Below, piece after piece: positions 1 to 64,000 of a DNA stretch of 64,000 nt. The position numbers and the translations under genes are program-made. Source of the stretch: Actinocatenispora thailandica (GTDB lineage Bacteria > Actinomycetota > Actinomycetes > Mycobacteriales > Micromonosporaceae). How positions within the stretch are numbered: the first letter of the stretch is position 1; every line of letters starts with the position of its first letter. The DNA is taken from positions 3,966,198 through 4,030,197 of the forward strand of contig NZ_AP023355.1 in NCBI RefSeq assembly GCF_016865425.1, written 5' to 3'. Under the pieces are notes generated by a model. The model had not been told where the DNA came from. It saw only the letters and a program-made list of their open reading frames with translations, and made no database searches.

Positions 1-375
1 GTTCCGATCCACAGGGACCGCTGGCTTTGGGGAGGAACCGGACCATCGGGAGTCTGTCTCTCGGGAAGCCCGCCCGGTGGGATCGGCTTCGCGGCGGTCG
101 ACTGTTCAGATGCATTGATCTGCACAGATGCACTGCCGACAAAGAACGTGTCCTTGGGGAGCACTTGCCCGGGGAGATCGCGACGGGCGGCTGTACCACC
201 GTTGAGCGTAGTCGCCGGTGCCTACCTGGGGCAACAACATCCGGGTGGGATGTGTTCCCGTGTGTCGCCCGCCGCGCCTGGCTGGCCGCGACGACGCCAC
301 CGCAGCGGACACCGCCGACGATCACGTGGACGCGACGCACGGCGCCGAACGCCGGCCTCCCGACCACGGGACCTC
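1..375. other. Intergenic stretch, no supported gene
   Basis: No open frame here has a ribosome binding site, a recognisable product or the expected codon bias, so I call no gene. It lies downstream of thrB. In many actinobacteria rho follows thrB on the same strand, so this could be the leader of a gene beyond the window edge, but nothing proves that. An 8-bp direct repeat (CAGATGCA) occurs at about 107 and 125. Confidence 0.5.
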
Positions 376-1347
376 TCAGTTGCAAACTCTAGCGCCTGTC
401 GCATCGACCGCGAGCGGCAGTGTCACAAATCCCGGACCGAACTCCGTAACGGCCTCACCGAGACGCTCCTGACCTGCGGAAACATCTCCACTGAGGAGGG
501 CCAGAACGGTCGGTCCGGCGCCGGAGAGCACGGCCGGGAGACCCGCCGTACGCAAGGCGCCGACCAGGGCCAGGCTCGCCGGCATCGCCGGCTCGCGGTA
601 GCGCTGGTGCAGCCGGTCCTCGGTGGCCGGCAGCAGCAGCTCCGGCGCCGCGGTGAGCGCGTGCACCAGCAGCGCCGCCCGGCCGGCGGTGGCCGCCGCG
701 TCGGCGTGCGGGACCTGCGCCGGCAGCAACGCACGAGCCTGCGCGGTGCGCCCCTGCACCGCCGGGATCAGCGCCACCGGGTGCAGGTCGGCGACCGGAT
801 CCAGCCGTACCGCGTGGGCGGTGCCGGCGTCGTCGATCCAGGCGATGGTGGCCCCGCCGTAAAGGCACGGCGCGACGTTGTCCGGGTGCCCCTCGGCTGC
901 CGCGGCCCAGCGCAGCGCGGTCTCGGTCGGCAGCGCGGTACCGGCGAGCGCGGCGCCGAGCAGGATGCCGGCGACGATCGCCGCGGACGAGGAGCCGAGA
1001 CCGCGGGCGTGCGGGATCCGGTTGGTACAGCGCAGCTCCAGTCCCCGCGGCCGGCCGCCGAGGCGGTCCAGGGTGGTGAGCGCCGTCGCCGCGACGAGGT
1101 GGCTGTCGTCGGTCGGTACCGCGCCGGCGCCCTCGCCGGTGGCGACGACCCGGACGCCGTCACCGCTCGCGCGGGCGGCGACCTCGTCGTAGCGGGCGAG
1201 CGAGAGACCGAGGGCGTCGAAGCCGGGGCCGAGATTGGCGCTGGTGGCCGGCACCCGGACGCGCACCCACCCGTCGCCCGCGGGCAGGTCGCCGTCGCGC
1301 TGGCCCTGGTCGGGGCGGTCCGGGCCGGGCGGTTGCTGGTCGCGCAT
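376..1347 (-). CDS. thrB: Homoserine kinase
   Basis: Phosphorylates L-homoserine to O-phosphohomoserine with ATP, the step before threonine synthase, in the cytoplasm. The 323-residue length is normal. The GHMP-kinase nucleotide loop PHARGLGSSSA is at about residues 112-122. The N-terminal core motif VPATSANLGPGFDALG (about 32-47) and the C-terminal glycine-rich stretch LSGAGPTVLAL are also present. The first ~25 residues are a non-conserved Pro/Asp-rich extension, so a later start is possible. It lies on the same strand as hom-thrC but about 13 kb away, although these genes are usually contiguous in actinobacteria. It therefore probably has its own promoter; none was identified. Confidence 0.96.
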   Translation of the reverse strand: MRDQQPPGPDRPDQGQRDGDLPAGDGWVRVRVPATSANLGPGFDALGLSLARYDEVAARASGDGVRVVATGEGAGAVPTDDSHLVAATALTTLDRLGGRPRGLELRCTNRIPHARGLGSSSAAIVAGILLGAALAGTALPTETALRWAAAAEGHPDNVAPCLYGGATIAWIDDAGTAHAVRLDPVADLHPVALIPAVQGRTAQARALLPAQVPHADAAATAGRAALLVHALTAAPELLLPATEDRLHQRYREPAMPASLALVGALRTAGLPAVLSGAGPTVLALLSGDVSAGQERLGEAVTEFGPGFVTLPLAVDATGARVCN

Positions 1348-1568
1348 GGGGTCATCTCACCATCGCGGCGCCGAGGTGGCGACGACGCCCCGGGCGTGTC
1401 CCACGCCGGCAGGAGGCGGCCGACACACCCCGGCCACCAACCGGACTCGAAGTGACATTTCTCCGACCCGCCTTGTGACCGACGCCTCGTCTGGTGCACT
1501 CTGCCTCGGGCGGACTGACTTATCCCCAGTGTCCGTCGTTCTCTCGCCCTGAAGAACAAGGGGTTCAG

Positions 1569-4487
1569 ATGACACAACCGTCCCGATCAGCCGCGCGCCG
1601 GCGGCGCCGGCTGCTGCCCGTCCTCGCCGGGCTCAGCGGCGCGCTGCTGCTGGCCGCCACCGCTCCCGCCCAGTCCGCGCCGGCCGGCCGCGCCGCACCG
1701 GGCGGCGCGGCGCGGTCGGCCGACCCGCTGCCGCTGGCCAACTACGACGCCCGCACCGACGATCCCGGCGCGCGCCGCACCCTCGCCGCGCGCGACGCCC
1801 GCGCCGCGGCGAAGCCGGCCGCCGGGGTTGCCGCGCTCCGGCACCGGCTCGGTACCGAGGGGATCGTCGACATCGACCCGCTCACCGGTACCGCGCGGCA
1901 GGTGGCCAACACCGACGGCTACCTGACCGGTACCTCGTCGGCGAGGCCGGCCGACGTCGCGCTGCGCTACGTGCGCGCGCACCGCGACGTGTTCGGGCTG
2001 TCCGACGCGGCGGTGGCCGACCTGGCCCTGCGCCGCGACTACGTGGACGTGGCCGGGACGCACCACCTGTCGTACACCCAGAGCGTGGCCGGGGTGCCGG
2101 TGTTCGGCAACGGCCTGCAGGCCAACGTGTCCCGCACCGGCCGGCTGATCAGCGTGCTCGGCTCGCCGGTCGCCTCGTTGCCGGCCCGGGTCGGCACCGC
2201 CACGCTGTCGGCCGCCGAGGCCCGCCGGGCCGCGGTACGCAACGCCGGGCAGTCCGCGACCGCGCAGCCGGCGAAGGTGGCCGGCGGCGAGACCACCTTC
2301 GCCGGTGGCGACACCGCGCGCCAGGTGGTGTTCGAGACGGTGCACGGGCCGCGGCTGGCCTGGCAGACCATCACCACGCCGGCCAAGGGCGAGATGTACC
2401 TGCACGTGCTGGACGCGCGCACCGGCCGGGTGCTGTACCGGCAGGACCTGGTCGACAACGAGTCGGCGCGGGCGACGGTCTGGGACAACTACCCGGGTGC
2501 CCGCCGCGGCGGGCGGGCCCGCAGCCGCAGCCTGACCGCGCACGGCTGGCTGCCCCGCGGCGCGAGCACACTGGACGGCAACAACGCGCACGTCTACTCC
2601 GACCTCAACGACAACAACCGGCCGGACGCCGGCGAGGAGGTGCCGGCCAACGCGAACGGGTCGTTCGTGTTCGGCTTCACCAACTTCGACGCGCAGAACC
2701 CGGGCAAGGGCTGTTCGGCGGCGTACCCGTGCTCGTGGGATCCGAACACGCCGAACTCCTGGCAGGCCAACCGGAAGCAGAACGCCGCGCAGGTGTTCTA
2801 CTTCCTCGGCAAGTACCACGACCACCTGGCGGCGCGGCCGATCGGGTTCACCCGGGCGGCCGGCAACTTCGACGCCCGGGACGGTGACGCGGTCCAGGCC
2901 GAGCCGGACGACGGCGCGAACACCGCCGACGGGCTGCCCGACTCCGCGCACGTGGACAACGCGAACATGGCCACTCCGCCGGACGGCCAGGCGCCGCGGA
3001 TGCAGATGTACCTGTGGAACGACCCGGCCGACCAGTCCGACGGCTTCATCCCGTCCAACGGCGGCGACGAGGCGGACGTGGTGTACCACGAGTACACCCA
3101 CGGGCTGTCCAACCGGCTGGTGGTCGACGCGAACGGGCTGTCCACGCTGGGCAACGTGCAGGCCGGCTCGATGGGCGAGGCGTGGAGCGACTTCTACGCC
3201 TACGACTTCCTGGTCGACCAGCACTACTTCACCGACAGCCGGTACCGGTCCGGCGACCTGAACATCGGCATCTACGTCGGGCACGGGCAGACGATCCGTA
3301 CCCAGCCGCTGGACTGCGCGGTCGGCGCCTCGGCGACGGTGTGCCCCGGCACCAAGGCCGCCGGGCCGGGCGGCTACACCTACGGCGACTTCGGCAAGAT
3401 CTCCTCGCGCGGTACCGAGGTGCACGCCGACGGGGAGATCTGGGCCGAGACGCTGTGGGACCTGCGGACCCGGCTGGGCAGCCGGCTGACCGAGTCGCTG
3501 GTGACCCGGGCGATGGAGCTGTCCGCGAACAACCCGTCGTTCCTGGACGAGCGCAACGCGATCCTGATGGCCGACACCGTGGTCAACCACGGCCGGGCGC
3601 ACAAGGCGATCTGGCAGGTGTTCGCGCACCGCGGGATGGGCTACTTCGCCGGTTCGCTGTCCGGTGACGACACGCAGCCGGTGGAGGACTTCTCGATGCC
3701 GCCGGCCAAGGGCACCCCGACCGGTACGGTCTCGGGCACCGTCACCGACTCCGCCGGTGCCGGGGTCTCCGGCGCGACGGTCGCCTTCGGCGGGCACGCC
3801 TCCGGCTACCTCGGTGACTTCGCCGGCGTGACCGACGCCGACGGGCACTACTCGATCGGCGGCATCCCGGCCGGCACCTACCCGAAGGTGTTCGCCAGCG
3901 GCCCCGGCTACGAGCAGTCCGACCAGCGGTCGATCTCGGTGTCGTCGAACGGGACCACGGCCGACTGGTCGCTGGTGCGCGACTGGGCGGCGGTGTCCGG
4001 CGGCGCCAGCATCGCCGACTTCAACGGCCCCGACTACACCCCGGACTGTGGCCCGGACGGGCTGTACGACGCGACGCAGGGGCACGGCTGGGGCTCCGAC
4101 GTGGTCGGCGGCAAGGACGGGGTCGGGATCGACCCGCGGCACGTGACGGTGGCGCTGCCGACCGCGGTGGACATCGCGGAGCTGCGCATCGACCCGTCCG
4201 CGACCTGTGGCGACGACCAGTCCGCCTCGGCCGGCGACTACCAGGTGGAGACGTCGACCGACGGCAAGACCTGGACGGTGGCGGCGAAGGGCCACTTCGG
4301 CCCGGACGCGTTCCACACGTACACCACGGTGTCGCTGACCGCCGGCGCGACCGGGGTCAAGTACCTGCGCTACACGATCCTCGGTTCGCAGGTGAGCGAC
4401 TACGGCATCAGCTGCGCCAGCCGGCCGGTGTCCGGCTGCTTCTACGTGGACAGCACCGAGGTGCTGGTGCACGGCTCACCGAGCTGA
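1569..4487 (+). CDS. Secreted M36 (fungalysin-type) zinc metalloprotease
   Basis: Extracellular endopeptidase. From the ATG at 1569 the protein has 972 residues. It begins with a Sec/Tat-like signal (arginine cluster, hydrophobic run, Ala-rich cleavage region up to about residue 40), then an FTP-type propeptide. The M36 catalytic domain carries HEYTH at residues 507-511 and the third zinc ligand in GEAWSDF (E537). A carboxypeptidase-regulatory-like beta-sandwich follows (about 720-800), then a discoidin-like C-terminal domain (about 830-972), both probably for substrate or surface binding. An in-frame ATG at 1494 would put 25 residues ahead of the signal peptide, so 1569 is preferred. It ends at a tandem terminator shared with the convergent gene downstream. 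Confidence 0.93.
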   Translation: MTQPSRSAARRRRRLLPVLAGLSGALLLAATAPAQSAPAGRAAPGGAARSADPLPLANYDARTDDPGARRTLAARDARAAAKPAAGVAALRHRLGTEGIVDIDPLTGTARQVANTDGYLTGTSSARPADVALRYVRAHRDVFGLSDAAVADLALRRDYVDVAGTHHLSYTQSVAGVPVFGNGLQANVSRTGRLISVLGSPVASLPARVGTATLSAAEARRAAVRNAGQSATAQPAKVAGGETTFAGGDTARQVVFETVHGPRLAWQTITTPAKGEMYLHVLDARTGRVLYRQDLVDNESARATVWDNYPGARRGGRARSRSLTAHGWLPRGASTLDGNNAHVYSDLNDNNRPDAGEEVPANANGSFVFGFTNFDAQNPGKGCSAAYPCSWDPNTPNSWQANRKQNAAQVFYFLGKYHDHLAARPIGFTRAAGNFDARDGDAVQAEPDDGANTADGLPDSAHVDNANMATPPDGQAPRMQMYLWNDPADQSDGFIPSNGGDEADVVYHEYTHGLSNRLVVDANGLSTLGNVQAGSMGEAWSDFYAYDFLVDQHYFTDSRYRSGDLNIGIYVGHGQTIRTQPLDCAVGASATVCPGTKAAGPGGYTYGDFGKISSRGTEVHADGEIWAETLWDLRTRLGSRLTESLVTRAMELSANNPSFLDERNAILMADTVVNHGRAHKAIWQVFAHRGMGYFAGSLSGDDTQPVEDFSMPPAKGTPTGTVSGTVTDSAGAGVSGATVAFGGHASGYLGDFAGVTDADGHYSIGGIPAGTYPKVFASGPGYEQSDQRSISVSSNGTTADWSLVRDWAAVSGGASIADFNGPDYTPDCGPDGLYDATQGHGWGSDVVGGKDGVGIDPRHVTVALPTAVDIAELRIDPSATCGDDQSASAGDYQVETSTDGKTWTVAAKGHFGPDAFHTYTTVSLTAGATGVKYLRYTILGSQVSDYGISCASRPVSGCFYVDSTEVLVHGSPS

Positions 4488-4505
4488 CCCGTTGCCGGCT
4501 CCACC

Positions 4506-4559
4506 GCGGGGCGCGACCCGACCGGGTCGCGCCCCGCTGCCGTGCGGTGCCCCGCACGG
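4506..4559. terminator. Tandem bidirectional terminator hairpins
   Basis: The first hairpin has a perfect 14-bp stem (GCGGGGCGCGACCC at 4506-4519 with its complement at 4524-4537) and a 4-nt loop. The second has an 8-bp stem (4540-4547/4552-4559). They sit between two convergent genes and probably terminate both. There is no clear U-tract, as is common in actinobacteria. Confidence 0.8.
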
Positions 4560-4597
4560 CGGGCCACGGTGATCGCCGACTCGGCGCGCCATGCGAC

Positions 4598-6181
4598 CTA
4601 GGTAGCTGAGCCACTCTCGCTGCCCGGTCCGGTCCGCGACACCGGATCGTTCGCCGCCGGCCGGCCCGCGGTGCGGGGGCGCAACGCCAGCCAGCAGGCG
4701 ATCGCCGCGTACCCGCACACCACGGCCAGACCACCCCACCACGGCAGCGGCAGGTACCCGGCGGACGGCGCGAAGTGTGCGGTCACCTGGTCGAAGCGGG
4801 TGTTGCTGGACAGCACCGCGAAGCCCGCCGCCGGGCTGAGCCGCAGCAGCCAGTCGGCCACCGCGTCCGGCAGCAGCGGCACCCTACCGACCGCGTACGG
4901 CAGCAGCAGCGTCACCGTGCCGACCAGCGCGCCGAGCCATCCTCGCCGGCACCACGTCCCCAGCCCGTACCCGAAGGCGGCGCCGGCGGCGAGCAGAGCG
5001 GCCGCGCCGACCACGACGCGCAGCTCGGTGCCCAGCGGTACCGCGATCACCGCGGAGCCCGCCGCCCGGAGCGCCGCCACCCCCGCCGGCACCGCGATCG
5101 CGGCGGCGACGAGGCCGGCGACACCGGTGGCCACGACGAGCACCCCGAGCCGGGCCAGCCGGTACCGCCGGCCACCGGCACCGGGCTCGCCGTCGCCCGC
5201 CGGGCGACGGCGCCCACCGCGGCCGGCACCGAAGCGGGCGGCGACGATCAGCACCAGAAGCAGCGCGAGCGGCAGACCGCCGAGGGTGTCCCCGACCGAC
5301 GCCGCGTGCTGCTCACCGATCGGGCCGATGTCGCCGGTACCGGTGACGGCGAGCGTGCCGCCGCGGGCCACCAACCCGGGAGCTCGGTGGTACCGCTCCC
5401 AGTCGGTCTGGCCCATCTCACCGATCGGCCCGGCGGCCCAGTGCGCGGAGGTCGCGCCGGTCAGCGACACATGGTCGAAGGTGCCGGTGACCTGGGTGAA
5501 GCGGACCTGCTCCAGGCTGCCCCCCAGGCCGACCCGCCGCAGGGTCAGGTCGCCGGGTGAGGCCGCGAACAGGCCGATGTCCACCCTGGCGCCCAGATGC
5601 TTCGGCCGGACCACGCCGACCCGCCGCCAGCGCCTACCGTCGGCCGACTCCTCGCCGACCACCGTGCCGCCGGTGCGGGTCAGGCGCAGCCAGCGCGGCG
5701 CCGCGGTGCGGGGGCTGCCGGCGATGTCGTGCACGTAGTCGTACTGCAGCCGCACGCCGTGCCGGCCGGTCCGCATCAGCGCCGCGTAGCTGGAGCCGGG
5801 GCGCAGCCCGTCCTTGACGATGATGCCGACCTTCGCCCAGGGCACCAGCCCCGCGACGATCGTGTCGTGGTGCGGCGGCGGGTAGGTGATCACGCCGGTC
5901 ATGCCGGCCAGCCGTACCGTCAGCGAGCCGTCGCCGGTCAGCGTCCGGTGCGCGAAGTAGAAGTGGTCGTCGACGGTGCGCCCGCCCGGCCCGACCGGGT
6001 CGGTCGGGCACGCGGTCGGCATGTTGCCCGCGCTGCAACTCGACCGGTTCAGGTAGGCGGTGCCCAGCGCCACGGCGACGACGGTCAGGACGGCGACCGC
6101 CAGCGCCACGAGGCGGGCCGGGGTACGAAACGCGGTCCAGGCCCGGCGCAGCGCGGGTGGATCCTCGGTCATGGTGGACAT
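4598..6181 (-). CDS. Membrane protein with extracytoplasmic DUF1349-like lectin-fold domain
   Basis: Function unknown. Of 527 residues, about 20-45 form one N-terminal membrane helix. Residues ~60-260 form a beta-rich domain resembling DUF1349/concanavalin-type folds (stretches such as WAKVGIIVKDGLRPGSSYAA and GLFAASPGD). Residues ~270-510 contain five or more hydrophobic helices resembling ABC-2-type membrane proteins. It is transcribed divergently from the two-component system at 6267-8094, whose kinase start is 85 bp away, so it may be a target or partner of that system (inference). Starts at 6181 and 6172 are both possible; neither has a strong Shine-Dalgarno sequence. Confidence 0.7.
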   Translation of the reverse strand: MSTMTEDPPALRRAWTAFRTPARLVALAVAVLTVVAVALGTAYLNRSSCSAGNMPTACPTDPVGPGGRTVDDHFYFAHRTLTGDGSLTVRLAGMTGVITYPPPHHDTIVAGLVPWAKVGIIVKDGLRPGSSYAALMRTGRHGVRLQYDYVHDIAGSPRTAAPRWLRLTRTGGTVVGEESADGRRWRRVGVVRPKHLGARVDIGLFAASPGDLTLRRVGLGGSLEQVRFTQVTGTFDHVSLTGATSAHWAAGPIGEMGQTDWERYHRAPGLVARGGTLAVTGTGDIGPIGEQHAASVGDTLGGLPLALLLVLIVAARFGAGRGGRRRPAGDGEPGAGGRRYRLARLGVLVVATGVAGLVAAAIAVPAGVAALRAAGSAVIAVPLGTELRVVVGAAALLAAGAAFGYGLGTWCRRGWLGALVGTVTLLLPYAVGRVPLLPDAVADWLLRLSPAAGFAVLSSNTRFDQVTAHFAPSAGYLPLPWWGGLAVVCGYAAIACWLALRPRTAGRPAANDPVSRTGPGSESGSAT

Positions 6182-6266
6182 ACCGCGGTTCTAGCCGCGA
6201 TCCGGTCACACCGGCCGCACCGTGGTTGTCACCCCGCTGTTAGGTCCGGCGCGGCATGCTGGGGCG

Positions 6267-7409
6267 ATGCCACCTCGCGCGCTCCGCCGGACCGTCCGGG
6301 TCCGGTTCACCGCCCTGTACTCCGGGCTGTTCCTGGGCTCCGGCGCGCTGCTGCTGGCGCTCGCGTACGGGTTCACCGCCGGGACCCAGCGGTCGGTCTC
6401 CCGCCAGGTGCCCGGCACCGGCGGCAGCACCGGGACCGCCGAGCAACTGCGACGGCTGCAGGCCGAGCTGGCCGACGCGCACGCCAGCCAGACCCGGCAA
6501 CTGCTGCTCGGCTGCCTGCTGGCGCTCGCGGTGATGGCGGCGCTGTCGGTACTGCTGGGTACCGGGATGGCGCGGCGGGTGCTGCGCCCGCTGCGCGAGA
6601 TCACCGCAGCCACCCGGCGCATCTCCGCGGCGAACCTGGACCAGCGGCTGGCCGTACCGGGGCCGGACGACGAGGTGAAGGACCTGGCGGACACGATCGA
6701 CGGGCTGCTGGCCCGGTTGGAAGCGTCGTTCGCGGCACAGCGCCGGTTCGTCGCGGACGCCTCGCACGAGCTGCGGACCCCGCTGACCACGATGCGCGCG
6801 GCACTCGACGTGGCCGCGGCCAAACCGGCGCCGGCGCCGCAGACGGTGGCGCTCGCCGGCCGGCTGCGCACCGAGCTGGACCGCGTCGACGGGCTGCTGT
6901 CCGGGCTGCTGGTGCTGGCCCGCGCCGAGCACGGCGCGCTGCGCGACCGCGTCCCGGTGCCGCTCGACGGGCTGGTGGCCGACGCGCTGGCCGACCGTGC
7001 CGACCAGATCGCGGTACGCCGGCTCGCGGTGACGCTCGACGGTGCCGGCGACCCGGTCGGGTACGGGGATCGCACGCTGCTCGCCCGGCTGGTGGCGAAC
7101 CTGGTCGACAACGCCGTGGTGCACAACGCACCGGGCGGCTGGATCCGGATCACCACCGGAGTCACCCAGGACGAGGCGTGGCTGACCGTCGCGACCGGTG
7201 GGCCGGTCCTCGATCCGGCCCGGCTCACCGAGTTGACCCGGCCGTTCCGCCGGCTCGCCGCCGACCGGACCCGGTCGGACACCGGCTCCGGGCTCGGCCT
7301 GTCGATCGTCGCCGCGATCGCCGCCGCGCACCACGGCAACCTGGCCCTCACCGCGCCGGCGACCGGCGGCCTGACCGCGACGGTACGGCTGCCCCGGGTC
7401 GCGGTATGA
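6267..7409 (+). CDS. Two-component sensor histidine kinase
   Basis: Membrane sensor kinase of 380 residues from the ATG at 6267. A first transmembrane helix (~12-35) is followed by a short ~45-residue periplasmic segment and a second helix (~80-105). Then come HAMP, a HisKA domain with phospho-acceptor H167 in DASHELRTP, and an HATPase domain with an N box (NLVDNAVVHN) and G box (SDTGSGLGLS). The short extracytoplasmic loop suggests membrane-associated sensing rather than binding of a large ligand. The kinase precedes its response regulator, the reverse of the commoner order. A GTG 45 nt upstream is in frame but would add unconserved residues. Confidence 0.92.
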   Translation: MPPRALRRTVRVRFTALYSGLFLGSGALLLALAYGFTAGTQRSVSRQVPGTGGSTGTAEQLRRLQAELADAHASQTRQLLLGCLLALAVMAALSVLLGTGMARRVLRPLREITAATRRISAANLDQRLAVPGPDDEVKDLADTIDGLLARLEASFAAQRRFVADASHELRTPLTTMRAALDVAAAKPAPAPQTVALAGRLRTELDRVDGLLSGLLVLARAEHGALRDRVPVPLDGLVADALADRADQIAVRRLAVTLDGAGDPVGYGDRTLLARLVANLVDNAVVHNAPGGWIRITTGVTQDEAWLTVATGGPVLDPARLTELTRPFRRLAADRTRSDTGSGLGLSIVAAIAAAHHGNLALTAPATGGLTATVRLPRVAV

Positions 7410-7437
7410 GGGCCGGCCGGGGATCGCGGAGGGCGGC

Positions 7438-8094
7438 GTGAGGGTACTGGTGGTGGAGGACGCGCGGGCGCTCGCCGAGGTGATCGCCGAGGGACTGCGC
7501 GACGCCGGGATGGCGGTCGACGTCGCCGGCGACGGGATCGAGGCCGCCGCCCGGCTCGACCGCAACCGGTACGAGGTGGTCCTGCTGGACCGCGACCTGC
7601 CCGGCATCCATGGCGACACGCTCTCCCGGATGATCGCCGAGGCCGAGGACCGGCCGATGGTGCTGATGCTCACCGCGGCCGGCTCACCGGACGACCGGGT
7701 GGACGGGCTGTCCGCCGGCGCCGACGACTACCTCGCCAAGCCGTTCCACTTCCCCGAGCTGATCCTGCGCATCCACGCGCTCGCCCGGCGCCGGCCGGTG
7801 GCCCGGCCGCGTACCCTGCGGGTCGCCGGGATCGAGCTGGATCCGGTGCGGCGCAGCGTGTTCCGCTCCGGTCGGCGGCTCGAGCTGTCGGTCAAGGAGT
7901 TCGCCGTGCTCGCCGCGCTGCTGCGCGCGAGCCCCGGCTACCTGAGCACCGAGGACCTGCTCGACCGGGTGTGGGACGAGCACGCCGACCCGTTCACCAA
8001 CACCGTCACGGTCACCATCGGCCGGCTGCGCCGCAAGCTCGGCGACCCGCCGGTGCTCACCACCCTGCCCGGCGCCGGCTACCGGATCGCCTGA
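7438..8094 (+). CDS. OmpR/PhoB-family response regulator
   Basis: Transcription factor of 218 residues. The receiver domain (1-115) has the acidic pair E7/D8, phospho-acceptor D51 in LLDRDLPG and the conserved Lys in LAKPF near residue 101. It is followed by a winged-helix trans_reg_C domain ending in GAGYRIA. GTG start with GGAGGG four bases upstream, 28 bp after the kinase stop, so the two form an operon. Probable targets are the divergent membrane protein and/or the convergent ABC exporter (inference from context). Confidence 0.94.
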   Translation: MRVLVVEDARALAEVIAEGLRDAGMAVDVAGDGIEAAARLDRNRYEVVLLDRDLPGIHGDTLSRMIAEAEDRPMVLMLTAAGSPDDRVDGLSAGADDYLAKPFHFPELILRIHALARRRPVARPRTLRVAGIELDPVRRSVFRSGRRLELSVKEFAVLAALLRASPGYLSTEDLLDRVWDEHADPFTNTVTVTIGRLRRKLGDPPVLTTLPGAGYRIA

Positions 8095-8115
8095 GCCGGG
8101 GCCGGATCCCGGCAG

Positions 8116-8150
8116 CGGCCGGCCCCGGCCACACCGTGCGGGGCCGGCCG
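8116..8150. terminator. Bidirectional terminator
   Basis: A perfect 12-bp stem CGGCCGGCCCCG (8116-8127) pairs with 8139-8150 around an 11-nt loop. It lies between the response regulator and the convergent ABC ATPase gene. Confidence 0.7.
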
Positions 8151-8154
8151 CCGG

Positions 8155-9018
8155 TCACTCCGCCGCGGTCGCCTCCTCCGGCAGGGCGACGCGACCACCT
8201 GGCGCGGTGCCGCCGGCGTCCCGCGGCTCGGTGGTCGTCACGGGGGCGGCCGACTGCTCCGCCGTCGCGACCGCACCGCCCACCGCGGCGCTGTCGGCGT
8301 CCTTCGGCTCCGTGGTCACCGCGCGGGACCGGGCGGCCCGGCGGTCGTCCTTGCGCAGCGACACCTTGCCCTTGGAGATCCAGGCGATCCGCGGCGCCCG
8401 GCGCGCCACCGTACTGTCGTGGGTGACCGTGATCAGGGTCAGGCCGCGGTCCTTCCACAGCCCTTCCAGCAACGCGATGATCTCGTCCCGGGTGTCCTCG
8501 TCCAGGTTGCCGGTCGGCTCGTCGGCCAGCAGCACCGCCGGCTCGGTCACCAGTGCCCGGGCGATCGCGACCCGCTGCTGCTGCCCGCCGGACAGCTCCG
8601 CCGGCAGGTGCCCGCTGCGGTCGGCCAACCCGACGTCGGCCAGCGCCCTGCCGGCGCGCTCCCGCCGGCTCGCGGCCGACACCTTCAGCGGCACCAGCGC
8701 GGTTTCCACGTTCTCCTGCGCGGTCAGGGTCGGGATCAGGTTGAAGAACTGGAACACGAACCCGAACGACCGGGCCCGCACGCCGGCGAGCCGACGCTCG
8801 GACAGCCGCGCCAGGTCGTCGCCGTCGAAGAGCACGCTGCCCGAACTCGGCCGGTCCAGCGCGCCGAGCAGCTGCAGCAGCGTGGTCTTGCCGTGCCCGG
8901 TCGGGCCCTGGATCGCGAGCCAGTCGCCGTCCGCGACGGTCAGGTCGACCCCGTCGAGCGCCCGGACCTCCTTGCGCCCCTTGGTGAAGCGCTTCGTCAC
9001 CTCGGTGAGTGCGTACAT
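8155..9018 (-). CDS. MacB/LolD-type ABC transporter ATP-binding protein
   Basis: ATPase of an FtsX-type exporter. Walker A GPTGHGKTT carries His in place of the usual Ser/Ala. Also present are the Q-loop region FVFQFFNLIPTLTA, the signature LSGGQQQRVAIARAL, Walker B VLLADEPTGNLD and a switch His in ITVTHD. The start at 9018 (MYALTEV) is preferred because AGAGGGG lies 6-7 nt upstream; the ATG at 9024 is too close to it. The core domain ends near residue 220. A ~65-residue Ala/Thr/Glu-rich tail follows, with an internal duplication (VTTEPKDA / TTTEPRDA) not seen in ordinary MacB ATPases. It forms an operon with the permease that ends 11 bp upstream. Confidence 0.93.
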   Translation of the reverse strand: MYALTEVTKRFTKGRKEVRALDGVDLTVADGDWLAIQGPTGHGKTTLLQLLGALDRPSSGSVLFDGDDLARLSERRLAGVRARSFGFVFQFFNLIPTLTAQENVETALVPLKVSAASRRERAGRALADVGLADRSGHLPAELSGGQQQRVAIARALVTEPAVLLADEPTGNLDEDTRDEIIALLEGLWKDRGLTLITVTHDSTVARRAPRIAWISKGKVSLRKDDRRAARSRAVTTEPKDADSAAVGGAVATAEQSAAPVTTTEPRDAGGTAPGGRVALPEEATAAE

Positions 9019-9029
9019 CGCCATCCCCT

Positions 9030-10487
9030 CTAGTCGACTCGTCGCAGGGCGTCCGCCGGGCGCAGCCGGGCCGCCCGCCACCCGCCGAAGCCACCGGCGA
9101 TCAGGCCACCGGCGACGGCCAGCGCCACCGCGAGGACGACGGTGCCGATGGTGACCGACGCCGCCAGGTGCACCTCGACGGTGTGCTGCGCGGCGCGGGC
9201 GAAGCCGCCGCCGAACCGGCCGCCGCCCGGCCCCGCACCGGCGCCGCCGGCCGGGCCGCTGGGCATCGTCGCGGTCAACGCGGGCGCCAGCCGGTTCACC
9301 AGGTACGTACCGAGGAAGCCGAGCGCGACTCCGAGCACACCGCCGAGCACACCCTGCACCAGCGCCTCGCCGAGCACCTGGCCGACGATCCGGCGGGTAC
9401 GCCAGCCGAGCGCCTTGAGCGTGCCGAACTCGCGGATGCGCCGGCTCACCGCGCTGACCGTGAACAGTGCCGCGGTCACGAACGCCGCGATCAGCACCAC
9501 CACAGCCAGCCAGCGGCCCAGGTTGCCGGCCAGCGACGCGGCACCCGACAGCGAACCCGAGACCTCGCCGGCCAGGTCGGACGAGCTGGTCACCGTCGCC
9601 TTCGGCAGCACCTTCCGCACCTCGCCGCCGGCCGCGTCGACCGCCGACGCGCTGGTCGCCTTGACGTAGATGGTGGTCACCTTGCCGGGCAGGTTCGCCA
9701 GCCCCTGCGCGGCGGCGAGCGGCAGGTACACGTCGGAGCCCTGGTCGGCCCCGGAGACCACGCCGACGACGGTGAACTTGGTACCCGCGACGGTGAGGGT
9801 CTTGCCCTTGGCCAGCCCGCGCTGCTTGGCGAAACCGCTGGCGAGCACCGCCACCTTGCCCTTCGCGTCGCTGCTGGCGAAGCTGCGGCCGGCGGTCACC
9901 CGGACCGAGGACAGCGGCCCCACGCCCGGCGCGGACAGGTCGACGCCGGCAATCGAGTACGTGTCCACGTTGATCGGCGGCTGGCTCGGCGCCGCGCCGG
10001 ACGCGCCGCCGGAGCCGCCGCGGGCGAACCCACCCGGGCCGCCCCGCCCGGTGCCCTGGCCGCCGCTCTGCTGCTGCGCGAACTTCCCGTCGACCTTCAC
10101 GTCGGTCAGGCTCAGCCCGCCGGCCGCGGCGGACACGTGTGGCTGCCGCGCGACCTTCGCCACCGTCGCCGCATCGAAGCTCTGCAGTCCGATGCCGGCC
10201 GTCACCCGGTCGGTACTGAAGCTCTTCCGGCTCTGGTCGCTGCCGCGCTGGCGCTGCACGTCGAAGCGTTGCGGGCCGCCGCTGCCCCGGGTTGCCTGCT
10301 GGGTGACGCTGATGTCGGTGCCGACGCCGTACAGCGAGTGCAGCACGGACTGCTGCGCGGCCTGCACGCCGGCCGACAGCGCGGTGACGGTGACGGTCAG
10401 CCCGATCCCCAGCGCCAGGCCGAGCGCCACGACGATCGCCTGCCGTCGTCGGCGCCGCAGCTCGCGGCGCAGATAGGTGAGAAACAT
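9030..10487 (-). CDS. FtsX/MacB-type ABC transporter permease
   Basis: Partner of the ATPase encoded just downstream. The 485 residues start at MFLTYLRRELRRR (10487) with GGAGG about 7 nt upstream. The topology is classic: helix 1 at ~15-38, a large extracytoplasmic MacB periplasmic-core domain (~40-330), then three C-terminal helices (FtsX domain) ending in the LRPADALR motif common in this family. The extracytoplasmic domain contains Gly/Gln/Ser-rich loops (about 170-200). Likely exports a lipid, peptide or antimicrobial compound; the substrate is not deducible. Confidence 0.92.
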   Translation of the reverse strand: MFLTYLRRELRRRRRQAIVVALGLALGIGLTVTVTALSAGVQAAQQSVLHSLYGVGTDISVTQQATRGSGGPQRFDVQRQRGSDQSRKSFSTDRVTAGIGLQSFDAATVAKVARQPHVSAAAGGLSLTDVKVDGKFAQQQSGGQGTGRGGPGGFARGGSGGASGAAPSQPPINVDTYSIAGVDLSAPGVGPLSSVRVTAGRSFASSDAKGKVAVLASGFAKQRGLAKGKTLTVAGTKFTVVGVVSGADQGSDVYLPLAAAQGLANLPGKVTTIYVKATSASAVDAAGGEVRKVLPKATVTSSSDLAGEVSGSLSGAASLAGNLGRWLAVVVLIAAFVTAALFTVSAVSRRIREFGTLKALGWRTRRIVGQVLGEALVQGVLGGVLGVALGFLGTYLVNRLAPALTATMPSGPAGGAGAGPGGGRFGGGFARAAQHTVEVHLAASVTIGTVVLAVALAVAGGLIAGGFGGWRAARLRPADALRRVD

Positions 10488-10770
10488 GTCGAATCCTCCA
10501 GCACGTGGCGGCCGGGGCGCGATGGTGCGCACCGGTACCGGCCGGCGCACAGTGTCCGGCGGCACGCTGTGCGGAGGCTGTGCCGCGGATGGGGCATGTC
10601 TCTGCGCCCGCACCCGACGTCCGGAAAGCCGGAATCACCTGCGGCACGGCGCATCGAGCGAGGCACCGGGCAGCACGAAGCAGCCGGCCGCGCCGGGCGG
10701 GTCGCGCCGCCGCCACGCGCCGCCGGCGCGGACCCGGTCGACCACCACGTACCGCCGGGGCCGCCCGCGG

Positions 10771-11475
10771 TCAGGAGATGATCGAGACGTCGATCCGGTA
10801 GCCGGCGCCGCCGGACAGCTTCAGCTCCACGTTCGCCGGCGCCTGGTCATCCAGGTAGAACGTCCGGCCGTTGCGGAAGGCGTCCCGCACGTCCTGCTGG
10901 CCCGGCGGGTTCTTGCTGTGCTCGGCCAGCCAGCCGGCGGTGGCGCCGACCGGGTCGGCGCCCTGCCCGGTGCCGCCGGTCCAGGTCGCACTCAACTCGG
11001 TGTGGTGCGGCGCGCGCGGCTCGCCCTGCTCCTCGAACCCGTCCGGACGGCCGATCCGGTGGTAGATCGCGAGGGTCGCCTGCTCCTGCCGATGGTGCTG
11101 CCACACGTTGAAGCCGGCGATGCCGCAGCCGATCAGCACCAGCACGCAGAACCCGCCGACCAGGCCGATGATCAGGCCCTTGTGCGACTTGCGGGGGCCA
11201 CGGGGCCGCGCCGGCGCCGGCCAGCCCGCCGCGCCACCGGGTCCGCCGGCGACCGGCGGGTAGTCGGCGCCCGGCTGGTCGGCGATCAACGGGACGTTCG
11301 GCCCGATCGGGCCCGGCGGGCCGCCGAACCCGGGACCCGGCCCATCTGGCGCAGCGCCGTGGCCCGGCGCCGGCTGCCCGTACGGCGGCGGGCCGGGCCG
11401 ACCGTACGGCGGGCCGGGCTGACCGTACGGCGGGCCGTTGCGGCCGTCGGGCGGCGGTGCTCCCGGCCCGTTCAT
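10771..11475 (-). CDS. Proline-rich single-pass membrane protein, function unknown
   Basis: 234 residues. The first ~90 are a Pro/Gly/Tyr-rich repeat region (PYGQPGPPYGRPGPPPYG type), followed by a basic stretch and one transmembrane helix (GLIIGLVGGFCVLVLIGCGI, about 110-135). An extracytoplasmic domain of about 95 residues comes last. This architecture is common in actinobacterial membrane-anchored proteins of unknown function. The ATG at 11475 overlaps the stop of the EamA gene as ATGA, implying translational coupling; a second ATG at 11481 is also possible. Confidence 0.65.
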   Translation of the reverse strand: MNGPGAPPPDGRNGPPYGQPGPPYGRPGPPPYGQPAPGHGAAPDGPGPGFGGPPGPIGPNVPLIADQPGADYPPVAGGPGGAAGWPAPARPRGPRKSHKGLIIGLVGGFCVLVLIGCGIAGFNVWQHHRQEQATLAIYHRIGRPDGFEEQGEPRAPHHTELSATWTGGTGQGADPVGATAGWLAEHSKNPPGQQDVRDAFRNGRTFYLDDQAPANVELKLSGGAGYRIDVSIIS

Positions 11476-12668
11476 CGCCATCTGCCTGCCCTCTCCCCCG
11501 GTGGCGCCGCGTCACGCCGTGCGGCCGGCAGCATAACCGGTCGACGCACCCGAACCCGGTCGGACCCGGTCGCGCTGGTCGAACCGGTCGCGCTGGTCGA
11601 GCCGCTCGGGCTGGTCGCGCTGGTCGAACCGGTCGCGCTGGTCGAGCCGCTCGGGCTGGTCGCGCTGGTCGAGCCGCTCGGGCTGGTCGCGCTGGTCGAA
11701 CCGGTCGGGCTGGTCGAACCGGCCCGGCCGGTCGGGCTGGTCGAACCGGCTGAGCCGGTTGAGCCGGCTGAGCCGGTCGGGCCGGTCGGGCCGGTCAGGC
11801 CGGCGAGCAGCCCCGCCGCGACCAGGACCGCACCCGCCAACTGCCCCGGCCCGAACCGGCCGGTACCCAGCAGCGGCGCGACCGCCGTGGCAACCAACGG
11901 GGTCAGACCGGAATAGAGCGTGGCCCGGGCGGCGCCGAGCCGGCCGAGCGCCGTGTACCAGGCGAGGAACGCCAGCACCGTCACCGGCAGGGCGAGCCAG
12001 AGCAGCCCGGCCGCCTCGGTCGCGGTGGGCAGCCGCACCGCAGCCGGCCCGTCGGTCACGAACCCCACCGCCAGCGCCTCGACCGCCGCCAGCGCGCAGC
12101 CGTAGCCGGCGACCCGGATCGCACCGAGCCGCGGCAGCAGCGGTGCCGCCTGGGCGGAGAACGCCACCTCACCGACCAGCGCCAGCACCGACCAGCCGAG
12201 CCCCGCGAGGTCGCTGTCGCCGAAACCCTGCACCACCGCGGCACCGGCGACGACCAGCGCGGCGGCGAGCACCGGTCGCCAGCGGCCCACCGCACCCGCA
12301 CGCACGGCCGCGACCAGCGCGAACACGATCGGACTGGCCGCGATGAACACCCCCGGGACGGCCGGCTCGGCGGTGCGCAGGGCGGCGAGGATGGCGAGGT
12401 TGAACCCGACCATGCCGGTCGCCGCGAGCAGCGCGAGCCGGAGCATCTCGCCGCCGCTGACCCGGACCCGCGGGCCGCGCCGGGCCAGCAGCAGCAGGAT
12501 TACCGCCGCCACCCCGTACCGCAGCGCCTGGCCACCCGGGTACGGGTAGTGCGGCAGCAGGCTGGACGCCACCACCGAGGTACCGATCAGCCCCATCGCA
12601 CCGGCGGCGAGCAGGTGCGGGGTGCGGGCGCCGGCAGCGGGTGGTCGGGTACCGATCCGGGAGGTCAT
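11472..12668 (-). CDS. EamA/DMT-family transporter with collagen-like C-terminal tail
   Basis: Drug/metabolite transporter superfamily member with about ten hydrophobic helices (two EamA repeats) in residues ~20-295. The last ~100 residues are a low-complexity Gly/Ser/Thr tail of G-x-x and GSTSAT / GSTSATSPS modules ending in an Arg-rich stretch, encoded by a DNA minisatellite. The start at 12668 has a TAGCGT hexamer six nt upstream, consistent with a leaderless mRNA. It is divergent from a MocR regulator with only 47 bp between starts, so it is probably controlled by it, perhaps as an amino-acid or vitamin-B6-related exporter (inference). Confidence 0.85.
   Translation of the reverse strand: MTSRIGTRPPAAGARTPHLLAAGAMGLIGTSVVASSLLPHYPYPGGQALRYGVAAVILLLLARRGPRVRVSGGEMLRLALLAATGMVGFNLAILAALRTAEPAVPGVFIAASPIVFALVAAVRAGAVGRWRPVLAAALVVAGAAVVQGFGDSDLAGLGWSVLALVGEVAFSAQAAPLLPRLGAIRVAGYGCALAAVEALAVGFVTDGPAAVRLPTATEAAGLLWLALPVTVLAFLAWYTALGRLGAARATLYSGLTPLVATAVAPLLGTGRFGPGQLAGAVLVAAGLLAGLTGPTGPTGSAGSTGSAGSTSPTGRAGSTSPTGSTSATSPSGSTSATSPSGSTSATGSTSATSPSGSTSATGSTSATGSDRVRVRRPVMLPAARRDAAPPGERAGRWR
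11561..11800. repeat. Minisatellite encoding the EamA tail
   Basis: Tandem repeats built from 18-nt and 27-nt units of the type GGTCGCGCTGGTCGAACC and the same plus GCTCGGGCT. Every unit is a multiple of nine bases, so gain or loss of copies keeps the EamA frame open. The repeats degenerate at the right-hand end (GAGCCGGTT/GGGCCGGTC). Confidence 0.85.
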
Positions 12669-12715
12669 GACGGCACGCTAGCCAGCAGATCGGTCCTCGA
12701 TTAAGGTCCAATCCG
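12669..12715. promoter_or_regulatory. Compact divergent promoter pair of EamA and MocR genes
   Basis: The 47-bp gap contains TAAGGT (12702-12707) eight nt before the MocR ATG, and on the minus strand TAGCGT (12675-12680) six nt before the EamA ATG. Each -35 position would overlap the other promoter's -10. Direct repeats GGTCC at 12692 and 12705 fit the direct-repeat operators reported for MocR proteins. The hexamers are visible; the roles are inferred. Confidence 0.55.
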
Positions 12716-14182
12716 ATGGAGGTTTCGTGGACCAGTCCGGCGTGGGAGCTGCTGCTGCCGGCGGTTCGGGCGCCGCGCCGCCAGCGCCGCCGGCTGCTCG
12801 AGTCGGCCCTGCGGGACGCGGTCCGCTCCGGGCGGATCGCCCCGGGCACCCGGCTGCCCGCGTCCCGCGCGCTCGCCGCCGACCTGGGCGTCTCCCGCGG
12901 CCTGGTCACCAGCGTGTACGACCAGCTGCGCGCCGAGGGCTACCTGGACGGCCGGCCCGGCTCGGGCACCTACGCGGGCGGCGGCCGCACCCCGCCCGGT
13001 ACGACGGCGGCAGCCACCGCACCGGGCGTCCCGCCCGGCGGGCGCCGGGAGACGCCGCACCCCGGTGCGGTCGCCCGGGGCGGGGCGCCGGGCGGCGGCG
13101 AGGCGGCGCCCGGCCCGGCCACCCGGTTCGACTTCCGGCCGGGGCAGGCCGATCCGCGGCTGTTCCCGCGCGCCGCCTGGGGCCGGCTGTACCGGCAGGT
13201 GCTGGCCGGCACGCCGGACGCGGCGCTGCGCTACGGGGACCCGCGCGGAGTGCCCGAGGTGCGTACCGCCCTCGCCGAGGTGCTGATCCGCCGCCGCGGC
13301 GTGGTCGCCAGCCCGGACCGGATCGTGGTCTGCGGCGGCGTCGCCCAGGCGATCAGCCTGCTGACCCGGGTACTGGCCGCGGCCGGGCACACCACGATCG
13401 CGGTCGAGGACCCGGGTGCGCCGGAGCATGCGATGTTGGCCGGTACCAACGGGCTGGCGCCGCTGCCGGTTCCGGTCGGTACCGCCGGCCCGGCCCTCGA
13501 CGCCGCGCCGACCCGGGCCGCGCTCGTCACGCCGGCACACCAGTTCCCGACCGGTGTCGCCTACCCGCCCGAGGTGCGTTCCGCGCTGGCCTCCTGGGCG
13601 TCCACAGTGGATGGTCTGCTGATCGAGGACGACTACGACGGCGACTTCCGCTACGACCGGGCACCCGTCGGCGCCCTGCAGGGTCTCGCGCCGGACCGGG
13701 TGGCCTACACCGGTTCGGTGTCCAAGTCGCTCGCGTCCGGGCTGCGGCTCGGCTGGCTGGTGGTGCCGGATCGGTGGCTGTCGGCGGTCGTCGAGCGCAA
13801 GCGCGCCGACGACCTGTGCGGGCCCGTACTCGAACAGCGGACGCTCGCCGCGTTCCTCACCACCGGCCGGTACGACGCGCATCTGCGCCGCTGCCAGCGG
13901 ATCTACCGGGCCCGGCGGGACAGCCTCGTCGCCGCGGTCCGGGAGTACCTGCCGGCGGCACGCATCACCGGCATCGCCGCCGGCCTGCACGCCGTACTGC
14001 ACCTGCCCGGCGGGGACGAGGCGGCGCTGGCCGCAGCGGCGCACCGCGCCGGGATCCAGCTGCGCGGGCTGCGGCACCACGGATCGACCGGAACGCCCGG
14101 CTTCGTGTTCGGTTACGCACACCTGACCCCCGACACGATCACCGCCGGCGTCGCCGCGCTCGCCGCCGCCTGGCGCACCTGA
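12716..14182 (+). CDS. MocR-type GntR/aminotransferase-fusion transcriptional regulator
   Basis: 488 residues. The N-terminal GntR winged helix (~10-80, with GTRLPASRALAADLGVSRG) is joined by a Pro/Gly-rich linker (~80-130) to a class-I PLP aminotransferase-like domain. The PLP-binding lysine is K337 in GSVSKSLASGLRLGW, and the aromatic/Asp motif EDDYDGDFRY precedes it. MocR proteins such as PdxR and GabR use PLP and amino-compound ligands to control adjacent genes. The divergent EamA transporter is the likely target. Confidence 0.93.
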   Translation: MEVSWTSPAWELLLPAVRAPRRQRRRLLESALRDAVRSGRIAPGTRLPASRALAADLGVSRGLVTSVYDQLRAEGYLDGRPGSGTYAGGGRTPPGTTAAATAPGVPPGGRRETPHPGAVARGGAPGGGEAAPGPATRFDFRPGQADPRLFPRAAWGRLYRQVLAGTPDAALRYGDPRGVPEVRTALAEVLIRRRGVVASPDRIVVCGGVAQAISLLTRVLAAAGHTTIAVEDPGAPEHAMLAGTNGLAPLPVPVGTAGPALDAAPTRAALVTPAHQFPTGVAYPPEVRSALASWASTVDGLLIEDDYDGDFRYDRAPVGALQGLAPDRVAYTGSVSKSLASGLRLGWLVVPDRWLSAVVERKRADDLCGPVLEQRTLAAFLTTGRYDAHLRRCQRIYRARRDSLVAAVREYLPAARITGIAAGLHAVLHLPGGDEAALAAAAHRAGIQLRGLRHHGSTGTPGFVFGYAHLTPDTITAGVAALAAAWRT

Positions 14183-14236
14183 CCCCCTCCCCGACGCGGA
14201 GCACGGGAGCCGGGCCGCGGGTCTGCGCGCGCCGGT

Positions 14237-15292
14237 TCAGGTGAGGCCGAGGGAGGCCGCCGCGGCGTGCGCGTCGACCGGGATCGTGGTCGGCGCCGGC
14301 GCGGTGGACACCGCCCAGTCCGGGTCCTTGAGGCCGTGCCCGGTCACGGTGCAGACGACCGTCTGGCCGCGCTCGATCAGCCCGGCGTCCACCGACCGGA
14401 GCAGGCCGGCCACGCTCGCCGCGCTGGCCAGCTCGACGAACACGCCCTCGGTGCGGGCGAGCAGCTTGTACGCGGCGAGGATCTCCCGGTCGGTGACCGC
14501 ATCGATCCGCCCGTTCGACGCGTCCCGCGCGTCGACCGCCTTCGTCCAGCTGGCCGGGTTGCCGATCCGGATCGCGGTCGCGATCGTCTGCGGCTGCCGG
14601 ACCACCTCGCCGCGCACGATCGGTGCCGACTCGGACGCCTGGAAACCGAACATCCGCGGGGTGTGCGTCGCGTTGCCGGCCCGCTCGTCCTCGACGTAGC
14701 CCTTCCAGTACGCGGTGATGTTGCCGGCGTTGCCGACCGGCAGGCAGTGGATGTCCGGCGCGTCGCCGAGCGCCCCGACGATCTCGAACGCGGCGGTCTT
14801 CTGCCCCTCGATGCGGTAGGGGTTGACCGAGTTCATCAGCGCGACCGGGTAGTCGATCGACAGCTTGGAGGCGAGCGCCAGGCAGTCGTCGAAGTTGCCG
14901 TCGACCTGCAGCAGCTTCGCACCGTGCACCAGGCCCTGGGCGAGCTTGCCGAGCGCCACCTTGCCCTGCGGGATCAGCACCGCGCACAGCACCCCGGCCC
15001 GCGCCGCGTACGCCGCGGCGCTGGCCGAGGTGTTCCCGGTGGAGGCGCAGATGACCGCCTTCGCGCCGTCCTCGATGGCCTTGGAGATCGCCACCGTCAT
15101 GCCGCGGTCCTTGAACGACCCGGTCGGGTTCATCCCCTCGACCTTGAGGTACACCGTGCAGCCGGTGCGGGTGGACAGCTGCTCGGCGGGCACCAGCGGG
15201 GTGCCGCCCTCGTACAGCGTGACGACCGGGGTGGTGTCGGTGACCGGAAGCCGGTCGGCGAACTCGTTGATCACGCCGCGCCAGGTGCGCAC
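14237..15292 (-). CDS. thrC: Threonine synthase
   Basis: PLP enzyme converting O-phosphohomoserine to threonine. 351 residues, normal length. PLP lysine K61 in [11 protein letters not shown]; the phosphate-binding loop [12 protein letters not shown] and the substrate region [13 protein letters not shown] are also present. GTG start (cac at 15290-15292), two bases after the hom stop, so it is tightly coupled in the argS-lysA-hom-thrC operon. No strong terminator is seen in the 54 bp before the convergent MocR gene. Confidence 0.97.
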
Positions 15293-15294
15293 GT

Positions 15295-16689
15295 CTACTC
15301 TCCCTCTACCCGCATCACGCTGGCGACCTGCCGCACGATGTCCAGCTTCGCCAGGGCGTCCACAGTGGACCGCAACGCTGCGTCCGGCGCCCGGTGCGTG
15401 ACGATCACCAGCAGCGCCTCGCCGCCGCTACCGGCCTCACCGCCGCGGCCCTCCTGCCGCACGGTCTGGATGCTCACCCCGTGCTCGGCGAACAGCGCCG
15501 CCACCTGGGCGAGCACCCCGGCGCGGTCGGCCACGTCCAGCGAGATGTGGTACCGGGTGGCGACCTCGCCCATCGGCCGCACCCGCAGGTTGGCGTACGC
15601 CGAGTCGGCGACCGCGGAGCGGCCCAGCCGCCGGTTGCGGGCCACCGCGACCACGTCGCCGAGCACCGCGGAGGCGGTCGGCGCACCGCCCGCGCCCGCC
15701 CCGTAGAACATCAGCCGGCCGGCCGCCTGCGCCTCGACGAACACCGCGTTGTACGCGTCGCCGACGCTGGCCAGCGGGTGGCTGCGCGGGATCATCGCCG
15801 GGTGCACCCGGGCCGACACCGACTCCGAGCCGTCCTCGTCCCGGCGCAGCTCGGCGATGCACAGCAGCTTCACCACGCAGCCCATCTCCTGCGCGCTGGC
15901 CACGTCGGCGGCGGTCACCTCGGTGATGCCCAGCCGGTACACGTCGGCGGCGGTGACCCGGGTGTGGAACCCCAGCGAGGCGAGGATGGCGGCCTTCGCC
16001 GCGGCGTCGAACCCCTCCACGTCGGCGGTCGGATCCGCCTCCGCGTAACCGAGCTCGGTCGCCTCGTCCAGCGCCTCGCCGAACCCGGCGCCGGAACTGT
16101 CCATCTTGGACAGGATGTAGTTGGTGGTGCCGTTGACGATGCCGGTGATCCGGGTGATCCGGTCGCCGTGCAACGACTCGCGTAGCGGCCGCAACAGCGG
16201 GATCGCACCGGCGACCGCGGCCTCGTAGTAGAGGTCGGCGTCGCCGTCGGCCGCCGCCGCCGCGAGGGTCGCGGTGTCCTCGGCCAGCAGCGCCTTGTTC
16301 GCGGTGACCACGCTCTTGCCCGCGGACAGCGCCTGCACCAGCCAGCTGCGGGCCGGCTCCAGCCCGCCGACCACCTCGACCACGATGTCCACGTCGTCCC
16401 GCTTGATCAGACCGGCGGCGTCGGCGGTGAACAGCTCGCGGGGCACCGGCAGCGGGCCACGGTCCCGGTCCGGCCGACGCACCGCGATCCCGGCGATCTC
16501 CAGCGGGGCGCCGATCCGGGCGGCGAGATCGTCGGCCTGCTCGTGCAGCAGCCGGACCACCTCGGCGCCCACCGTGCCGCAGCCCAGCAGCGCGAGCCGC
16601 ACCGGCTCCGGCGCGCTGCCACTGTCGGTGGCCGCGCGGGTGTCGGCGGGTTTGACCGGATCCGCTGTGTTGCCTGGGTTCGTCGTCAT
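15295..16689 (-). CDS. hom: Homoserine dehydrogenase
   Basis: Reduces aspartate semialdehyde to homoserine with NAD(P)H. 464 residues from the ATG at 16689, which overlaps the lysA stop as ATGA. Rossmann loop GCGTVG at 36-41; catalytic-region motifs [17 protein letters not shown] and NGTTNYIL are present. The C-terminal ACT domain (about 385-464) is the usual threonine-feedback module. A ~28-residue Asp/Thr/Ser-rich N-terminal extension precedes the fold. Confidence 0.97.
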
Positions 16690-18125
16690 CCCACATCCAG
16701 CCGCAGCAGGTCGTCCTCGGTCTCGGCGCGCACGATCACCCGGGCCGTACCGTCGGCGGCGGCGACCACGGCGGGCCGGGGCACGTGGTTGTAGTTGCTC
16801 GCCATCGACCGCGCGTACGCCCCGGTGCCCGGCACCGCGATCAGGTCGCCGGGGGCAACGTCGGCCGGCAGGAACTCGTCGCGCACCACGATGTCGCCCG
16901 ACTCGCAGTGCTTGCCGACCACCCGGGCCAGCGCCGGCGGCGCGGTGGACGCCCGGGAGGCGAGCGTGCAGGAGTACGACGCGTCGTACAGCGCGGTGCG
17001 GATGTTGTCGCTCATCCCGCCGTCGACCGAGACGTACTTGCGGGTCGCGCCGCCGTCCAGCTCGACCTGCTTGACTGTGCCCACCTCGTACAGCGTGCAC
17101 GCGGCCGGGCCGCTGATCGACCGGCCCGGTTCGACCGACACCCGCGGCACGGTCAGCCCGTAGGCGGCGCACTCGTGCTCGACGATCTTCGCCAGCGCGG
17201 CGGCGATCTCGGTCGGCTCGAACACCTCGTCCTGGGTGGTGTACGCGATGCCGAAGCCGCCGCCGAGATCCAGCTCGGGCAGCTCGACGCCGTGCTCGTC
17301 ACGGAGCTGCGCGGCGAGCTCCAGCACCCGGCGGGTGGAGACCTCGAACCCGGCCGCGTCGTAGATCTGCGAACCGATGTGCGAGTGCAGCCCGAGCAGC
17401 CGCAGCGACGGGGCGGCGAGCACCCGGCGCACCGCCTCCGCGGCGGCACCGCCGGGCGCCCCGGTGTTGCCCCGGTTCAGCGAGAAGCCGAACTTCTGGT
17501 CCTCGTGCGCGGTCGCGATGTACTCGTGGGTGTGCGCCTCGACCCCGACCGTCACCCGGATCATCACCGGCACCCGCACCCCGCGCTCCGCGGCGAGCAC
17601 CGCGAGCCGGTCGATCTCGTCGAACGAGTCGAGCACCACCCGGCCGACCCCGGCCGACACCGCACGGTCCAGTTCGGACAGTGACTTGTTGTTGCCGTGG
17701 AAGCCGATCCGGGCCGGATCCATTCCGGCAGCCAGCGCGACCGCGAGCTCCCCGCCGGTGCACACGTCCAGCCGCAGGCCCTCCTCGGCGATCCAGCGCA
17801 CCACCGCCTTGCACAGGAACGACTTTCCCGCGTAGTACACGTCGGCGCCGGCCAGCGGGTCGAACGCGGCGGCGAAGGCATCCCGGTAGGCCGCGGCGCG
17901 GGAGCGCAGGTCGGCCTCGTCCAGCAGGTACACCGGGGTACCGAACTGGGCGGCGAGATCGGTGACCGGGATGCCTGCGACGCGCAGCACGCCGTCGGAG
18001 CCGCGGGTCACGGTGCGCGGCCACAGCTGCGGCAGCAGGTCGTTGACGTCGGCGGGCTCGCGGAGCCATTCCGGGCCGTGCTGGCCGATGTCGGCGTGCA
18101 GGGCACCGGCCTCGTGGGCACGCAC
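16686..18125 (-). CDS. lysA: Diaminopimelate decarboxylase
   Basis: PLP enzyme making L-lysine from meso-diaminopimelate. 479 residues from the GTG at 18125, which lies two nt after the argS stop and matches the usual actinobacterial N-terminus (RAHEAGALHADIGQHGPEW). PLP lysine K101 in YYAGKSFLCKA, the HSHIGSQI motif and the CESGD active-site motif are all present. It sits upstream of hom in an operon uniting lysine and threonine branches with arginyl-tRNA synthetase. Confidence 0.97.
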   Translation of the reverse strand: MRAHEAGALHADIGQHGPEWLREPADVNDLLPQLWPRTVTRGSDGVLRVAGIPVTDLAAQFGTPVYLLDEADLRSRAAAYRDAFAAAFDPLAGADVYYAGKSFLCKAVVRWIAEEGLRLDVCTGGELAVALAAGMDPARIGFHGNNKSLSELDRAVSAGVGRVVLDSFDEIDRLAVLAAERGVRVPVMIRVTVGVEAHTHEYIATAHEDQKFGFSLNRGNTGAPGGAAAEAVRRVLAAPSLRLLGLHSHIGSQIYDAAGFEVSTRRVLELAAQLRDEHGVELPELDLGGGFGIAYTTQDEVFEPTEIAAALAKIVEHECAAYGLTVPRVSVEPGRSISGPAACTLYEVGTVKQVELDGGATRKYVSVDGGMSDNIRTALYDASYSCTLASRASTAPPALARVVGKHCESGDIVVRDEFLPADVAPGDLIAVPGTGAYARSMASNYNHVPRPAVVAAADGTARVIVRAETEDDLLRLDVG

Positions 18126-18127
18126 GA

Positions 18128-19786
18128 CTACATCCGTTCCGGCGCCGAGACACCGAGCAGGTGCAGGCCGTTGGCCAGCACCACCCGGGTCGCCTCGACC
18201 AGCCACAGCCGCGCGACGGTCAGGTCGGTCGGCTTCTCGTCGCCCTGCGGCAGGATCCGGCAGGCGTCGTAGAACCGGTGGTACGTGCCGGCCAGTGCGT
18301 GCAGGTAGCGGGCCACCCGGTGCGGTTCGCGCAGCTCGGCCGCGCCGGCCACCACCGCCGGGAACTCGCCGAGCGCCTTGAGCAGGTCGCCCTCCTGCGC
18401 GGTGGCCAGCAGGCTCGCGTCGAAGTCGGCCCCCCGGCCGATCCCCAGCTCGGCGGCGTTGCGGCCGAGCGAGGCGATCCGGGCGTGCGCGTACTGCACG
18501 TAGAAGACCGGGTTGTCCTGGCTGCGCTTGGCCCAGGCGTCGAGATCGAGGTCGATCGGCGAATCCACCGAGTACCAGGCGAGCGAGAACCGCGCCGCGT
18601 CCACGCCGACCGCGGACACCAGGTCGGACAGCAGCACCACGGTGCCGGCCCGCTTGGACATCCGGACCGGCGCGCCGTCCTTGACCAGGTTGACCAGCTG
18701 GCCGATCAGGATCTCCAGCGTCTGGTCCGGGTCGTCGCCGAAACAGGCCGCCATCGCCCGCATCCGGCCGATGTAGCCGTGATGGTCGGCGCCCAGCATG
18801 ATCACGACCTTGTCGAAGCCGCGCTGCCGCTTGTCCAGGTAGTAGGCGCAGTCGGCGGCGAAGTAGGTCCAGTCGCCGTCGGACTTGACCAGCGGCCGGT
18901 CCTTGTCGTCGCCGTGCTCGCTGGTGCGCAGCCAGATCGCGCCGTCCGACTCGTACACCGCGCCCTGCTCGCGCAGCCGGTCCAGCGCCGCGGTCAGCTC
19001 ACCCCGGTCGTGCAGGTCCTTCTCGTTGAAGTAGAGATCGAACTGCACCCCGAACTCGGCCAACGAGGTCTTGATCTCGTCGAACATCAGCGCGACGCCG
19101 TCGACCCGGAAGATCTCCAGCGCCTCGTCGGCCGACTTGTCCAGCACGCCCGGGTTGCGGGTGACCACGTCGGCGGCGATCTCCGCGATGTACTCCCCGT
19201 GGTAGCCGTCCTCGGGGATCTCGGCACCGGTGGCCGAGGCGTACAGCGAGCGGGCGAACCGGCCGATCTGCGAGCCGGCGTCGTTGAAGTAGTACTCGGT
19301 GCCGACCTGCGCACCGGTGGCCCGCAGCAGCCGGGACAGCGCGTCGCCGACCGCCGCCCAGCGCACCGCGCCGATGTGCACCGGCCCGGTCGGGTTGGCC
19401 GACACGAACTCCAGGTTGACCCGCTGGCCGGCCAGGGTGTCGGAGTGCCCGTACCGCTCACCGGCGTCAACCACGACCCGGGCCAGCTCACCGGCCGCGG
19501 CGGCGGACAACCGGATGTTCAGGAAGCCGGGGCCGGCGATGTCGACGGACGCGACCCCGACCGCGCCGGCGAGCCGCTCGGCGATCCAGCCGGCCAGCTC
19601 CCGCGGGTTCACCCCGGCCTTCTTCGCCACCTGCAGCGCCAGGTTGGACGCGTAGTCACCGTGCTCCGGATTGCGGGGTCGCTCCACGCTCGTCGTCGTG
19701 GGCAGCACGGCGGCATCCAGCCCGTGCCCGGCGAAGGCGTCTCGGGCGGCGGCAAGAACTGTCTCGGCAAGCTCGGCGGGAGTCAC
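18128..19786 (-). CDS. argS: Arginyl-tRNA synthetase
   Basis: Class I synthetase of 552 residues, normal length. The N-terminal Add-1 domain (1-110) is followed by the catalytic core with the HIGH-type motif HIGA (137-140, in [11 protein letters not shown]). The KMSKS equivalent is RMSKRAG (about 350), and the anticodon-binding domain ends the protein. GTG start. It heads the argS-lysA-hom-thrC operon, the same argS-lysA arrangement known from other actinobacteria. Confidence 0.97.
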
Positions 19787-19792
19787 CCGACC

Positions 19793-19798
19793 ATGCTA
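19793..19798 (-). promoter_or_regulatory. Probable leaderless -10 box of the argS operon
   Basis: On the minus strand TAGCAT ends six nt before the argS GTG, so transcription would begin at or next to the start codon. No Shine-Dalgarno sequence is present and no good -35 was found. The spacing is the evidence. Confidence 0.5.
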
Positions 19799-20030
19799 TC
19801 CAGCGCCGGGCGCGGCACCCGGCCCTGGCCCGGCGCACCGACCACCACGTGGTACGCGACATTCGGCCACGATGCGGGCGACCGCCCTGGTCACGCACAG
19901 GGGCGCGTGGTATCAACCGAGTCGGGTAGCTTTTGTGCTCCGGTGTCGTCCCGACGACGGGCCGCGACGCGGCGGCGCCGCGAGACGTCGAGGCGATGCC
20001 TCGGGCCGATGGCGGAAGGCGGGCGCGGGC

Positions 20031-20267
20031 ATGTCGATGATGATCAATCCGAGCGGCAAGAGCGGTCAGGTCATTGCCGCGGGCAAGCCGTTCACGCTCC
20101 GGCTGAAGAAGAAGCGCCCGGCCGAGCCCGACCCCGGTACCGAGCGGGACGGCGACGCCGAGCCGGCGGCCGGCGCGGACACCGACGCCGAGCCGGCGGC
20201 CGGGGCGGACACCGACGCCGAAACCGACGCCGACGAGCCGGACGGGGCCGAGCGCACCGACCGGTGA
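20031..20267 (+). CDS. Small protein with basic head and acidic tail, unknown function
   Basis: 78 residues from the ATG at 20031. The head (MSMMINPSGKSGQVIAAGK followed by a KKKRP stretch) is short and basic. From about residue 35 the protein is an Asp/Glu/Ala-rich tail with a repeated EPAAGADTDA unit. Codon use is strongly GC-biased at third positions, and GGAAGG lies about 11 nt upstream. No family is recognised. It may be a chaperone-like or nucleic-acid-binding small protein, or the ORF may be spurious. Confidence 0.45.
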   Translation: MSMMINPSGKSGQVIAAGKPFTLRLKKKRPAEPDPGTERDGDAEPAAGADTDAEPAAGADTDAETDADEPDGAERTDR

Positions 20268-20486
20268 CCCGGCGAAGCGCGCGCGCGAAACCCGAACGCC
20301 CAAACTCGCTGGCGTGGCGTACATGCACACTTACCACGCGTTTGCCTGAGCCCGATTACGCTGAGACACGATCGCGCCCCGAGGATCCGGGACGCCGTGT
20401 CGGCGCCGCCGTCCAGCCCTGACCACAGGCACGGCGGCGCCGGGCCGGACCGGCCCGAACCCGCAGCACGTAGGGCTGGAGCAGAC

Positions 20487-23400
20487 GTGACGAACGAGGC
20501 GACCACCAGCAGCTGGGACCGGCTGCGGCCCCGGATCCCCACCGTGTTCGCCACCTACCTGGGGCTGCTCGCGCTGTACGGGCTGGTTCGGGCCGCGATC
20601 CCGCCGCTGCGCGACTACCTGTACTGGCCGACGGCGCTGATCGAGACGCTCGGCCTGCCCGCCTCGGTCAACCTCGCCTGGGTGGCGTTCCTGGTCATCC
20701 TCGCCGGCGCGGTGGCCCGGCGGAAACGCGTCGCCGGGGTCATGCTCGGGATCCTGCTCGGCCTCGCCCTGCTCGTCGACCTGATCGGCGACGCCTACAT
20801 CGCGGTCAGCCTCGCCACCGACCACGACGTGCCCGGCGTGTACGCCGCCGACGTCGTGTTCACCGCGGTCGGCACCGTGTTCGTGGCGGTGGAGGTGGTC
20901 GTGCTGGTCCGCGCCCGGCACGAGTTCTACGCCCGGGTGCAGCGCGGCAGCTTCCGCAAGGCGATCGCCACCCTGGTGATCGGCCTGCTCGCCACCGCCG
21001 GTATCGGCTACCTGCTCGTCACCCTCGACCCGGGAACGCTCGCCGGCCGGCGCAAGCGGGCCTCCTGGGTCGGGCACCGGCTGCTGGACTCCAGCGATCC
21101 GCTGCACGGGCCGGCCGGCGCGCCGCACTGGATCGCGCTGGTGACCGGGTTGTGCGTGGCCGCCACACTGTTCGCCGCGCTGCTGGTGCTGCTCGCCTCG
21201 CAGCGCACCGCGGCGGTGCTGCCACCGGACGAGGAGGCCCGCATCCGGGTGCTGCTGGACCGGTACGGCGAACGCGACTCGCTGGGCTACTTCGCCACCC
21301 GGCGGGACAAATCGGCGATCTTCTCCGAGTCGGGCAAGGCGGCGATCACCTACCGGGTGGTCGGCGGGGTCATTCTCGCCTCCGGCGACCCCATCGGCGA
21401 CCCGGAGGCGTGGGCGCCGGCGATCGCCGCGTGGCACGCCTTCGCCCGCCGGTACGCGTGGACGCCCGCGGTGATGGGGGCGAGCGAGCAGGGTGCCACC
21501 GCGTACTCCCGGGCCGGGTTGCGGGCGCTGCAACTGGGTGACGAGGCGGTGCTGCACGTCGCCGACTTCACCCTGGAGGGCCGGGACATGCGCGGCGTGC
21601 GGCAGGCGGTACGTCGGGTGCAGCGGGCCGGCTACACCACCCGGATCCGACGGCACACCGACGTACCGGCCGAGGAGATGGCCGAGATCGTCGCGCGTGC
21701 CGAGGCGTGGCGCGACACCGGGTCCGAGCGCGGCTTCTCGATGGCGCTCAGCCGGCTCGGCGACCCGGCCGACGGCCGCTGCGTGCTCGTCGAGGCGGTG
21801 GCGCCGGACGGCACCCCGGCGGCCCTGCTGTCGTTCGTGCCGTGGGGCCGCCACGGGTTGTCGCTGGACCTGATGCGCCGCGATCCGACCGCCGACAACG
21901 GGCTGATGGAACTCATGGTCGCCGCGGTGATGGGCGCCGCCGGCGGGCTGTCGGTGTCGCGCGTCTCGCTCAACTTCGCGGTGTTTCGCGCCGCGTTCGA
22001 GGAGGGCGCCCGGATCGGCGCCGGGCCGATCCTGCGGCTGTGGCGCAAGCTGCTGCTGTTCTTCTCCCGGTGGTGGCAGATCGAGTCGCTGTACCGGGCG
22101 AACGTGAAGTACCGGCCGACCTGGCTGCCGCGCTACCTGTGCTTCGCCGAGACGCGGGACGTGGCGCGGGTCGGGCTCGCCTCGGCGATGGCCGAGGGGT
22201 TCGTCACCGTGCCCCGGCTCTCCGCGCTGCTCAACCGCGGCCGGGACCGGGCGATCAGCGCACCGGTGCCGCAGCCACCGGCCACCGGCCCGGCCGCCGG
22301 TACGCCGGAGGAGCCGGCCGAGCCGATCACGCCGACCCGGCCGCCGGTGCCGGAGCAGGTCGCGGTCCGGCTGGCCACGATGGAGAAGATGCGGGCCGCC
22401 GGGACCGACCCGTACCCGGTGGTCGCGCCGGTCACCGACGGCTGCGGCGAGCTGGCTTGCCGGTACGCCGAACTGCCGGCCGACCACGCCACCGGGGTGG
22501 CGGTTCGGGTGGCCGGCCGGGTGCTGTTCGACCGCGACCACGGCGGGGTACGTTTCGCGCTGCTCCGCGACGCCACCGGCGACCTGCAGGCGATGCTGAC
22601 CGCCGGGCACACCGGCACCGGCGTGATGCGGCGGTGGGACGACGAGGTCGACCTGGGTGACCAGATCGCGGTCGACGGGGAGATCGTCACCAGCCGCCGG
22701 GGCGAGCCGTCGGTGCTGGTCCGCTCGTTCACCATCACCGCGAAGTGCCTGCACCCGCTGCCCAACAAGCACCTCGGGCTGACCGACCCGGAGGCGCGGG
22801 TACGGCAGCGGCATCTCGACCTCGCGCTGCGGCCGGCGGCCCGGCGGATGCTCGCGGTGCGCGCGGCGGCGATCGGCTCGCTGCGCGCCACCCTGACCGG
22901 CCGCGGCTTCCTGGAGGTCGAGACGCCGATCCTGCAGCGGGTGCACGGCGGCGCGAACGCTCGGCCGTTCCGCACCCGCTCCAACGCCTACGATCTCGAC
23001 CTGTACCTGCGGATCGCGCCGGAGCTGTTCCTCAAGCGGCTGTGCGTGGGCGGCGTCGGCGCGGTGTTCGAGCTGGGGCGCGACTTCCGCAACGAGGGGG
23101 TCGACGCCACCCACAACCCCGAGTTCACCATGCTGGAGGCCTACCAGCCCTACACCGACTACCAGGACGTCGCGGAGCTGGCGCAGACGCTGATCCAGTC
23201 GGCGGCGACCGCGGCGTTCGGCGCGCCGGTGCTGCGTCGTACCGCCCCGGACGGGTCGGTGTCCGACGTGGACATCGGCGGCCGGTGGCAGCGGCGCACC
23301 GTGCACGAGGCGGTGGCGGCGGCGGTCGGCGCCCCGGTGACGGTGGACACCCCGGTCGCGGAGCTGGCCGCGCACGCCGACCGGCTGCACGTGCCGTACC

Positions 23401-23834
23401 AACCGGACGAGAGCCACGGCGAGCTGCTGCTGGACCTGTACGACAAGCTGGTCGAGCGCCACACCGTCGAGCCGACGTTCTACCTGGACTTCCCGGCCGA
23501 CGTGTCGCCGCTGACCCGCGCGCACCGGCGCGACGAGCGGCTCGCCGAACGCTGGGACCTGGTCGCGTTCGGGGCCGAGATCGGCACCGGCTACACCGAA
23601 CTGACCGACCCGGTCGAGCAGCGGCGCCGGCTCACCGAGCAGTCGTTGCGCGCCGCCGGCGGCGACCCGGAGGCGATGGAACTCGACGAGGACTTCCTCA
23701 CCGCCCTGGAGTACGGCATGCCGCCCACCGGCGGCCTCGGCCTCGGCGTGGACCGGCTGGTCATGCTGCTGACCGGGCTGTCCATCAGGGACACGCTGGC
23801 GTTCCCGATGGTGCGCCCCGGGGGACGGTCCTGA
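20487..23834 (+). CDS. lysX: Bifunctional lysylphosphatidylglycerol synthase / lysyl-tRNA synthetase
   Basis: LysX couples a lysyl-tRNA synthetase to an MprF-type transferase that adds lysine to phosphatidylglycerol, lowering envelope charge and giving resistance to cationic peptides. 1115 residues from the GTG at 20487 (GGAG five nt upstream). Residues ~15-235 hold about six membrane helices, then the DUF2156/MprF transferase domain (~240-585), a linker, an OB-fold (~650-745) and the class II LysRS core. Motif 2 GRDFRNEG is at 864-871 and motif 3 GLGVDRL near 1085-1091. An in-frame GTG at 20397 is less likely. The stop overlaps the next ATG (TGATG). Confidence 0.96.
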   Translation: MTNEATTSSWDRLRPRIPTVFATYLGLLALYGLVRAAIPPLRDYLYWPTALIETLGLPASVNLAWVAFLVILAGAVARRKRVAGVMLGILLGLALLVDLIGDAYIAVSLATDHDVPGVYAADVVFTAVGTVFVAVEVVVLVRARHEFYARVQRGSFRKAIATLVIGLLATAGIGYLLVTLDPGTLAGRRKRASWVGHRLLDSSDPLHGPAGAPHWIALVTGLCVAATLFAALLVLLASQRTAAVLPPDEEARIRVLLDRYGERDSLGYFATRRDKSAIFSESGKAAITYRVVGGVILASGDPIGDPEAWAPAIAAWHAFARRYAWTPAVMGASEQGATAYSRAGLRALQLGDEAVLHVADFTLEGRDMRGVRQAVRRVQRAGYTTRIRRHTDVPAEEMAEIVARAEAWRDTGSERGFSMALSRLGDPADGRCVLVEAVAPDGTPAALLSFVPWGRHGLSLDLMRRDPTADNGLMELMVAAVMGAAGGLSVSRVSLNFAVFRAAFEEGARIGAGPILRLWRKLLLFFSRWWQIESLYRANVKYRPTWLPRYLCFAETRDVARVGLASAMAEGFVTVPRLSALLNRGRDRAISAPVPQPPATGPAAGTPEEPAEPITPTRPPVPEQVAVRLATMEKMRAAGTDPYPVVAPVTDGCGELACRYAELPADHATGVAVRVAGRVLFDRDHGGVRFALLRDATGDLQAMLTAGHTGTGVMRRWDDEVDLGDQIAVDGEIVTSRRGEPSVLVRSFTITAKCLHPLPNKHLGLTDPEARVRQRHLDLALRPAARRMLAVRAAAIGSLRATLTGRGFLEVETPILQRVHGGANARPFRTRSNAYDLDLYLRIAPELFLKRLCVGGVGAVFELGRDFRNEGVDATHNPEFTMLEAYQPYTDYQDVAELAQTLIQSAATAAFGAPVLRRTAPDGSVSDVDIGGRWQRRTVHEAVAAAVGAPVTVDTPVAELAAHADRLHVPYQPDESHGELLLDLYDKLVERHTVEPTFYLDFPADVSPLTRAHRRDERLAERWDLVAFGAEIGTGYTELTDPVEQRRRLTEQSLRAAGGDPEAMELDEDFLTALEYGMPPTGGLGLGVDRLVMLLTGLSIRDTLAFPMVRPGGRS

Positions 23835-24766
23835 TGCCGGCCGGACAGCCCGGCGTGCTGCGTTCCCGCTCCGGGCTGGTCCGGCTGGACGGCGAGCTGG
23901 TGCACCTGGTCGACGGCGGCAGCGGCCCGGCGGTGCTGTTCTGCTGCGGGCTCGGGCAGAGCTGGTTCGACTGGGACGCGGTGATCCCGCTGCTGCGCGG
24001 GCACCGGCTGGTCCGGCTCAACCGCCCGGGTCTCGGGCTTTCCCCGCGCTCCGCGAGGCCGTCCACGCTGGAGGTCGAGGCGGCCCGGATCGCCGCGGCC
24101 GCGGACCACGTCTCTCCCACCGCGCCGGTCACCGTGGTGGCGCACTCGGCCGCCGCACTGCACGCCGAGGCGTACGCGCGCACCGCACCGCACCGGGTCG
24201 CCGGGCTGGTGCTCGTGGACCCCAGCTACGAACCCGACGCCGTCGCGACCGAGCAGCCGCTGCGCGCGATCGAGACGGCGGCCCGGCGGGCGGACGCGCC
24301 GCTGTCCGGCCTGCTGGCCGCCGTCCCGGTCGGCCGCCTGGTCGGCCCCGCAGCAATGCGCCTGGGCTACCGGCTGAGCACCGCACGGCGGCTCGCCGGG
24401 CCGGACCGGCCGGGCTGGCCGCGCCGCCCGGACCCGGTACCGCAGGCGTTGGAGGCGGTGTACTCGTCGGGCGACACGCTGGCGGCGATCGTCGCCGAGC
24501 TCACCGGGTACCGGGGGCAGGCGGTGGCGCTGCGGGCGATGCGTGCCGCGCCGTTCCCGGCGGTACCGGCACGGGTGCTCGCCGCGACCTACCGGCGTAC
24601 CGCGGAGCGGGCGGCCGCCTGGTCCGCGGCCACTGCGGCGCTCGCCGCCGAGCTGTCCGCCGACCACGTGACGCTGCCGGACGCGGCGCACCTTGCCATG
24701 CTCGACCGCCCCGACGCGGTCGCCGCCGCCGTCCGCGCCGTCACCGACCCCGGATCCGGATACTGA
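23834..24766 (+). CDS. Alpha/beta hydrolase coupled to lysX
   Basis: 310 residues. Alpha/beta-hydrolase fold with nucleophile S105 in VVAHSAAALHAEAYA (the elbow is H-S-A-A, not the usual G-x-S-x-G) and catalytic His about 286 in LPDAAHLAM. The oxyanion region CCGLGQSWFDWD follows the first strand. The ATG overlaps the lysX stop, so the two are almost certainly co-translated. Because AhyD-type hydrolases are known to remove amino acids from aminoacyl-phosphatidylglycerol, this may be the deacylase opposing LysX (inference). It could equally be an unrelated esterase. Confidence 0.85.
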   Translation: MPAGQPGVLRSRSGLVRLDGELVHLVDGGSGPAVLFCCGLGQSWFDWDAVIPLLRGHRLVRLNRPGLGLSPRSARPSTLEVEAARIAAAADHVSPTAPVTVVAHSAAALHAEAYARTAPHRVAGLVLVDPSYEPDAVATEQPLRAIETAARRADAPLSGLLAAVPVGRLVGPAAMRLGYRLSTARRLAGPDRPGWPRRPDPVPQALEAVYSSGDTLAAIVAELTGYRGQAVALRAMRAAPFPAVPARVLAATYRRTAERAAAWSAATAALAAELSADHVTLPDAAHLAMLDRPDAVAAAVRAVTDPGSGY

Positions 24767-24796
24767 GCCGCCTCGTCGGGGATGGTCGGGGTCGGC

Positions 24797-25612
24797 TCAG
24801 GCCGGTTCGCCGAAGCGGGCCAGCAGCACCGCCGAGACCACCGCGAGGGCGAACCCGCCGGCCGCGACCGGCCAGTACCCGGGCCGGGTCGTGTCGCCGA
24901 GCAGCAGCACCCCGACCGCGGCCGGAACGACCGACTCGCCGAGTACCAGCGCCGCGGTCGCCGCCGCCACCGCACCGGTCTGCAACGCCGTGGTGAACGA
25001 CGCGAACGCGGTCACCCCGGCGACGATCGCCAGGTACGCCGCGGGGTCACGGACCAGGTGCGCCGGTGAGAGGTCGGGCAGGATCCGGGCCGCGATCGCG
25101 ACGATGCCGAAGCCGAGCCCGCCGGCCAGCCCCAACGCGCTGCACCGGGCCGGGTTGGGCAGCCGGTTCGCGCCCAGCGCAGCGAGGACGAGCACGCCGG
25201 TCGCGGCGACCAGCCCCCAGCGAAACGCGGCGCCGACCGTCGGCGCTCCCTCGGCGCCGGCGGAGAAGCCGATCGAGGCGAGTCCGACGCAGACCCCGGC
25301 GACCGCGATCCACTCGTTGCCGGACAGCCGCACCGACAGCAGCGGTACGGCCAGCACCGCGGTCACCGCGAGCGAACCGGCGATCGCGGCCTGCACCGCG
25401 AACAGCGGCAGCCCGCGCAGCGCGACGATCTCGGCCACGAACCCGGCGAGGTCGAAGACCAGCCCGAGCAGGTACGGCCACCGCAGCACGACGCGGAGCA
25501 GGCCGGCCAGGCCGGAGCCGGCGGGTTCGGTGCGCGCCGCGTACGCCTGGAGGGCGGAGGCGACGCCGAACGACACCGCGGCGCCGAAGGCCGCGAACAG
25601 GCTGCTGATCAC
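24797..25612 (-). CDS. DMT-like multi-pass membrane protein
   Basis: 271 residues with about nine or ten hydrophobic helices, arranged as in NIPA/EamA-like transporters of the DMT superfamily. GTG start overlapping the stop of the upstream EEP-family gene (GTGA), so the two are translationally coupled. Substrate unknown. The C-terminus GEPA leaves only a short cytosolic tail. Confidence 0.75.
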   Translation of the reverse strand: MISSLFAAFGAAVSFGVASALQAYAARTEPAGSGLAGLLRVVLRWPYLLGLVFDLAGFVAEIVALRGLPLFAVQAAIAGSLAVTAVLAVPLLSVRLSGNEWIAVAGVCVGLASIGFSAGAEGAPTVGAAFRWGLVAATGVLVLAALGANRLPNPARCSALGLAGGLGFGIVAIAARILPDLSPAHLVRDPAAYLAIVAGVTAFASFTTALQTGAVAAATAALVLGESVVPAAVGVLLLGDTTRPGYWPVAAGGFALAVVSAVLLARFGEPA

Positions 25613-26559
25613 CCGGTCAGGCTACGGGCCGGGCCCGACGCGGAGATGCTCGCGTCGACCACGAGCGCGGCGTGGTCGGAGTAGAACCCGCCGGGGCCGT
25701 GGCACGGCAGCCGCCGCCGCACGGTCTCGGCGGCGCGCACCCGGACCCGGCGCTCGTCGACGAACACGTAGTCGATCCGGTGCGGCAGCCGCTGGTCGCC
25801 CGCCGGCCGGTCGAAGGTACCGCCGGGATCGGCGGCCGGGTCGGGGTGCGCCAGCCGGTACGCGTCGGCGAAGCCGGCCTTCGCCAGCCGCGCCGTGACC
25901 TGCCACTGCGGTCGTACCTGGCGCCGGTAGTCCGGGTCGCCGGCGGCCAGGTCCAGGTGCGACTCGGTGTTGAAGCCGCCGGCGAGCAGCACCGGGGTGT
26001 CCTGCCCGGCCGGGCTGTCGGCCAGTGCGGCCGGCAGGTGTTCGGTGAGGATCTCCTCGATGTTCGCCAGCTGCGGCAGCTCCAGCAGGGCGAGCTGCTC
26101 GTCGTTGCGGGTGCGTTCGGCGCCGTCGACGATCTCGGCGACGGTGGCCTCCAGCGCGTCGGCGATCGCCACGTCGAAGCGCAACCAGGTGTCGAAGACG
26201 GCGACGTCGCCCCCGTCCGGCAGCTGCAGCCGCAGGCCACCGAAGTTGTAGCTGTCCACGGTGCGGCCGGCCGGTGCCGGCAGCCGGTCGAGCACCGGCA
26301 GCCGGGTGACGATGGCGAGATTGTCGTCGGTACCGTCGACGGCCAGCCGGTGGCCGCGGTAGTCCGGGTGCCCGGCGGCGTGCAGCCCGGCCACGATCCG
26401 GTCGGTGGCGCCCTCGGTCTCGACGCAGCACAGCACGTCCGGCGCGAGGTGGCCGATCAGGTCGGTCATCTGGTCGAGCACGTCACCGGCCGGGGTGCCG
26501 GTGCCGCCACGGCACAGGTTCCACGCCATCAACCGCAGTTCGGACATCGGGCCAGTCAT
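25609..26559 (-). CDS. Endonuclease/exonuclease/phosphatase-family hydrolase
   Basis: 316 residues of the EEP (DNase I-like) fold. Early strand motif LMAWNLCRGG with the metal-binding Asn, Glu in CCVETEG, the mid-region HRIDYVFVDE, and the terminal SDHAALVVD carrying catalytic Asp-His. No signal peptide, so cytoplasmic. The start at 26559 has GGAGG eight nt upstream. Substrates in this family range from DNA to phospholipids, so the specificity is open. Overlaps the membrane-protein gene downstream. Confidence 0.85.
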   Translation of the reverse strand: MTGPMSELRLMAWNLCRGGTGTPAGDVLDQMTDLIGHLAPDVLCCVETEGATDRIVAGLHAAGHPDYRGHRLAVDGTDDNLAIVTRLPVLDRLPAPAGRTVDSYNFGGLRLQLPDGGDVAVFDTWLRFDVAIADALEATVAEIVDGAERTRNDEQLALLELPQLANIEEILTEHLPAALADSPAGQDTPVLLAGGFNTESHLDLAAGDPDYRRQVRPQWQVTARLAKAGFADAYRLAHPDPAADPGGTFDRPAGDQRLPHRIDYVFVDERRVRVRAAETVRRRLPCHGPGGFYSDHAALVVDASISASGPARSLTG

Positions 26560-26734
26560 CCGTCACACCTCCGCCGCGGGCGCGGACCCGGTGTCCTCGC
26601 GACACGAGCTGCCCGCACCCGGGTGGGTGCCGGGTAGTGCCGCCGCCACGGCCTGTCAGGCTACCGCGACCGCGCGCGGCCCGGCGCCCGCTCTGCGGCC
26701 GAACGTACAGTTCGACCGTTATCCCCCAATTGCC

Positions 26735-26776
26735 GCGCGGCGGGGGCCGGCCATCGGTGGCCGGACCCCGCCGCGC
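26735..26776 (-). terminator. Terminator of the RND pump gene
   Basis: A 19-bp stem with one mismatch (26735-26753 with 26758-26776) and a 4-nt loop starts 12 bp after the stop codon of the RND gene. GC-rich without a U-tract. Confidence 0.75.
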
Positions 26777-26788
26777 TTCGACCTGGCG

Positions 26789-29700
26789 TCAGTGCGCCCC
26801 GGCGCCGGCCGGTTCGCGCTCCTCGTCCAGCGGCGCCTCGGCCGCCTCCCGGCGCAGCCGACGCCTCTCCCGCCGGCCCTCCACCATCGTGTACAGCGCC
26901 GGCACCAGCAGCAGCGTCAGCAGCGTCGAGGACACCAGCCCACCGATCACCACGATCGCCAGCGGCTTCGAGATGAACCCGCCACCCCCGGTGAGCCCGA
27001 GCGACATCGGGATCAGCGCACAGATGGTCGCGGCGGCGGTCATCAGGATGGGCCGCAACCGGCGCCGGCCGCCCTCGACCACCGCGTCGGCCACCGACAT
27101 CCCCTGCCGCCGGTACTGGTTGATCAGGTCCATCAACACGATCGCGTTCGTGACCACGATGCCGACCAGCATCAACAGGCCGATCAGCGACGCCACGCCC
27201 AGCGCGGTGTTGCTGGCCAGCAGCGCCACGATCGCACCGGTGGCCGCGAACGGCACCGACACCAGCAGGATCAGCGGCTGCACCAGCGAGCGGAACGTCG
27301 CGACCATGATGATGAACACGATCGCGATCGCGGCGAGCAGTGCGATCCCCAGCGACTTGAACGCGTCCGACTGGTCCGATCCGACGCCACCCATGCTCCA
27401 GTCGGCGCCGGTCGGCAGCTTGAGCGCATCCAGCTTCTTCGTCAGGTCGGAGGTGACCTGGCCGGTGTTGCTGCTGGTCGCCGTCGCGGAGATGGTCGCG
27501 CTGCGGTTCCGGTCGGTGTGCGAGATCGTCACCGGACCGTTGACCTGCTTGACCGTCGCCACGCGGGACAGCGGCACGGTACCGGTCGCCGTCGGTACCG
27601 GCAGCGCCTTGAGCTTGTCCAGCGTGGCCGGTGCCGCACCGGTCCGGACCACCACGTTGCGGTCCGCCCCGTTCAGTTCGATCTTCGCCGCCGGCGCGCC
27701 CTGGAACGCCTGCTGCACCAGCTGGGTGATCGCGGTGTCGGTCAACCCGTACCGGGCCGCCTCCCGGTGGTCGACGGTCACCTGCACCTGCGGGTTGGTG
27801 GGCGCCAGGTCGCTCTCCACGTCACTGAGCCGGCCGGTGTGCCGGAAAGCGTCCTGGACCTGCTTCGCCGCCGTGCGCAGCGTCTGGTCGTCCGGCGCGG
27901 TCACCACCACCTGCACCCTGCTCGCACCGAAGCCCGTGACGTCCCCGAACGTCACGTCACCGACACCGGACAGCTGGTCGATGTCGTGCCGCAGCGAGTC
28001 CGACAGCTTGTCGGTGTCGGTGCCCTCGGTCACGGTGACCTGGAAGCTCGCCTGGTTGGCACTGCCGGCGCCGAAGCCGCTGGATCCGACGGTCGCCTGG
28101 TACGACTTGATGTCCGCGTGCCGGCGCAGCACGCCCTCGATCTTCTTGGCCGCGTCGCTGGTCGCCGCCAGGCTGGTGCCGACCGGCATCTTCTCGGACA
28201 GGCTCAGGGTGTCCTGGCCGGACGAGTCGAGCAGGTTGGTCTTGAGCCCCGGAGCGAGCGCGAGCGTGCCGACGAACACCACGACGGCGATCAGTACGGT
28301 GACGAACCGGTGCCGGGTGGCGAACCGGATGACCGGCACGTACGCCCGTTGCAGCGGGCTGCGCCGCTCCTTCTCCACCGCCTTCTGGCGGGCCAGGTCG
28401 GCCTCGGCCGGCGAGACCCGCTTCGGCGCCTTGAGGAACCAGTACGCCAGCACCGGGGTGATGGTCAGCGCGACCAGCAGCGAGGCCAGCAGCGCCACCA
28501 CCACGGTGATCGCGAACGGTGCGAACAGCTCGCCGACCATGCCGCCGACCAGCCCGATCGGCAGGAACACCGCGACCGTGGTCAGCGTCGACGAGGTGAT
28601 CGCGCCGGCCACCTCGCGCACCCCGGACAGCACCGCATCGCGCTTGGGTTCGCCGTACCCGAGATGTCGCTTGACGTTCTCCAGCACCACGATCGAGTCG
28701 TCCACCACCCGGCCGATCGCGATGGTCAACCCGCCCAGCGTCAGCAGGTTGAGGGTGTCGCCCTTCAGCCACATCACCAGCAGCGCGATCATCACCGACA
28801 CCGGGATGCTGACCACGGTGACCAGCGTCGCCCGGACCGACAGCAGGAAGATCAGGATCACCACGACGGCGAAGAGCAGGCCCAGCATGCCCTCGGTGAA
28901 CAGGTCCTTGATCGACTTCTGCACGTAGGGAGCCTGGTCGGAGACGATGGTCAACTCGCCGCCGCGGCCCAGGTCGGACGTGAGGTCGGACAGCTCGTCG
29001 CGCACCTTGTTGGAGATCGCGACCGCGTTGCCGTTCGGCTTCATGGTGATCGACACGCCGAGGCTCGGCTTGCCGTTGGTACGGGTCAGCGACGTCGCCG
29101 CCGACTCGGTGACCTTGACGCTCGCCACGTCACCCAGCCGTACCGGCTTCGCGGCGTGCTGCCCGCCCTGCTGGCCGGAGCCCTGCTGGCCGGGCTGGCC
29201 CGCACCCGGTCCGCTGCCGCCCTGCTGCCCGGCGCCGGCCGACGCGGCCGCCGGTGACAGGTAGAGGTCCTTGATCTGCTGGACCGAGTCGAACTTGCCG
29301 CCGACCTGCACCGACAGGCTCTTGTCGCCCTCGGTGAGGGTGCCGGCCGAGGCCTGCGCACCCGCCCCCTGCAACGCGGTGATCACCGCGGTCGGTGCGA
29401 GGCCGGCCTTGGCCAGCTTCGCGGTGTCCGGCGTGATCGTGACCTGCTGGTCGCGCACCCCGGTCACGGCGGCGTCCTTGACCCCGTCGATCTTGCGCAG
29501 CTTCGGCGCGATCGTGTCGGTCAGCCGCTGGCCGAGCTGCTGCTGGGACAGCGACCCGGACGCGGCGAGCGTGACCACCGGCAGCGAGTCGGTGCTGCCG
29601 GCGAACACGTTGGTCTGCGCACCGTCGGGCAGCCGCGAGTCGATCCGGTTGACCGCCTGCTCGATCTTGTTGGTCGCATCGTCCAGGTTGGTGCCGTACT

Positions 29701-29989
29701 CGAACTGGGCCAGTACGGTGGCGGAGCCGGACTGCGAGGTCGACGTGACGCTCTCCAGGTTCGGTACCGCCTGGATGGCGTCCTCGATCGGGGTGGTGAC
29801 CTGCTCCTCGACCACCTGCGGCGAGGCACCCTGATCGGTGATCATCACCGCCGCGATCGGGAACTGCAGCGACGGCAGCAGTTGCTGCCGCAGTGATGGA
29901 ATGGAGTACGCCCCGAAGCCGATGATCACGACGGTGATCAGGGCGACGAGGCTACGGTTGGCGAGACTGAGCCGGGACAGCAGCCACAT
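26789..29989 (-). CDS. RND-family efflux transporter (AcrB/HAE-type)
   Basis: Proton-driven inner-membrane exporter of 1066 residues from MWLLSRLSLANRS at 29989, with GAGGGG about 10 nt upstream. Typical 12-helix, two-lobe architecture: helix 1 (~12-30), a large loop (~35-330, with a Gly/Gln-rich insert near 255-285), helices 2-6, helix 7 (~515), a second loop (~540-830) and helices 8-12. The charged relay region AIGRVVDDSIVVLENVKRH of helix 4 is intact. No membrane-fusion or outer-membrane partner is encoded nearby, as in other actinobacterial RND pumps. It is divergent from a MarR gene and probably repressed by it. Confidence 0.94.
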   Translation of the reverse strand: MWLLSRLSLANRSLVALITVVIIGFGAYSIPSLRQQLLPSLQFPIAAVMITDQGASPQVVEEQVTTPIEDAIQAVPNLESVTSTSQSGSATVLAQFEYGTNLDDATNKIEQAVNRIDSRLPDGAQTNVFAGSTDSLPVVTLAASGSLSQQQLGQRLTDTIAPKLRKIDGVKDAAVTGVRDQQVTITPDTAKLAKAGLAPTAVITALQGAGAQASAGTLTEGDKSLSVQVGGKFDSVQQIKDLYLSPAAASAGAGQQGGSGPGAGQPGQQGSGQQGGQHAAKPVRLGDVASVKVTESAATSLTRTNGKPSLGVSITMKPNGNAVAISNKVRDELSDLTSDLGRGGELTIVSDQAPYVQKSIKDLFTEGMLGLLFAVVVILIFLLSVRATLVTVVSIPVSVMIALLVMWLKGDTLNLLTLGGLTIAIGRVVDDSIVVLENVKRHLGYGEPKRDAVLSGVREVAGAITSSTLTTVAVFLPIGLVGGMVGELFAPFAITVVVALLASLLVALTITPVLAYWFLKAPKRVSPAEADLARQKAVEKERRSPLQRAYVPVIRFATRHRFVTVLIAVVVFVGTLALAPGLKTNLLDSSGQDTLSLSEKMPVGTSLAATSDAAKKIEGVLRRHADIKSYQATVGSSGFGAGSANQASFQVTVTEGTDTDKLSDSLRHDIDQLSGVGDVTFGDVTGFGASRVQVVVTAPDDQTLRTAAKQVQDAFRHTGRLSDVESDLAPTNPQVQVTVDHREAARYGLTDTAITQLVQQAFQGAPAAKIELNGADRNVVVRTGAAPATLDKLKALPVPTATGTVPLSRVATVKQVNGPVTISHTDRNRSATISATATSSNTGQVTSDLTKKLDALKLPTGADWSMGGVGSDQSDAFKSLGIALLAAIAIVFIIMVATFRSLVQPLILLVSVPFAATGAIVALLASNTALGVASLIGLLMLVGIVVTNAIVLMDLINQYRRQGMSVADAVVEGGRRRLRPILMTAAATICALIPMSLGLTGGGGFISKPLAIVVIGGLVSSTLLTLLLVPALYTMVEGRRERRRLRREAAEAPLDEEREPAGAGAH

Positions 29990-30212
29990 ACTGGCTTTCC
30001 CCTCGTTGTCCGGGGCCGCGGGCGAGGTGCCCATCTGCGATCTGACCGCGGTGATCGCGCCGCCACACGGACCCGCCAGTCCGGCGCGCGGCCTCGATCA
30101 CTAGTACGGTTCAGAGAAACAGTTTGGCTGACCCGAAGTATCCGGTCGGCACCGACCCCCGGTCCGACACGGAAAGTGGCCGGACGGATACCAGACGGAT
30201 GGGGAGACGGAC
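29990..30212. promoter_or_regulatory. RND/MarR divergent control region
   Basis: The 223-bp gap holds an imperfect inverted repeat, GGTTCAG (30108-30114) and CTGACCC (30128-30134), separated by 13 nt in the least GC-rich part. It is a candidate MarR operator. No clear -35/-10 pair was recognised on either strand. Confidence 0.35.
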
Positions 30213-30713
30213 GTGGCCACCGGCGACGAGCTGATCGGCAGGATCCTGGCGGACGGGCGGCGGCTGCAGCAGGCCGCGACCCGGTTGCGACCCAGCCCGA
30301 TGCTCGACCTCAACCTCACCATGCAGCAGCTCAAGGTGCTGATCGCGCTGGCCCGCGGCGCCAGCTCCGGCCAGGCGCTCACCGAGGTGCTCGGCGTCCG
30401 GCTCGCCACCGTCACCGGCATCGTCGACCGGCTCGCCGCCCAGCAGCTGGTCAGCCGGCGGGAGGATCCGCACGACCGGCGGGTGCGGCGGGTGGAACTG
30501 ACCGCCGCCGGCCGCCGGCTGCTGGACCGGCTCAACGAGGCCGGCGAGTTCGCCACCCGACGGCTGCTGGAACGACTCGACACCGACGGCCTGCGCACCG
30601 TCGCGGCGGCGATCCGGTTGCTCTGCGAGGCCGCCGAGGACGAGGCCGGCCGCGACGAGACGGCGGCCGGACACGAAACGACGGCCGACCCGCTGCGGGG
30701 TCGGCCGTCGTGA
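30213..30713 (+). CDS. MarR-family transcriptional regulator
   Basis: 166 residues. Winged helix with recognition region LGVRLATVTGIVDRLAAQQLVSRREDPHDRRVRRVELT (~62-98; wing motif DPHDRR), flanked by the dimer-forming helices. GTG start with GGGGAG about seven nt upstream. It is divergent from the RND pump, a common repressor/efflux arrangement responsive to aromatic compounds. The last ~20 residues are encoded inside a terminator hairpin. Confidence 0.92.
   Translation: MATGDELIGRILADGRRLQQAATRLRPSPMLDLNLTMQQLKVLIALARGASSGQALTEVLGVRLATVTGIVDRLAAQQLVSRREDPHDRRVRRVELTAAGRRLLDRLNEAGEFATRRLLERLDTDGLRTVAAAIRLLCEAAEDEAGRDETAAGHETTADPLRGRPS
30679..30710. terminator. Bidirectional terminator inside the MarR 3' end
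   Basis: A perfect 13-bp stem CGACGGCCGACCC (30679-30691) pairs with 30698-30710 around a 6-nt loop. It immediately precedes the MarR stop and lies 20 bp beyond the stop of the convergent sigma-factor gene. Confidence 0.8.
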
Positions 30714-30729
30714 CGGTCGTGTTGGCTGG

Positions 30730-31671
30730 TCAGGCTGCGTCCAGGCCACCGGAACCGGCCAGCTCGCGCAGCCGGTGCAGCGCCTGGATCTCCAGCTGCC
30801 GGATCCGCTCCCGGGACAGCGAGAACCGCTGCGCCACCTCGGTGAGCGAGTGCTCCCGGCCGTCGTCCAGCCCGTACCGGGCGCGGACGATCCCGGCGGA
30901 GCGGTCGTCCAGGTGGCCGAGCAGGCCGTCCACCCGGTCGCGCTCCATCCCGGCCAGCACCAGGTCCTCCGGGCTGGGCGAGTCGGTGTCGGCCACCAGG
31001 TCACCGAGGTTGGTGTCGCCGTCGTCGCCCACCGGGGTGTCCAGCGACACGGTGTCCTGCGACCAGCGCTTGAGTTCGTTGATCCGCTCGACGCTGACCC
31101 CGAGCGCCTTCGCCAGCTGCTCGGCCTCGGGCTCCTGGCCCAGTTCACGGGTGAGCTGACGGGTCATGTTGCGCATCCGGTTGACGTCCTCGACCAGGTG
31201 CACCGGCAGCCGCACGGTGCGCTCCTGCTGCGCGATGGCCCGGCTGATCGCCTGCCGGATCCACCACGTCGCGTAGGTGGAGAACTTGAACCCGCGCTCG
31301 TAGTCGAACTTCTCGACCGCGCGGACCAGACCGGTGTTGCCCTCCTGGATCAGGTCGAGCATCGGCATGCCGCTGCGCACGTACCGCCGGGCGATGGAGA
31401 CGACGAGCCGCAGGTTCGCCTTGACGAACTGCTCCTTGGCCCGCTGCCCCTCGACGACCAGCCGGGTCAGCTCCGGCTTGGACGCGCCGCGCACCGTCTG
31501 TCCTGCTTCGAGCAGCTTGTCGGCATAGAGGCCCGCCTCGACCGACTTGGCCAGATCGACCTCACCGGCCGCGTCCAGCAACGGCGTCTTGGAAATCTCG
31601 TGCAGGTAGACACCGACGAGGTCGCGCTCCTCGGCGACTTCGTCTGTGCGGATACCCGTGTCGTTCGCCAC
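30730..31671 (-). CDS. Group-2 sigma-70 factor (HrdD/SigB-like)
   Basis: RNA polymerase sigma factor of 313 residues. Region 1.2 (DLVGVYLHEISKTPLL) starts at about residue 18. Region 2 (DLIQEGNTGLVRAVEKFDY and the -10 helix ending RGFKFSTYATWWIRQAI), region 3 and region 4.2 (LSRERIRQLEIQALHRLRE) are complete. It lacks the long acidic N-terminus of principal HrdB/SigA, so it is a group-2 paralogue, comparable in length to mycobacterial SigB. GTG start with GGGAGG about nine nt upstream. Confidence 0.93.
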   Translation of the reverse strand: MANDTGIRTDEVAEERDLVGVYLHEISKTPLLDAAGEVDLAKSVEAGLYADKLLEAGQTVRGASKPELTRLVVEGQRAKEQFVKANLRLVVSIARRYVRSGMPMLDLIQEGNTGLVRAVEKFDYERGFKFSTYATWWIRQAISRAIAQQERTVRLPVHLVEDVNRMRNMTRQLTRELGQEPEAEQLAKALGVSVERINELKRWSQDTVSLDTPVGDDGDTNLGDLVADTDSPSPEDLVLAGMERDRVDGLLGHLDDRSAGIVRARYGLDDGREHSLTEVAQRFSLSRERIRQLEIQALHRLRELAGSGGLDAA

Positions 31672-31995
31672 GTTCGCCGTCCTCCCGTTGTGCTGAGCTG
31701 CCCGCTGTGCGCCCTGCCACTGCGTACAACGTCCTACCGACCGGGCTGATTCCGAGCTAGGGTGTATGGCCCATCACCGCAACCGGCTGCCCCCGCGGCC
31801 GATCCGGTAGTCTCCCGGTCCCTTCATGTAACCGTCCTCGCCTGCGGCCAAGCCTGGTAGAGACTGGGAGAAAGCTGAAAACCTCTCCGACGGCCCCGCC
31901 ACGCCTTCCGGCGCACCAGACTGTTGCCAGGCTCGCCGACTCCCCGAGCATCGAGCCCACCCGCAACACTGGTTAGACGTCCGAGAGGGGCGCGC
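31672..31995. other. 324-bp divergent intergenic region
   Basis: Contains the ribosome binding sites of the sigma-factor gene (minus) and the acyl-CoA synthetase gene (plus; GAGAGGGG before 31996). Small open frames on the minus strand have no ribosome binding site or recognisable product. No convincing promoter hexamers or stable long hairpin seen. Confidence 0.5.
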
Positions 31996-33747
31996 ATGGC
32001 ACACAGTGAGACGACGACCACTCCAACCGGTGACGGCACGGCGTTATTCCGCGCGGCCCGAGACTTCCTGCTGGCCCACCGCGAGGACTACGAGCAGGCC
32101 TACCGCGACTTCCACTGGCCGGCGCTGACCGGCTTCAACTGGGCCCGCGACTGGTTCGACGCGGTACTGGCGGCGGAACGGCCCGACCAGATCGCCCTGC
32201 GAGTCGTCGAGGAGGACGGCAGCGACACCGAACTCACCTTTGCCGACCTGAGCGAACGGTCCACCCAACTGGCCGCCTGGCTGGCCACCGAAGGGGTCGC
32301 CCGCAACGAGCGGGTCATCGTGATGCTCGGCAACCAGATCGAGCTGTGGGAGACGCTGCTGGCCCTGATGCGCCTCGGCGCGGTCGTCATCCCGGCGACC
32401 ACCCTGCTCGGCCCCGCCGACCTGCGCGACCGGATACACCGCGGCGAGGCACGGCACGTGGTGGCCCGCGCCGCCGACGCGGCGAAGTTCGCCGACGTGC
32501 CTGGCTCCTACACCCGGATCGCGGTCGGCGAACCGGTCGAGGGCTGGCTGCGTTATGCCGACGCGTACGGGTTTCCCGGCAGCCCGCCGGAGCCGGAGAC
32601 CGCCGCGACCGACCCGCTGCTGCTCTACTTCACCTCCGGTACCACCGCACAGCCGAAACTGGTCGAGCACACCCACCAGAGCTACCCGGTCGGGCACCTG
32701 TCGACGATGTACTGGCTGGGGCTGCAGCCCGGCGACGTGCACCTGAACATCTCCTCGCCGGGCTGGGCGAAACACGCCTGGAGCAACCTGTTCGCGCCGT
32801 GGAACGCCGGCGCGACCGTGCTGGTCTACAACTACCAGCGGTTCGACCCGGCAGCGCTGATGGGCGTGCTGCGCGACGCGGCGGTGACCACCTTCTGCGC
32901 CCCGCCCACCGTGTGGCGGATGCTCATCCAGGCCGACCTGTCCGCCGCCCGGCTGAGCCTGCGCGAGGTGGCGAGCGCCGGCGAGCCGCTCAACCCGGAG
33001 GTCATCGAGCAGGTCCGGCGCGGGTGGGGGCTCACCATCCGGGACGGGTACGGCCAGACCGAGACCACCTGCCAGATCGGCAACCCGCCGGGCGCGCCGC
33101 TCAAGCTGGGCTCGATGGGCCGGCCGCTGCCCGGCTACCGGATCATGCTGGTCGACCCGGCGACCGACGCGGTGGTGACCGACCCCGGGGTGGAGGGCGA
33201 GATCTGCATCGACCTGGACCATCGGCCGGTGGCGCTGATGACCGGGTACCGGGACGACCCGGAGCGCGGGGCGGAGGCGATGCGCGGGGCGCGCTACCAC
33301 ACCGGCGACGTGGCGAGCCGGGACGCCGACGGCTACCTGACCTACGTGGGGCGGGCCGACGACGTGTTCAAGGCGTCGGACTACAAGATCTCGCCGTTCG
33401 AGCTGGAGAGCGTGCTGCTGGAGCACCCGGCGGTGGCCGAGGCGGCGGTGGTGCCGGGCCCCGACCCGGTCCGCCTCGCCGTCCCCAAGGCGTACGTGGT
33501 GCTCGCCGCCGGGGCGGCGCCCGACGCGGCGACCGCGCGCGACATCCTGCGCTACGCCCGGGAGCACCTGGCGCCGTACAAGCGGGTACGGCGGCTGGAG
33601 TTCGCCGAGCTGCCGAAGACCATCTCGGGCAAGATCCGCCGGGTCGACCTGCGCCGGCGCGAGGAGCAGGTGCACGGCACCGGTGTCGACGCCGCGGTGC
33701 GCTCGCCGAACGAGTACTGGGAAGAGGACCTCACCGACAGCCCGTGA
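31996..33747 (+). CDS. AMP-forming acyl-CoA synthetase (medium-chain/acetate-like)
   Basis: Adenylate-forming ligase of 583 residues; activates a carboxylic acid as acyl-AMP and transfers it to CoA. P-loop TSGTT at 213-217 (YFTSGTTAQPKLVEHTH), A5 motif DGYGQTETT, A7 YHTGDVASRDADGYLTYVGRADDVFKASDYKI, and the catalytic Lys K546 in PKTISGKIRR. The sequence pattern (MACS/acyl-CoA synthetase subgroup) suggests short- to medium-chain or branched substrates; this is not certain. The ATG at 31996 has GAGAGGGG at good spacing. Confidence 0.92.
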   Translation: MAHSETTTTPTGDGTALFRAARDFLLAHREDYEQAYRDFHWPALTGFNWARDWFDAVLAAERPDQIALRVVEEDGSDTELTFADLSERSTQLAAWLATEGVARNERVIVMLGNQIELWETLLALMRLGAVVIPATTLLGPADLRDRIHRGEARHVVARAADAAKFADVPGSYTRIAVGEPVEGWLRYADAYGFPGSPPEPETAATDPLLLYFTSGTTAQPKLVEHTHQSYPVGHLSTMYWLGLQPGDVHLNISSPGWAKHAWSNLFAPWNAGATVLVYNYQRFDPAALMGVLRDAAVTTFCAPPTVWRMLIQADLSAARLSLREVASAGEPLNPEVIEQVRRGWGLTIRDGYGQTETTCQIGNPPGAPLKLGSMGRPLPGYRIMLVDPATDAVVTDPGVEGEICIDLDHRPVALMTGYRDDPERGAEAMRGARYHTGDVASRDADGYLTYVGRADDVFKASDYKISPFELESVLLEHPAVAEAAVVPGPDPVRLAVPKAYVVLAAGAAPDAATARDILRYAREHLAPYKRVRRLEFAELPKTISGKIRRVDLRRREEQVHGTGVDAAVRSPNEYWEEDLTDSP

Positions 33748-33941
33748 CCGCGACTCCGGCGCCGGAGGACCCGGACCGGGCCGAGCCGGGCCTGGGCCGG
33801 GTCCAGGCCGAGCCGGGCCTGGGCCGGGTCCGGGCCGAGCCGAGCGTGGGCCGGGTCCGGGCCTGGGCCGGGTCCGGGAGACGTTCCTGGGCCGGGGTGC
33901 GGCACCAGCCGACCCTGCGGGCCCTCCCGGCGGTCGGCTGA
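33744..33941 (+). CDS. Possible small repeat-containing ORF
   Basis: A GTG overlapping the synthetase stop (GTGA) opens 65 codons. Residues 13-39 are three copies of the nine-residue unit AEPGLGRVQ/R. No family recognised. The ORF may simply be a by-product of the DNA repeat, so I rate it doubtful. Confidence 0.22.
   Translation: MTATPAPEDPDRAEPGLGRVQAEPGLGRVRAEPSVGRVRAWAGSGRRSWAGVRHQPTLRALPAVG
33780..33860. repeat. Three 27-bp tandem repeats
   Basis: Unit GCCGAGCCGGGCCTGGGCCG plus GGTCCRG, three copies. The third copy diverges (CCGAGCGTGGGC), and further partial CCGGGTCCGGGCC copies run to about 33885. Confidence 0.75.
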
Positions 33942-33963
33942 CACGAGCCGGCGCGAGGGCGGG

Positions 33964-34710
33964 TCAGCCGCCCGCGGTGGGGCCGGAGCCGGCCGCCAGG
34001 GCGGCGACGGTGATCGCGCCGTGGCCGCAGACCGGGCCGTACGACCAGCCGGCTCGCACCGACCCGGAAACGCCGGGCAGCGCGACCCGCAGCCCGTGCG
34101 GGGGCGGCTCGCAGTTGCCGGTCTGCGACTCGCCGCTGCCGGCCACCGCGCCCCAGCTGGCCGCGGCGTACATGCTGGCGTGCGCCTTGAGCGTCACGGT
34201 GCTCGGCCGCTTGGCGGTGTCGTGGGTGACCGAGGTGCTGATCTTGCCACCGGTCGCGGACACCAGCTGCAGGCCGACGTAGCCGGACGACTGACAGCTC
34301 GCACCGGTGTTGGTCAGGATGATCGAGGCATGGTGGGTGCCGGCGGCGGCACCGAGCGGCCGTACGGTCGCCTTCACCTGTCCGGGCCGGCACCGCTTCG
34401 ACGCCGGTACCGCACCGCCACCGGAAGCCGCGGTCGAGCCGGCCCCGGAACCCTGACCGCCGGACGACGGGCCGCCCGAGCCGGTCTTCCCCGACGATCC
34501 GGACTTGCCGGACGATCCGGAGCCGGCCGAGACGTGCAGGCCGCCGCTCGGGGTGGGGCTGCCGGCGTGCGACGCGTGGCCGGCGGAGCCCTTGCCGGAA
34601 CCGGACGCGTCGTCGTGCGACGAGCCGCACCCGGCCAGCAGCAGGGCCGCCACCGCGGCGGCACCGGCGGCGGCTGCGCGGCCGTTCGACCACCAGTGAC
34701 GAGTACTCAT
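33964..34710 (-). CDS. DUF4232-type secreted lipoprotein
   Basis: 248 residues with a lipobox LLLAGC (lipidated Cys28) after a positively charged start. A Ser/Gly-rich linker (~30-100) leads to a beta-sandwich domain with paired cysteines typical of DUF4232 (motifs ASIILTNTGASCQSSGYVGL and CGHGAITVAAL). Surface-anchored; function unknown. GAGGAGG five nt before the ATG at 34710 fixes the start. Monocistronic: the neighbouring TetR gene belongs to a different unit. Confidence 0.85.
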   Translation of the reverse strand: MSTRHWWSNGRAAAAGAAAVAALLLAGCGSSHDDASGSGKGSAGHASHAGSPTPSGGLHVSAGSGSSGKSGSSGKTGSGGPSSGGQGSGAGSTAASGGGAVPASKRCRPGQVKATVRPLGAAAGTHHASIILTNTGASCQSSGYVGLQLVSATGGKISTSVTHDTAKRPSTVTLKAHASMYAAASWGAVAGSGESQTGNCEPPPHGLRVALPGVSGSVRAGWSYGPVCGHGAITVAALAAGSGPTAGG

Positions 34711-34905
34711 CGGTGCCTCCTCGGCGGTGCCCGTACCGATGGGAAGTGCCCGTTGATCGTAGGTTCTGTGGTGATTTCGCGCAGCCCGCAAGACCGAATC
34801 GACGCCGACCCGGGATGCTTCGGCACGCGGCACGCGGCACGGTCGCGTCCGCAGCCGCCGGGCGGATGCCCCGCCCGGCGCCACCAGACCGCCGGCCGGG
34901 GACGG

Positions 34906-35538
34906 TCACCCCAGCGGGGCACCGGGCGGGTCGAGCGGGCCGGTCAGGTAGTGCTGGACGACCGGACCCACCCAGCGCACCAGGTCCTCCAGGTCGGCGG
35001 AGGCCAGCGGTTCGATCGCCAGTACGTGCCGGGCGAGGGCGAGGCCGACCAGGTGCGAGGCGGCCAGCGTGGCCCGCAGCGCCGCCCGGTCCCCGCCGGC
35101 GCCGGCCACCAGCGGGCCGAGGACCTCGGCACTGAGCGCCTCGCGCAGGGTGCGCGCCGCCTGGTCGTGGGAGAGCACCGAGGCGACCAACGCCCGTAAC
35201 TGACGGTTGCTCGCCGGGTGTTGCCAGAGCCCGAGGTAGAGCCGGACCAGCCGGGCGCCGAGGTCGGCCCGGTCGCCGGCGGCGAGCAACCCGATCGCCT
35301 GCCGTACCTCGCCCGGCAGCTGCATCGCGGCCGCGAACAGGTCGTACTTGGTGCCGAAGTAGTGGTGCAGCAGTGCCGGGTCGACGTCGGCCGCGGCGGC
35401 GACGCGGCGCATCGTGGCGGCCGTGTACCCGTGCGCGGCGAACTGTTCGCGCGCCGCGTCCAGGATCTGCTCCCGGGTGCGCTGCTCCCCCGGCCGGCGC
35501 CCGACCGGGCGCCGGCGGCCGGTCGGGCGGTCGGTCAT
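34906..35538 (-). CDS. TetR-family regulator of the adjacent ABC-2 exporter
   Basis: 210 residues. The N-terminal HTH (about 20-65: TREQILDAAREQFAAHGYTAATMRRVAAAADV, then LLHHYFGTKYDLF) is typical, followed by an all-helical ligand-binding domain. TAGGCT six nt before the ATG suggests a leaderless transcript. It is divergent from the ABC-2 exporter with overlapping -35 boxes, so autorepression together with exporter control is likely. Confidence 0.92.
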   Translation of the reverse strand: MTDRPTGRRRPVGRRPGEQRTREQILDAAREQFAAHGYTAATMRRVAAAADVDPALLHHYFGTKYDLFAAAMQLPGEVRQAIGLLAAGDRADLGARLVRLYLGLWQHPASNRQLRALVASVLSHDQAARTLREALSAEVLGPLVAGAGGDRAALRATLAASHLVGLALARHVLAIEPLASADLEDLVRWVGPVVQHYLTGPLDPPGAPLG

Positions 35539-35544
35539 GCCCCG

Positions 35545-35597
35545 AGCCTAGCGAAAACTCATCGGCTGTTGAATTGCCCGCCGGTCGCGATTACCGT
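35545..35597. promoter_or_regulatory. Divergent promoters sharing their -35 region
   Basis: Minus strand (TetR): -35 TTCAAC at 35568-35573, 17-nt spacer, -10 TAGGCT at 35545-35550. Plus strand (ABC-2 exporter): -35 TTGAAT at 35569-35574, 17-nt spacer, -10 TACCGT at 35592-35597. The two -35 hexamers overlap almost completely. Confidence 0.65.
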
Positions 35598-35690
35598 GCT
35601 GTACAGGGGATCCGACCGGGGTGCGCGTCGCCCCGGGTGCGCCGAGCAAGGCCGACCGCAGTCGCCGCCGGCCGGACAAGGACTGCGCGG

Positions 35691-36749
35691 ATGCGGGCGA
35701 TGGTGCTCAAGGAGTTCCTGGAACTCCGCCGGGACAAGCGGACGATGGCGATGATCATCGGGCTGCCGGTGTTGCTGCTGGTGATCTTCGGGTACGCGGC
35801 GAGCTTCCACGTCGACCGCCTCGACACCGACGTGTACGGGCCGAACGCCGCGCAGGTCGCCGGCCGGCTGCCCGCGCCGTACCACGTCGCCACGGTCGAT
35901 CCCGGCGGCGATGCGAGCCGGGCACGGGCCCGGTTGCGCGACCGCCGGGCGGATGTCGTGGTGGTGGCCGGCTCCGCCGGCAACGTCGCGTACGTGGACG
36001 GCTCGAACCTGTTCGCCGCGCAGGCCGCGGTGGCCGCGGCCGGCCGCACCGCGGGGCTGCTGACCCCGCGGGTGCTGTTCAACCCGCGGCTCGAGACGTC
36101 CTGGGTGATGGTGCCGTCGCTGGTCGGGATGATCCTCGCGTTCGTCGGCACCATCGTCACCGCGATCGGGCTGGTCCGCGAGCGGCAGGCCGGCACGCTG
36201 GAGCAGCTCGCGGTGATGCCGTTCCGGCCGGCCGACGTGATCGCCGGCAAGATCGTGCCGTACTTCGCGCTCGCCGCGTTCGACATGGTGCTGGTGACCG
36301 TGCTCGGCTGCCTGCTGTTCGGGGTCCCGTTCGCCGGCAACGTCGCGGTGTTCGCCCTCGGCGCGGCGCTGTTCCTGTTCGTGGTGCTCGGCGTCGGCGT
36401 GCTGATCTCGACCGTGTCGCGCAACCAGGGGCAGGCGATGCAGCTCGCGCTGATGGTGATGCTGCCGCAGATCCTGCTGTCCGGGATGATCTTCCCGCTG
36501 GAGTCGATGGCCGCCGGGGTGCGCTGGATCGGCTACCTGCTGCCGCTGACCTGGTTCAACAAGATCGCCAACGGCGTGATGCTGCGGGACGCCTCGCTCG
36601 CCTCGCTGGCCCTGCCGCTGCTGGTCCTGACCGGCATGGCCGTGCTGGTCTTCGGCGCCGCCGTGCTCCGGTTCCGCCGCGACCTCGCGCCGGCGATGCC
36701 GGGCGCGCCGAGCGAGCAGGACGTGGCCGGCGAGGTGGCGGCGCGATGA
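35691..36749 (+). CDS. ABC-2 type transporter permease
   Basis: 352 residues of the YhhJ/YbhR-like permease family. N-terminal basic segment, helix 1 (~15-35), an extracytoplasmic domain (~36-160), then five C-terminal helices with the conserved PLTWFNKIANG region. Start MRAMVLKEFLELRRD at 35691 with AAGGA about nine nt upstream; the predicted mRNA leader is ~87 nt. The stop overlaps the ATPase gene (ATGA). Exports a drug-like or lipid substrate (inference). Confidence 0.9.
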   Translation: MRAMVLKEFLELRRDKRTMAMIIGLPVLLLVIFGYAASFHVDRLDTDVYGPNAAQVAGRLPAPYHVATVDPGGDASRARARLRDRRADVVVVAGSAGNVAYVDGSNLFAAQAAVAAAGRTAGLLTPRVLFNPRLETSWVMVPSLVGMILAFVGTIVTAIGLVRERQAGTLEQLAVMPFRPADVIAGKIVPYFALAAFDMVLVTVLGCLLFGVPFAGNVAVFALGAALFLFVVLGVGVLISTVSRNQGQAMQLALMVMLPQILLSGMIFPLESMAAGVRWIGYLLPLTWFNKIANGVMLRDASLASLALPLLVLTGMAVLVFGAAVLRFRRDLAPAMPGAPSEQDVAGEVAAR

Positions 36750-38638
36750 CCCCGGCCGGCCGCTCGGCGGGCGGTGCCGGTCCGGCCGCCGACGGCGCAG
36801 GCGGTGCCGGGGCGGCGGGTTCGGGCGCTCCCGCGGCGGCGGGTGCGGACTGGGGCGCCTACCGGCTCACCGTCGCCTACCGCGGGCGGCCGGCGCTGTC
36901 CGAGGTGACCTTCCCGGTACCGCGCGGAACGGTCACCGCCGTCGTGGGCGGCGACGGCGCGGGCAAGACGACGCTGCTGCGCGCGCTGGTGGGGGCGGTA
37001 CGCCCGGCGGCCGGCCAGGTGCGCGCACCGGTGCCGGCCGAGTGCGGCTTCCTGGCCACCGGCGCGGCCGGGGTCTGGGCCGAGCTGACCGTCGCCGAGA
37101 ACATCGCGTTCGTGGCCGCCGCGTACCGGCTGCACGGTGGCGAGCTGGCGCGGCGCCGCGACGAGTTGCTCGCCGCGGCGGGCCTGGCCGACGCGCGCCA
37201 CCGGACGGCGGCGCGGCTGTCCGGCGGGATGCGGGCGAAGCTCGCGTTCTGCCTCGCGCTGCTGCACCGGCCGCGGCTGCTGGTCCTCGACGAACCGAGC
37301 ACCGGCGTCGACCCGGTCAGCCGGATCGACCTGTGGCGGCTGATCTCGCGTACCGCCGCGGACGGTACCGCCGTCGCGATGGCCACCAGCTACCTGGACG
37401 AGGCCGAGCGCGCCGGCTCGGTCCTGGTGCTCGACGCCGGCCGACCGATCGCCGCCGGGACGCCGGACCAGGTCGTCGCGGCGGCACCCGGTACCGTCAC
37501 CGCGCCGTTCGGGTCCGGGCCGCCGGCCGACCGGGCGGTCGGCTGGCGACGTGGCCGCCAGCGGCGCGGCTGGCATCCCGGCCCGCCGCGACCCGGCGAC
37601 CGGCGCGTCCGCCCCGACCTGGAGGACGCGGTCATCGCGGCGACGCTGGCCGCCCGGTTCGATGCGCGGCCGACCGGAGCGAGACCGGCCCCGGCGCCGC
37701 CGGAGCGGTCCGCGCCCCCGACCCGTACCGAACGCTCGCCCGGCCCGGCGGATCGGCGGTACCGGATGAGTGCCCCGGTGCTGGTCGCGGCCCGGGCGGT
37801 GAGCAAGAACTACGGCCCGCTCGCCGCCGTGCGTGAGCTGTCGCTGTCGGTGTCGGCTGGCGAGATCGTCGGTTTGCTCGGCGCCAACGGTGCCGGGAAG
37901 ACGACGCTGCTGAAGATGCTGCTCGGCCTCGTGGTGCCCAGTTCCGGGACGGTGAGCGTGTTCGGCCGCACGCCGTCCCGGGCGACCCGGGGCCGGCTCG
38001 GCTACGTACCCCAGGGGCTCGGCCTGTGGCCGACGCTGACGGTGCGGGAGAACCTGGCGTTCGCCGCGGCGGCGTTCCGGGCCGGCGCGGCACCCGTACC
38101 GACCGGCCCGCTCGCCGAGGTCGCCGACCGGCTGGTCGCCGACCTCGGCCTCGGGCTGCAGCGCCAGCTCGCGTTCGCGGCCGCCCTGCACCACCGTCTC
38201 GACCTGCTGGTACTGGACGAACCGACGTCCGGGGTGGACCCGCTGTCCCGGGCCCGGCTCTGGGACACGGTGCACGAGCAGGCCGAGTCCGGCGCCGGGG
38301 TGCTGGTCACCACGCACCACCTGCAGGAGGCGCAGGAGTGCGACCGGCTGGTGCTGCTGTCGGCCGGTCGCCTGGTCGCCGCCGGAACCGAGGACGAGAT
38401 CGTCGCCGGTACCACCGCGTGCGAGGTGCTGAGCGGCGACTGGGCGGCCTCCTTCACCGCGCTGGAGGCGGCGCGGCTCGCCGTGACCCTCGCCGGTCGC
38501 CGGGTCCGGCTGGCCGACACCGATCCGGCGGACGTGCGCGCGGTCCTGGCGCGCGCCGGGATCCGAGCCGAGGTCCGGTCGGTGCCGGCGACGCTGGAGG
38601 AGACGATGATCCGCATCGACCGCGGTCCGCGGGGCTGA
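36746..38638 (+). CDS. Double ABC ATPase (YbhF-like tandem fusion)
   Basis: 630 residues with two nucleotide-binding domains. Domain 1 (~35-270): Walker A GGDGAGKTT, signature LSGGMRAKLAF, Walker B LLVLDEPSTGVD. Domain 2 (~345-630): Walker A GANGAGKTT, Walker B LLVLDEPTSGVD, switch His in TTHH. In domain 2 the canonical LSGG signature is replaced by LGLGLQRQLAF, the degenerate form also seen in YbhF-type proteins. A Pro/Arg-rich linker (~280-340) joins them. The N-terminal ~30 residues are Gly/Ala-rich. No HlyD-like subunit lies nearby, unlike enterobacterial YbhGFSR. The end overlaps the tandem repeat downstream. Confidence 0.9.
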   Translation: MTPAGRSAGGAGPAADGAGGAGAAGSGAPAAAGADWGAYRLTVAYRGRPALSEVTFPVPRGTVTAVVGGDGAGKTTLLRALVGAVRPAAGQVRAPVPAECGFLATGAAGVWAELTVAENIAFVAAAYRLHGGELARRRDELLAAAGLADARHRTAARLSGGMRAKLAFCLALLHRPRLLVLDEPSTGVDPVSRIDLWRLISRTAADGTAVAMATSYLDEAERAGSVLVLDAGRPIAAGTPDQVVAAAPGTVTAPFGSGPPADRAVGWRRGRQRRGWHPGPPRPGDRRVRPDLEDAVIAATLAARFDARPTGARPAPAPPERSAPPTRTERSPGPADRRYRMSAPVLVAARAVSKNYGPLAAVRELSLSVSAGEIVGLLGANGAGKTTLLKMLLGLVVPSSGTVSVFGRTPSRATRGRLGYVPQGLGLWPTLTVRENLAFAAAAFRAGAAPVPTGPLAEVADRLVADLGLGLQRQLAFAAALHHRLDLLVLDEPTSGVDPLSRARLWDTVHEQAESGAGVLVTTHHLQEAQECDRLVLLSAGRLVAAGTEDEIVAGTTACEVLSGDWAASFTALEAARLAVTLAGRRVRLADTDPADVRAVLARAGIRAEVRSVPATLEETMIRIDRGPRG

Positions 38639-38794
38639 GCGCGTTCGGCACACCCCGCCCGGAGCCGCTGGCCCCCGCCGTGCGGGGCTGAACGCGTTCG
38701 GTGCACCCCCGCACGGAGTCGCTGGCCCCGCCGCGCGGGGCTGGGCCGGGTTCGGCGCACCCTACCCGGGGGCTTTCCCCGCCGCGCGGGACTG
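38631..38794. repeat. 53-bp tandem repeat with embedded hairpins
   Basis: GGGGCTG recurs at 38631, 38684 and 38737 (period 53), with a fourth degenerate copy at about 38787. Each boundary contains a CCCCGC-3nt-GCGGGG hairpin (about 38673-38688, 38726-38740, 38778-38790). The first copy overlaps the ABC stop codon. Lying between convergent genes, it probably acts as a multi-hairpin terminator. Confidence 0.75.
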
Positions 38795-38847
38795 GGCCGG
38801 GTTGGGCACGGCGCTCGCGGCGGGCCGGTCGGTTCGCCGCCGGTCCG

Positions 38848-39753
38848 TCAGCCGCGACGGCGGTTGGCGGTGGCGCGGCGGGACGCGACCGCCTCGGCGG
38901 TGGCCTCCAGATTGCGCTTGGTGCGGGTGCGGTTCTTCGCCGCGACGCCGACGAACAGGCAGTCCACCACGGTCAGCTGGGCCAGCCGGCTCGCCATCGC
39001 GCCCGACCGGTAGGTGGTCTCGCGCGCCGCGGTGGTCAGCACCACGTCGGCCACCTCGGCGATCGGCGACCGGGGGTAGTTGGTCAGCGCGATCGTGGTG
39101 GCGCCCTGCCGGCGGGCCTGGCCGAGCACGTCGACGCAGTCGGTGGTGGTACCGGTGTGCGAGATGCCGAGCGCGACATCGCCCTTGCCCAGCAGCGCGG
39201 CGCTGGTCAGCGCGGTGTGCGTGTCCGGCCAGTAGAACGCGGTCCGGCCGATGCGGTGCAGCTTCTGCTGGAAGTCGGCGGCCACCGAGCCGCTCGCGCC
39301 GACGCCGAACACGTCGACTCGGCCGGCCGCGGACAGCACCGCCACCGCCTGCTCGCAGGCGGCGACGTCGAGCTGCTCGGCGGTCTCCTCGACCGCCCGC
39401 GCGTCGTTGAACGAGATGGTCGCGATGATCTGCGCCATGTCCGCGCCCGGCGGGATGTCGCCGCCGACCACCCGGGCGTCCGGCGGCTCGACCCGGCGGG
39501 CCGCCTCGGCCGCCAGCCGGATCCGCAGCTGCGGGTAGCCGCTCATGCCGACCGAGCGGCAGAACCGGATCACCGTCGCCTCGGACGTACCGGCGGCCGA
39601 CGCCAGCTCGGTGATGGTCTGCCGCGCGGCGGCGGCCGGATCGGCGATCACCAGGCGGGCGACTCGCTGCTCGGCCGGCGACAGCGCCGGCAGCAGCCCG
39701 CTGACATGAACGATCAGGCCGCCGGGCGCGGCATCGTTGGCAGTCCTGGACAC
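38848..39753 (-). CDS. RpiR/MurR-family transcriptional regulator
   Basis: 301 residues. N-terminal HTH_6 (~20-95: LSPAEQRVARLVIADP, then TSEATVIRFCRSVGMSGYPQLRIRL) and a C-terminal SIS sugar-phosphate-binding domain (~135-270: GVGASGSVAADFQQKLHRIG and GISHTGTTTD). GTG start. The gene lies just downstream of the NamZ-type exo-muramidase on the same strand. MurR of E. coli senses MurNAc-6-phosphate, so a role in cell-wall sugar recycling is plausible. Confidence 0.9.
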   Translation of the reverse strand: MSRTANDAAPGGLIVHVSGLLPALSPAEQRVARLVIADPAAAARQTITELASAAGTSEATVIRFCRSVGMSGYPQLRIRLAAEAARRVEPPDARVVGGDIPPGADMAQIIATISFNDARAVEETAEQLDVAACEQAVAVLSAAGRVDVFGVGASGSVAADFQQKLHRIGRTAFYWPDTHTALTSAALLGKGDVALGISHTGTTTDCVDVLGQARRQGATTIALTNYPRSPIAEVADVVLTTAARETTYRSGAMASRLAQLTVVDCLFVGVAAKNRTRTKRNLEATAEAVASRRATANRRRG

Positions 39754-39871
39754 TGGCGAGGCACCTCGATCTCTCCGACGGCTCGGTCAGCCGGTGCTGG
39801 GACCAGTGTCGCAGTCGACGGTTGCGCTCCGACACCGATGCTGGTACACCTCGGCCGGCGCTCAGTAAAAC

Positions 39872-41167
39872 TCATCGTCCGGGACCGGAGTACAGCAGGT
39901 AGCGACGACGCCGGGCGCGGAACGCCGACAATTCGCTCGACCAGGCATCTACCACCTCCGACGCGCTCGCGCCGTCGTCGATCATCGTCCGCAGCCGGGG
40001 CGAACCGGTCAGCTTGTCCACCCAGTACGGCCGGACCGGGTCGTAGTCGTCGTAGCGCCAGGCGAACCCGTCGTACTTCTTCGCCTCGACCAGCATGGTG
40101 ACCGCGGTGGCGATGGGGTCGTACCGGGCGGCGTCGACGATCTGCACCTCGGTGCCGTTGCACAGGGTGTTGGCGTACTTGTTGAAGGTCGGGGTGAAGT
40201 AGGCCTCGCGGAAGCGCACGCCGGGCAGGTCGGCGGCGTTGAGCCGGTCGGTCCAGTGATAGTCGAGGTAGGGCGCGCCGATCAGCTCGAACGGCCGGGT
40301 CGTGCCGCGCCCCTCGGCGGCGTTGGTGCCCTCGAACATGCAGGTACCCGGGTAGACCAGGGCGGAGGTCTGGGTCGGCATGTTCGGGCTGGGCAGCACC
40401 CACGGCAGGTAGGTCAGGTCGGTGCCGAGCTGGTCGGTGCGCCAGTTGCTCACCCGCACCACGGACAGCTCGACCGGCCGGCCGGCGGCGGCCGGCAGGA
40501 ACTCGCCGTTGTAGAACCGGGCCAGCTCGCCGGTGGTCATCCCGTGCTGCTGGACGATCTCCTTCTTGCCCACCCCGGACTCGTAGCCGGCCGTCATCAT
40601 CGGGCCGAATGCCCTGCCGCCACAGGGATTCGGTCGATCCAGCACCACGTAGCGCAGGCCGAGCCGGGCCGCCGCCACCATCGAGTCGTACAACGTCCAG
40701 ATGTAGGTGTAGAAGCGGGCCCCGACGTCCTGGATGTCGTAGACGACGGTGTCGATGCCGGCCTTGCGGAACATCGACGCCCAGTCGTCCTGGCTCGCCC
40801 CGTACGCGTCGTAGACGGTCAGGCCGGTGCGCGGGTCGGTGCTGGTGCCCTCGGAGCTGCCGGCCTGCGCCGAGCCGCGGAAGCCGTGCTCGGGCCCGAA
40901 GACCCCGACGATGTCGACGGTGCCACCGGCCACCATCAGGTCGACGGCATGCCGGTACGACGAGTCGACACCGGTCGGGTTGGAGACCATGCCGACCTTC
41001 CCGCCGGCGAGTGCCTTCCAGCCGTCGTCGATCAGGTTCTGCAGGCCGGTACGCACCTGCTTGTGCCCGCCCGGATGTGCCGCGGCCGGTGCGGCGCCGG
41101 CGCCCATCGTGGTGGCGCCGGCCGCCACCGTGCCGGCCGCCGCCGACAGCAACGCGCGTCGTCTCAT
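39872..41167 (-). CDS. Secreted NamZ-type exo-beta-N-acetylmuramidase (DUF1343)
   Basis: 431 residues beginning with an Arg-rich signal (MRRRALLSAAAG; Tat- or Sec-type) cleaved around residue 34. The DUF1343/GH171 fold is shown by VGVFGPEHGFRG, YDIQDVGARFYTYIWT, LDRPNPCGG and EGTNAAEGRGTTRPFE. NamZ of Bacillus releases terminal MurNAc from peptidoglycan fragments. Start ATG 41167 with GAGGG five nt upstream. The adjacent RpiR gene may be co-transcribed (118-bp gap) and sense the product. Confidence 0.88.
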   Translation of the reverse strand: MRRRALLSAAAGTVAAGATTMGAGAAPAAAHPGGHKQVRTGLQNLIDDGWKALAGGKVGMVSNPTGVDSSYRHAVDLMVAGGTVDIVGVFGPEHGFRGSAQAGSSEGTSTDPRTGLTVYDAYGASQDDWASMFRKAGIDTVVYDIQDVGARFYTYIWTLYDSMVAAARLGLRYVVLDRPNPCGGRAFGPMMTAGYESGVGKKEIVQQHGMTTGELARFYNGEFLPAAAGRPVELSVVRVSNWRTDQLGTDLTYLPWVLPSPNMPTQTSALVYPGTCMFEGTNAAEGRGTTRPFELIGAPYLDYHWTDRLNAADLPGVRFREAYFTPTFNKYANTLCNGTEVQIVDAARYDPIATAVTMLVEAKKYDGFAWRYDDYDPVRPYWVDKLTGSPRLRTMIDDGASASEVVDAWSSELSAFRARRRRYLLYSGPGR

Positions 41168-41450
41168 CGACCCTCACCCACATTCCACCCGGCCGGCCCG
41201 ATACCGACGCCGTTTCGGAAATTACAATCACGATGGGTACAGGTCAAGAAAATCGCTTTCAGCAACCAATGCGTGGACACGACCGGATCCCCGCGGCCGT
41301 CAGCCGGCCCCGGCCGTCGGACCCGCCCTCGGGCCCGGCCTCGTACCCGGGCGGCCGGCGAGACCGCGAAACCGGCGCAAGGCCGCGCCGCGGCGGCGAT
41401 CCCGCCGATTTCGGCCCATCGGGCCGGTTGGCACGCAAAGATCTGTAGAC

Positions 41451-41801
41451 ATGATCGAGGTCAAGCGCGTGTACGACGAATCGGCCAGCACCGACGGCAC
41501 CCGCGTGTTGGTCGACCGGCTCTGGCCGCGTGGCGTCGCGAAGGCGGACGCCGACTTCGAATGGGAGAAGGTGGTGGCTCCGTCCGATGCGCTGCGGATG
41601 TGGTACGCCCACATACCCGAACGATTCGAGGAGTTCAGCCGCCGCTACCGGGGTGAGCTGACCGACGCCGAGCGGTCGGCGGCCCTGGAACGGCTCTCCG
41701 GCATCGCCCGTAACGGCACGTTGACCCTGCTCACCGCCACCAAGGACCCGGAGCACAGCCAGGCCGCGGTGCTCCAGCAGGTCCTCGCCGAGCGGGTCTG
41801 A
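41451..41801 (+). CDS. DUF488-family protein
   Basis: 116 residues. The family hallmarks are visible: [40 protein letters not shown] and [15 protein letters not shown]. Cytoplasmic, biochemical function not established. The ATG at 41451 ([11 protein letters not shown]) matches family N-termini. It stands alone between NamZ (divergent) and orn. Confidence 0.88.
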
Positions 41802-41870
41802 CCGGGCCGCCGGACGGTCCGCGACCGGCCGACACGCACCTGGAGCTGGGCCGGCCGATCGCGGACGGCA

Positions 41871-41876
41871 TAGGGT
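41871..41876 (+). promoter_or_regulatory. Probable leaderless -10 box of orn
   Basis: TAGGGT ends seven nt before the GTG at 41884, so the transcript probably starts at the initiation codon. No Shine-Dalgarno and no good -35. Confidence 0.5.
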
Positions 41877-41883
41877 GTGCGAT

Positions 41884-42507
41884 GTGACAGGACACCTCGT
41901 CTGGATCGACTGTGAAATGACCGGCCTCGACCTGCGCCGTGATGCGCTGATCGAGGTCGCGGTGCTCGTCACCGACTCCGAGCTGAACGTGCTCGGCGAC
42001 GGTGTGGACATCGTGATCAAGGCCGACGACGCCCTGCTGGACTCGATGACCGAGGTCGTCCGGGACATGCACGCCAAGTCCGGGCTGACCGAGGAGGTCC
42101 GCGCGTCCAGCGTGTCGATGGCCGAGGCCGAGGATGCGGTGCTCGACTACATCCGCACCCACGTGCCGGACCGGCGCACCGCACCGCTGTGTGGGAACTC
42201 CATCGCCACCGACCGCGGCTTCCTCGCCCGGGACATGCCGCGGTTGGACGATTTCCTGCACTACCGGATGGTCGACGTCTCGTCGGTCAAGGAGCTGTGC
42301 CGCCGGTGGTACCCGCGGGCCTACTTCGGCCAGCCGCAGAAGGGGCTGGCGCACCGGGCGCTGGCCGACATCGAGGAGAGCATCCGGGAACTCGCGTACT
42401 ACCGGAAGGCGATCTTCGTGCCACCGCCGGGACCGGACGTGGACACCGCGAAACAGATCGCAGCGTCGCTGTCCGCGAGCCCGGAAACGGACCCCGAAAC
42501 CCCGTAG
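41884..42507 (+). CDS. orn: Oligoribonuclease
   Basis: DEDDh 3'-5' exoribonuclease that degrades 2-5-nt RNAs and the linear c-di-GMP product pGpG. 207 residues. Exo[11 protein letters not shown], the second acidic motif around [15 protein letters not shown] and Exo[13 protein letters not shown] with its catalytic His are all present. Start at GTG 41884 ([13 protein letters not shown]), which matches family N-termini; GTG 41875 lies inside the -10 box. It is followed by tRNA-His, a neighbourhood common in actinobacteria. The C-terminal ~25 residues are a variable Pro/Ser-rich tail. Confidence 0.96.
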
Positions 42508-42564
42508 TCGGGTCGACCACAGCACCCGCTACTATGAACCGGCACGCCGATCCCGGCGTGCGAT

Positions 42565-42641
42565 GGTGGCTGTAGCTCAGCTGGTAGAGCACCGGGTTGT
42601 GGTCCCGGGTGTCGTGGGTTCAAGTCCCATCAGTCACCCCA
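42565..42641 (+). tRNA. tRNA-His (GTG)
   Basis: Full cloverleaf: acceptor GTGGCTG pairs with CAGTCAC, D arm GCTC/GAGC, anticodon loop TTGTGGT with anticodon GTG, T arm with GGTTCAAGT. The extra 5' G(-1) at 42565 faces discriminator C73 (42638), the His identity pair. CCA is encoded (42639-42641). Confidence 0.96.
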
Positions 42642-42710
42642 CACGAGCGGCCTCGGTCCTGCGGGACCGGGGCCGTCGTCGTCCTCGCCGCCGGCCGGCG
42701 GCGGGCCGGG

Positions 42711-42998
42711 TCAGCGGCGCGGGGCGGAGAGCTTGACGACCGCGCCGAAGGCGCTCACCGCCACCCCGGCCAGCGTCGGCGCGGCGCCGACCGCGCCGCC
42801 GAGCATCCCGATCAGGACCGCACCGAGCACCGCGATGGCGCCGACCACCAGACAGCCGGCGGCCAGCCGGAACCGCCGGTTGGTGCCGCCGTCGTCCAGC
42901 GCCCGCCGGGGCGCCGGTGGCAGCAACTCCCCCGCGGCCGGCGGCTCGGGTGTCGGCGCCCGGGCCACCGTCGCCCGCCTGTCCAGAAGCAAGCGCAT
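42711..42998 (-). CDS. Small membrane protein
   Basis: 95 residues from MRLLLDRRATVARAP at 42998. A textbook AAGGAGG lies seven nt upstream. A Pro/Ala-rich cytosolic head (~1-45) is followed by two hydrophobic helices (RLAAGCLVVGAIAVLGAVLI, then a Gly/Ala-rich segment) and a basic end. No known family. Confidence 0.7.
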   Translation of the reverse strand: MRLLLDRRATVARAPTPEPPAAGELLPPAPRRALDDGGTNRRFRLAAGCLVVGAIAVLGAVLIGMLGGAVGAAPTLAGVAVSAFGAVVKLSAPRR

Positions 42999-43587
42999 CC
43001 CGCAACCTCCTTCGCGAAATGCCCGGAGCGCCCCTGTCGTCATCGACTCGCGCCCGGTGCGCCAACCGGTTCCCCATGGTGCGTGAATATGATTATTGCA
43101 CTCGGCGTCGACTTTGATGAATGTCGCGTACTCGCTCCGCCAAAACTCCCGAACGACGATTTTCCTCGAACCAACCGGGCTCGCTGACATCATCCTGACC
43201 TGGGAAAACAATGTGGCAACCAGGCCAGTTGAAACTATGCCAAAGGCTGCCTACAAGACCGCGCGACGCAATTTGTCGGCGCGCTTTCAGACAATCGGCG
43301 GGTCGGAATGCGCCGGACTGCGAGCTGGCGTTCCGACGGTGACGGGCCGGTCACCGGTACCTGCCGGACGGGCGTGCGACGGCACGCTACCCGGCGCACG
43401 CCCACCCGGGATCGGAACGCCGATCCCTCCGCGCGCCGGGTCCGCCGTGCAGGTGACGCACCGGCGGCCACCGGATCGCCGGGTTATCGGACGGTAATCT
43501 CGCGACCGCGAGTCGCAATTGACCGACGTCGATCGGTGACGCGACGAACCGCGGTACCGATCGATCAACGCCGAGCCTGGATTGGTC
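42999..43587. other. 589-bp intergenic region with a low-GC core
   Basis: From about 43080 to 43300 the sequence is markedly richer in A+T than the window average (runs such as GAATATGATTATTGC, CGAACGACGATTTTCC, GGGAAAACAATGTGG). Open frames here lack ribosome binding sites and recognisable products. It may carry promoters for the small membrane protein and the methyltransferase, or be foreign or remnant DNA. Confidence 0.45.
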
Positions 43588-44583
43588 ATGACACACCGTG
43601 TGGATGGGCGAGAACCGGCCGACTACGACAGCAACGGGTACGACTACCGCAGCTACTGGCTGGGCCGTGACTACGAGTCGCACGCCGAGCAGCGGGCCCT
43701 GGGCCGGCTGATACCCCGCTTGGACCACGTCGAGTGGTTCGCCGACCTGGGTGGCGGATTCGGCCGCAACCTGGCGCACTACGCCGACGTCGCCGAGCAC
43801 GCGGTGCTCGTCGACTACTCGGCGAACAACCTGCGCACCGCCGAGGCGCGGCACTACGCCGCGGTCGACCGGGGCCGACTGCACCTGGTCCGCGCCGATC
43901 TGCGCGCGCTGCCGTTCGTCGACGACGCGTTCGACGCCGCGATGGTCGTCCGGGTGCTGCACCACCTGCCCGACCTCGACCGGTACCTGGCGGAGATGAG
44001 CCGCACCATCCGGGCGCGCTGGCTGCTGGACGTGCCGATCAAGCACCATCTGCTGGCCCGGCTGCGTGCCCTGCGGTACGGCTCGGGGGTGCGGTTGGAC
44101 GACGCCGAGCCACAGCTCACCGGTACCACCGCGGGCGCGTTCCGGCTGTACCACCTGGGCGCGGTGCGCGGCTCGCTGAACGCGCTGGGCTGGGACACCA
44201 CGCCGGTGGCCAGCGTGAACAACCTTCGACGCTGGGACCAGTGGCTGCCACGCCGGGCCACCGCGGCGCTGCAGGCACCGGTGGCCGGCATCGAGGCGGT
44301 CGCCCAGCGGGTCGGCCGTGGCTGGTGGGGACCGAGCCAGTTCGTGCTGGCCCGCCGCCGCGAGCCGGCCCGGCCGCGGTTGCGACCGGTGCCGGAGCAG
44401 ACCCAGCCGCACACCCGGGGGCTCGCCGCGCGGATGGCGTGCCCGGCCTGCCGGGGCAGGCTGGACTGGACCGACTTCGCCGCGTTCTGCCGCCGCTGCG
44501 GCGTCTGCTACCGGCATCACGACGGGTTCTGGGACTTCGCGGCCGGAGTACCGGCCCCGGTGCCCGCCGCGGCGGTCGGCTGA
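43588..44583 (+). CDS. SAM-dependent methyltransferase with C-terminal zinc ribbon
   Basis: 331 residues. Class I fold with motif I FADLGGGFGRNLAHYA (~50-65), acidic motif II VLVDYSANNLRTAE, LVRADLRALPFVDDAFD and VVRVLHHLPD (post-motif). The last ~50 residues form a Trm112-like zinc ribbon: CPACRG ... CRRCGVCYRHHDGFWDF (two CxxC pairs). The substrate is unknown; natural-product, lipid or RNA are all possible. ATG 43588 is chosen, although no clear Shine-Dalgarno precedes it. Confidence 0.82.
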   Translation: MTHRVDGREPADYDSNGYDYRSYWLGRDYESHAEQRALGRLIPRLDHVEWFADLGGGFGRNLAHYADVAEHAVLVDYSANNLRTAEARHYAAVDRGRLHLVRADLRALPFVDDAFDAAMVVRVLHHLPDLDRYLAEMSRTIRARWLLDVPIKHHLLARLRALRYGSGVRLDDAEPQLTGTTAGAFRLYHLGAVRGSLNALGWDTTPVASVNNLRRWDQWLPRRATAALQAPVAGIEAVAQRVGRGWWGPSQFVLARRREPARPRLRPVPEQTQPHTRGLAARMACPACRGRLDWTDFAAFCRRCGVCYRHHDGFWDFAAGVPAPVPAAAVG

Positions 44584-44613
44584 GTTCGGGACCGCGGTAC
44601 GCGCCGCGGAAAC

Positions 44614-44654
44614 GACGGACGGCCCGGCGCGGGGGATGCGCCGGGCCGTCCGTC
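44614..44654 (+). terminator. Methyltransferase terminator with G5 loop
   Basis: A perfect 17-bp stem (44614-44630 with 44638-44654) closes on the loop GGGGGAT. It starts 31 bp after the stop codon, and its right arm runs directly into the hairpin array. Confidence 0.85.
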
Positions 44655-44850
44655 TCGTACCCGGCTGGTGCACCAGGGGGTTGCACACCAGCCACCGGGT
44701 CCGCCGGTGCGCCAGGGGGTTCCGCACCGACCGCTCGTACCAGGCTGGTGCGCCAGGGGGTCCCGCACCAACCGCTCGTACCAGGCTGGTGCGCCAGGGG
44801 GTCCCGCACCAACCGCACCGCGCTCGTGCACCAGGGGGTCGTGCACCAGC
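44654..44850. repeat. Array of five ~41-bp hairpin repeats with G5 loops
   Basis: CCAGGGGGT recurs at 44673, 44712, 44753, 44794 and 44831. Each copy is flanked by short complementary arms: unit 1 GGCTGGTG/CACCAGCC, unit 2 CGGTGCG/CGCACCG, units 3-4 TGGTGCG/CGCACCA, unit 5 GTGCAC-type. The C-G versus T-A swap between units 2 and 3 keeps pairing. No spacers, so not CRISPR. Confidence 0.85.
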
Positions 44851-45143
44851 ATCGGCTACCGACAGTAACGGTACGCCGAGTAACCACGATCGACCGCCAT
44901 CTAGGCTCTGATCAGCTGGTGCGCTACCCCACATGAACGCGAGGACAACTCACAATCACTCTCTGTATAAGAATCGCTCGACTTCTGACACCGTTGTCGC
45001 GACGGTGCCGGCTCTCGGGGCAGGCGCGCGCTTCCCGCCGCTTCGGGCGGTACCGCAGGGTCTTTGGTCCTACCGGATCCGGTCCGAAGGGGCCAGGTTA
45101 CGGAGCGCTGGCCGTGCATACGCTGTCTGCAGCGGCCACGGAG
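44851..45143. other. Non-coding stretch between hairpin groups
   Basis: No gene supported. Contains TGTATAAGAATCG near 44966 (a -10-like element), a perfect 12-bp palindrome ACCGGATCCGGT (45072-45083) and a GGCCAG...CTGGCC stem (45091-45113). Open frames here have no ribosome binding site or family match. Confidence 0.45.
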
Positions 45144-45174
45144 CCCGAACGCCTCTGGGGGGTGTGCGTTCGGG
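45144..45174. other. Hairpin with G6 loop (twin A)
   Basis: A 9-bp stem CCCGAACGC/GCGTTCGGG (45144-45152, 45166-45174) encloses a 13-nt loop CTCTGGGGGGTGT. It shares the TCTGGGGGGTG loop core with the hairpin at 45280-45323, although the stems differ completely. Confidence 0.8.
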
Positions 45175-45279
45175 GCCGAGCCGCTACCGGGTCCGAACCT
45201 GGCTGATCGCGGCGACAGCCGATCTCGGCGCGGCCGCGGTGGCGTGAGCGATCCGCCCACCCGGGGGACGACCGGACCT

Positions 45280-45323
45280 GGCCCGCCTCCCGATGTTCTG
45301 GGGGGTGCATCGAGAGGCGGGCC
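45280..45323 (-). terminator. Hairpin with G6 loop (twin B), probable CDF terminator
   Basis: Arms GGCCCGCCTC (45280-45289)/45314-45323, one mismatch, then CGATG/CATCG, and a 12-nt loop TTCTGGGGGGTG. It begins 23 bp past the stop of the CDF gene on the minus strand, where its loop reads CACCCCCCAGAA. Confidence 0.75.
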
Positions 45324-45346
45324 CTTGCCGTCGCGGCACGCGACCG

Positions 45347-46291
45347 TCAGCGCGCCGGCCGGTGCACCGGACCATGGCTGCGCTCGCAGTACGGCTCGGC
45401 CACCGGCGCCGTGTCGGCGGGCTGGTGATCGACCTGCAGGGTGCTGTGGTCGACCTGGTAGTCGTCGCGCAGCAGCCGCTCCATCTCGCGCCGCACCCGG
45501 TGGCAGTCGTAGCCGGGGCGCACGAGCACGTGCGCGGACATCGCCGGTTCACCCGAGGTGATCGTCCACAGGTGCAGGTCGTGCACCTCCGCCACCCCGT
45601 CGCAGCCGGCCAGCCGCTTGCCCAGCGCGCCGGTGTCGGTACCGGCCGGGGCGGCCTCCAGGAAGATCCGGGCGGAGTCGCGCAGCAGACCGATCCCGGC
45701 CTTGGCCATCAGCGCCACGACGATCACCGTCGCGATGCCGTCCGCCCGGTCGAATCCGGTGAACAGCATGACGGCGCCGGCCGCGGCGGTGGCGATGAAC
45801 GCGAACAGGTCGGTCAGGATGTGCTGGTACGCCCCGCGGACGTTCAGGCTGGTCCGGTTCGCACGGCCGATCAGCCAGGTGGCGGCGAGATTGACGACGA
45901 TGCCGACGAGCGCGGTGCCGAGCACCAGCCCGCCGGCGACCGGCGGCGGCGCGATCAGCCGGCGAACCGCCTCGTAGCCGAGCCAGCCGGCGAGCAGCAG
46001 CAGGGTGAGCCCGTTCGCCTGGGCGGAAAGGATCTCCACCCGGCGCAGGCCGTAGGTGAAGCTGCCGCGCGGTGGTCGGGCGGCCAGCCGCATCGCGATC
46101 AGCGCGAGCACGATCGAGGCGGCGTCGGTGAGCATGTGCGCGGCGTCCGACAGCAGCGCGAGCGACGACGCGATCAGGCCGACCACGACCTCGCCCGCCA
46201 TGTACGCCACGATCAGGGCGAGCGCGGCGGTCAGCAGCCGCCGATCGGCGTCGGCGGAGACCGCGTGGGTGTGTTCGTGTTCCGCTGCCAC
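45347..46291 (-). CDS. Cation diffusion facilitator (Zn/Co/Cd-type exporter)
   Basis: Proton-coupled metal exporter of 314 residues, with six membrane helices (~20-200) and a C-terminal cytosolic metallochaperone-like domain. A His-rich start (EHEHTH), the site-A motifs SDAAHMLTD (helix 2) and HILTD (helix 5), and HDLHLWTI in the C-terminal domain fit CzcD-like Zn exporters. GTG 46291 is chosen because a near-perfect promoter places the transcription start there; an ATG at 46310-46312 (minus strand) would lie upstream of the -10 box. Confidence 0.93.
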   Translation of the reverse strand: MAAEHEHTHAVSADADRRLLTAALALIVAYMAGEVVVGLIASSLALLSDAAHMLTDAASIVLALIAMRLAARPPRGSFTYGLRRVEILSAQANGLTLLLLAGWLGYEAVRRLIAPPPVAGGLVLGTALVGIVVNLAATWLIGRANRTSLNVRGAYQHILTDLFAFIATAAAGAVMLFTGFDRADGIATVIVVALMAKAGIGLLRDSARIFLEAAPAGTDTGALGKRLAGCDGVAEVHDLHLWTITSGEPAMSAHVLVRPGYDCHRVRREMERLLRDDYQVDHSTLQVDHQPADTAPVAEPYCERSHGPVHRPAR

Positions 46292-46297
46292 CCGGTC

Positions 46298-46326
46298 AAT
46301 ATATGAACACATTGCTATATGTGCAA
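46298..46326 (-). promoter_or_regulatory. CDF promoter overlapped by a putative metal-responsive operator
   Basis: Minus strand -35 TTGCAC (46321-46326), 17-nt spacer, -10 TATATT (46298-46303), start codon six nt beyond. The plus strand shows two related half-sites, ATATGAACACA and ATATGTGCAAA, spanning the promoter, like ArsR/SmtB-type AT-rich operators. Confidence 0.7.
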
Positions 46327-46459
46327 ACCAAGGCCGGCGGGCGCGCCACGAGATCCGGCAAAGGCTCCCGCAGTGCGGGATTGAGGTACTACGGTCCCAG
46401 TCAGGGCGTCACCGCAGTGACGCGCTCAGTACCCATGTCGATGTGCGGAGGACCGGGTA

Positions 46460-48274
46460 ATGACCCTGACCACGCCGAGACCGCCAGGTGGCGAGATCAC
46501 CCCGCGACCGATCGTGACCAGCCCCTGGCCGGTACACATCGCGCCGCACGGCTCCTGGCTGGCCCGCACGATCCGCACCACCGACGCGAAGCAGATCGGG
46601 ATCATGTACATGGTCACCGCGTTCGGCTTCTTCATCGTCGGTGGCTTCCTGGCGCTGCTGATGCGCGCCGAACTGGCTCGGCCGGGCATGCAGTTCCTGT
46701 CCACCGAGCAGTACAACCAGCTGTTCACCATGCACGGCACGATCATGCTGCTGCTGTTCGCGACGCCGATCGTGTTCGCGTTCGCCAACTACGTCGTGCC
46801 GCTGCAGATCGGTGCGCCCGACGTGGCGTTCCCGCGGCTCAACGCGTTCGCCTACTGGCTCTACCTGTTCGGCGGGACCCTGGTGGTGGCCGGCTTCGCG
46901 ACACCCGGCGGCGCCGCGGACTTCGGCTGGTTCGCCTACCAACCGCTGGCCAGCGTGACCAACTCGCCCGGCGCCGGCGCGGACCTCTGGTACATCGGCC
47001 TGATCATCTCGGGTCTGGGCACCATTCTGGGCGCGGTCAACATGGTCACCACCACGCTGACGCTGCGCGCGCCGGGCATGACGATGTTCCGGATGCCGCT
47101 GTTCACCTGGTCGATCCTGGTGACCAGCCTGCTGGTACTGATGGTGTTCCCGATCCTGGCCGCGGCGCTGTCCGCGGTGATGGCCGACCGGCAACTCGGC
47201 GCGCACGTGTTCGACTCCGGCACCGGCGGTGCGATCCTGTGGCAGCACCTGTTCTGGTTCTTCGGCCATCCCGAGGTGTACATCGTCGCGTTGCCGTTCT
47301 TCGGGATCATCTCCGAGGTGATCCCGGTGTTCAGCCGCAAGCCGCTGTTCGGCTACAAGGGCATGGTCGGTGCGCTGATCGGCATCGCCGCGCTGTCGAT
47401 GACCGTGTGGGCGCACCACATGTTCGCCACCGGCCAGGTGCTGCTGCCGTTCTTCTCGTTCCTGTCGTTCCTGATCGCCATCCCCACCGGGATGAAGTTC
47501 TTCAACTGGATCGGCACCATGTGGCGCGGCCAGATCACCTTCGAGTCGCCGATGATGTTCGCGATCGGCTTCCTGGTCACGTTCCTGCTCGGTGGGTTGT
47601 CCGGGGTGCTGCTGGCGTCGCCGGCGATCGACTTCCACGTGTCCGACACGTACTTCGTGGTGGCGCACTTCCACTACGTGCTGTTCGGCACGATCGTGTT
47701 CGCCGTCTACGCCGGGGTCTACTTCTGGTTCCCGAAGATGACCGGCCGGATGATGGACGAGCGGCTCGGCAAGCTGCACTTCTGGCTGACGTTCATCGGC
47801 TTCCACAGCACCTTCCTGGTGCAGCACTGGCTCGGCGCCGAGGGCATGCCCCGGCGGTACGCCGACTACCAGGCCAGCGACGGTTTCACCACGCTGAACA
47901 CGATCTCCACGATCGGCGCGTTCATCCTCGGAGTGTCGCTGCTGCCGTTCCTGTGGAACGTCTACAAGTCGTACAAGACGGGCCCGGTCGTCGAGGTCGA
48001 CGACCCGTGGGGCTACGGCAACGGGCTGGAGTGGGCGACCAGTTGCCCGCCGCCGCTGCGCAACTTCGACCGGATGGTGCGCATCCGCAGCGAGCGCCCG
48101 GCCTTCGACCTGAAGTACCCGGAGCTGATGGACCAGCCGCCGACCACCACGCCGACGATCGACGACGCGCTCGCGGCGGAGCGGAGGGCACTGGCCGGTG
48201 AACGCGACACCTCCGGCGCCGAGGACCCCGGATCCGGCCGGCGCGCCGGCGGTTCGCACCGCGCCGAGGAGTAG
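46460..48274 (+). CDS. ctaD: Cytochrome c oxidase subunit I
   Basis: Heme-copper oxidase catalytic subunit, 604 residues, 12 helices. Axial heme-a ligands H92 (TMHGTIM) and H405, CuB ligands H270 (GHPEVY, with cross-linked Y274), H319-H320, and heme-a3 ligand H403 (AHFHYVL) are all present. GGAGG lies eight nt before the ATG. It is encoded without ctaC, ctaE or ctaF nearby, so it is probably a stand-alone or second copy, as found in several actinobacteria. The Arg/Gly/Glu-rich C-terminal ~35 residues are unconserved. Confidence 0.96.
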
Positions 48275-48287
48275 CGGCGAGCTCACC

Positions 48288-48322
48288 AACGTGGCGGGTA
48301 CCCGGCGGGTGCCCGCCACGTT
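48288..48322 (+). terminator. ctaD terminator
   Basis: An 11-bp perfect stem AACGTGGCGGG/CCCGCCACGTT with a nested ACCC/GGGT mini-stem starts 13 bp after the ctaD stop. Confidence 0.8.
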
Positions 48323-48877
48323 CGTACCCACCAGAGCCGTCCACTTCGGACCATCCACATTAGACTGTCTAGTATGGACAGATCTGCCGCGGTCGGCGGC
48401 GGGCGCGGCGGCGGCCGAGACATCGAGGTCGTCGGGGTCGCGCGGCCGTCAGACCGTTCTGTCCATTTGTAGCATGGTTTGTCATCACCGTTACGTACTC
48501 TCCCGTGCACCCTGTGGAGTCTCTCCGTAGAAAATTTCCGTCTATTACCGTATTGACGGATGACATCTTCGTTGACAGGATTTGCTCGTTACCCGACTTA
48601 CTGTCGCTCCACCGATGACCACAGCGGAGGTCAGATGCGGCAGCACCCACCCCCAGCAGTCGAGGTCGACTGACCACACCGACCGGCGAGCCGGCACCCC
48701 CTCCGCCGCACTCGCCCGCACCGCCGCCGTACGGCGGTGCAGCCCCCGGTCACCCGCTCCCCCACGGGTGGCCGGCATCCTCGCGGTTCCGCGCCCGAGT
48801 GCACCCGCCCGCGCCGGTCGACGGCGCCCCGGTACCGCCCTTCCGCGCGGATCGCCCGTCCACGAAGGGAGTCCGTC
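48323..48877. other. 555-bp upstream region of the Cys-rich cassette
   Basis: No gene supported. Contains the inverted repeat CTGTC-7nt-GACAG (48365-48381) around TAGTAT, and a distant 9-bp arm TCTGTCCAT (48458-48466) complementary to ATGGACAGA (48374-48382). A candidate promoter is TTGACG (48553-48558), 17 nt, CAGGAT (48576-48581), giving a leader of about 290 nt. The stretch 48460-48600 is lower in GC than its surroundings. Confidence 0.45.
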
Positions 48878-49303
48878 ATGGGCTGTTCCAACAGCAGCGC
48901 ACCGGCCTACGGGGAGATGTCCTGGTTCTGCTGCGGCGGTTCCTGGGGACCGTGCTCCTCGGCCGGCGGCGGCGCCTGCGGCAACTGCAACTCCGGGTCG
49001 CACCAGTGCGCCTGGCCGCACGCCTCGGACGCGTGCTACTCCATCACCCAGCCGTACAACTGCGGGCACAACCTCGCCCTGCGCGGCTGCGGGCACGTCT
49101 TCTACATCACCAACCGGTGCACCGGCGGGTGCGTGTCGGCCAGCGTCGCCGACTGCGGCCCGAACACCCACCTGTTCTGCGGCGAGCGGCACTGCTGCGG
49201 CTCGACCTGCGGTACCGACCGGCTCATCGATCTGACGCCGTCGGCGTTCAGCGCGATCGCCAGCCTGTCCAGCGGCCTGTTGCCGTGCCGGATCGACAGC
49301 TGA
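48878..49303 (+). CDS. Cysteine-rich protein with double-psi-barrel-like signature, no signal peptide
   Basis: 141 residues, 18 of them Cys. GAAGGGAG six nt before the ATG. The C-terminal half resembles double-psi beta-barrel/expansin-type sequences: GHVFYITNRCTGGC (with Asn in place of the usual Asp before R-C) and DLTPSAFSAIASL. The N-terminal part is Cys/Gly/Ser-rich (SWFCCGGSWGPC, ACGNC). There is no hydrophobic signal sequence, although so many cysteines suggest disulfides formed outside the cytosol. It is in an operon with a Tat substrate (11-bp gap) and a MauE-like protein. Exact function unknown; resemblance to small MADH-type Cys-rich subunits is only general. Confidence 0.8.
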   Translation: MGCSNSSAPAYGEMSWFCCGGSWGPCSSAGGGACGNCNSGSHQCAWPHASDACYSITQPYNCGHNLALRGCGHVFYITNRCTGGCVSASVADCGPNTHLFCGERHCCGSTCGTDRLIDLTPSAFSAIASLSSGLLPCRIDS

Positions 49304-49314
49304 GGAGGCATCAG

Positions 49315-49926
49315 ATGACCACCGCCATGGACCGCCGCCGGCTGCTCACCTCCGCCGTACTGGGCAGCGCCGGCATCGCCGGCGCCACCGCCCTCGGTTC
49401 GCTCGCACCGGAAACCGCGAACGCCGCCCCGGCCGCCGCGTTCACCCCGGGCGAGGTCGACCCGAACTTCGCCGAGGGCCGCGTCACCGGCATCAAGGAC
49501 CACGTCCTGCTCGTCACCGGCTCGGACAACGTGCTGCACCGCATCCAGGTCACCAGCGGGACGAGCATCTGGAAGCTGCACCCGACGACGTTCGAGGCGG
49601 TCGCCGTCGGTGACGGGCTCTACGCCCGGGGCGTCCCGCTGCCGGGCGGCGCGCTCGGCGCCGACTCGCTGTGGGTCAACATCGTCAGCATGTCGGTCGA
49701 GATCACCGCGATCGGCAACTCCTGGCTGCACCTCAACCACAACGGCAGCAAGGTGATCGGGCACGTGGTGCCCGGCCGCACTGCCGCGGTGTACCGGGAC
49801 GCGCCGACCACCGGCGACCTGTCCAAGTTGCGGATCGGCCGGCACGTGCACATCATCGGCGCCTGGCGGCCGGACACCAACGAGGTCGACCTGGCCACCA
49901 TCTACGCGGGCACGGTGGCGGCATGA
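49315..49926 (+). CDS. Tat-exported beta-barrel protein of unknown function
   Basis: 203 residues. Tat signal with twin arginines in MDRRRLLTSAVLG, a moderately hydrophobic stretch and an Ala-rich cleavage region near residue 40. The mature part is all-beta (GRVTGIKDHVLLVTGSDN, HRIQVTSGTSIWK, RIGRHVHIIGAWRPD), resembling OB-fold/DUF5666-like repeats. GGAGG precedes the ATG. It lies between the Cys-rich gene and the MauE-like gene; a role as Tat carrier for the signal-less Cys-rich partner is an inference. The stop overlaps a tiny ORF as ATGA. Confidence 0.8.
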   Translation: MTTAMDRRRLLTSAVLGSAGIAGATALGSLAPETANAAPAAAFTPGEVDPNFAEGRVTGIKDHVLLVTGSDNVLHRIQVTSGTSIWKLHPTTFEAVAVGDGLYARGVPLPGGALGADSLWVNIVSMSVEITAIGNSWLHLNHNGSKVIGHVVPGRTAAVYRDAPTTGDLSKLRIGRHVHIIGAWRPDTNEVDLATIYAGTVAA

Positions 49927-50014
49927 ACGGCGCCCGCCGGACGGCCGGGGAGCCGACATGAGTGCCGCCGACGCACGCGGTGCCCGGAGCCGCACCGCCG
50001 GGGAGGCGAGATGA
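49923..50014 (+). other. Ladder of two tiny ORFs linking the Tat and MauE-like genes
   Basis: ATG 49923 (in the ATGA of the upstream stop) opens 12 codons to TGA 49959-49961. ATG 49958 opens 18 codons to TGA 50012-50014, which overlaps the MauE-like ATG at 50011. The second and third ATGs have GGGGAG upstream, apparently a duplicated start region (GCCGGGGAG...ATGAGT twice). Confidence 0.6.
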
Positions 50015-50859
50015 GTACCGCGCTGCCGGCCGCCGTCGCGGGGGCGGCACCGGTCCTCGTCGCCGGCGTGTTCGTGGTGTCCGGCCGGGTCAAGGTGGCC
50101 AGCCGTACCGCCCGCTCGCGGGCCGCCGGGTCGGCGCTCGGCACGCTGGTCGGCAAGGACCGGGCCGCCACCGTGTACGGCGGGGTCGGCGTCGCCGAGG
50201 TCGCGATCGCCGCGCTGCTGCTCGCCGGTGGTCTCGCCACCTGGTGGCCAGCGCTGGCCGTACCGGCGCGGGTCGCGGCCGGCGCCGCGGCGGTGGCGGC
50301 GGCCGGCTTCCTGGGCTACCTCGGGTACGCCCGGATCGCCGCTCCCGGCTCCTCCTGCGGTTGCGTCAGTGCCCGGTCGGCCCCGGTGACCTGGCGCAGC
50401 TTCGTCCGCGCCGGGGCGCTGCTGGCGGTGGCGCTGGTGGCGGTGGCCGCGCCGGTCTCGTGGCCGACCGCACTCGCGAGCCATCCGTACCCGGTGGTCG
50501 CCGCGCTGGCGCTCGGCGGCCTGGCGATGCTGCTGCTGTCGCCGGAGGCGGAGCACGCGTGGCTGCTGCCGCTGCGCCGGCTGCACGCCAGGGTGCGGCC
50601 GCATCCGCTGGCCGGCCTGGCGTACGACCTGCCGCTCGCGTCGACGCTGCGCCAGCTGGAGGCGAGTGAGAGCTACCGCGGTGTCGGTGCCCGGCTGCGC
50701 AGTGACGTGCTGGAGCACTGGGACGAAGGCGAGTGGCGGATCGTCTGCTACCACGCGGAGGGCGACCAGACGGCGGTGTTCGCGGTGCCGCGGTTGCGGT
50801 ACGACCCGGATGCCGTACGGCTCGCCCTCGTCGACGACCCGCTGGTGGCCACCGCCTGA
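50011..50859 (+). CDS. MauE/DoxX-like redox-associated membrane protein
   Basis: 282 residues. Four or more helices in ~5-185 with the MauE-like segment GSSCGCVSARSAPVTWRSFVR, in which paired cysteines (CGC) sit before the S-P-V-W motif typical of this family. MauE is needed for disulfide-rich methylamine dehydrogenase small-subunit assembly. Here the partner would be the 18-Cys protein three genes earlier. Residues ~190-282 are an extra soluble domain with no assigned family. GGGGAGG lies five nt before the ATG. Confidence 0.82.
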   Translation: MSTALPAAVAGAAPVLVAGVFVVSGRVKVASRTARSRAAGSALGTLVGKDRAATVYGGVGVAEVAIAALLLAGGLATWWPALAVPARVAAGAAAVAAAGFLGYLGYARIAAPGSSCGCVSARSAPVTWRSFVRAGALLAVALVAVAAPVSWPTALASHPYPVVAALALGGLAMLLLSPEAEHAWLLPLRRLHARVRPHPLAGLAYDLPLASTLRQLEASESYRGVGARLRSDVLEHWDEGEWRIVCYHAEGDQTAVFAVPRLRYDPDAVRLALVDDPLVATA

Positions 50860-51016
50860 GGGTGGATTGGGCCGGTGTGCACGGGTACGCCCGGTGCGCA
50901 CCGGCCTCCTTCGTGCCCACGGAAGCTACTTGTCTAGCGGAATATTGCGACAGCAACTAAGGTTGGCGGAGACAGGGCGCCGGACCCACCGGCGCGGCAA
51001 CCGCAAGGAGTACGCC

Positions 51017-51991
51017 ATGCCAGCCGTCACCGTGGCCAACCCGCTGGTGCTGCCCCGGGTGCCGGACAGCGATCCGACCGCCGCGCCGCGCCCGGTGCGG
51101 TCGGTGACCACCGCGCCGTCGGGCTTCGAGGGCGAGGGGTTCCCGGTCCGCCGCGCGTTCGCCGGCGTCGACCTGCGCGACCTCGACCCCTTCATCCACA
51201 TGGACCAGATGGGCGAGGTCGAGTACGCCCCGGGCGAGCCGAAGGGCACGCCGTGGCACCCGCACCGCGGCTTCGAGACCGTCACGTACATGATCGACGG
51301 CACCTTCCAGCACCGGGACAGCAACGGCGGCGGCGGCCTGATCACCGACGGCGACACCCAGTGGATGACCGCCGGCGGCGGCATCCTGCACATCGAGAAG
51401 CCGCCGGAGGAACTCGTCGTGTCCGGCGGGCTGTTCCACGGCGTCCAGCTGTGGGTCAACCTGCCGCGACGGCTGAAGCTGACCGAGCCGCGCTACCAGG
51501 ACATCCGCGGCGGCGAGGTGGCGCTGCTGTCGTCGCCCGACGGCGGCGCGCTGATCCGGGTCATCGCCGGCGAACTCGCCGGGCACGCCGGTCCCGGCGT
51601 CACCCACACGCCCATCTCGCTGGTCCACGCCACCATCGCGGCCGGCGCCGAGCTCCGGCTGCCGTGGCGCAAGGACTTCAACGCCCTGGTGTACGTGCTC
51701 GCCGGGCGCGGCACGGTCGGCGCCGAGCGGCGCCCGGTACGGGCCGGCCAGCTCGCCGTGTACGGACCCGGCGACGTACTCGGCGTCGCCGCCGACCAGG
51801 CGCAGGAGTCGCGCAGTCCGGAGCTTTCGGTACTGCTGCTCGGCGGTCAGCCGATCCGCGAGCCGATCGCGGCGTACGGGCCGTTCGTGATGAACACCCG
51901 GCGCGAACTGGTCGAGGCGTTCGAGGACTTCCAGGCGGGCAAACTCGGCACCATTCCGGCCGAGCCGCACCCGGGCCACGACGTGCTCTGA
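51017..51991 (+). CDS. Pirin-family protein
   Basis: Bicupin metalloprotein of 324 residues. The pirin metal ligands are intact: H81 and H83 in HPHRGFET, H125 and E127 in LHIEKPP. Prokaryotic pirins have quercetinase-type dioxygenase activity or bind metabolic enzymes; which applies here is unknown. AAGGAG six nt before the ATG at 51017. TAAGGT at 50958-50963 is a possible -10. Ends at a strong terminator shared with HU. Confidence 0.93.
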   Translation: MPAVTVANPLVLPRVPDSDPTAAPRPVRSVTTAPSGFEGEGFPVRRAFAGVDLRDLDPFIHMDQMGEVEYAPGEPKGTPWHPHRGFETVTYMIDGTFQHRDSNGGGGLITDGDTQWMTAGGGILHIEKPPEELVVSGGLFHGVQLWVNLPRRLKLTEPRYQDIRGGEVALLSSPDGGALIRVIAGELAGHAGPGVTHTPISLVHATIAAGAELRLPWRKDFNALVYVLAGRGTVGAERRPVRAGQLAVYGPGDVLGVAADQAQESRSPELSVLLLGGQPIREPIAAYGPFVMNTRRELVEAFEDFQAGKLGTIPAEPHPGHDVL

Positions 51992-52013
51992 GCGGACCAC
52001 ACCGCCCCACCGA

Positions 52014-52056
52014 CGATTCGGGGCCATCGAGCTACTCGCTCGATGGCCCCGAATCG
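52014..52056. terminator. Bidirectional terminator between pirin and HU
   Basis: A perfect 19-bp stem (52014-52032 with 52038-52056) and 5-nt loop TACTC. The longest uninterrupted stem of the window. Confidence 0.9.
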
Positions 52057-52084
52057 CGCTGCTGGTGCCGAGGATGTCTCGCGT

Positions 52085-52765
52085 TCAGCGCTTGCGCGGC
52101 GACCGGGCCGTCGTCTTCTTCGCCCCGGTCGTCTTGCGGGCCGCGGTCTTACGAGTGGCGGCACCCTTCTTGGCCACCGCGCGCTTGGCCGTCGTCTTCT
52201 TCGCCGCCGCGGTCTTCCGCGCCGGCGCCGCCTTGCGGGCCGTCGTCTTCTTCGCCGCCGCCTTGGCGGTGGTCTTCCTCGCGGTCGTCTTCGCCGGCGC
52301 CTTCTTGGCGGTGGTCTTCTTCGCCGCGGTGGTCTTCCTCGCCGCCGCGGTGCTCTTCCTCGCGGCCGTGGTCTTCTTCGCCGCCGTGGTCCTCTTCGCC
52401 GCCGTCGCCTTCTTGGCGGTGGTCTTCTTCGCCGCGGTCTTGCTCGCGGCGGCCTTCTTCGCGGTCGTCTTCTTCGCCGCGGCGACCTTCTTCTTCCCGG
52501 TCACCACGTCCTTGAAGGCCTGCCCCGGGCGGAATGCCGGCACCGAGGTCTTGCGCACCTTCACCGTCTCGCCGGTGCGCGGATTGCGCGCGGTGCGCGC
52601 CGCCCTGGCCCGCTTCTCGAAGACACCGAAACCGGCCAGCGAAATTTTCCCGCCCTTGGACACCGTGCGCTGGATCTCGTCGAGCACCGCATCCAGCGCC
52701 GTGGCGGCCTGTTTCCGGTCGCCGATGCGCGCGGTCAGCGCCTCGATCAGCTCTGCCTTGTTCAC
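52085..52765 (-). CDS. hupB: HU nucleoid protein with histone-H1-like tail
   Basis: Nucleoid-associated DNA-binding protein of 226 residues. Residues 1-90 are a canonical HU fold ([13 protein letters not shown]..., [37 protein letters not shown]). Residues ~91-226 are a lysine/alanine/threonine tail of AAKKTTAKK-type repeats, as in actinobacterial HupB/HupS, which gives extra DNA compaction. GTG start with GGGAG six nt upstream. Confidence 0.95.
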
Positions 52766-52810
52766 GACAACTCCCGTCAGCTATTGGGCATCTGACTGCC
52801 TCGCGTTCAC

Positions 52811-52839
52811 AGTATGCACGCCAAACGGCCACTGACCAA
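52811..52839 (-). promoter_or_regulatory. Probable hupB promoter
   Basis: Minus strand -35 TTGGTC (52834-52839), 17-nt spacer, -10 CATACT (52811-52816), about 45 nt upstream of the GTG start. Confidence 0.55.
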
Positions 52840-53125
52840 ACAGGACTAGAGATATTCCTCCCGTGTAGCAGCGCTTTTGCATTCGGCTGGACCGTCCTAT
52901 CCAGACAATGATTCAGTGGAATCGGTTGGGCGCCAACGACATTCCGGTGCACCGTTAAGCACCTCGGAAGCCGCCGACCGGCTCGGAAAATTCTCCGGCC
53001 GGGGCCCGCCGAGTCGGCCGGGTCGCGGCCGAAAGTGGGCGGCACCGTCGATCCGGCCGGCCCGTGTCGCGCGGCCACCCGGATCCGCTGCGACCGTTGG
53101 CGATCGGTGCCGGCGACCGGTTCGC
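52840..53125. other. 286-bp region between the hupB promoter and the LuxR stop
   Basis: No gene supported. Lower-GC patch at 52845-52930. A short hairpin GGTTCGC/GCGAACC (53119-53135) surrounds the stop of the LuxR-type gene. Confidence 0.45.
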
Positions 53126-53779
53126 TCAGCGAACCAGCGTGCGCGCCAGCACCCCGGCCTGGAACCGGGATTCCGCACCCAGCAGGCGCATCAGCTCCGC
53201 CACCCGGCGTCGGTAGGTGCGCACGCTCAGGCCCAGCGACCGTGCCGCCGCCTCGTCGGTACGGCCGGCGGCCAGCTCGCGCAGCACCGCACGAGCCGGT
53301 TCCGCGAGCACCGGCACCGGATCTCGCCGCCATTCGCCGAGTGGCACCGCGTGGTCCCAGGCCGCGGCGAACAGCGCCCGAACGCCGGCGACCAGCCCCG
53401 GGTCGGGCAGCACCCGGAAGGTGCGCACGCCATCGACCGGCGGTTCGGCGAGGATCGCGATCCGCCGGTCCAGAATGATCGTCTCGTGCGGCAACTCGGC
53501 CCGGCAGATTCGCACCTCGACGCCGGCCGCGTCCAGCCGGGCCAGCTCGTCGGCGTCGGCCGGATCGGCCAGCGCGACCGCGGTGAACAGCTTGCGCGCC
53601 AGCAGCCCGCGCTCGCGAGCGGCGCCCACCCGCCGCCCCACGCCCGAACGCAGCCGGGTTCTCGACCAGGTGTGCAGATCGGTTGCCGCGCAGAGGAACT
53701 CCGCCGAGGCGCTATCGAACAGGTGGCCGGCGCGGGCGACCAGCTCGTGCTCACCGCGGACCGTCAGGACCTCGTTCAC
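53126..53779 (-). CDS. LuxR-type HTH regulator
   Basis: 217 residues. C-terminal HTH (about 155-210: LRELAAGRTDEAAARSLGLSVRTYRRRVAELM, then LGAESRFQAGVLA). The N-terminal ~150 residues form an alpha/beta domain like those of the Streptomyces TrmB/LuxR-like regulators with a phospholipase-D-related fold. GTG start with TAGAAT six nt upstream, so probably leaderless. Divergent from the aldo-keto reductase, its likely target. Confidence 0.85.
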   Translation of the reverse strand: MNEVLTVRGEHELVARAGHLFDSASAEFLCAATDLHTWSRTRLRSGVGRRVGAARERGLLARKLFTAVALADPADADELARLDAAGVEVRICRAELPHETIILDRRIAILAEPPVDGVRTFRVLPDPGLVAGVRALFAAAWDHAVPLGEWRRDPVPVLAEPARAVLRELAAGRTDEAAARSLGLSVRTYRRRVAELMRLLGAESRFQAGVLARTLVR

Positions 53780-53785
53780 CCCTGA

Positions 53786-53791
53786 ATTCTA
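53786..53791 (-). promoter_or_regulatory. Probable leaderless -10 box of the LuxR gene
   Basis: TAGAAT on the minus strand, six nt before the GTG. No good -35 found. Confidence 0.55.
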
Positions 53792-53845
53792 GGTTCCCGC
53801 GGACAGCGGCCCCTCACCGCCGACGGGCCGGCCGCGCCAGCCGGT

Positions 53846-53861
53846 TGGCAGCAAGCTGCCA
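53846..53861. promoter_or_regulatory. 16-bp palindrome in the LuxR/AKR gap, candidate operator
   Basis: TGGCAGC-AA-GCTGCCA, perfect, 40 bp before the reductase ATG and 66 bp from the regulator start. Its symmetry and position fit a dimeric regulator site. Confidence 0.55.
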
Positions 53862-53901
53862 GCGGGGTGCCGCCGCGCGGCGGCGACGGCAGGCTGGCGG
53901 C

Positions 53902-54768
53902 ATGACCAACGACTTCCTGCTCGGCGGCGACACACCGGTCCGGCGCGTCGGGCTCGGCGCGATGCGCCTGGTCGCCCGCGGCCACCAGGGACCCGCGGTG
54001 CCGACCGAAGACGCGCTCGCCACCCTGCGCAGCGCGGTGGAACTCGGCATCGATCACCTCGACACGGCCGACTTCTACCGCTACCGGACAGCCACCGCGA
54101 ACCAGCTGATCCGGACCGCGCTGCGACCGTACCCGGCGGGCCTGGTGCTCGCGACGAAGGTGGGGCCGGTGGCCACCCCCGCCGGACCGCCACGGCAGGG
54201 CACCGCCGCCGACCTGGTCCCCTCGGTCACCGCCAACCTGCGCAGCCTCGGGGTGGACCGGCTGGATCTGGTGTACCTGCGCATCGGCGGCATCGACGGT
54301 CCACCGGACGAGTCGATCGAGGAACGGTTCACGATCCTCGCGCGGCTGCGCGAGGAGGGCCTGATCCGGCACCTGGGGCTCAGCAACGTCTCCGCTGGCC
54401 ACCTGGCCGAGGCGCGCCGGATCGCGCCCGTGGCGGCGGTACAGAACCGGTACGGCTGGGGCGACACCGGCGACGATGCGCTGCTCGCGGAGTGCGCGGC
54501 GGCCGGGATCGGCTACGTGCCGTTCTTCCCGCTCGGCGGTGGTCGGCGACCGCTCGCCGACCCCGCGTTGCGGAAGGTGGCGCGCCGGCACGGGGTCGCG
54601 GTGGCCACGGTGGCGTTGGCCTGGCTGCTGGACCGGTCCGCCACCGTGCTGGCGATCCCCGGTACCGCCTCGCCCGCCCACCTGGCGGAGAACGTGGCCG
54701 CGGCCGGGCTGGCCCTCTCCGACGCCGACCGTGCCGAACTCGGCACGCCGGCCACGGCGGCGCGCTGA
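53902..54768 (+). CDS. Aldo-keto reductase with catalytic His replaced
   Basis: 288 residues, (beta/alpha)8 NADPH oxidoreductase fold. Catalytic D54, Y59 and K86 are visible (HLDTADFYRYR, LATKVG). At the fourth tetrad position the usual LLLHxP-type His is Arg127 (LDLVYLRIGG), a variation seen in some bacterial AKR subgroups that alters proton donation. C-terminal NADPH motif region IPGTASPAHLAENVAAAG. Divergent from a LuxR-type regulator. Confidence 0.9.
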   Translation: MTNDFLLGGDTPVRRVGLGAMRLVARGHQGPAVPTEDALATLRSAVELGIDHLDTADFYRYRTATANQLIRTALRPYPAGLVLATKVGPVATPAGPPRQGTAADLVPSVTANLRSLGVDRLDLVYLRIGGIDGPPDESIEERFTILARLREEGLIRHLGLSNVSAGHLAEARRIAPVAAVQNRYGWGDTGDDALLAECAAAGIGYVPFFPLGGGRRPLADPALRKVARRHGVAVATVALAWLLDRSATVLAIPGTASPAHLAENVAAAGLALSDADRAELGTPATAAR

Positions 54769-54862
54769 CCGGCCGGCGAGGCACCGCCGGCCGGGTCGAT
54801 CGTCGCCGGCCGGCGACCGGGGTCGGCACCAGGCGGGCCACGGCCGGGTGGCCCGGACGTGC

Positions 54863-55828
54863 TCAGGGCGAGGCGGGCAACAGCCAGGGCGGGCGGGACG
54901 GCCCGGAGTGCAGCGTGCCGATCCGCCGACCGGGCCGACCGTCCACGATGGCCAGCGGGCCGAAGGCGGCGCCCGCCGGTACCCGGGTGCCGGCCCGCAC
55001 CAGGGTGCCGGGGCCGAGATGCGCCCCCGGCTCCACCACCACGCCGGGTTCCAGCACGCTGCGCGCGCCGATCCGGGCACCGTCGATCCGGACACCGGGG
55101 CCGATCACCGCGGCGTCCTGGACGACCAGATCCTCGTCGCCGTCGGCGCGCAACACGGCATGCTCCAACGCCTGCACCCCGGCGCCGAGCCGGATCTGCC
55201 CGCCGTCGCCGGCGACGAGCCGGGCCGCGATGCCGAGCAGGCAGCCGGTACCGAGCTCGACGTCACCGACGACCTGGGTGGCGTCCGCATCGGACCGGAC
55301 CGCGTCGTGCCCGTCGATCGGCGGTACCGCAACGGGCACCCGGACCGGTCGGCCGACCCGCCGGTGCAGTGGGTGGTCGGTGAGCGGGGTGTCCGGGCGG
55401 GCGCCGTCGGCGCCGGTGGCCGAGCGCACCGCGTGCGCCGACCGGCCGGACACCACGGTACCGGCGGGGACCACGGTGCCGGCCGGCACCAGCGTGCCGT
55501 CCGCGAGCACGCAGCCGTCGCCCAGCCAGGCGCCGGGCAGCAGCACGCAGCCCGCACCGATCCGGCACAGGTCGCCGATCCGGGCGCCGAGCACGGTGAC
55601 GCCGGCGCCCAGGACGCTGCCCTGGCCGACCGCGGTCGGATGCCGGCGGTCCCCCCAGACCGTCGCGTGCGCACCGATCCGGGCGTGATGGCCCAGCCGT
55701 ACCGCCCCCTCGTGGGAGCGCACCACGCTGCCGGCCGCGAGCCGGACCCCGACGCCGAGCCACAGCTCGCCCACGATCACGGCCGACTCGGCCACCTCGA
55801 CACGGGAATCCGCCGAGCTGAGACTCAT
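54863..55828 (-). CDS. Left-handed beta-helix (hexapeptide-repeat) protein, duplicated
   Basis: 321 residues made almost entirely of hexapeptide repeats in two blocks (~15-130 and ~190-300) separated by a loop-rich linker. Blocks of this kind occur in gamma-carbonic anhydrase-like proteins and acyl/nucleotidyl transferases. The three metal His of carbonic anhydrases are not evident. Start ATG 55828 (MSLSSADSRVEV) with AAGGAGG seven nt upstream. Function not deducible. Confidence 0.75.
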   Translation of the reverse strand: MSLSSADSRVEVAESAVIVGELWLGVGVRLAAGSVVRSHEGAVRLGHHARIGAHATVWGDRRHPTAVGQGSVLGAGVTVLGARIGDLCRIGAGCVLLPGAWLGDGCVLADGTLVPAGTVVPAGTVVSGRSAHAVRSATGADGARPDTPLTDHPLHRRVGRPVRVPVAVPPIDGHDAVRSDADATQVVGDVELGTGCLLGIAARLVAGDGGQIRLGAGVQALEHAVLRADGDEDLVVQDAAVIGPGVRIDGARIGARSVLEPGVVVEPGAHLGPGTLVRAGTRVPAGAAFGPLAIVDGRPGRRIGTLHSGPSRPPWLLPASP

Positions 55829-56153
55829 GGACGTTCCTCCTTCGTCGGAAGGTCCACGAGACACCGGCTCGCCCGATGCTCATGATTCGCTCGCGGTGGC
55901 TCGCGCATAGCATCACCCCCCGGTTCACGAGGCCGGTTCCGGCTCGGTCTGTGTCGTCGGAACCGATCCCTGCGGCCGGTACGGGCGGTGCTCGACGCCG
56001 TCGGCGAGCCGGCCTACTCCCGACGGTAATCCACCGAAAGCCTTGCCGTGGCGCGGATCGAACATCCCGTACCCGGTCGAGACGGGCGGCCGGGCACGGC
56101 CGGGGCGGCGGTCACGCTGCGCACCGCCACGTACCGGCGTCCACAAGGGACGG
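55829..56153. other. 325-bp intergenic region
   Basis: Upstream of the hexapeptide gene and downstream of the MarR gene. No supported ORF, no strong hairpin and no clear promoter seen. Confidence 0.45.
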
Positions 56154-56627
56154 TCAGGGGGTCGCGCTGAGCCGGTCCAGCAGGTCGGTCAGCCGACGCA
56201 GCAACGGGATGCAGCTGTCCCGCTCGGCACCGGACATGTCGCTCCAGGCCTGCCCGAGCAGGTCGCGAAACAGGCCGCCGGCGTGCTCCAGCGTCCGTTC
56301 GCCACGCTCGGTGAGACGCAGCACCGAACCACGCGCGTCGCACGGGTCCACCGCGCGGACCACCAGCCCGCGGCTGACCAGCGTGCGTACCGTGCGGGTG
56401 GCGGTCGGCTGGGCCACCCCGATCGCCGCCGCGACCGCGCCGACGCCCTTGACCCCGGTCTGCGCGATCGCGTCCAGCGCGACCAGCTGCGCGGCGGACA
56501 GGTCGGACAGCTGGCTCTGCACCCGGCCGCGGGTGCGCCGGGCGGCCTGGATCAGCGCGATCAGCGCCGCCGCGAACTCGTCCACCCCCGGCTCGGCCGG
56601 CGCCGCACTACCCCGTTTCGTAGGCAC
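56154..56627 (-). CDS. MarR-family regulator
   Basis: 157 residues from the GTG at 56627. Winged-helix core (~55-110: VKGVGAVAAAIGVAQPTATRTVRTLVSRGLVVRAVDPCDARGSVLRLT) with the wing Asp-Arg pair, and flanking dimerisation helices. Divergent from a Usp-like gene 167 bp away. Confidence 0.88.
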   Translation of the reverse strand: MPTKRGSAAPAEPGVDEFAAALIALIQAARRTRGRVQSQLSDLSAAQLVALDAIAQTGVKGVGAVAAAIGVAQPTATRTVRTLVSRGLVVRAVDPCDARGSVLRLTERGERTLEHAGGLFRDLLGQAWSDMSGAERDSCIPLLRRLTDLLDRLSATP

Positions 56628-56794
56628 GGTGTCGATGATCCCGCATCGCCGGCCACCACCGGTTGCGGGCGCCGGCACAGATGCATAGCCTCCTATGCAC
56701 ACGGCACGCAGACGCGACGTAAAGGGGCCTCGCAGAACGGCGCCGACACCGTTCTGTCCGGACCCCCAGGCACTCGGCGAGACGGGTGGTCGAC

Positions 56795-57292
56795 ATGACG
56801 GTGGGCAGCGAGGGGCGGCACGACACGGCGCCCTGGACGGGTGCCCCGGCACGCATCATGGTCGGCGTCGACGGCAGCAGCGCCGGCCAGGCGGCACTGC
56901 TGGCGGCGCAGGCCGAGGCCGCCGCGTTCGACCTGCACGTGGTGGCGGTGCACGTGCGCCGCGGGTTGACCCCGGTGGAGGCGCTGGGTTCCGGTTTCGC
57001 CGGGCTGGCCGGGGCGTGCTGGCTGGACTGCCGGGACGACGCCGAGCTGTCCGCCTGGCTGGACAGCGTTCAGCTGCTGGAGGCCACCGGGCTGTCCTGG
57101 GAGTTCGTGGTACGGGAGGGCGAGCCGGCACAGCAGCTGCGAGCGGTGGCGGCCGAGCTGCCGGTCCGGTCGATCTATCTGGCCGCGCGCCCCCGACCGT
57201 GGTGGCGGCGCGGGCTGCACCACTGCCCCGCTCGGGCGCTGGCGCGCCGGGCCGGTTGCCCCGTCCGGGTGGTCAGCTACTCGGGCGAGTGA
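56795..57292 (+). CDS. Universal-stress-protein-like, degenerate nucleotide site
   Basis: 165 residues. The N-terminal strand IMVGVDGSSAGQAALLAAQAEA and the C-terminal CPVRVV strand mark the Usp fold. The G-x2-G-x9-G-S/T ATP loop is replaced by RPRPWWRRGLHHCPARALARRAG, so ATP binding is doubtful. Three Cys near 75-85 and at the C-terminal loop are unusual. ATG 56795 chosen; GTG 56786 is also in frame. Confidence 0.75.
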   Translation: MTVGSEGRHDTAPWTGAPARIMVGVDGSSAGQAALLAAQAEAAAFDLHVVAVHVRRGLTPVEALGSGFAGLAGACWLDCRDDAELSAWLDSVQLLEATGLSWEFVVREGEPAQQLRAVAAELPVRSIYLAARPRPWWRRGLHHCPARALARRAGCPVRVVSYSGE

Positions 57293-57479
57293 ATCCCCGG
57301 TAAACGCGCGCCCACTCGGCGGGTTCCCAGCTACGGCGGGTATGTTCCCCCCAGCCCGTGTCGCGCGCCTCCACACCGGCGCGAGATGTACCGTTTTGGG
57401 TGGTGGGTCGGCCGCGTTGGCCGGTCCCCGGCATCTCGCCGACCAGCCGAAACGCCCATGAGCGCACAGGGAGGTTCCG

Positions 57480-58583
57480 GTGGGCCGACATCACCCGTCC
57501 GACACGCCGGGTCCGCCGACCAAGCGCCGGCACGCCCCGTGGTGGGCGCGGTTGTCGCTGGTGTTCGGCGTGATCCTGGTCGTGTTCAGCGGCGGCAGCT
57601 TCGCTGCCGGGTCGATCGTGCTCAACCGGGTCAACCACGCACTGCCGAGCAGCAACCTGATCGGCGACGGCGCCCGCAAGCACAAGGCGGGCTCCGACGT
57701 GAAGGGACCGCTGGACATCCTGCTCGCCGGCTCCGATCTGCGCGACTCATGGAAGAAGGACGGGCAGAAGCCGCGGACCGACTCGATCATGTGGCTGCAC
57801 ATCCCGGCCTCGATGGACTACGCGTACCTGCTGTCCCTCCCACGCGACCTGCGGGTCCAGATCCCGGCCGACAAGCACACCGGCTTCCTGGGCGGGCAGG
57901 ACCGGCTGAACGCCTCGTTCCCGGACGGGATGAAGGACGTCAACGACACGGCGGGCGGCATGAGCCTGCTCAGCCGTACCGTGTCGAACCTGACCGGCGT
58001 CGAGTGGGACATGGCCGGCCTGGTCAACTGGGACGGGTTCAAGGAGATCACCAAGTCGCTCGGCGGCGTGACGATGTGCCTGGACCAGGGGTTCACCAGT
58101 CACCAGCCGGGCTTCACCAACGGGCCGCCACTGACCTTCCCGAAGGGCTGCCACCACTACGACGCGGACAAGGCGCTCAAGCTGGTGCGGCAGCGCGACG
58201 ACCTGCCCGGCGGCGACTACGGCCGGCAGAAGCTGCAGCAGCAGTTCATCAAGCAGATCCTCAAGCAGGCCACCAGCAAGGGCGTGGTGAGCAACCCGAC
58301 GAAGGTCAACGATCTGATCGGCGCGGCCGGCAAGTCCATCACCCTCGACCTCGGCGGGTACCAGCTGGTCGACGTGGCGCTGGCGCTGCGCGGCATCACC
58401 GCCGACAAGATCGTGACGTTGCAGATCCCGCACTACGCGATCGGCCAGGGCAACGGATACCAGGGTGAGGGGCTGCAGAAACCGCTCGGCCCGAAGCTGT
58501 TCCAGGCGATGCGCGACGACACCATCTCCGACCTGCTCGCGGCGCACCCCGAGCTGGCCTCCAAGGTGCCGGGCGGGTCCTGA
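57480..58583 (+). CDS. LytR-CpsA-Psr (LCP) family protein
   Basis: Transfers polyprenyl-linked glycopolymers to peptidoglycan at the outer face of the membrane. 367 residues: a basic cytosolic head, one membrane helix (~25-48), then the LCP domain. Motifs: DILLAGSDLRDSW, KPRTDSIMWLHI, LSLPRDLRVQIP and the RDDLPGGDYGRQKLQQQFI region. GTG start with GGGAGG about six nt upstream. Confidence 0.93.
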   Translation: MGRHHPSDTPGPPTKRRHAPWWARLSLVFGVILVVFSGGSFAAGSIVLNRVNHALPSSNLIGDGARKHKAGSDVKGPLDILLAGSDLRDSWKKDGQKPRTDSIMWLHIPASMDYAYLLSLPRDLRVQIPADKHTGFLGGQDRLNASFPDGMKDVNDTAGGMSLLSRTVSNLTGVEWDMAGLVNWDGFKEITKSLGGVTMCLDQGFTSHQPGFTNGPPLTFPKGCHHYDADKALKLVRQRDDLPGGDYGRQKLQQQFIKQILKQATSKGVVSNPTKVNDLIGAAGKSITLDLGGYQLVDVALALRGITADKIVTLQIPHYAIGQGNGYQGEGLQKPLGPKLFQAMRDDTISDLLAAHPELASKVPGGS

Positions 58584-58602
58584 CCGGGCACCCCGTGCCC
58601 GG
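58584..58602 (+). terminator. LCP terminator
   Basis: 8-bp stem CCGGGCAC/GTGCCCGG with a 3-nt loop directly after the stop codon. Confidence 0.7.
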
Positions 58603-58647
58603 CCGTGATCGCGGCCAGGAACCGACCGCAACGGCTGACACACTGGC

Positions 58648-59751
58648 GTGGTGACCACCGTACTCACTCCGCCGGCCCTCAACCGCGCCCTGCTCGCCCG
58701 CCAGCAACTGCTGCGCCGCGCCGAAACGCCGGTGCCCGAGACGTTGCACCGGCTCGTCGGTCTCCAGGCACAGCTGCCGTCCGCGCCCTATGTGGGACTG
58801 TGGTCGCGAGTCGCCGGCTTCACCGCCGACCGGCTGGCCGGCCCGATGGCCGACCGCACCGTGCTGCGGATCACCGCCATGCGCGGCACCATCCACACCC
58901 TCACCGCCGCCGACTGCCTCGACCTGCGTCCCCGGCTGCGGCCGGTGCTCGACCGGTTCCTGCGCACGCTGCGGGCCCGGCTCGACGGGTTGGACCTGGA
59001 CCAGGTGACGGCGGCGGCGCGGGAGCTCGTCGAGCAGCAACCCCGCACGTACCACGAACTCGGCCGGGCGCTCGCCGACCGCTGGCCGGGGTACGACCCG
59101 GCGGCGCTGGGGCACGTGGCGCGGTGCCGGCTGGCGCTGGTCCAGGTCACGCCGCGCGGGCTGTGGGGCCGCGGCGGGCGTGCCGCGCACACCACCGCCG
59201 AGCACTGGCTGGGCGCCCCACTGGGCACCGGCACCGGGCCGGAACCGCTGGTACTGCGCTACCTCGCCGCGTTCGGCCCGGCCACCGCCGCCGACGTACA
59301 GACCTGGTCGGGGTTGACCGGGCTGCGCGCGGTGCTGGACCGGCTGCGCCCGCGCCTCGTCACCTTCCGCAGCACCGACGGGGCCGAGCTGTTCGACCTG
59401 CCCGACGCGCCGCGGCCGGCGGCGGACACCGCGGCGCCGGTACGGTTCCTGCCGCCGCTGGACAACCTGCTGCTGTCGCACGCCGATCGCAGCCGGGTGA
59501 TACCCGCCCCGTACCGGCACCACCTGCAGAGCCCCAACGGGCTGCTACCCGGTGTGCTGCTGCTCGCCGGGATGGTGCGCGGCAGCTGGACCGACGACAC
59601 CGGCCGGGACGGCGCCCGGCTGACGGTGACGCCGTTCAAGGCGCTGTCGGCGCGCGACACCACCGCGGTCACCGCGGAGGGACGCCGGCTGCTCGCCTTC
59701 CTGTCCCCCGAGTCCGGCAGCCGGGAGGTCCGGATCGCCCCGGTGCCCTGA
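58648..59751 (+). CDS. Winged-helix DNA-binding protein of the HTH_42 (AlkZ-like) family
   Basis: 367 residues. Family marks: RQQLLRRAETPVPETLHRLVGLQAQ at the start, RGTIHTLTAADCL, FGPATAADVQTWSGL (winged-helix repeats), and LPPLDNLLLSHADRSRVIP. AlkZ/AZL-type proteins of this family are DNA glycosylases that unhook crosslinks, and many actinomycete members are uncharacterised, so glycosylase activity is inferred. GTG at 58648 or 58651. Confidence 0.85.
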   Translation: MVTTVLTPPALNRALLARQQLLRRAETPVPETLHRLVGLQAQLPSAPYVGLWSRVAGFTADRLAGPMADRTVLRITAMRGTIHTLTAADCLDLRPRLRPVLDRFLRTLRARLDGLDLDQVTAAARELVEQQPRTYHELGRALADRWPGYDPAALGHVARCRLALVQVTPRGLWGRGGRAAHTTAEHWLGAPLGTGTGPEPLVLRYLAAFGPATAADVQTWSGLTGLRAVLDRLRPRLVTFRSTDGAELFDLPDAPRPAADTAAPVRFLPPLDNLLLSHADRSRVIPAPYRHHLQSPNGLLPGVLLLAGMVRGSWTDDTGRDGARLTVTPFKALSARDTTAVTAEGRRLLAFLSPESGSREVRIAPVP

Positions 59752-59752
59752 C

Positions 59753-59766
59753 CCCCGGCGCCGGGG
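59753..59766. terminator. Palindromic terminator between convergent genes
   Basis: Perfect 14-bp palindrome CCCCGGCGCCGGGG between the HTH_42 and hypX stop codons. Confidence 0.55.
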
Positions 59767-59769
59767 TGC

Positions 59770-61410
59770 TCAGCGGCGGTGGGTGGCGAGCCGTGGCGGG
59801 GTGGCCGGCGGGGCGACCTTGCGCACGAACGACTCCCGGGCGGCGTGGAAGCCCGACCGATCGTCGAAGATGTCCTGCGCCATCTCCGCGAGTTCGAGCG
59901 TCTCGTGGTAGTCCAGCGGTCGCGGTGCCGGCTTACGGGCGGCGCGGATGTCGCGCCAGGTGCCGGGCTCGGCGTACTGCTGGGCGAGGTCGGAGAGCCA
60001 GGCGTCGAACTCGGCCGGGTTGCCGGGGCCGGTCAGGTCGACCAGCCCGAGCCGCGCGGCGGTACCGGAGCCGATCGGCAGGCAGTCGTTGAGCAGCTGG
60101 TCGGCACGCTCCACCCCGATCCGCCGGGGCAGCGCGTAGCTGTGCAGTTCGGAGCCGTACAACCCCATGTCGTAGTACGGGTTGAGCACCACACCGGCGC
60201 GCGCCGCCACCACGTCCGCGCCCAGCCCCAGCATCACCCCGCCCGCACCGGCGTTGCCGGTGAACGCGGCGATGGTGACCTGCTCCTCGGCCGCCTCGAT
60301 CAGTTCCCGGCAGACCTGGTTGATGGCCTTGATGTTCTCCCATGCCTGCGCGGCCGGGTCCGCCGCGGCGGAGATCTCGTTGAGGTGGATGCCGTTGCAG
60401 AACACGTCGTCGCCGCCGCGCAGCACCAGCACCGTGGTGTCCTGCCGGGCGGCCCGGTGCAGCTCCCGGCGCAGCCGGCGGCACTGGTCGACGCCGGCCG
60501 CCCCGTTGTAGAAGCGGAACGTCAGCTCGCCGACGTTGCCCCGCCGCCGATAGCTGATCTCGGCCGGACCGTCGGTGCGCTGCGGCACCCGGTCGAGCGC
60601 GTCGGCCAGCACGGTGGCCGCGGGCAGCTTCACTCCGCCGCGCCGCCGCAGGTGGCCCAGCCACACCGCGCCGGACCCGGCGGCGACGAGCAGGTAGCCG
60701 TCCTGCTGGCCGATGATCTCGCCGGGTTCGCCGGCGCCCTCGCCGAGGTGCGCGTCGAAGGCACTGACCGACTCGCCGGCCAGCTCGGTACGAACTCCGG
60801 GAAAGCCGTCCGCGGCACGGATCCGGCGGACGATGTCGGTGGCCGGGTCGGCCCAGTCGAAGGCGCGCTCGGCCTGCTTCATCAGCGGCCGCAGCCGCGC
60901 GTCCGGGATCGGCCGGGGCGCTGCCTCCAGCGGTACCGGCTGGAAGTCCGGGTCGGCGGCGTGCTCCACGACCTCCAGCGCGCAGGCGACCGCGGCATCG
61001 GCGACCGGCCCGGTGTACAGGGAGGACTTGCGCATCGGTTCGGCCGGCAGCGGGAACTCACGGTGCGCCCAGATCGGGCCGGCGTCCATCTCCTCGACCG
61101 CCTGCAGCGCGGTGACGCCCCACGCGGGCGCCCCCTCGGTGATCGCCCAGTCCAGCGAGGAGGGCCCGCGGTCGCCGATCGGACCCGGGTGGATGATCAC
61201 CGTCCGCCACTTGGTCCACACCTCGGTCGGCACCCGCTCCTTCAGGTACGGGCAGAGGATCAGGTCCGGCTGAGCCTGGTAGACGCCGTCACAGATCGTG
61301 CGCTCGTCGAGCGCGAACTCGACGGCCACGTCGTGCCCACGGTCCTTGAGTTCGTCCCAGATTCGTTGGGTCAGGCCATTGAAGGCCGACACGAGCAGTA
61401 GCAGGCGCAC
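59770..61410 (-). CDS. hypX: HypX-type formyl transferase/enoyl-CoA-hydratase fusion
   Basis: 546 residues from the GTG at 61410. The N-terminal formyltransferase domain (1-250) has the motif HPGPIGDRGPSSLDWAI (H74, D80). The C-terminal enoyl-CoA-hydratase-like domain (~265-546) has GGDDVFCNGIHLNEI and GNAGAGGVMLGLGADVV. HypX makes CO from N10-formyl-THF via formyl-CoA to supply the CO ligand of [NiFe]-hydrogenase under aerobic conditions. No other hyp or hydrogenase gene is in this window. TAGCGT eight nt before the start and -35 TTGCGT suggest a leaderless mRNA. Confidence 0.92.
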   Translation of the reverse strand: MRLLLLVSAFNGLTQRIWDELKDRGHDVAVEFALDERTICDGVYQAQPDLILCPYLKERVPTEVWTKWRTVIIHPGPIGDRGPSSLDWAITEGAPAWGVTALQAVEEMDAGPIWAHREFPLPAEPMRKSSLYTGPVADAAVACALEVVEHAADPDFQPVPLEAAPRPIPDARLRPLMKQAERAFDWADPATDIVRRIRAADGFPGVRTELAGESVSAFDAHLGEGAGEPGEIIGQQDGYLLVAAGSGAVWLGHLRRRGGVKLPAATVLADALDRVPQRTDGPAEISYRRRGNVGELTFRFYNGAAGVDQCRRLRRELHRAARQDTTVLVLRGGDDVFCNGIHLNEISAAADPAAQAWENIKAINQVCRELIEAAEEQVTIAAFTGNAGAGGVMLGLGADVVAARAGVVLNPYYDMGLYGSELHSYALPRRIGVERADQLLNDCLPIGSGTAARLGLVDLTGPGNPAEFDAWLSDLAQQYAEPGTWRDIRAARKPAPRPLDYHETLELAEMAQDIFDDRSGFHAARESFVRKVAPPATPPRLATHRR

Positions 61411-61418
61411 GAGGTCAG

Positions 61419-61448
61419 ACGCTAGCGAGATCCGGTGCCACCACGCAA
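61419..61448 (-). promoter_or_regulatory. hypX promoter
   Basis: Minus strand -35 TTGCGT (61443-61448), 18-nt spacer, -10 TAGCGT (61419-61424), GTG start eight nt downstream. A perfect 11-bp palindrome ACAGTGACTGT (61472-61482) lies 24 bp upstream. Confidence 0.6.
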
Positions 61449-61659
61449 ATCCAGTTATTAACGCCACGTGGACAGTGACTGTACGAAGTTGCTGGATCTA
61501 CCGAAAGCCCACAATGGTGCGGTCGCGACCCATCGTCTAAAGTCCTGACAAATCCGCGTAACACCGCGTGCTGATAAGTCGAAACCTCACGTGTCACGGT
61601 GAGTGTCACCGGGCCGTGTCGGCGGCGGCGCGGCAGATCAGCGAAAGGCGGCACCAGCC

Positions 61660-62634
61660 GTGTCGATGCACCACTTCAGCTACGGGCTGTTAACGCCGAT
61701 CCTCGCGTACTCGGCATCCTATGTCGGCTGCCTGCTCGGCCTGATGTGCGCCTCCCGGGCCCGGGTACTGACCGGGGCCGGCCGCCGCGGCTGGTTGCTG
61801 ATCGCCGCCGTGTCGCTGGGCGGTACCGGCATCTGGGTCATGCACTTCATCGCGATGCTCGGCTTCACCGTCGACAACGTGACCATCCGCTACAACATGC
61901 CGCTGACCGTGGTCAGCGCGCTGGTGGCGATCGTCGCGGTCGGAGCCGGTTTCTGGATCGTCGGCAACGACGCCCGCAAGCTGCACCGCATCGCGCTCGC
62001 CGGCCTGCTCACCGGCGCGGGCGTGGCCGGCATGCACTACCTCGGGATGGCCGCGATGGTGCTGCCGGCCAAGATGAGCTACGAGCCGATCCTGTTCACG
62101 CTGTCGGTCCTGATCGCGGTCGTCGCGGCGGCGGTGGCGCTGTGGTTCACGCTGGTCATCCGCGGCCGGGCGGCGACGCTCGCGGCCGCCGCGGTGATGG
62201 GCGTCGCGGTGTGCGGCATGCACTACACCGGGATGGCCGCGATGCGGCTGACGCCGGACCCGACCGGCGGCATCGGCGGTACCTCGTTCACCGGGCTGCT
62301 CCCACCGATGCTGCTGGTGGTCAGCGTGGTGACCGTGGTGCTGCTGATCTTCGTGGCGTTCTCCGCCTCGCCGGCGGAGCTGGTCGAGGACGCCGAGTTC
62401 GCCGCCCGGATGCAACGCACCGCGCGCGAGCGGGAGGAGCGCGAGGAGGCGCAGCGTCAGCGCCTGCAGGCGCCACGGCCGCACTCGGAGTCGATCTCGG
62501 CCCCGGCCGGCACGCTGCGCTCCGCTCCGGTACGGCCGACGCCGTCGTCGCGCCCGTTGCCGTCGCCGACCCCGCACCAGCAGCCCACGTCCCGGCGGCT
62601 CAGCCGTCGGCTCGGCGCCCGCGGCGACGAGTAG
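61660..62634 (+). CDS. MHYT-domain membrane protein
   Basis: 324 residues; seven helices in ~5-235 with three MHYT-type motifs: VMHFIAML, GMHYLGM and GMHYTGM. MHYT is proposed to bind copper and sense O2, CO or NO. Here there is no GGDEF, EAL or kinase output domain, only a cytosolic Arg/Glu-rich coiled stretch (~245-275) and a Pro/Ser-rich tail. GTG 61660 with AAAGG about ten nt upstream; ATG 61666 also possible. Divergent from hypX. Confidence 0.88.
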   Translation: MSMHHFSYGLLTPILAYSASYVGCLLGLMCASRARVLTGAGRRGWLLIAAVSLGGTGIWVMHFIAMLGFTVDNVTIRYNMPLTVVSALVAIVAVGAGFWIVGNDARKLHRIALAGLLTGAGVAGMHYLGMAAMVLPAKMSYEPILFTLSVLIAVVAAAVALWFTLVIRGRAATLAAAAVMGVAVCGMHYTGMAAMRLTPDPTGGIGGTSFTGLLPPMLLVVSVVTVVLLIFVAFSASPAELVEDAEFAARMQRTAREREEREEAQRQRLQAPRPHSESISAPAGTLRSAPVRPTPSSRPLPSPTPHQQPTSRRLSRRLGARGDE

Positions 62635-62658
62635 CCCACCGACACCGAGGACCGCCTG

Positions 62659-62700
62659 CCGGTCCGTGGCCTGGCGCGATCGTGCCACGCCACGGACCGG
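62659..62700 (+). terminator. MHYT terminator
   Basis: 12-bp stem CCGGTCCGTGGC/GCCACGGACCGG (62659-62670, 62689-62700) with an inner TGGC/GCCA pair. Confidence 0.75.
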
Positions 62701-63215
62701 CACCGTCGTACCGTGCCGGCCTCGTCGCCGATCCCGCCGTTCTCGCCGTTCCCGCCGGTCCCGCCGGTGTCGTCGCCGGCTCTCGTCCCGCCGGAACCGC
62801 GGCGCTTTTCGCCACCGTCGATGCGCACTGGGCTGCGCTGGGTGAGCGAAGCCGGCAGCCGGTAACGAATTGACATAGGTCGGATCGCCCAAACTTGCCT
62901 GTCGCCCCGGAGCAGTGCAATGTCACATGCTACCGAGGCAAAGGGGGCTGATGGGCATCCCGGAGCGGTCGCGGCGCAAGCGGACGCCGCAGACCGCACC
63001 GCACACCGCACCCCGATCCGACCGTTACCGACGCCAGCTGTCCCGCCGCGCCTGACCGTCGAATCCGGCCGGTGACCGGAAGCGCCGACACGGCTGCCGA
63101 GGCGCCCAGCCGGGCGGGCGTACCGGCCGAGACTGCCACGCCCGCGGCCCGCGGATCCTGCACGACTCCAAGCGGCGGAGGCAACTCCGCCGGACCTAGC
63201 AGAGGGGTTCACCGG
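62701..63215. other. 515-bp upstream region of the binding-protein gene
   Basis: No gene supported. Near 62727-62765 is a run of 9-bp CCGTTCTCG/CCGGTCCCG repeats. A TTGACA box at about 62873 has no good -10 at 16-18 nt. The stretch is otherwise GC-rich with no conserved protein. Confidence 0.45.
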
Positions 63216-64000
63216 ATGAGGAAGACGAAGCTCGCCGTCGCGCTCGTCGCCGTGTCGACGCTTGCCCTGAGCGGCTGCCAGGGCGTGTTCGGTGGCAGCG
63301 ACAAGAGCAGCTCGGACGGTCCGATCGTGCTCGGGATGGCCGTCCCGATGTCGGGCAGCAGCTCGGCGATCGGCCCGTACATGAAGAACGGCGCCCAGTT
63401 GGCGATCGACGAGATCAACGCCAAGGGCGGCGTCCTCGGCCGCAAGCTGAAGCTGAACGTGCAGGACAGCGCGTGCGACCCGAAGACCGCGAGTACCGCG
63501 GCGAACAAGCTGGTCGCGGCGGGCGTGACGATGTCGGTCGGCGGCTACTGCTCGTCCGCGACGCTGCCGACCCTCTCGGTGTTCAACAAGGCGAACACTC
63601 CGATGATCATCCCGGCCGCCAACTCGGCCGACCTCGTCTCGCAGCACCTGCCGAACGTCTTCCTGATCAACGGTACCGGCGTGCAGCAGGCGCAGGCCGC
63701 GGTCAGCTGGCTGACCAAGCAGAAGGCCACCCGGGTGGCGCTGGTCGACGACAGCACCAGCTACTCCACCGACATCACCAAGCGCGCCAAGACCGACATC
63801 GGCAAGACCGGCGGCGCGATGAAGGCGGTCCTGCACGAGTCGGTGAACGCCGGGGAGAGCGACTACAGCTCGAACGTGCACGACATCGTGTCGGCGCACC
63901 CCGACTTCGTCTACTGGACCGGCTACTACCAGGAGGGCGGGCTGATCATCCGGCAGCTGCGCCAGGCCGGTTACCACGGGAAGATCATGGTCGCCGACGG
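63216..64000 (+). CDS. Branched-chain amino-acid-type ABC substrate-binding lipoprotein (partial)
   Basis: LivK/LivJ-type periplasmic-binding fold. The window ends inside the gene after 261 codons. Lipobox LALSGC (Cys about 21), Ser/Asp linker, then IVLGMAVPMSGSSSAIGPYMKNGAQLAIDEINAKGG and LVAAGVTMSVGGYCSSATLP typical of this family. The ATG at 63216 follows GAGGGG at nine-nt spacing. The usual livHMGF genes would be expected beyond the window. The substrate is a hydrophobic amino acid or similar, not defined. Confidence 0.9.
   Translation, partial: MRKTKLAVALVAVSTLALSGCQGVFGGSDKSSSDGPIVLGMAVPMSGSSSAIGPYMKNGAQLAIDEINAKGGVLGRKLKLNVQDSACDPKTASTAANKLVAAGVTMSVGGYCSSATLPTLSVFNKANTPMIIPAANSADLVSQHLPNVFLINGTGVQQAQAAVSWLTKQKATRVALVDDSTSYSTDITKRAKTDIGKTGGAMKAVLHESVNAGESDYSSNVHDIVSAHPDFVYWTGYYQEGGLIIRQLRQAGYHGKIMVAD

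What the first reader, a model, noticed from the sequence alone, without database searches (positions are those of the whole stretch)
48878..50859. Cys-rich / Tat-exported / MauE-like cassette: a possible Tat hitchhiker redox system
Seen: a 141-aa protein with 18 Cys and no signal peptide, then a Tat substrate 11 bp downstream, then a MauE-like membrane protein with CGC. Known: MauE assists disulfide-rich small-subunit assembly of methylamine dehydrogenase; Tat can carry signal-less partners. Inference: the Cys-rich double-psi-like protein is folded, carried out by the Tat protein and oxidised with the MauE-like protein. No dehydrogenase large subunit is present, so it is not a mau operon.
Basis: partly seen in the sequence, partly recalled or inferred. 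Interest (0 to 1): 0.72.

Follow-up and report, generated by a model that had tools for sequence, protein, structure and literature searches.

The report
Tat-linked cysteine-rich protein export cassette
Three neighbouring genes that travel together in many soil actinobacteria encode a cysteine-rich protein with no export signal, a partner carrying a signal for exporting folded proteins, and a membrane redox protein, which suggests a small dedicated route for folding and exporting a disulfide-rich protein.

Summary
CYS (141 aa, 18 Cys, no signal peptide), TAT (Tat signal, 11 bp downstream) and MAU (MauE family, CGC) form a three-gene cassette. Of 142 relatives found in genome contigs the best 80 were read: TAT follows CYS in 80 of 80 and MAU in 78 of 80; the other two contigs end first. 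No fourth gene is conserved at a constant place. 14 Cys are invariant in 95 distinct sequences, and an extra Cys pair is gained together in 13 of 13. A close relative's CYS models as a double-psi beta-barrel, like loosenins and expansins; its TAT as two OB folds. Best reading: Tat exports CYS with TAT as escort, and MAU helps disulfide formation. Neither export nor CYS-TAT association is shown (fusion model pTM 0.47).

The parts
48878..49303 (+). CYS: signal-less Cys-rich DPBB protein, 141 aa, 18 Cys (14 family-invariant)
49061..49291 (+). part of CYS matched by Pfam DPBB_1 (residues 62-138), holding invariant D92 and D118
   Evidence: E=0.077 for this protein, below the cut-off
49304..49308 (+). 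GGAGG directly after the CYS stop: presumed ribosome-binding site of TAT (stop-to-start 11 bp; suggests coupled translation)
   Evidence: sequence; 90 of 95 distinct loci have an SD-like motif in the 16 nt that begin with the CYS stop codon
49315..49926 (+). TAT: Tat-signal protein of two OB folds (weak DUF5666), 203 aa, no Cys in this copy
49315..49425 (+). Tat signal peptide (RRRLL ... ANA; the cleavage site is my reading of the sequence)
   Evidence: RR near the N-terminus in 111 of 111 loci
50011..50859 (+). MAU: MauE-family 5-TM membrane protein with extra C-terminal domain, 282 aa
50356..50364 (+). CGC motif (residues 116-118), invariant in 37 aligned sequences, in the loop after TM3; predicted cytoplasmic
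50626..50835 (+). C-terminal alpha+beta domain of MAU (about residues 206-275), predicted cytoplasmic; no Pfam match; weak cystatin-like fold resemblance

Best explanation
A dedicated export cassette for one disulfide-rich protein. CYS and TAT are made side by side from one message (shown: gene order and spacing; inferred: coupled translation). CYS has no signal of its own (shown by sequence reading) and folds as a double-psi beta-barrel stapled by up to seven conserved disulfides (fold modelled on a relative; pairing inferred from invariance and co-gain of Cys). MAU, whose CGC loop and C-terminal domain are predicted to face the cytoplasm, helps form or proofread these disulfides at the membrane before export (inferred). 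TAT, two OB folds behind a Tat signal, binds folded CYS and takes it through the Tat pore as a hitchhiker (inferred). Outside, CYS acts on or binds a wall polysaccharide or another extracellular target, as its fold relatives do (inferred, weakest step).
For: TAT in 80 of 80 and MAU in 78 of 80 scan loci (best 80 of 142 relatives) across 21 genera named in record titles. In 300 family genomes CYS is found in 65 and all 65 also match TAT (in G258 in two frames); G119 keeps only a broken TAT piece and a MAU and has no CYS; two more have only weak TAT hits at E 8e-5 and 3e-4. No signal peptide seen in any CYS, an RR signal in all 111 TATs. 14 core Cys invariant in 95 of 95; C3 comes with C85 (7) or C87 (6) in 13 of 13, and neither occurs in the other 82. 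DPBB fold of the L035 protein: PA4485 4avr Z 12.6, rmsd 1.7 over 92 residues; loosenin 9ce9 Z 10.6; kiwellins, expansins, Streptomyces papain inhibitor and a cyanophage baseplate protein Z 9.2-10.1. MAU scores as MauE and aligns with Paracoccus MauE around CGC. Topology. Tat often needs disulfides formed first: PMC6708511 passages.
Against: No confident CYS-TAT packing in the read-through fusion model (pTM 0.47; only 18 paired rows of 40). No export, redox or binding data. The Pfam DPBB_1 match is below the curated cut-off for the window protein (13.7 versus 28.8 bits). 59 of 95 sequences have C137 and 55 of 95 have 15 Cys, so not all Cys need be paired. The positive-inside rule is a prediction; the C-terminal domain as a whole is acidic (mean K+R 7.7, D+E 11.9); and the cytoplasm is reducing.
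Confidence: 0.42

Rival explanations
1. One reading: CYS is carried out by TAT reduced or partly folded, and MAU oxidises it on the outer face.
For: In this actinobacterial family another MauE class, often beside a DsbA-like protein, has its CGC loop predicted outside in 20 of 25 four-TM cases, with 4 undecided and 1 inside; some Tat cargoes are exported without their disulfides (PMC6708511 passages).
Against: Cassette MAUs come out CGC-inside in 70 of 70 parsed proteins, 67 of them five-TM; mean K+R 4.7, 3.4 and 5.3 in loop 1, loop 3 and the juxtamembrane part, against 0.2 and 0.3 in loops 2 and 4.
Confidence: 0.2
2. CYS is a cytosolic metal-binding or redox-sensing protein that works with the cytoplasmic side of MAU; TAT is only a co-regulated exported partner.
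For: No signal peptide on CYS in the 111 loci read; MAU's CGC and C-terminal domain are predicted cytoplasmic; no modelled CYS-TAT interface.
Against: Most of the nearest folds are extracellular proteins (location recalled), and a weak sequence relative in L113 is an RlpA-like DPBB at the end of a long ORF that looks exported by eye; the all-or-none link to TAT with a gap of 8-17 bp in 106 of 111 loci; paired gain of extra Cys, though paired Cys could also bind metal.
Confidence: 0.2
3. CYS is a modified-peptide (RiPP-like) precursor with MAU as modifying enzyme, as decRiPPter proposed for Cys-rich small precursors beside mauE in Streptomyces.
For: decRiPPter reports three candidate families with mauE homologues and precursors of at least 8 Cys (PMC7794033, section 7).
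Against: That screen took products under 100 aa and its strict filter asked for a transporter, a peptidase and a regulator; CYS is 133-150 aa with the starts assigned here, a conserved globular fold with 51 nearly invariant residues, and no such neighbour is conserved.
Confidence: 0.06
4. The three proteins share an operon and a wall function, but CYS leaves by another route (unknown secretion or lysis) and needs no TAT.
For: Sharing an operon does not prove binding; the fusion model shows no confident interface.
Against: It would not explain the strict CYS-TAT pairing.
Confidence: 0.12

Closest known systems
Tat hitchhiker pairs (hydrogenase and PaoABC type; MelC1-MelC2 of Streptomyces recalled)
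   Same: A signal-less protein encoded beside a Tat-signal partner, as in the hitchhiker mechanism described in PMC10924467 (passages) and PMC4273604 (listing only).
   Different: No cofactor enzyme is evident; the cargo is a small Cys-rich DPBB and the carrier a tandem-OB protein; a MauE-like protein is a constant third member.
mau operon (methylamine dehydrogenase) of Paracoccus denitrificans, L125
   Same: MauE with CGC in a five-TM layout; a Cys-rich small subunit, MauA, with a twin-arginine leader; same predicted side for CGC.
   Different: MauA carries its own leader and is unrelated to CYS; no MauD, MauB or MauG-like gene is a conserved neighbour here; MAU has an extra C-terminal domain.
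DPBB proteins: RlpA-like PA4485, loosenin PcaLOOL12, expansins, kiwellin, Streptomyces papain inhibitor
   Same: Fold (Z 9.2-12.6); the two Asp of the RlpA-like DPBB in L113 line up with D92 and D118 by eye.
   Different: CYS has 14 invariant Cys, a Cys-rich N-terminal part and no signal peptide.
decRiPPter mauE families of Streptomyces (PMC7794033)
   Same: MauE homologue beside a Cys-rich small protein.
   Different: Precursors under 100 aa in peptide-cluster settings; I saw no Tat protein mentioned in section 7; the supplement could not be read.

Membership tests
MauE family (PF07291) | Score over the curated Pfam cut-off | tested here: met
   39.7 bits against 27
MauE family (PF07291) | CxC motif after TM3 and homology to Paracoccus MauE | tested here: met
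   hhalign E 4.2e-6, probability 86.9, 34% over 74 columns; CGC invariant in 37 of 37
mau operon | MauD, MADH large and small subunits nearby | tested here: not met
   No fourth gene conserved at a constant place within up to 6 kb in 80 loci (ORFs of 80 aa or more); CYS unrelated to MauA (hhalign probability 0.3); no PF02975 or PF06433 match in the genome, but no control genome matched either, so the latter is weak
Tat hitchhiker pair | Partner without signal peptide beside a Tat-signal partner | tested here: met
   111 of 111 loci, by hydropathy and motif with assigned starts
Tat hitchhiker pair | Stable complex of the two | tested here: inconclusive
   Fusion model pTM 0.47, both domains well modelled for most of their length
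Tat hitchhiker pair | Tat-dependent export of the signal-less partner | not testable with these tools
   Needs localisation in wild type and tat mutant
DPBB_1 (PF03330) | Double-psi beta-barrel fold | tested here: met
   L035 relative: 4avr Z 12.6, rmsd 1.7, 92 residues
DPBB_1 (PF03330) | Score over the Pfam cut-off | tested here: inconclusive
   Window protein 13.7 bits under 28.8; 29 of 40 rows match at E<=0.1, the number of rows that hold CYS, best 5.4e-8; per-row bits not shown
DUF5666 (PF18914) | Score over the Pfam cut-off | tested here: inconclusive
   21 of 40 rows match at E<=0.1 (29 rows hold TAT), best 3.2e-6; the first member 16.2 under 27; the window's TAT gave no DUF5666 match at E<=1
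decRiPPter mauE candidate RiPP | Precursor under 100 aa with transporter, peptidase and regulator genes | tested here: not met
   CYS 133-150 aa; no such conserved neighbour

The most novel reading that the evidence does not exclude
MauE-type proteins of the five-TM class are natural disulfide-forming or proofreading enzymes of the cytoplasmic membrane face, devoted to proteins that must be oxidised and folded before Tat export. This cassette is the minimal form (cargo, Tat carrier, oxidase), and the canonical mau system is another: Tat-leader MauA, with MauE and MauD both predicted to face the cytoplasm.
Probability: 0.28. Interest if true: 0.86.

Novelty: new variant of a known kind. Interest (0 to 1): 0.64.

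Why it matters
Signal-less Tat passengers are hard to find by bioinformatics (said of tail-anchored ones in PMC10924467, passage); here is a family-wide candidate with a strict partner. It joins three things: a Cys-rich DPBB cargo, a tandem-OB Tat carrier and a MauE-like membrane redox protein. It makes a plain question testable: how bacteria oxidise a disulfide-rich protein that has to be folded before Tat export. It also offers a reading of MauE and MauD, whose roles are said to be speculative or unclear (PMC7794033).

Tried and rejected
Mis-called start hiding a signal peptide in CYS: judged unlikely (SD-like motif in 87 of 95, in-frame stop within 60 codons upstream in 69 of 95; translated upstream sequences differ between near-identical relatives because of a frame-shifting indel, although the upstream DNA aligns at 54 of 60). 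The other 26 of 95 have no such stop, so there it rests on the motif and the lack of a hydrophobic stretch. Homology of CYS with MauA: none. Named fold for the MAU C-terminal domain: only weak cystatin- or kinase-lobe-like rows, Z at most 5.3. A sigma-70 promoter or terminator: none found. A fourth conserved gene: none; the next clusters after the cassette were antisense ORFs over it (80 and 39 loci) and one in 19 loci on both strands at scattered places. Wider presence: a profile search in 396 phylum genomes gave the own genome and one weak RlpA-like DPBB; 296 class genomes gave the own genome, one clear hit (G798, neighbours not examined) and one weak hit. Those searches scored at most 10-14 candidates per genome, so misses are possible. 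The 62 weaker of the 142 scan relatives were not kept and not read; MAU was checked in 30 of the 65 family genomes with CYS.

Thioredoxin-partner orientation as a control for MauE topology gave a mixed result. With the farthest start codon within 35 residues, 19 of 19 partners of the DsbA-type MauEs came out outside and the partners in L117 and L151 inside, but Paracoccus MauD came out outside because of a spurious upstream start. With the nearest start codon, 9 of 9 partners found for five-TM MauEs came out inside, but of 24 partners of the four-TM class 14 came out inside, 9 outside and 1 undecided, since the start chosen often lay at or within the helix. I therefore lean on MauE loops, not on partners. 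The 50 comparison MauEs were the own genome's, Paracoccus MauE, the loci the search returned and 20 that I chose from its non-cassette hits over 45 bits; weaker hits were not examined; 8 of 50 gave no call. The Fisher values ignore relatedness and leave out two weak TAT hits (G014, G151). The TAT finder asked for twin basic residues, so RR in 111 of 111 means that none failed it. Paper searches for this cassette showed no description of it in their listings; only open-licence papers were searched and no supplements could be read.
Full report
What is there. CYS (48878-49303) is 141 aa with 18 Cys; TAT (49315-49926) is 203 aa with an RRRLL Tat signal; MAU (50011-50859) is 282 aa and scores as MauE, PF07291, over the Pfam cut-off.

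Conservation. CYS has one copy in its own genome and is found in 65 of 300 genomes of the family, 17 of 44 genera. A scan of genome contigs gave 142 relatives; the best 80 were kept and read. Their record titles name 21 genera, among them Nonomuraea, Streptosporangium, Catellatospora, Micromonospora, Kribbella, Actinoallomurus, Allokutzneria and Streptomyces. Of the first 31 loci (30 of the 65 family genomes and one Nonomuraea record), 31 have all three genes. Of the 80, 80 have TAT and 78 have MAU; the two others stop 89 and 366 bp after TAT at a contig end. The 31 and the 80 overlap in part; there are 95 distinct CYS sequences among the 111.

Reciprocal test. TAT was searched in the same 300 genomes of the family. 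68 match: the 65 that have CYS, G119 with a fragment, and two at E 8e-5 and 3e-4 (G014, G151). In G258 TAT reads in two frames. G119 keeps a truncated, frame-shifted TAT and a MAU but no CYS (best E 0.04), so the locus seems to decay once CYS is lost. Outside the family the cassette is rare: 296 class genomes gave one clear new hit, 396 phylum genomes none (few candidates scored per genome). No other gene is conserved at a constant place within up to 6 kb; the only other large clusters are antisense ORFs over the cassette. The unit is thus three genes, placed in differing contexts.

CYS. None of the 111 loci shows a signal peptide with the starts that I assigned; no predictor was run. The highest 12-residue hydropathy in the first 40 residues is 0.4-1.4 in 95 CYS against 1.5-2.1 in 111 TAT; 2 of 95 CYS have RR in the first 35 residues. 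In most loci the start sits a few residues before the conserved G-E-x-S-W-F-C-C motif, with a loosely defined SD-like motif in 87 of 95. 14 Cys are invariant in 95 of 95. Of the variable ones, C3 is present in 13, and each of those has either C85 (7) or C87 (6); none of the other 82 has C85 or C87. C85 goes with the Actinocatenispora/Actinoallomurus-type N-terminus and C87 with the Streptomyces-type one (read), so two partner positions arose in two groups, which argues for a real C3 pair. C137 is present in 59, and 55 of 95 have 15 Cys, so one free Cys is likely there. Pfam DPBB_1 matches 29 of the 40 rows of A2 at E<=0.1, the number that hold CYS, best 5.4e-8; the window's own match is weak (E 0.077).

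Fold of CYS. The model is of the L035 protein (Actinoallomurus soli; 76% identical in CYS and 64% in TAT to the window). Its CYS domain matches PA4485 (Z 12.6, rmsd 1.7, 92 residues), loosenin (10.6), kiwellins, expansins, the Streptomyces papain inhibitor and a cyanophage baseplate protein (9.2-10.1). A weak hit in another genome (L113) is an RlpA-like DPBB at the end of a long ORF; its DRGP...RIIDLS lines up by eye with DCGP...NRIIDLT, so that the invariant D92 and D118 of CYS match the two Asp there. That such Asp matter in expansins and RlpA is recalled.

TAT. RR near the N-terminus in 111 of 111 (the finder asked for twin basic residues and none failed), no Cys in 76 and one in 35. It models as two OB folds (residues about 196-270 and 268-347 of the fusion; CusF- and PriB-like rows, Z about 8-9). 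OB folds are common, so no function follows. An SD-like motif lies in the 16 nt that begin with the CYS stop in 90 of 95, and TAT begins 8-17 bp after the stop in 106 of 111 with the starts assigned, which fits coupled translation.

Does CYS bind TAT? Some loci have the two genes in frame, so the read-through product (stop read as Ser) could be modelled as one chain, with 18 paired rows among 40. Ten-residue blocks have pLDDT 83-94 in CYS except residues 1-10 (49) and 21-30 (52), and 87-97 in TAT from residue 201; but pTM is 0.47, so there is no confident packing. This does not support a complex; the alignment is shallow, so it does not exclude one.

MAU. The model of the window's protein is good (pLDDT 90.8, pTM 0.75): five TM helices and a C-terminal alpha+beta domain without a Pfam match. 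C116-G117-C118 is invariant in 37 of 37. Over these 37 sequences mean K+R is 4.7 in loop 1, 3.4 in the CGC loop, 5.3 in the stretch after TM5, and 0.2 and 0.3 in loops 2 and 4; the C-terminal domain as a whole is acidic (7.7 against 11.9 D+E). By the positive-inside rule the CGC loop and the C-terminal domain are in the cytoplasm. With one uniform procedure, 70 of 70 parsed cassette MAUs come out CGC-inside (67 with five TM, 3 with four; 76 distinct complete proteins, 6 not parsed).

Controls. I took the mau operon of Paracoccus denitrificans and other MauE proteins of the family. Of 50 loci, 42 gave a call: 17 five-TM proteins, all CGC-inside, including Paracoccus MauE; 25 four-TM proteins, 20 outside, 4 undecided, 1 inside. 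The four-TM class often lies beside a DsbA-like protein with a charged N-terminus before its anchor. MauA of Paracoccus has a twin-arginine leader (RRSVIGKLG), and MauD begins with its anchor followed by R-Q...H-E-R, which the same rule puts with its thioredoxin domain inside. Partner orientation over the whole set depended on the start codon chosen (see Tried and rejected), so it is weak support only.

Mechanism. A review states that some Tat cargoes were exported only when disulfides had formed first, and that QcrA mutants defective in the disulfide are quickly degraded, while other cargoes go without (PMC6708511, passages). A MauE-type protein acting on the cytoplasmic face would meet this need. 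The chain is then: CYS made, folded and oxidised at the membrane with MAU, escorted by TAT through Tat, released outside. Shown: genes, order, absence of a visible signal on CYS, folds by model, charge pattern. Inferred: disulfides, complex, export, side and direction of the redox step. Tat machinery is present in the genome (TatC).

Known or new. decRiPPter noted mauE homologues beside precursors with at least 8 Cys in Streptomyces (PMC7794033, section 7 read); the idea that MauE forms disulfides is cited there. A study of tail-anchored Tat proteins says that signal-less ones exported with a Tat partner would be difficult to find bioinformatically (PMC10924467, abstract and passages). I saw no description of this cassette in the listings. 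MADH subunit families gave no match in the genome, without a working control. I rate it a new variant of a known kind (Tat hitchhiker with dedicated maturation), with a bolder reading of pre-export oxidation at about 0.28.

Noticed in passing
window 44654-44848: Tandem array of a unit of about 41 bp (4-4.7 copies, 82% match).
   Followed up: no
L176 (G119:C1:6101500-6104500): Decayed cassette: CYS absent, 5' half of TAT gone and the rest frame-shifted, MAU still about 86% identical to the L051 copy over 275 residues.
   Followed up: yes
L116-L118, L125-L151, L155-L174: MauE proteins fall into two layouts: four TM with RGL.IDCGCF, often beside a DsbA-like protein, CGC mostly predicted outside; and five TM, CGC predicted inside, including Paracoccus MauE.
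   Followed up: partly
L125:4971-6182: By charge, Paracoccus MauD's thioredoxin domain would face the cytoplasm, and MauA has a twin-arginine leader.
   Followed up: partly
G258:C26:3818-4407: TAT matches in two overlapping pieces in different frames beside an intact CYS match: a frameshift or a sequencing error.
   Followed up: no
window 52085-52765 (- strand): HU-like protein with a long Ala/Lys-rich tail (name recalled from sequence).
   Followed up: no
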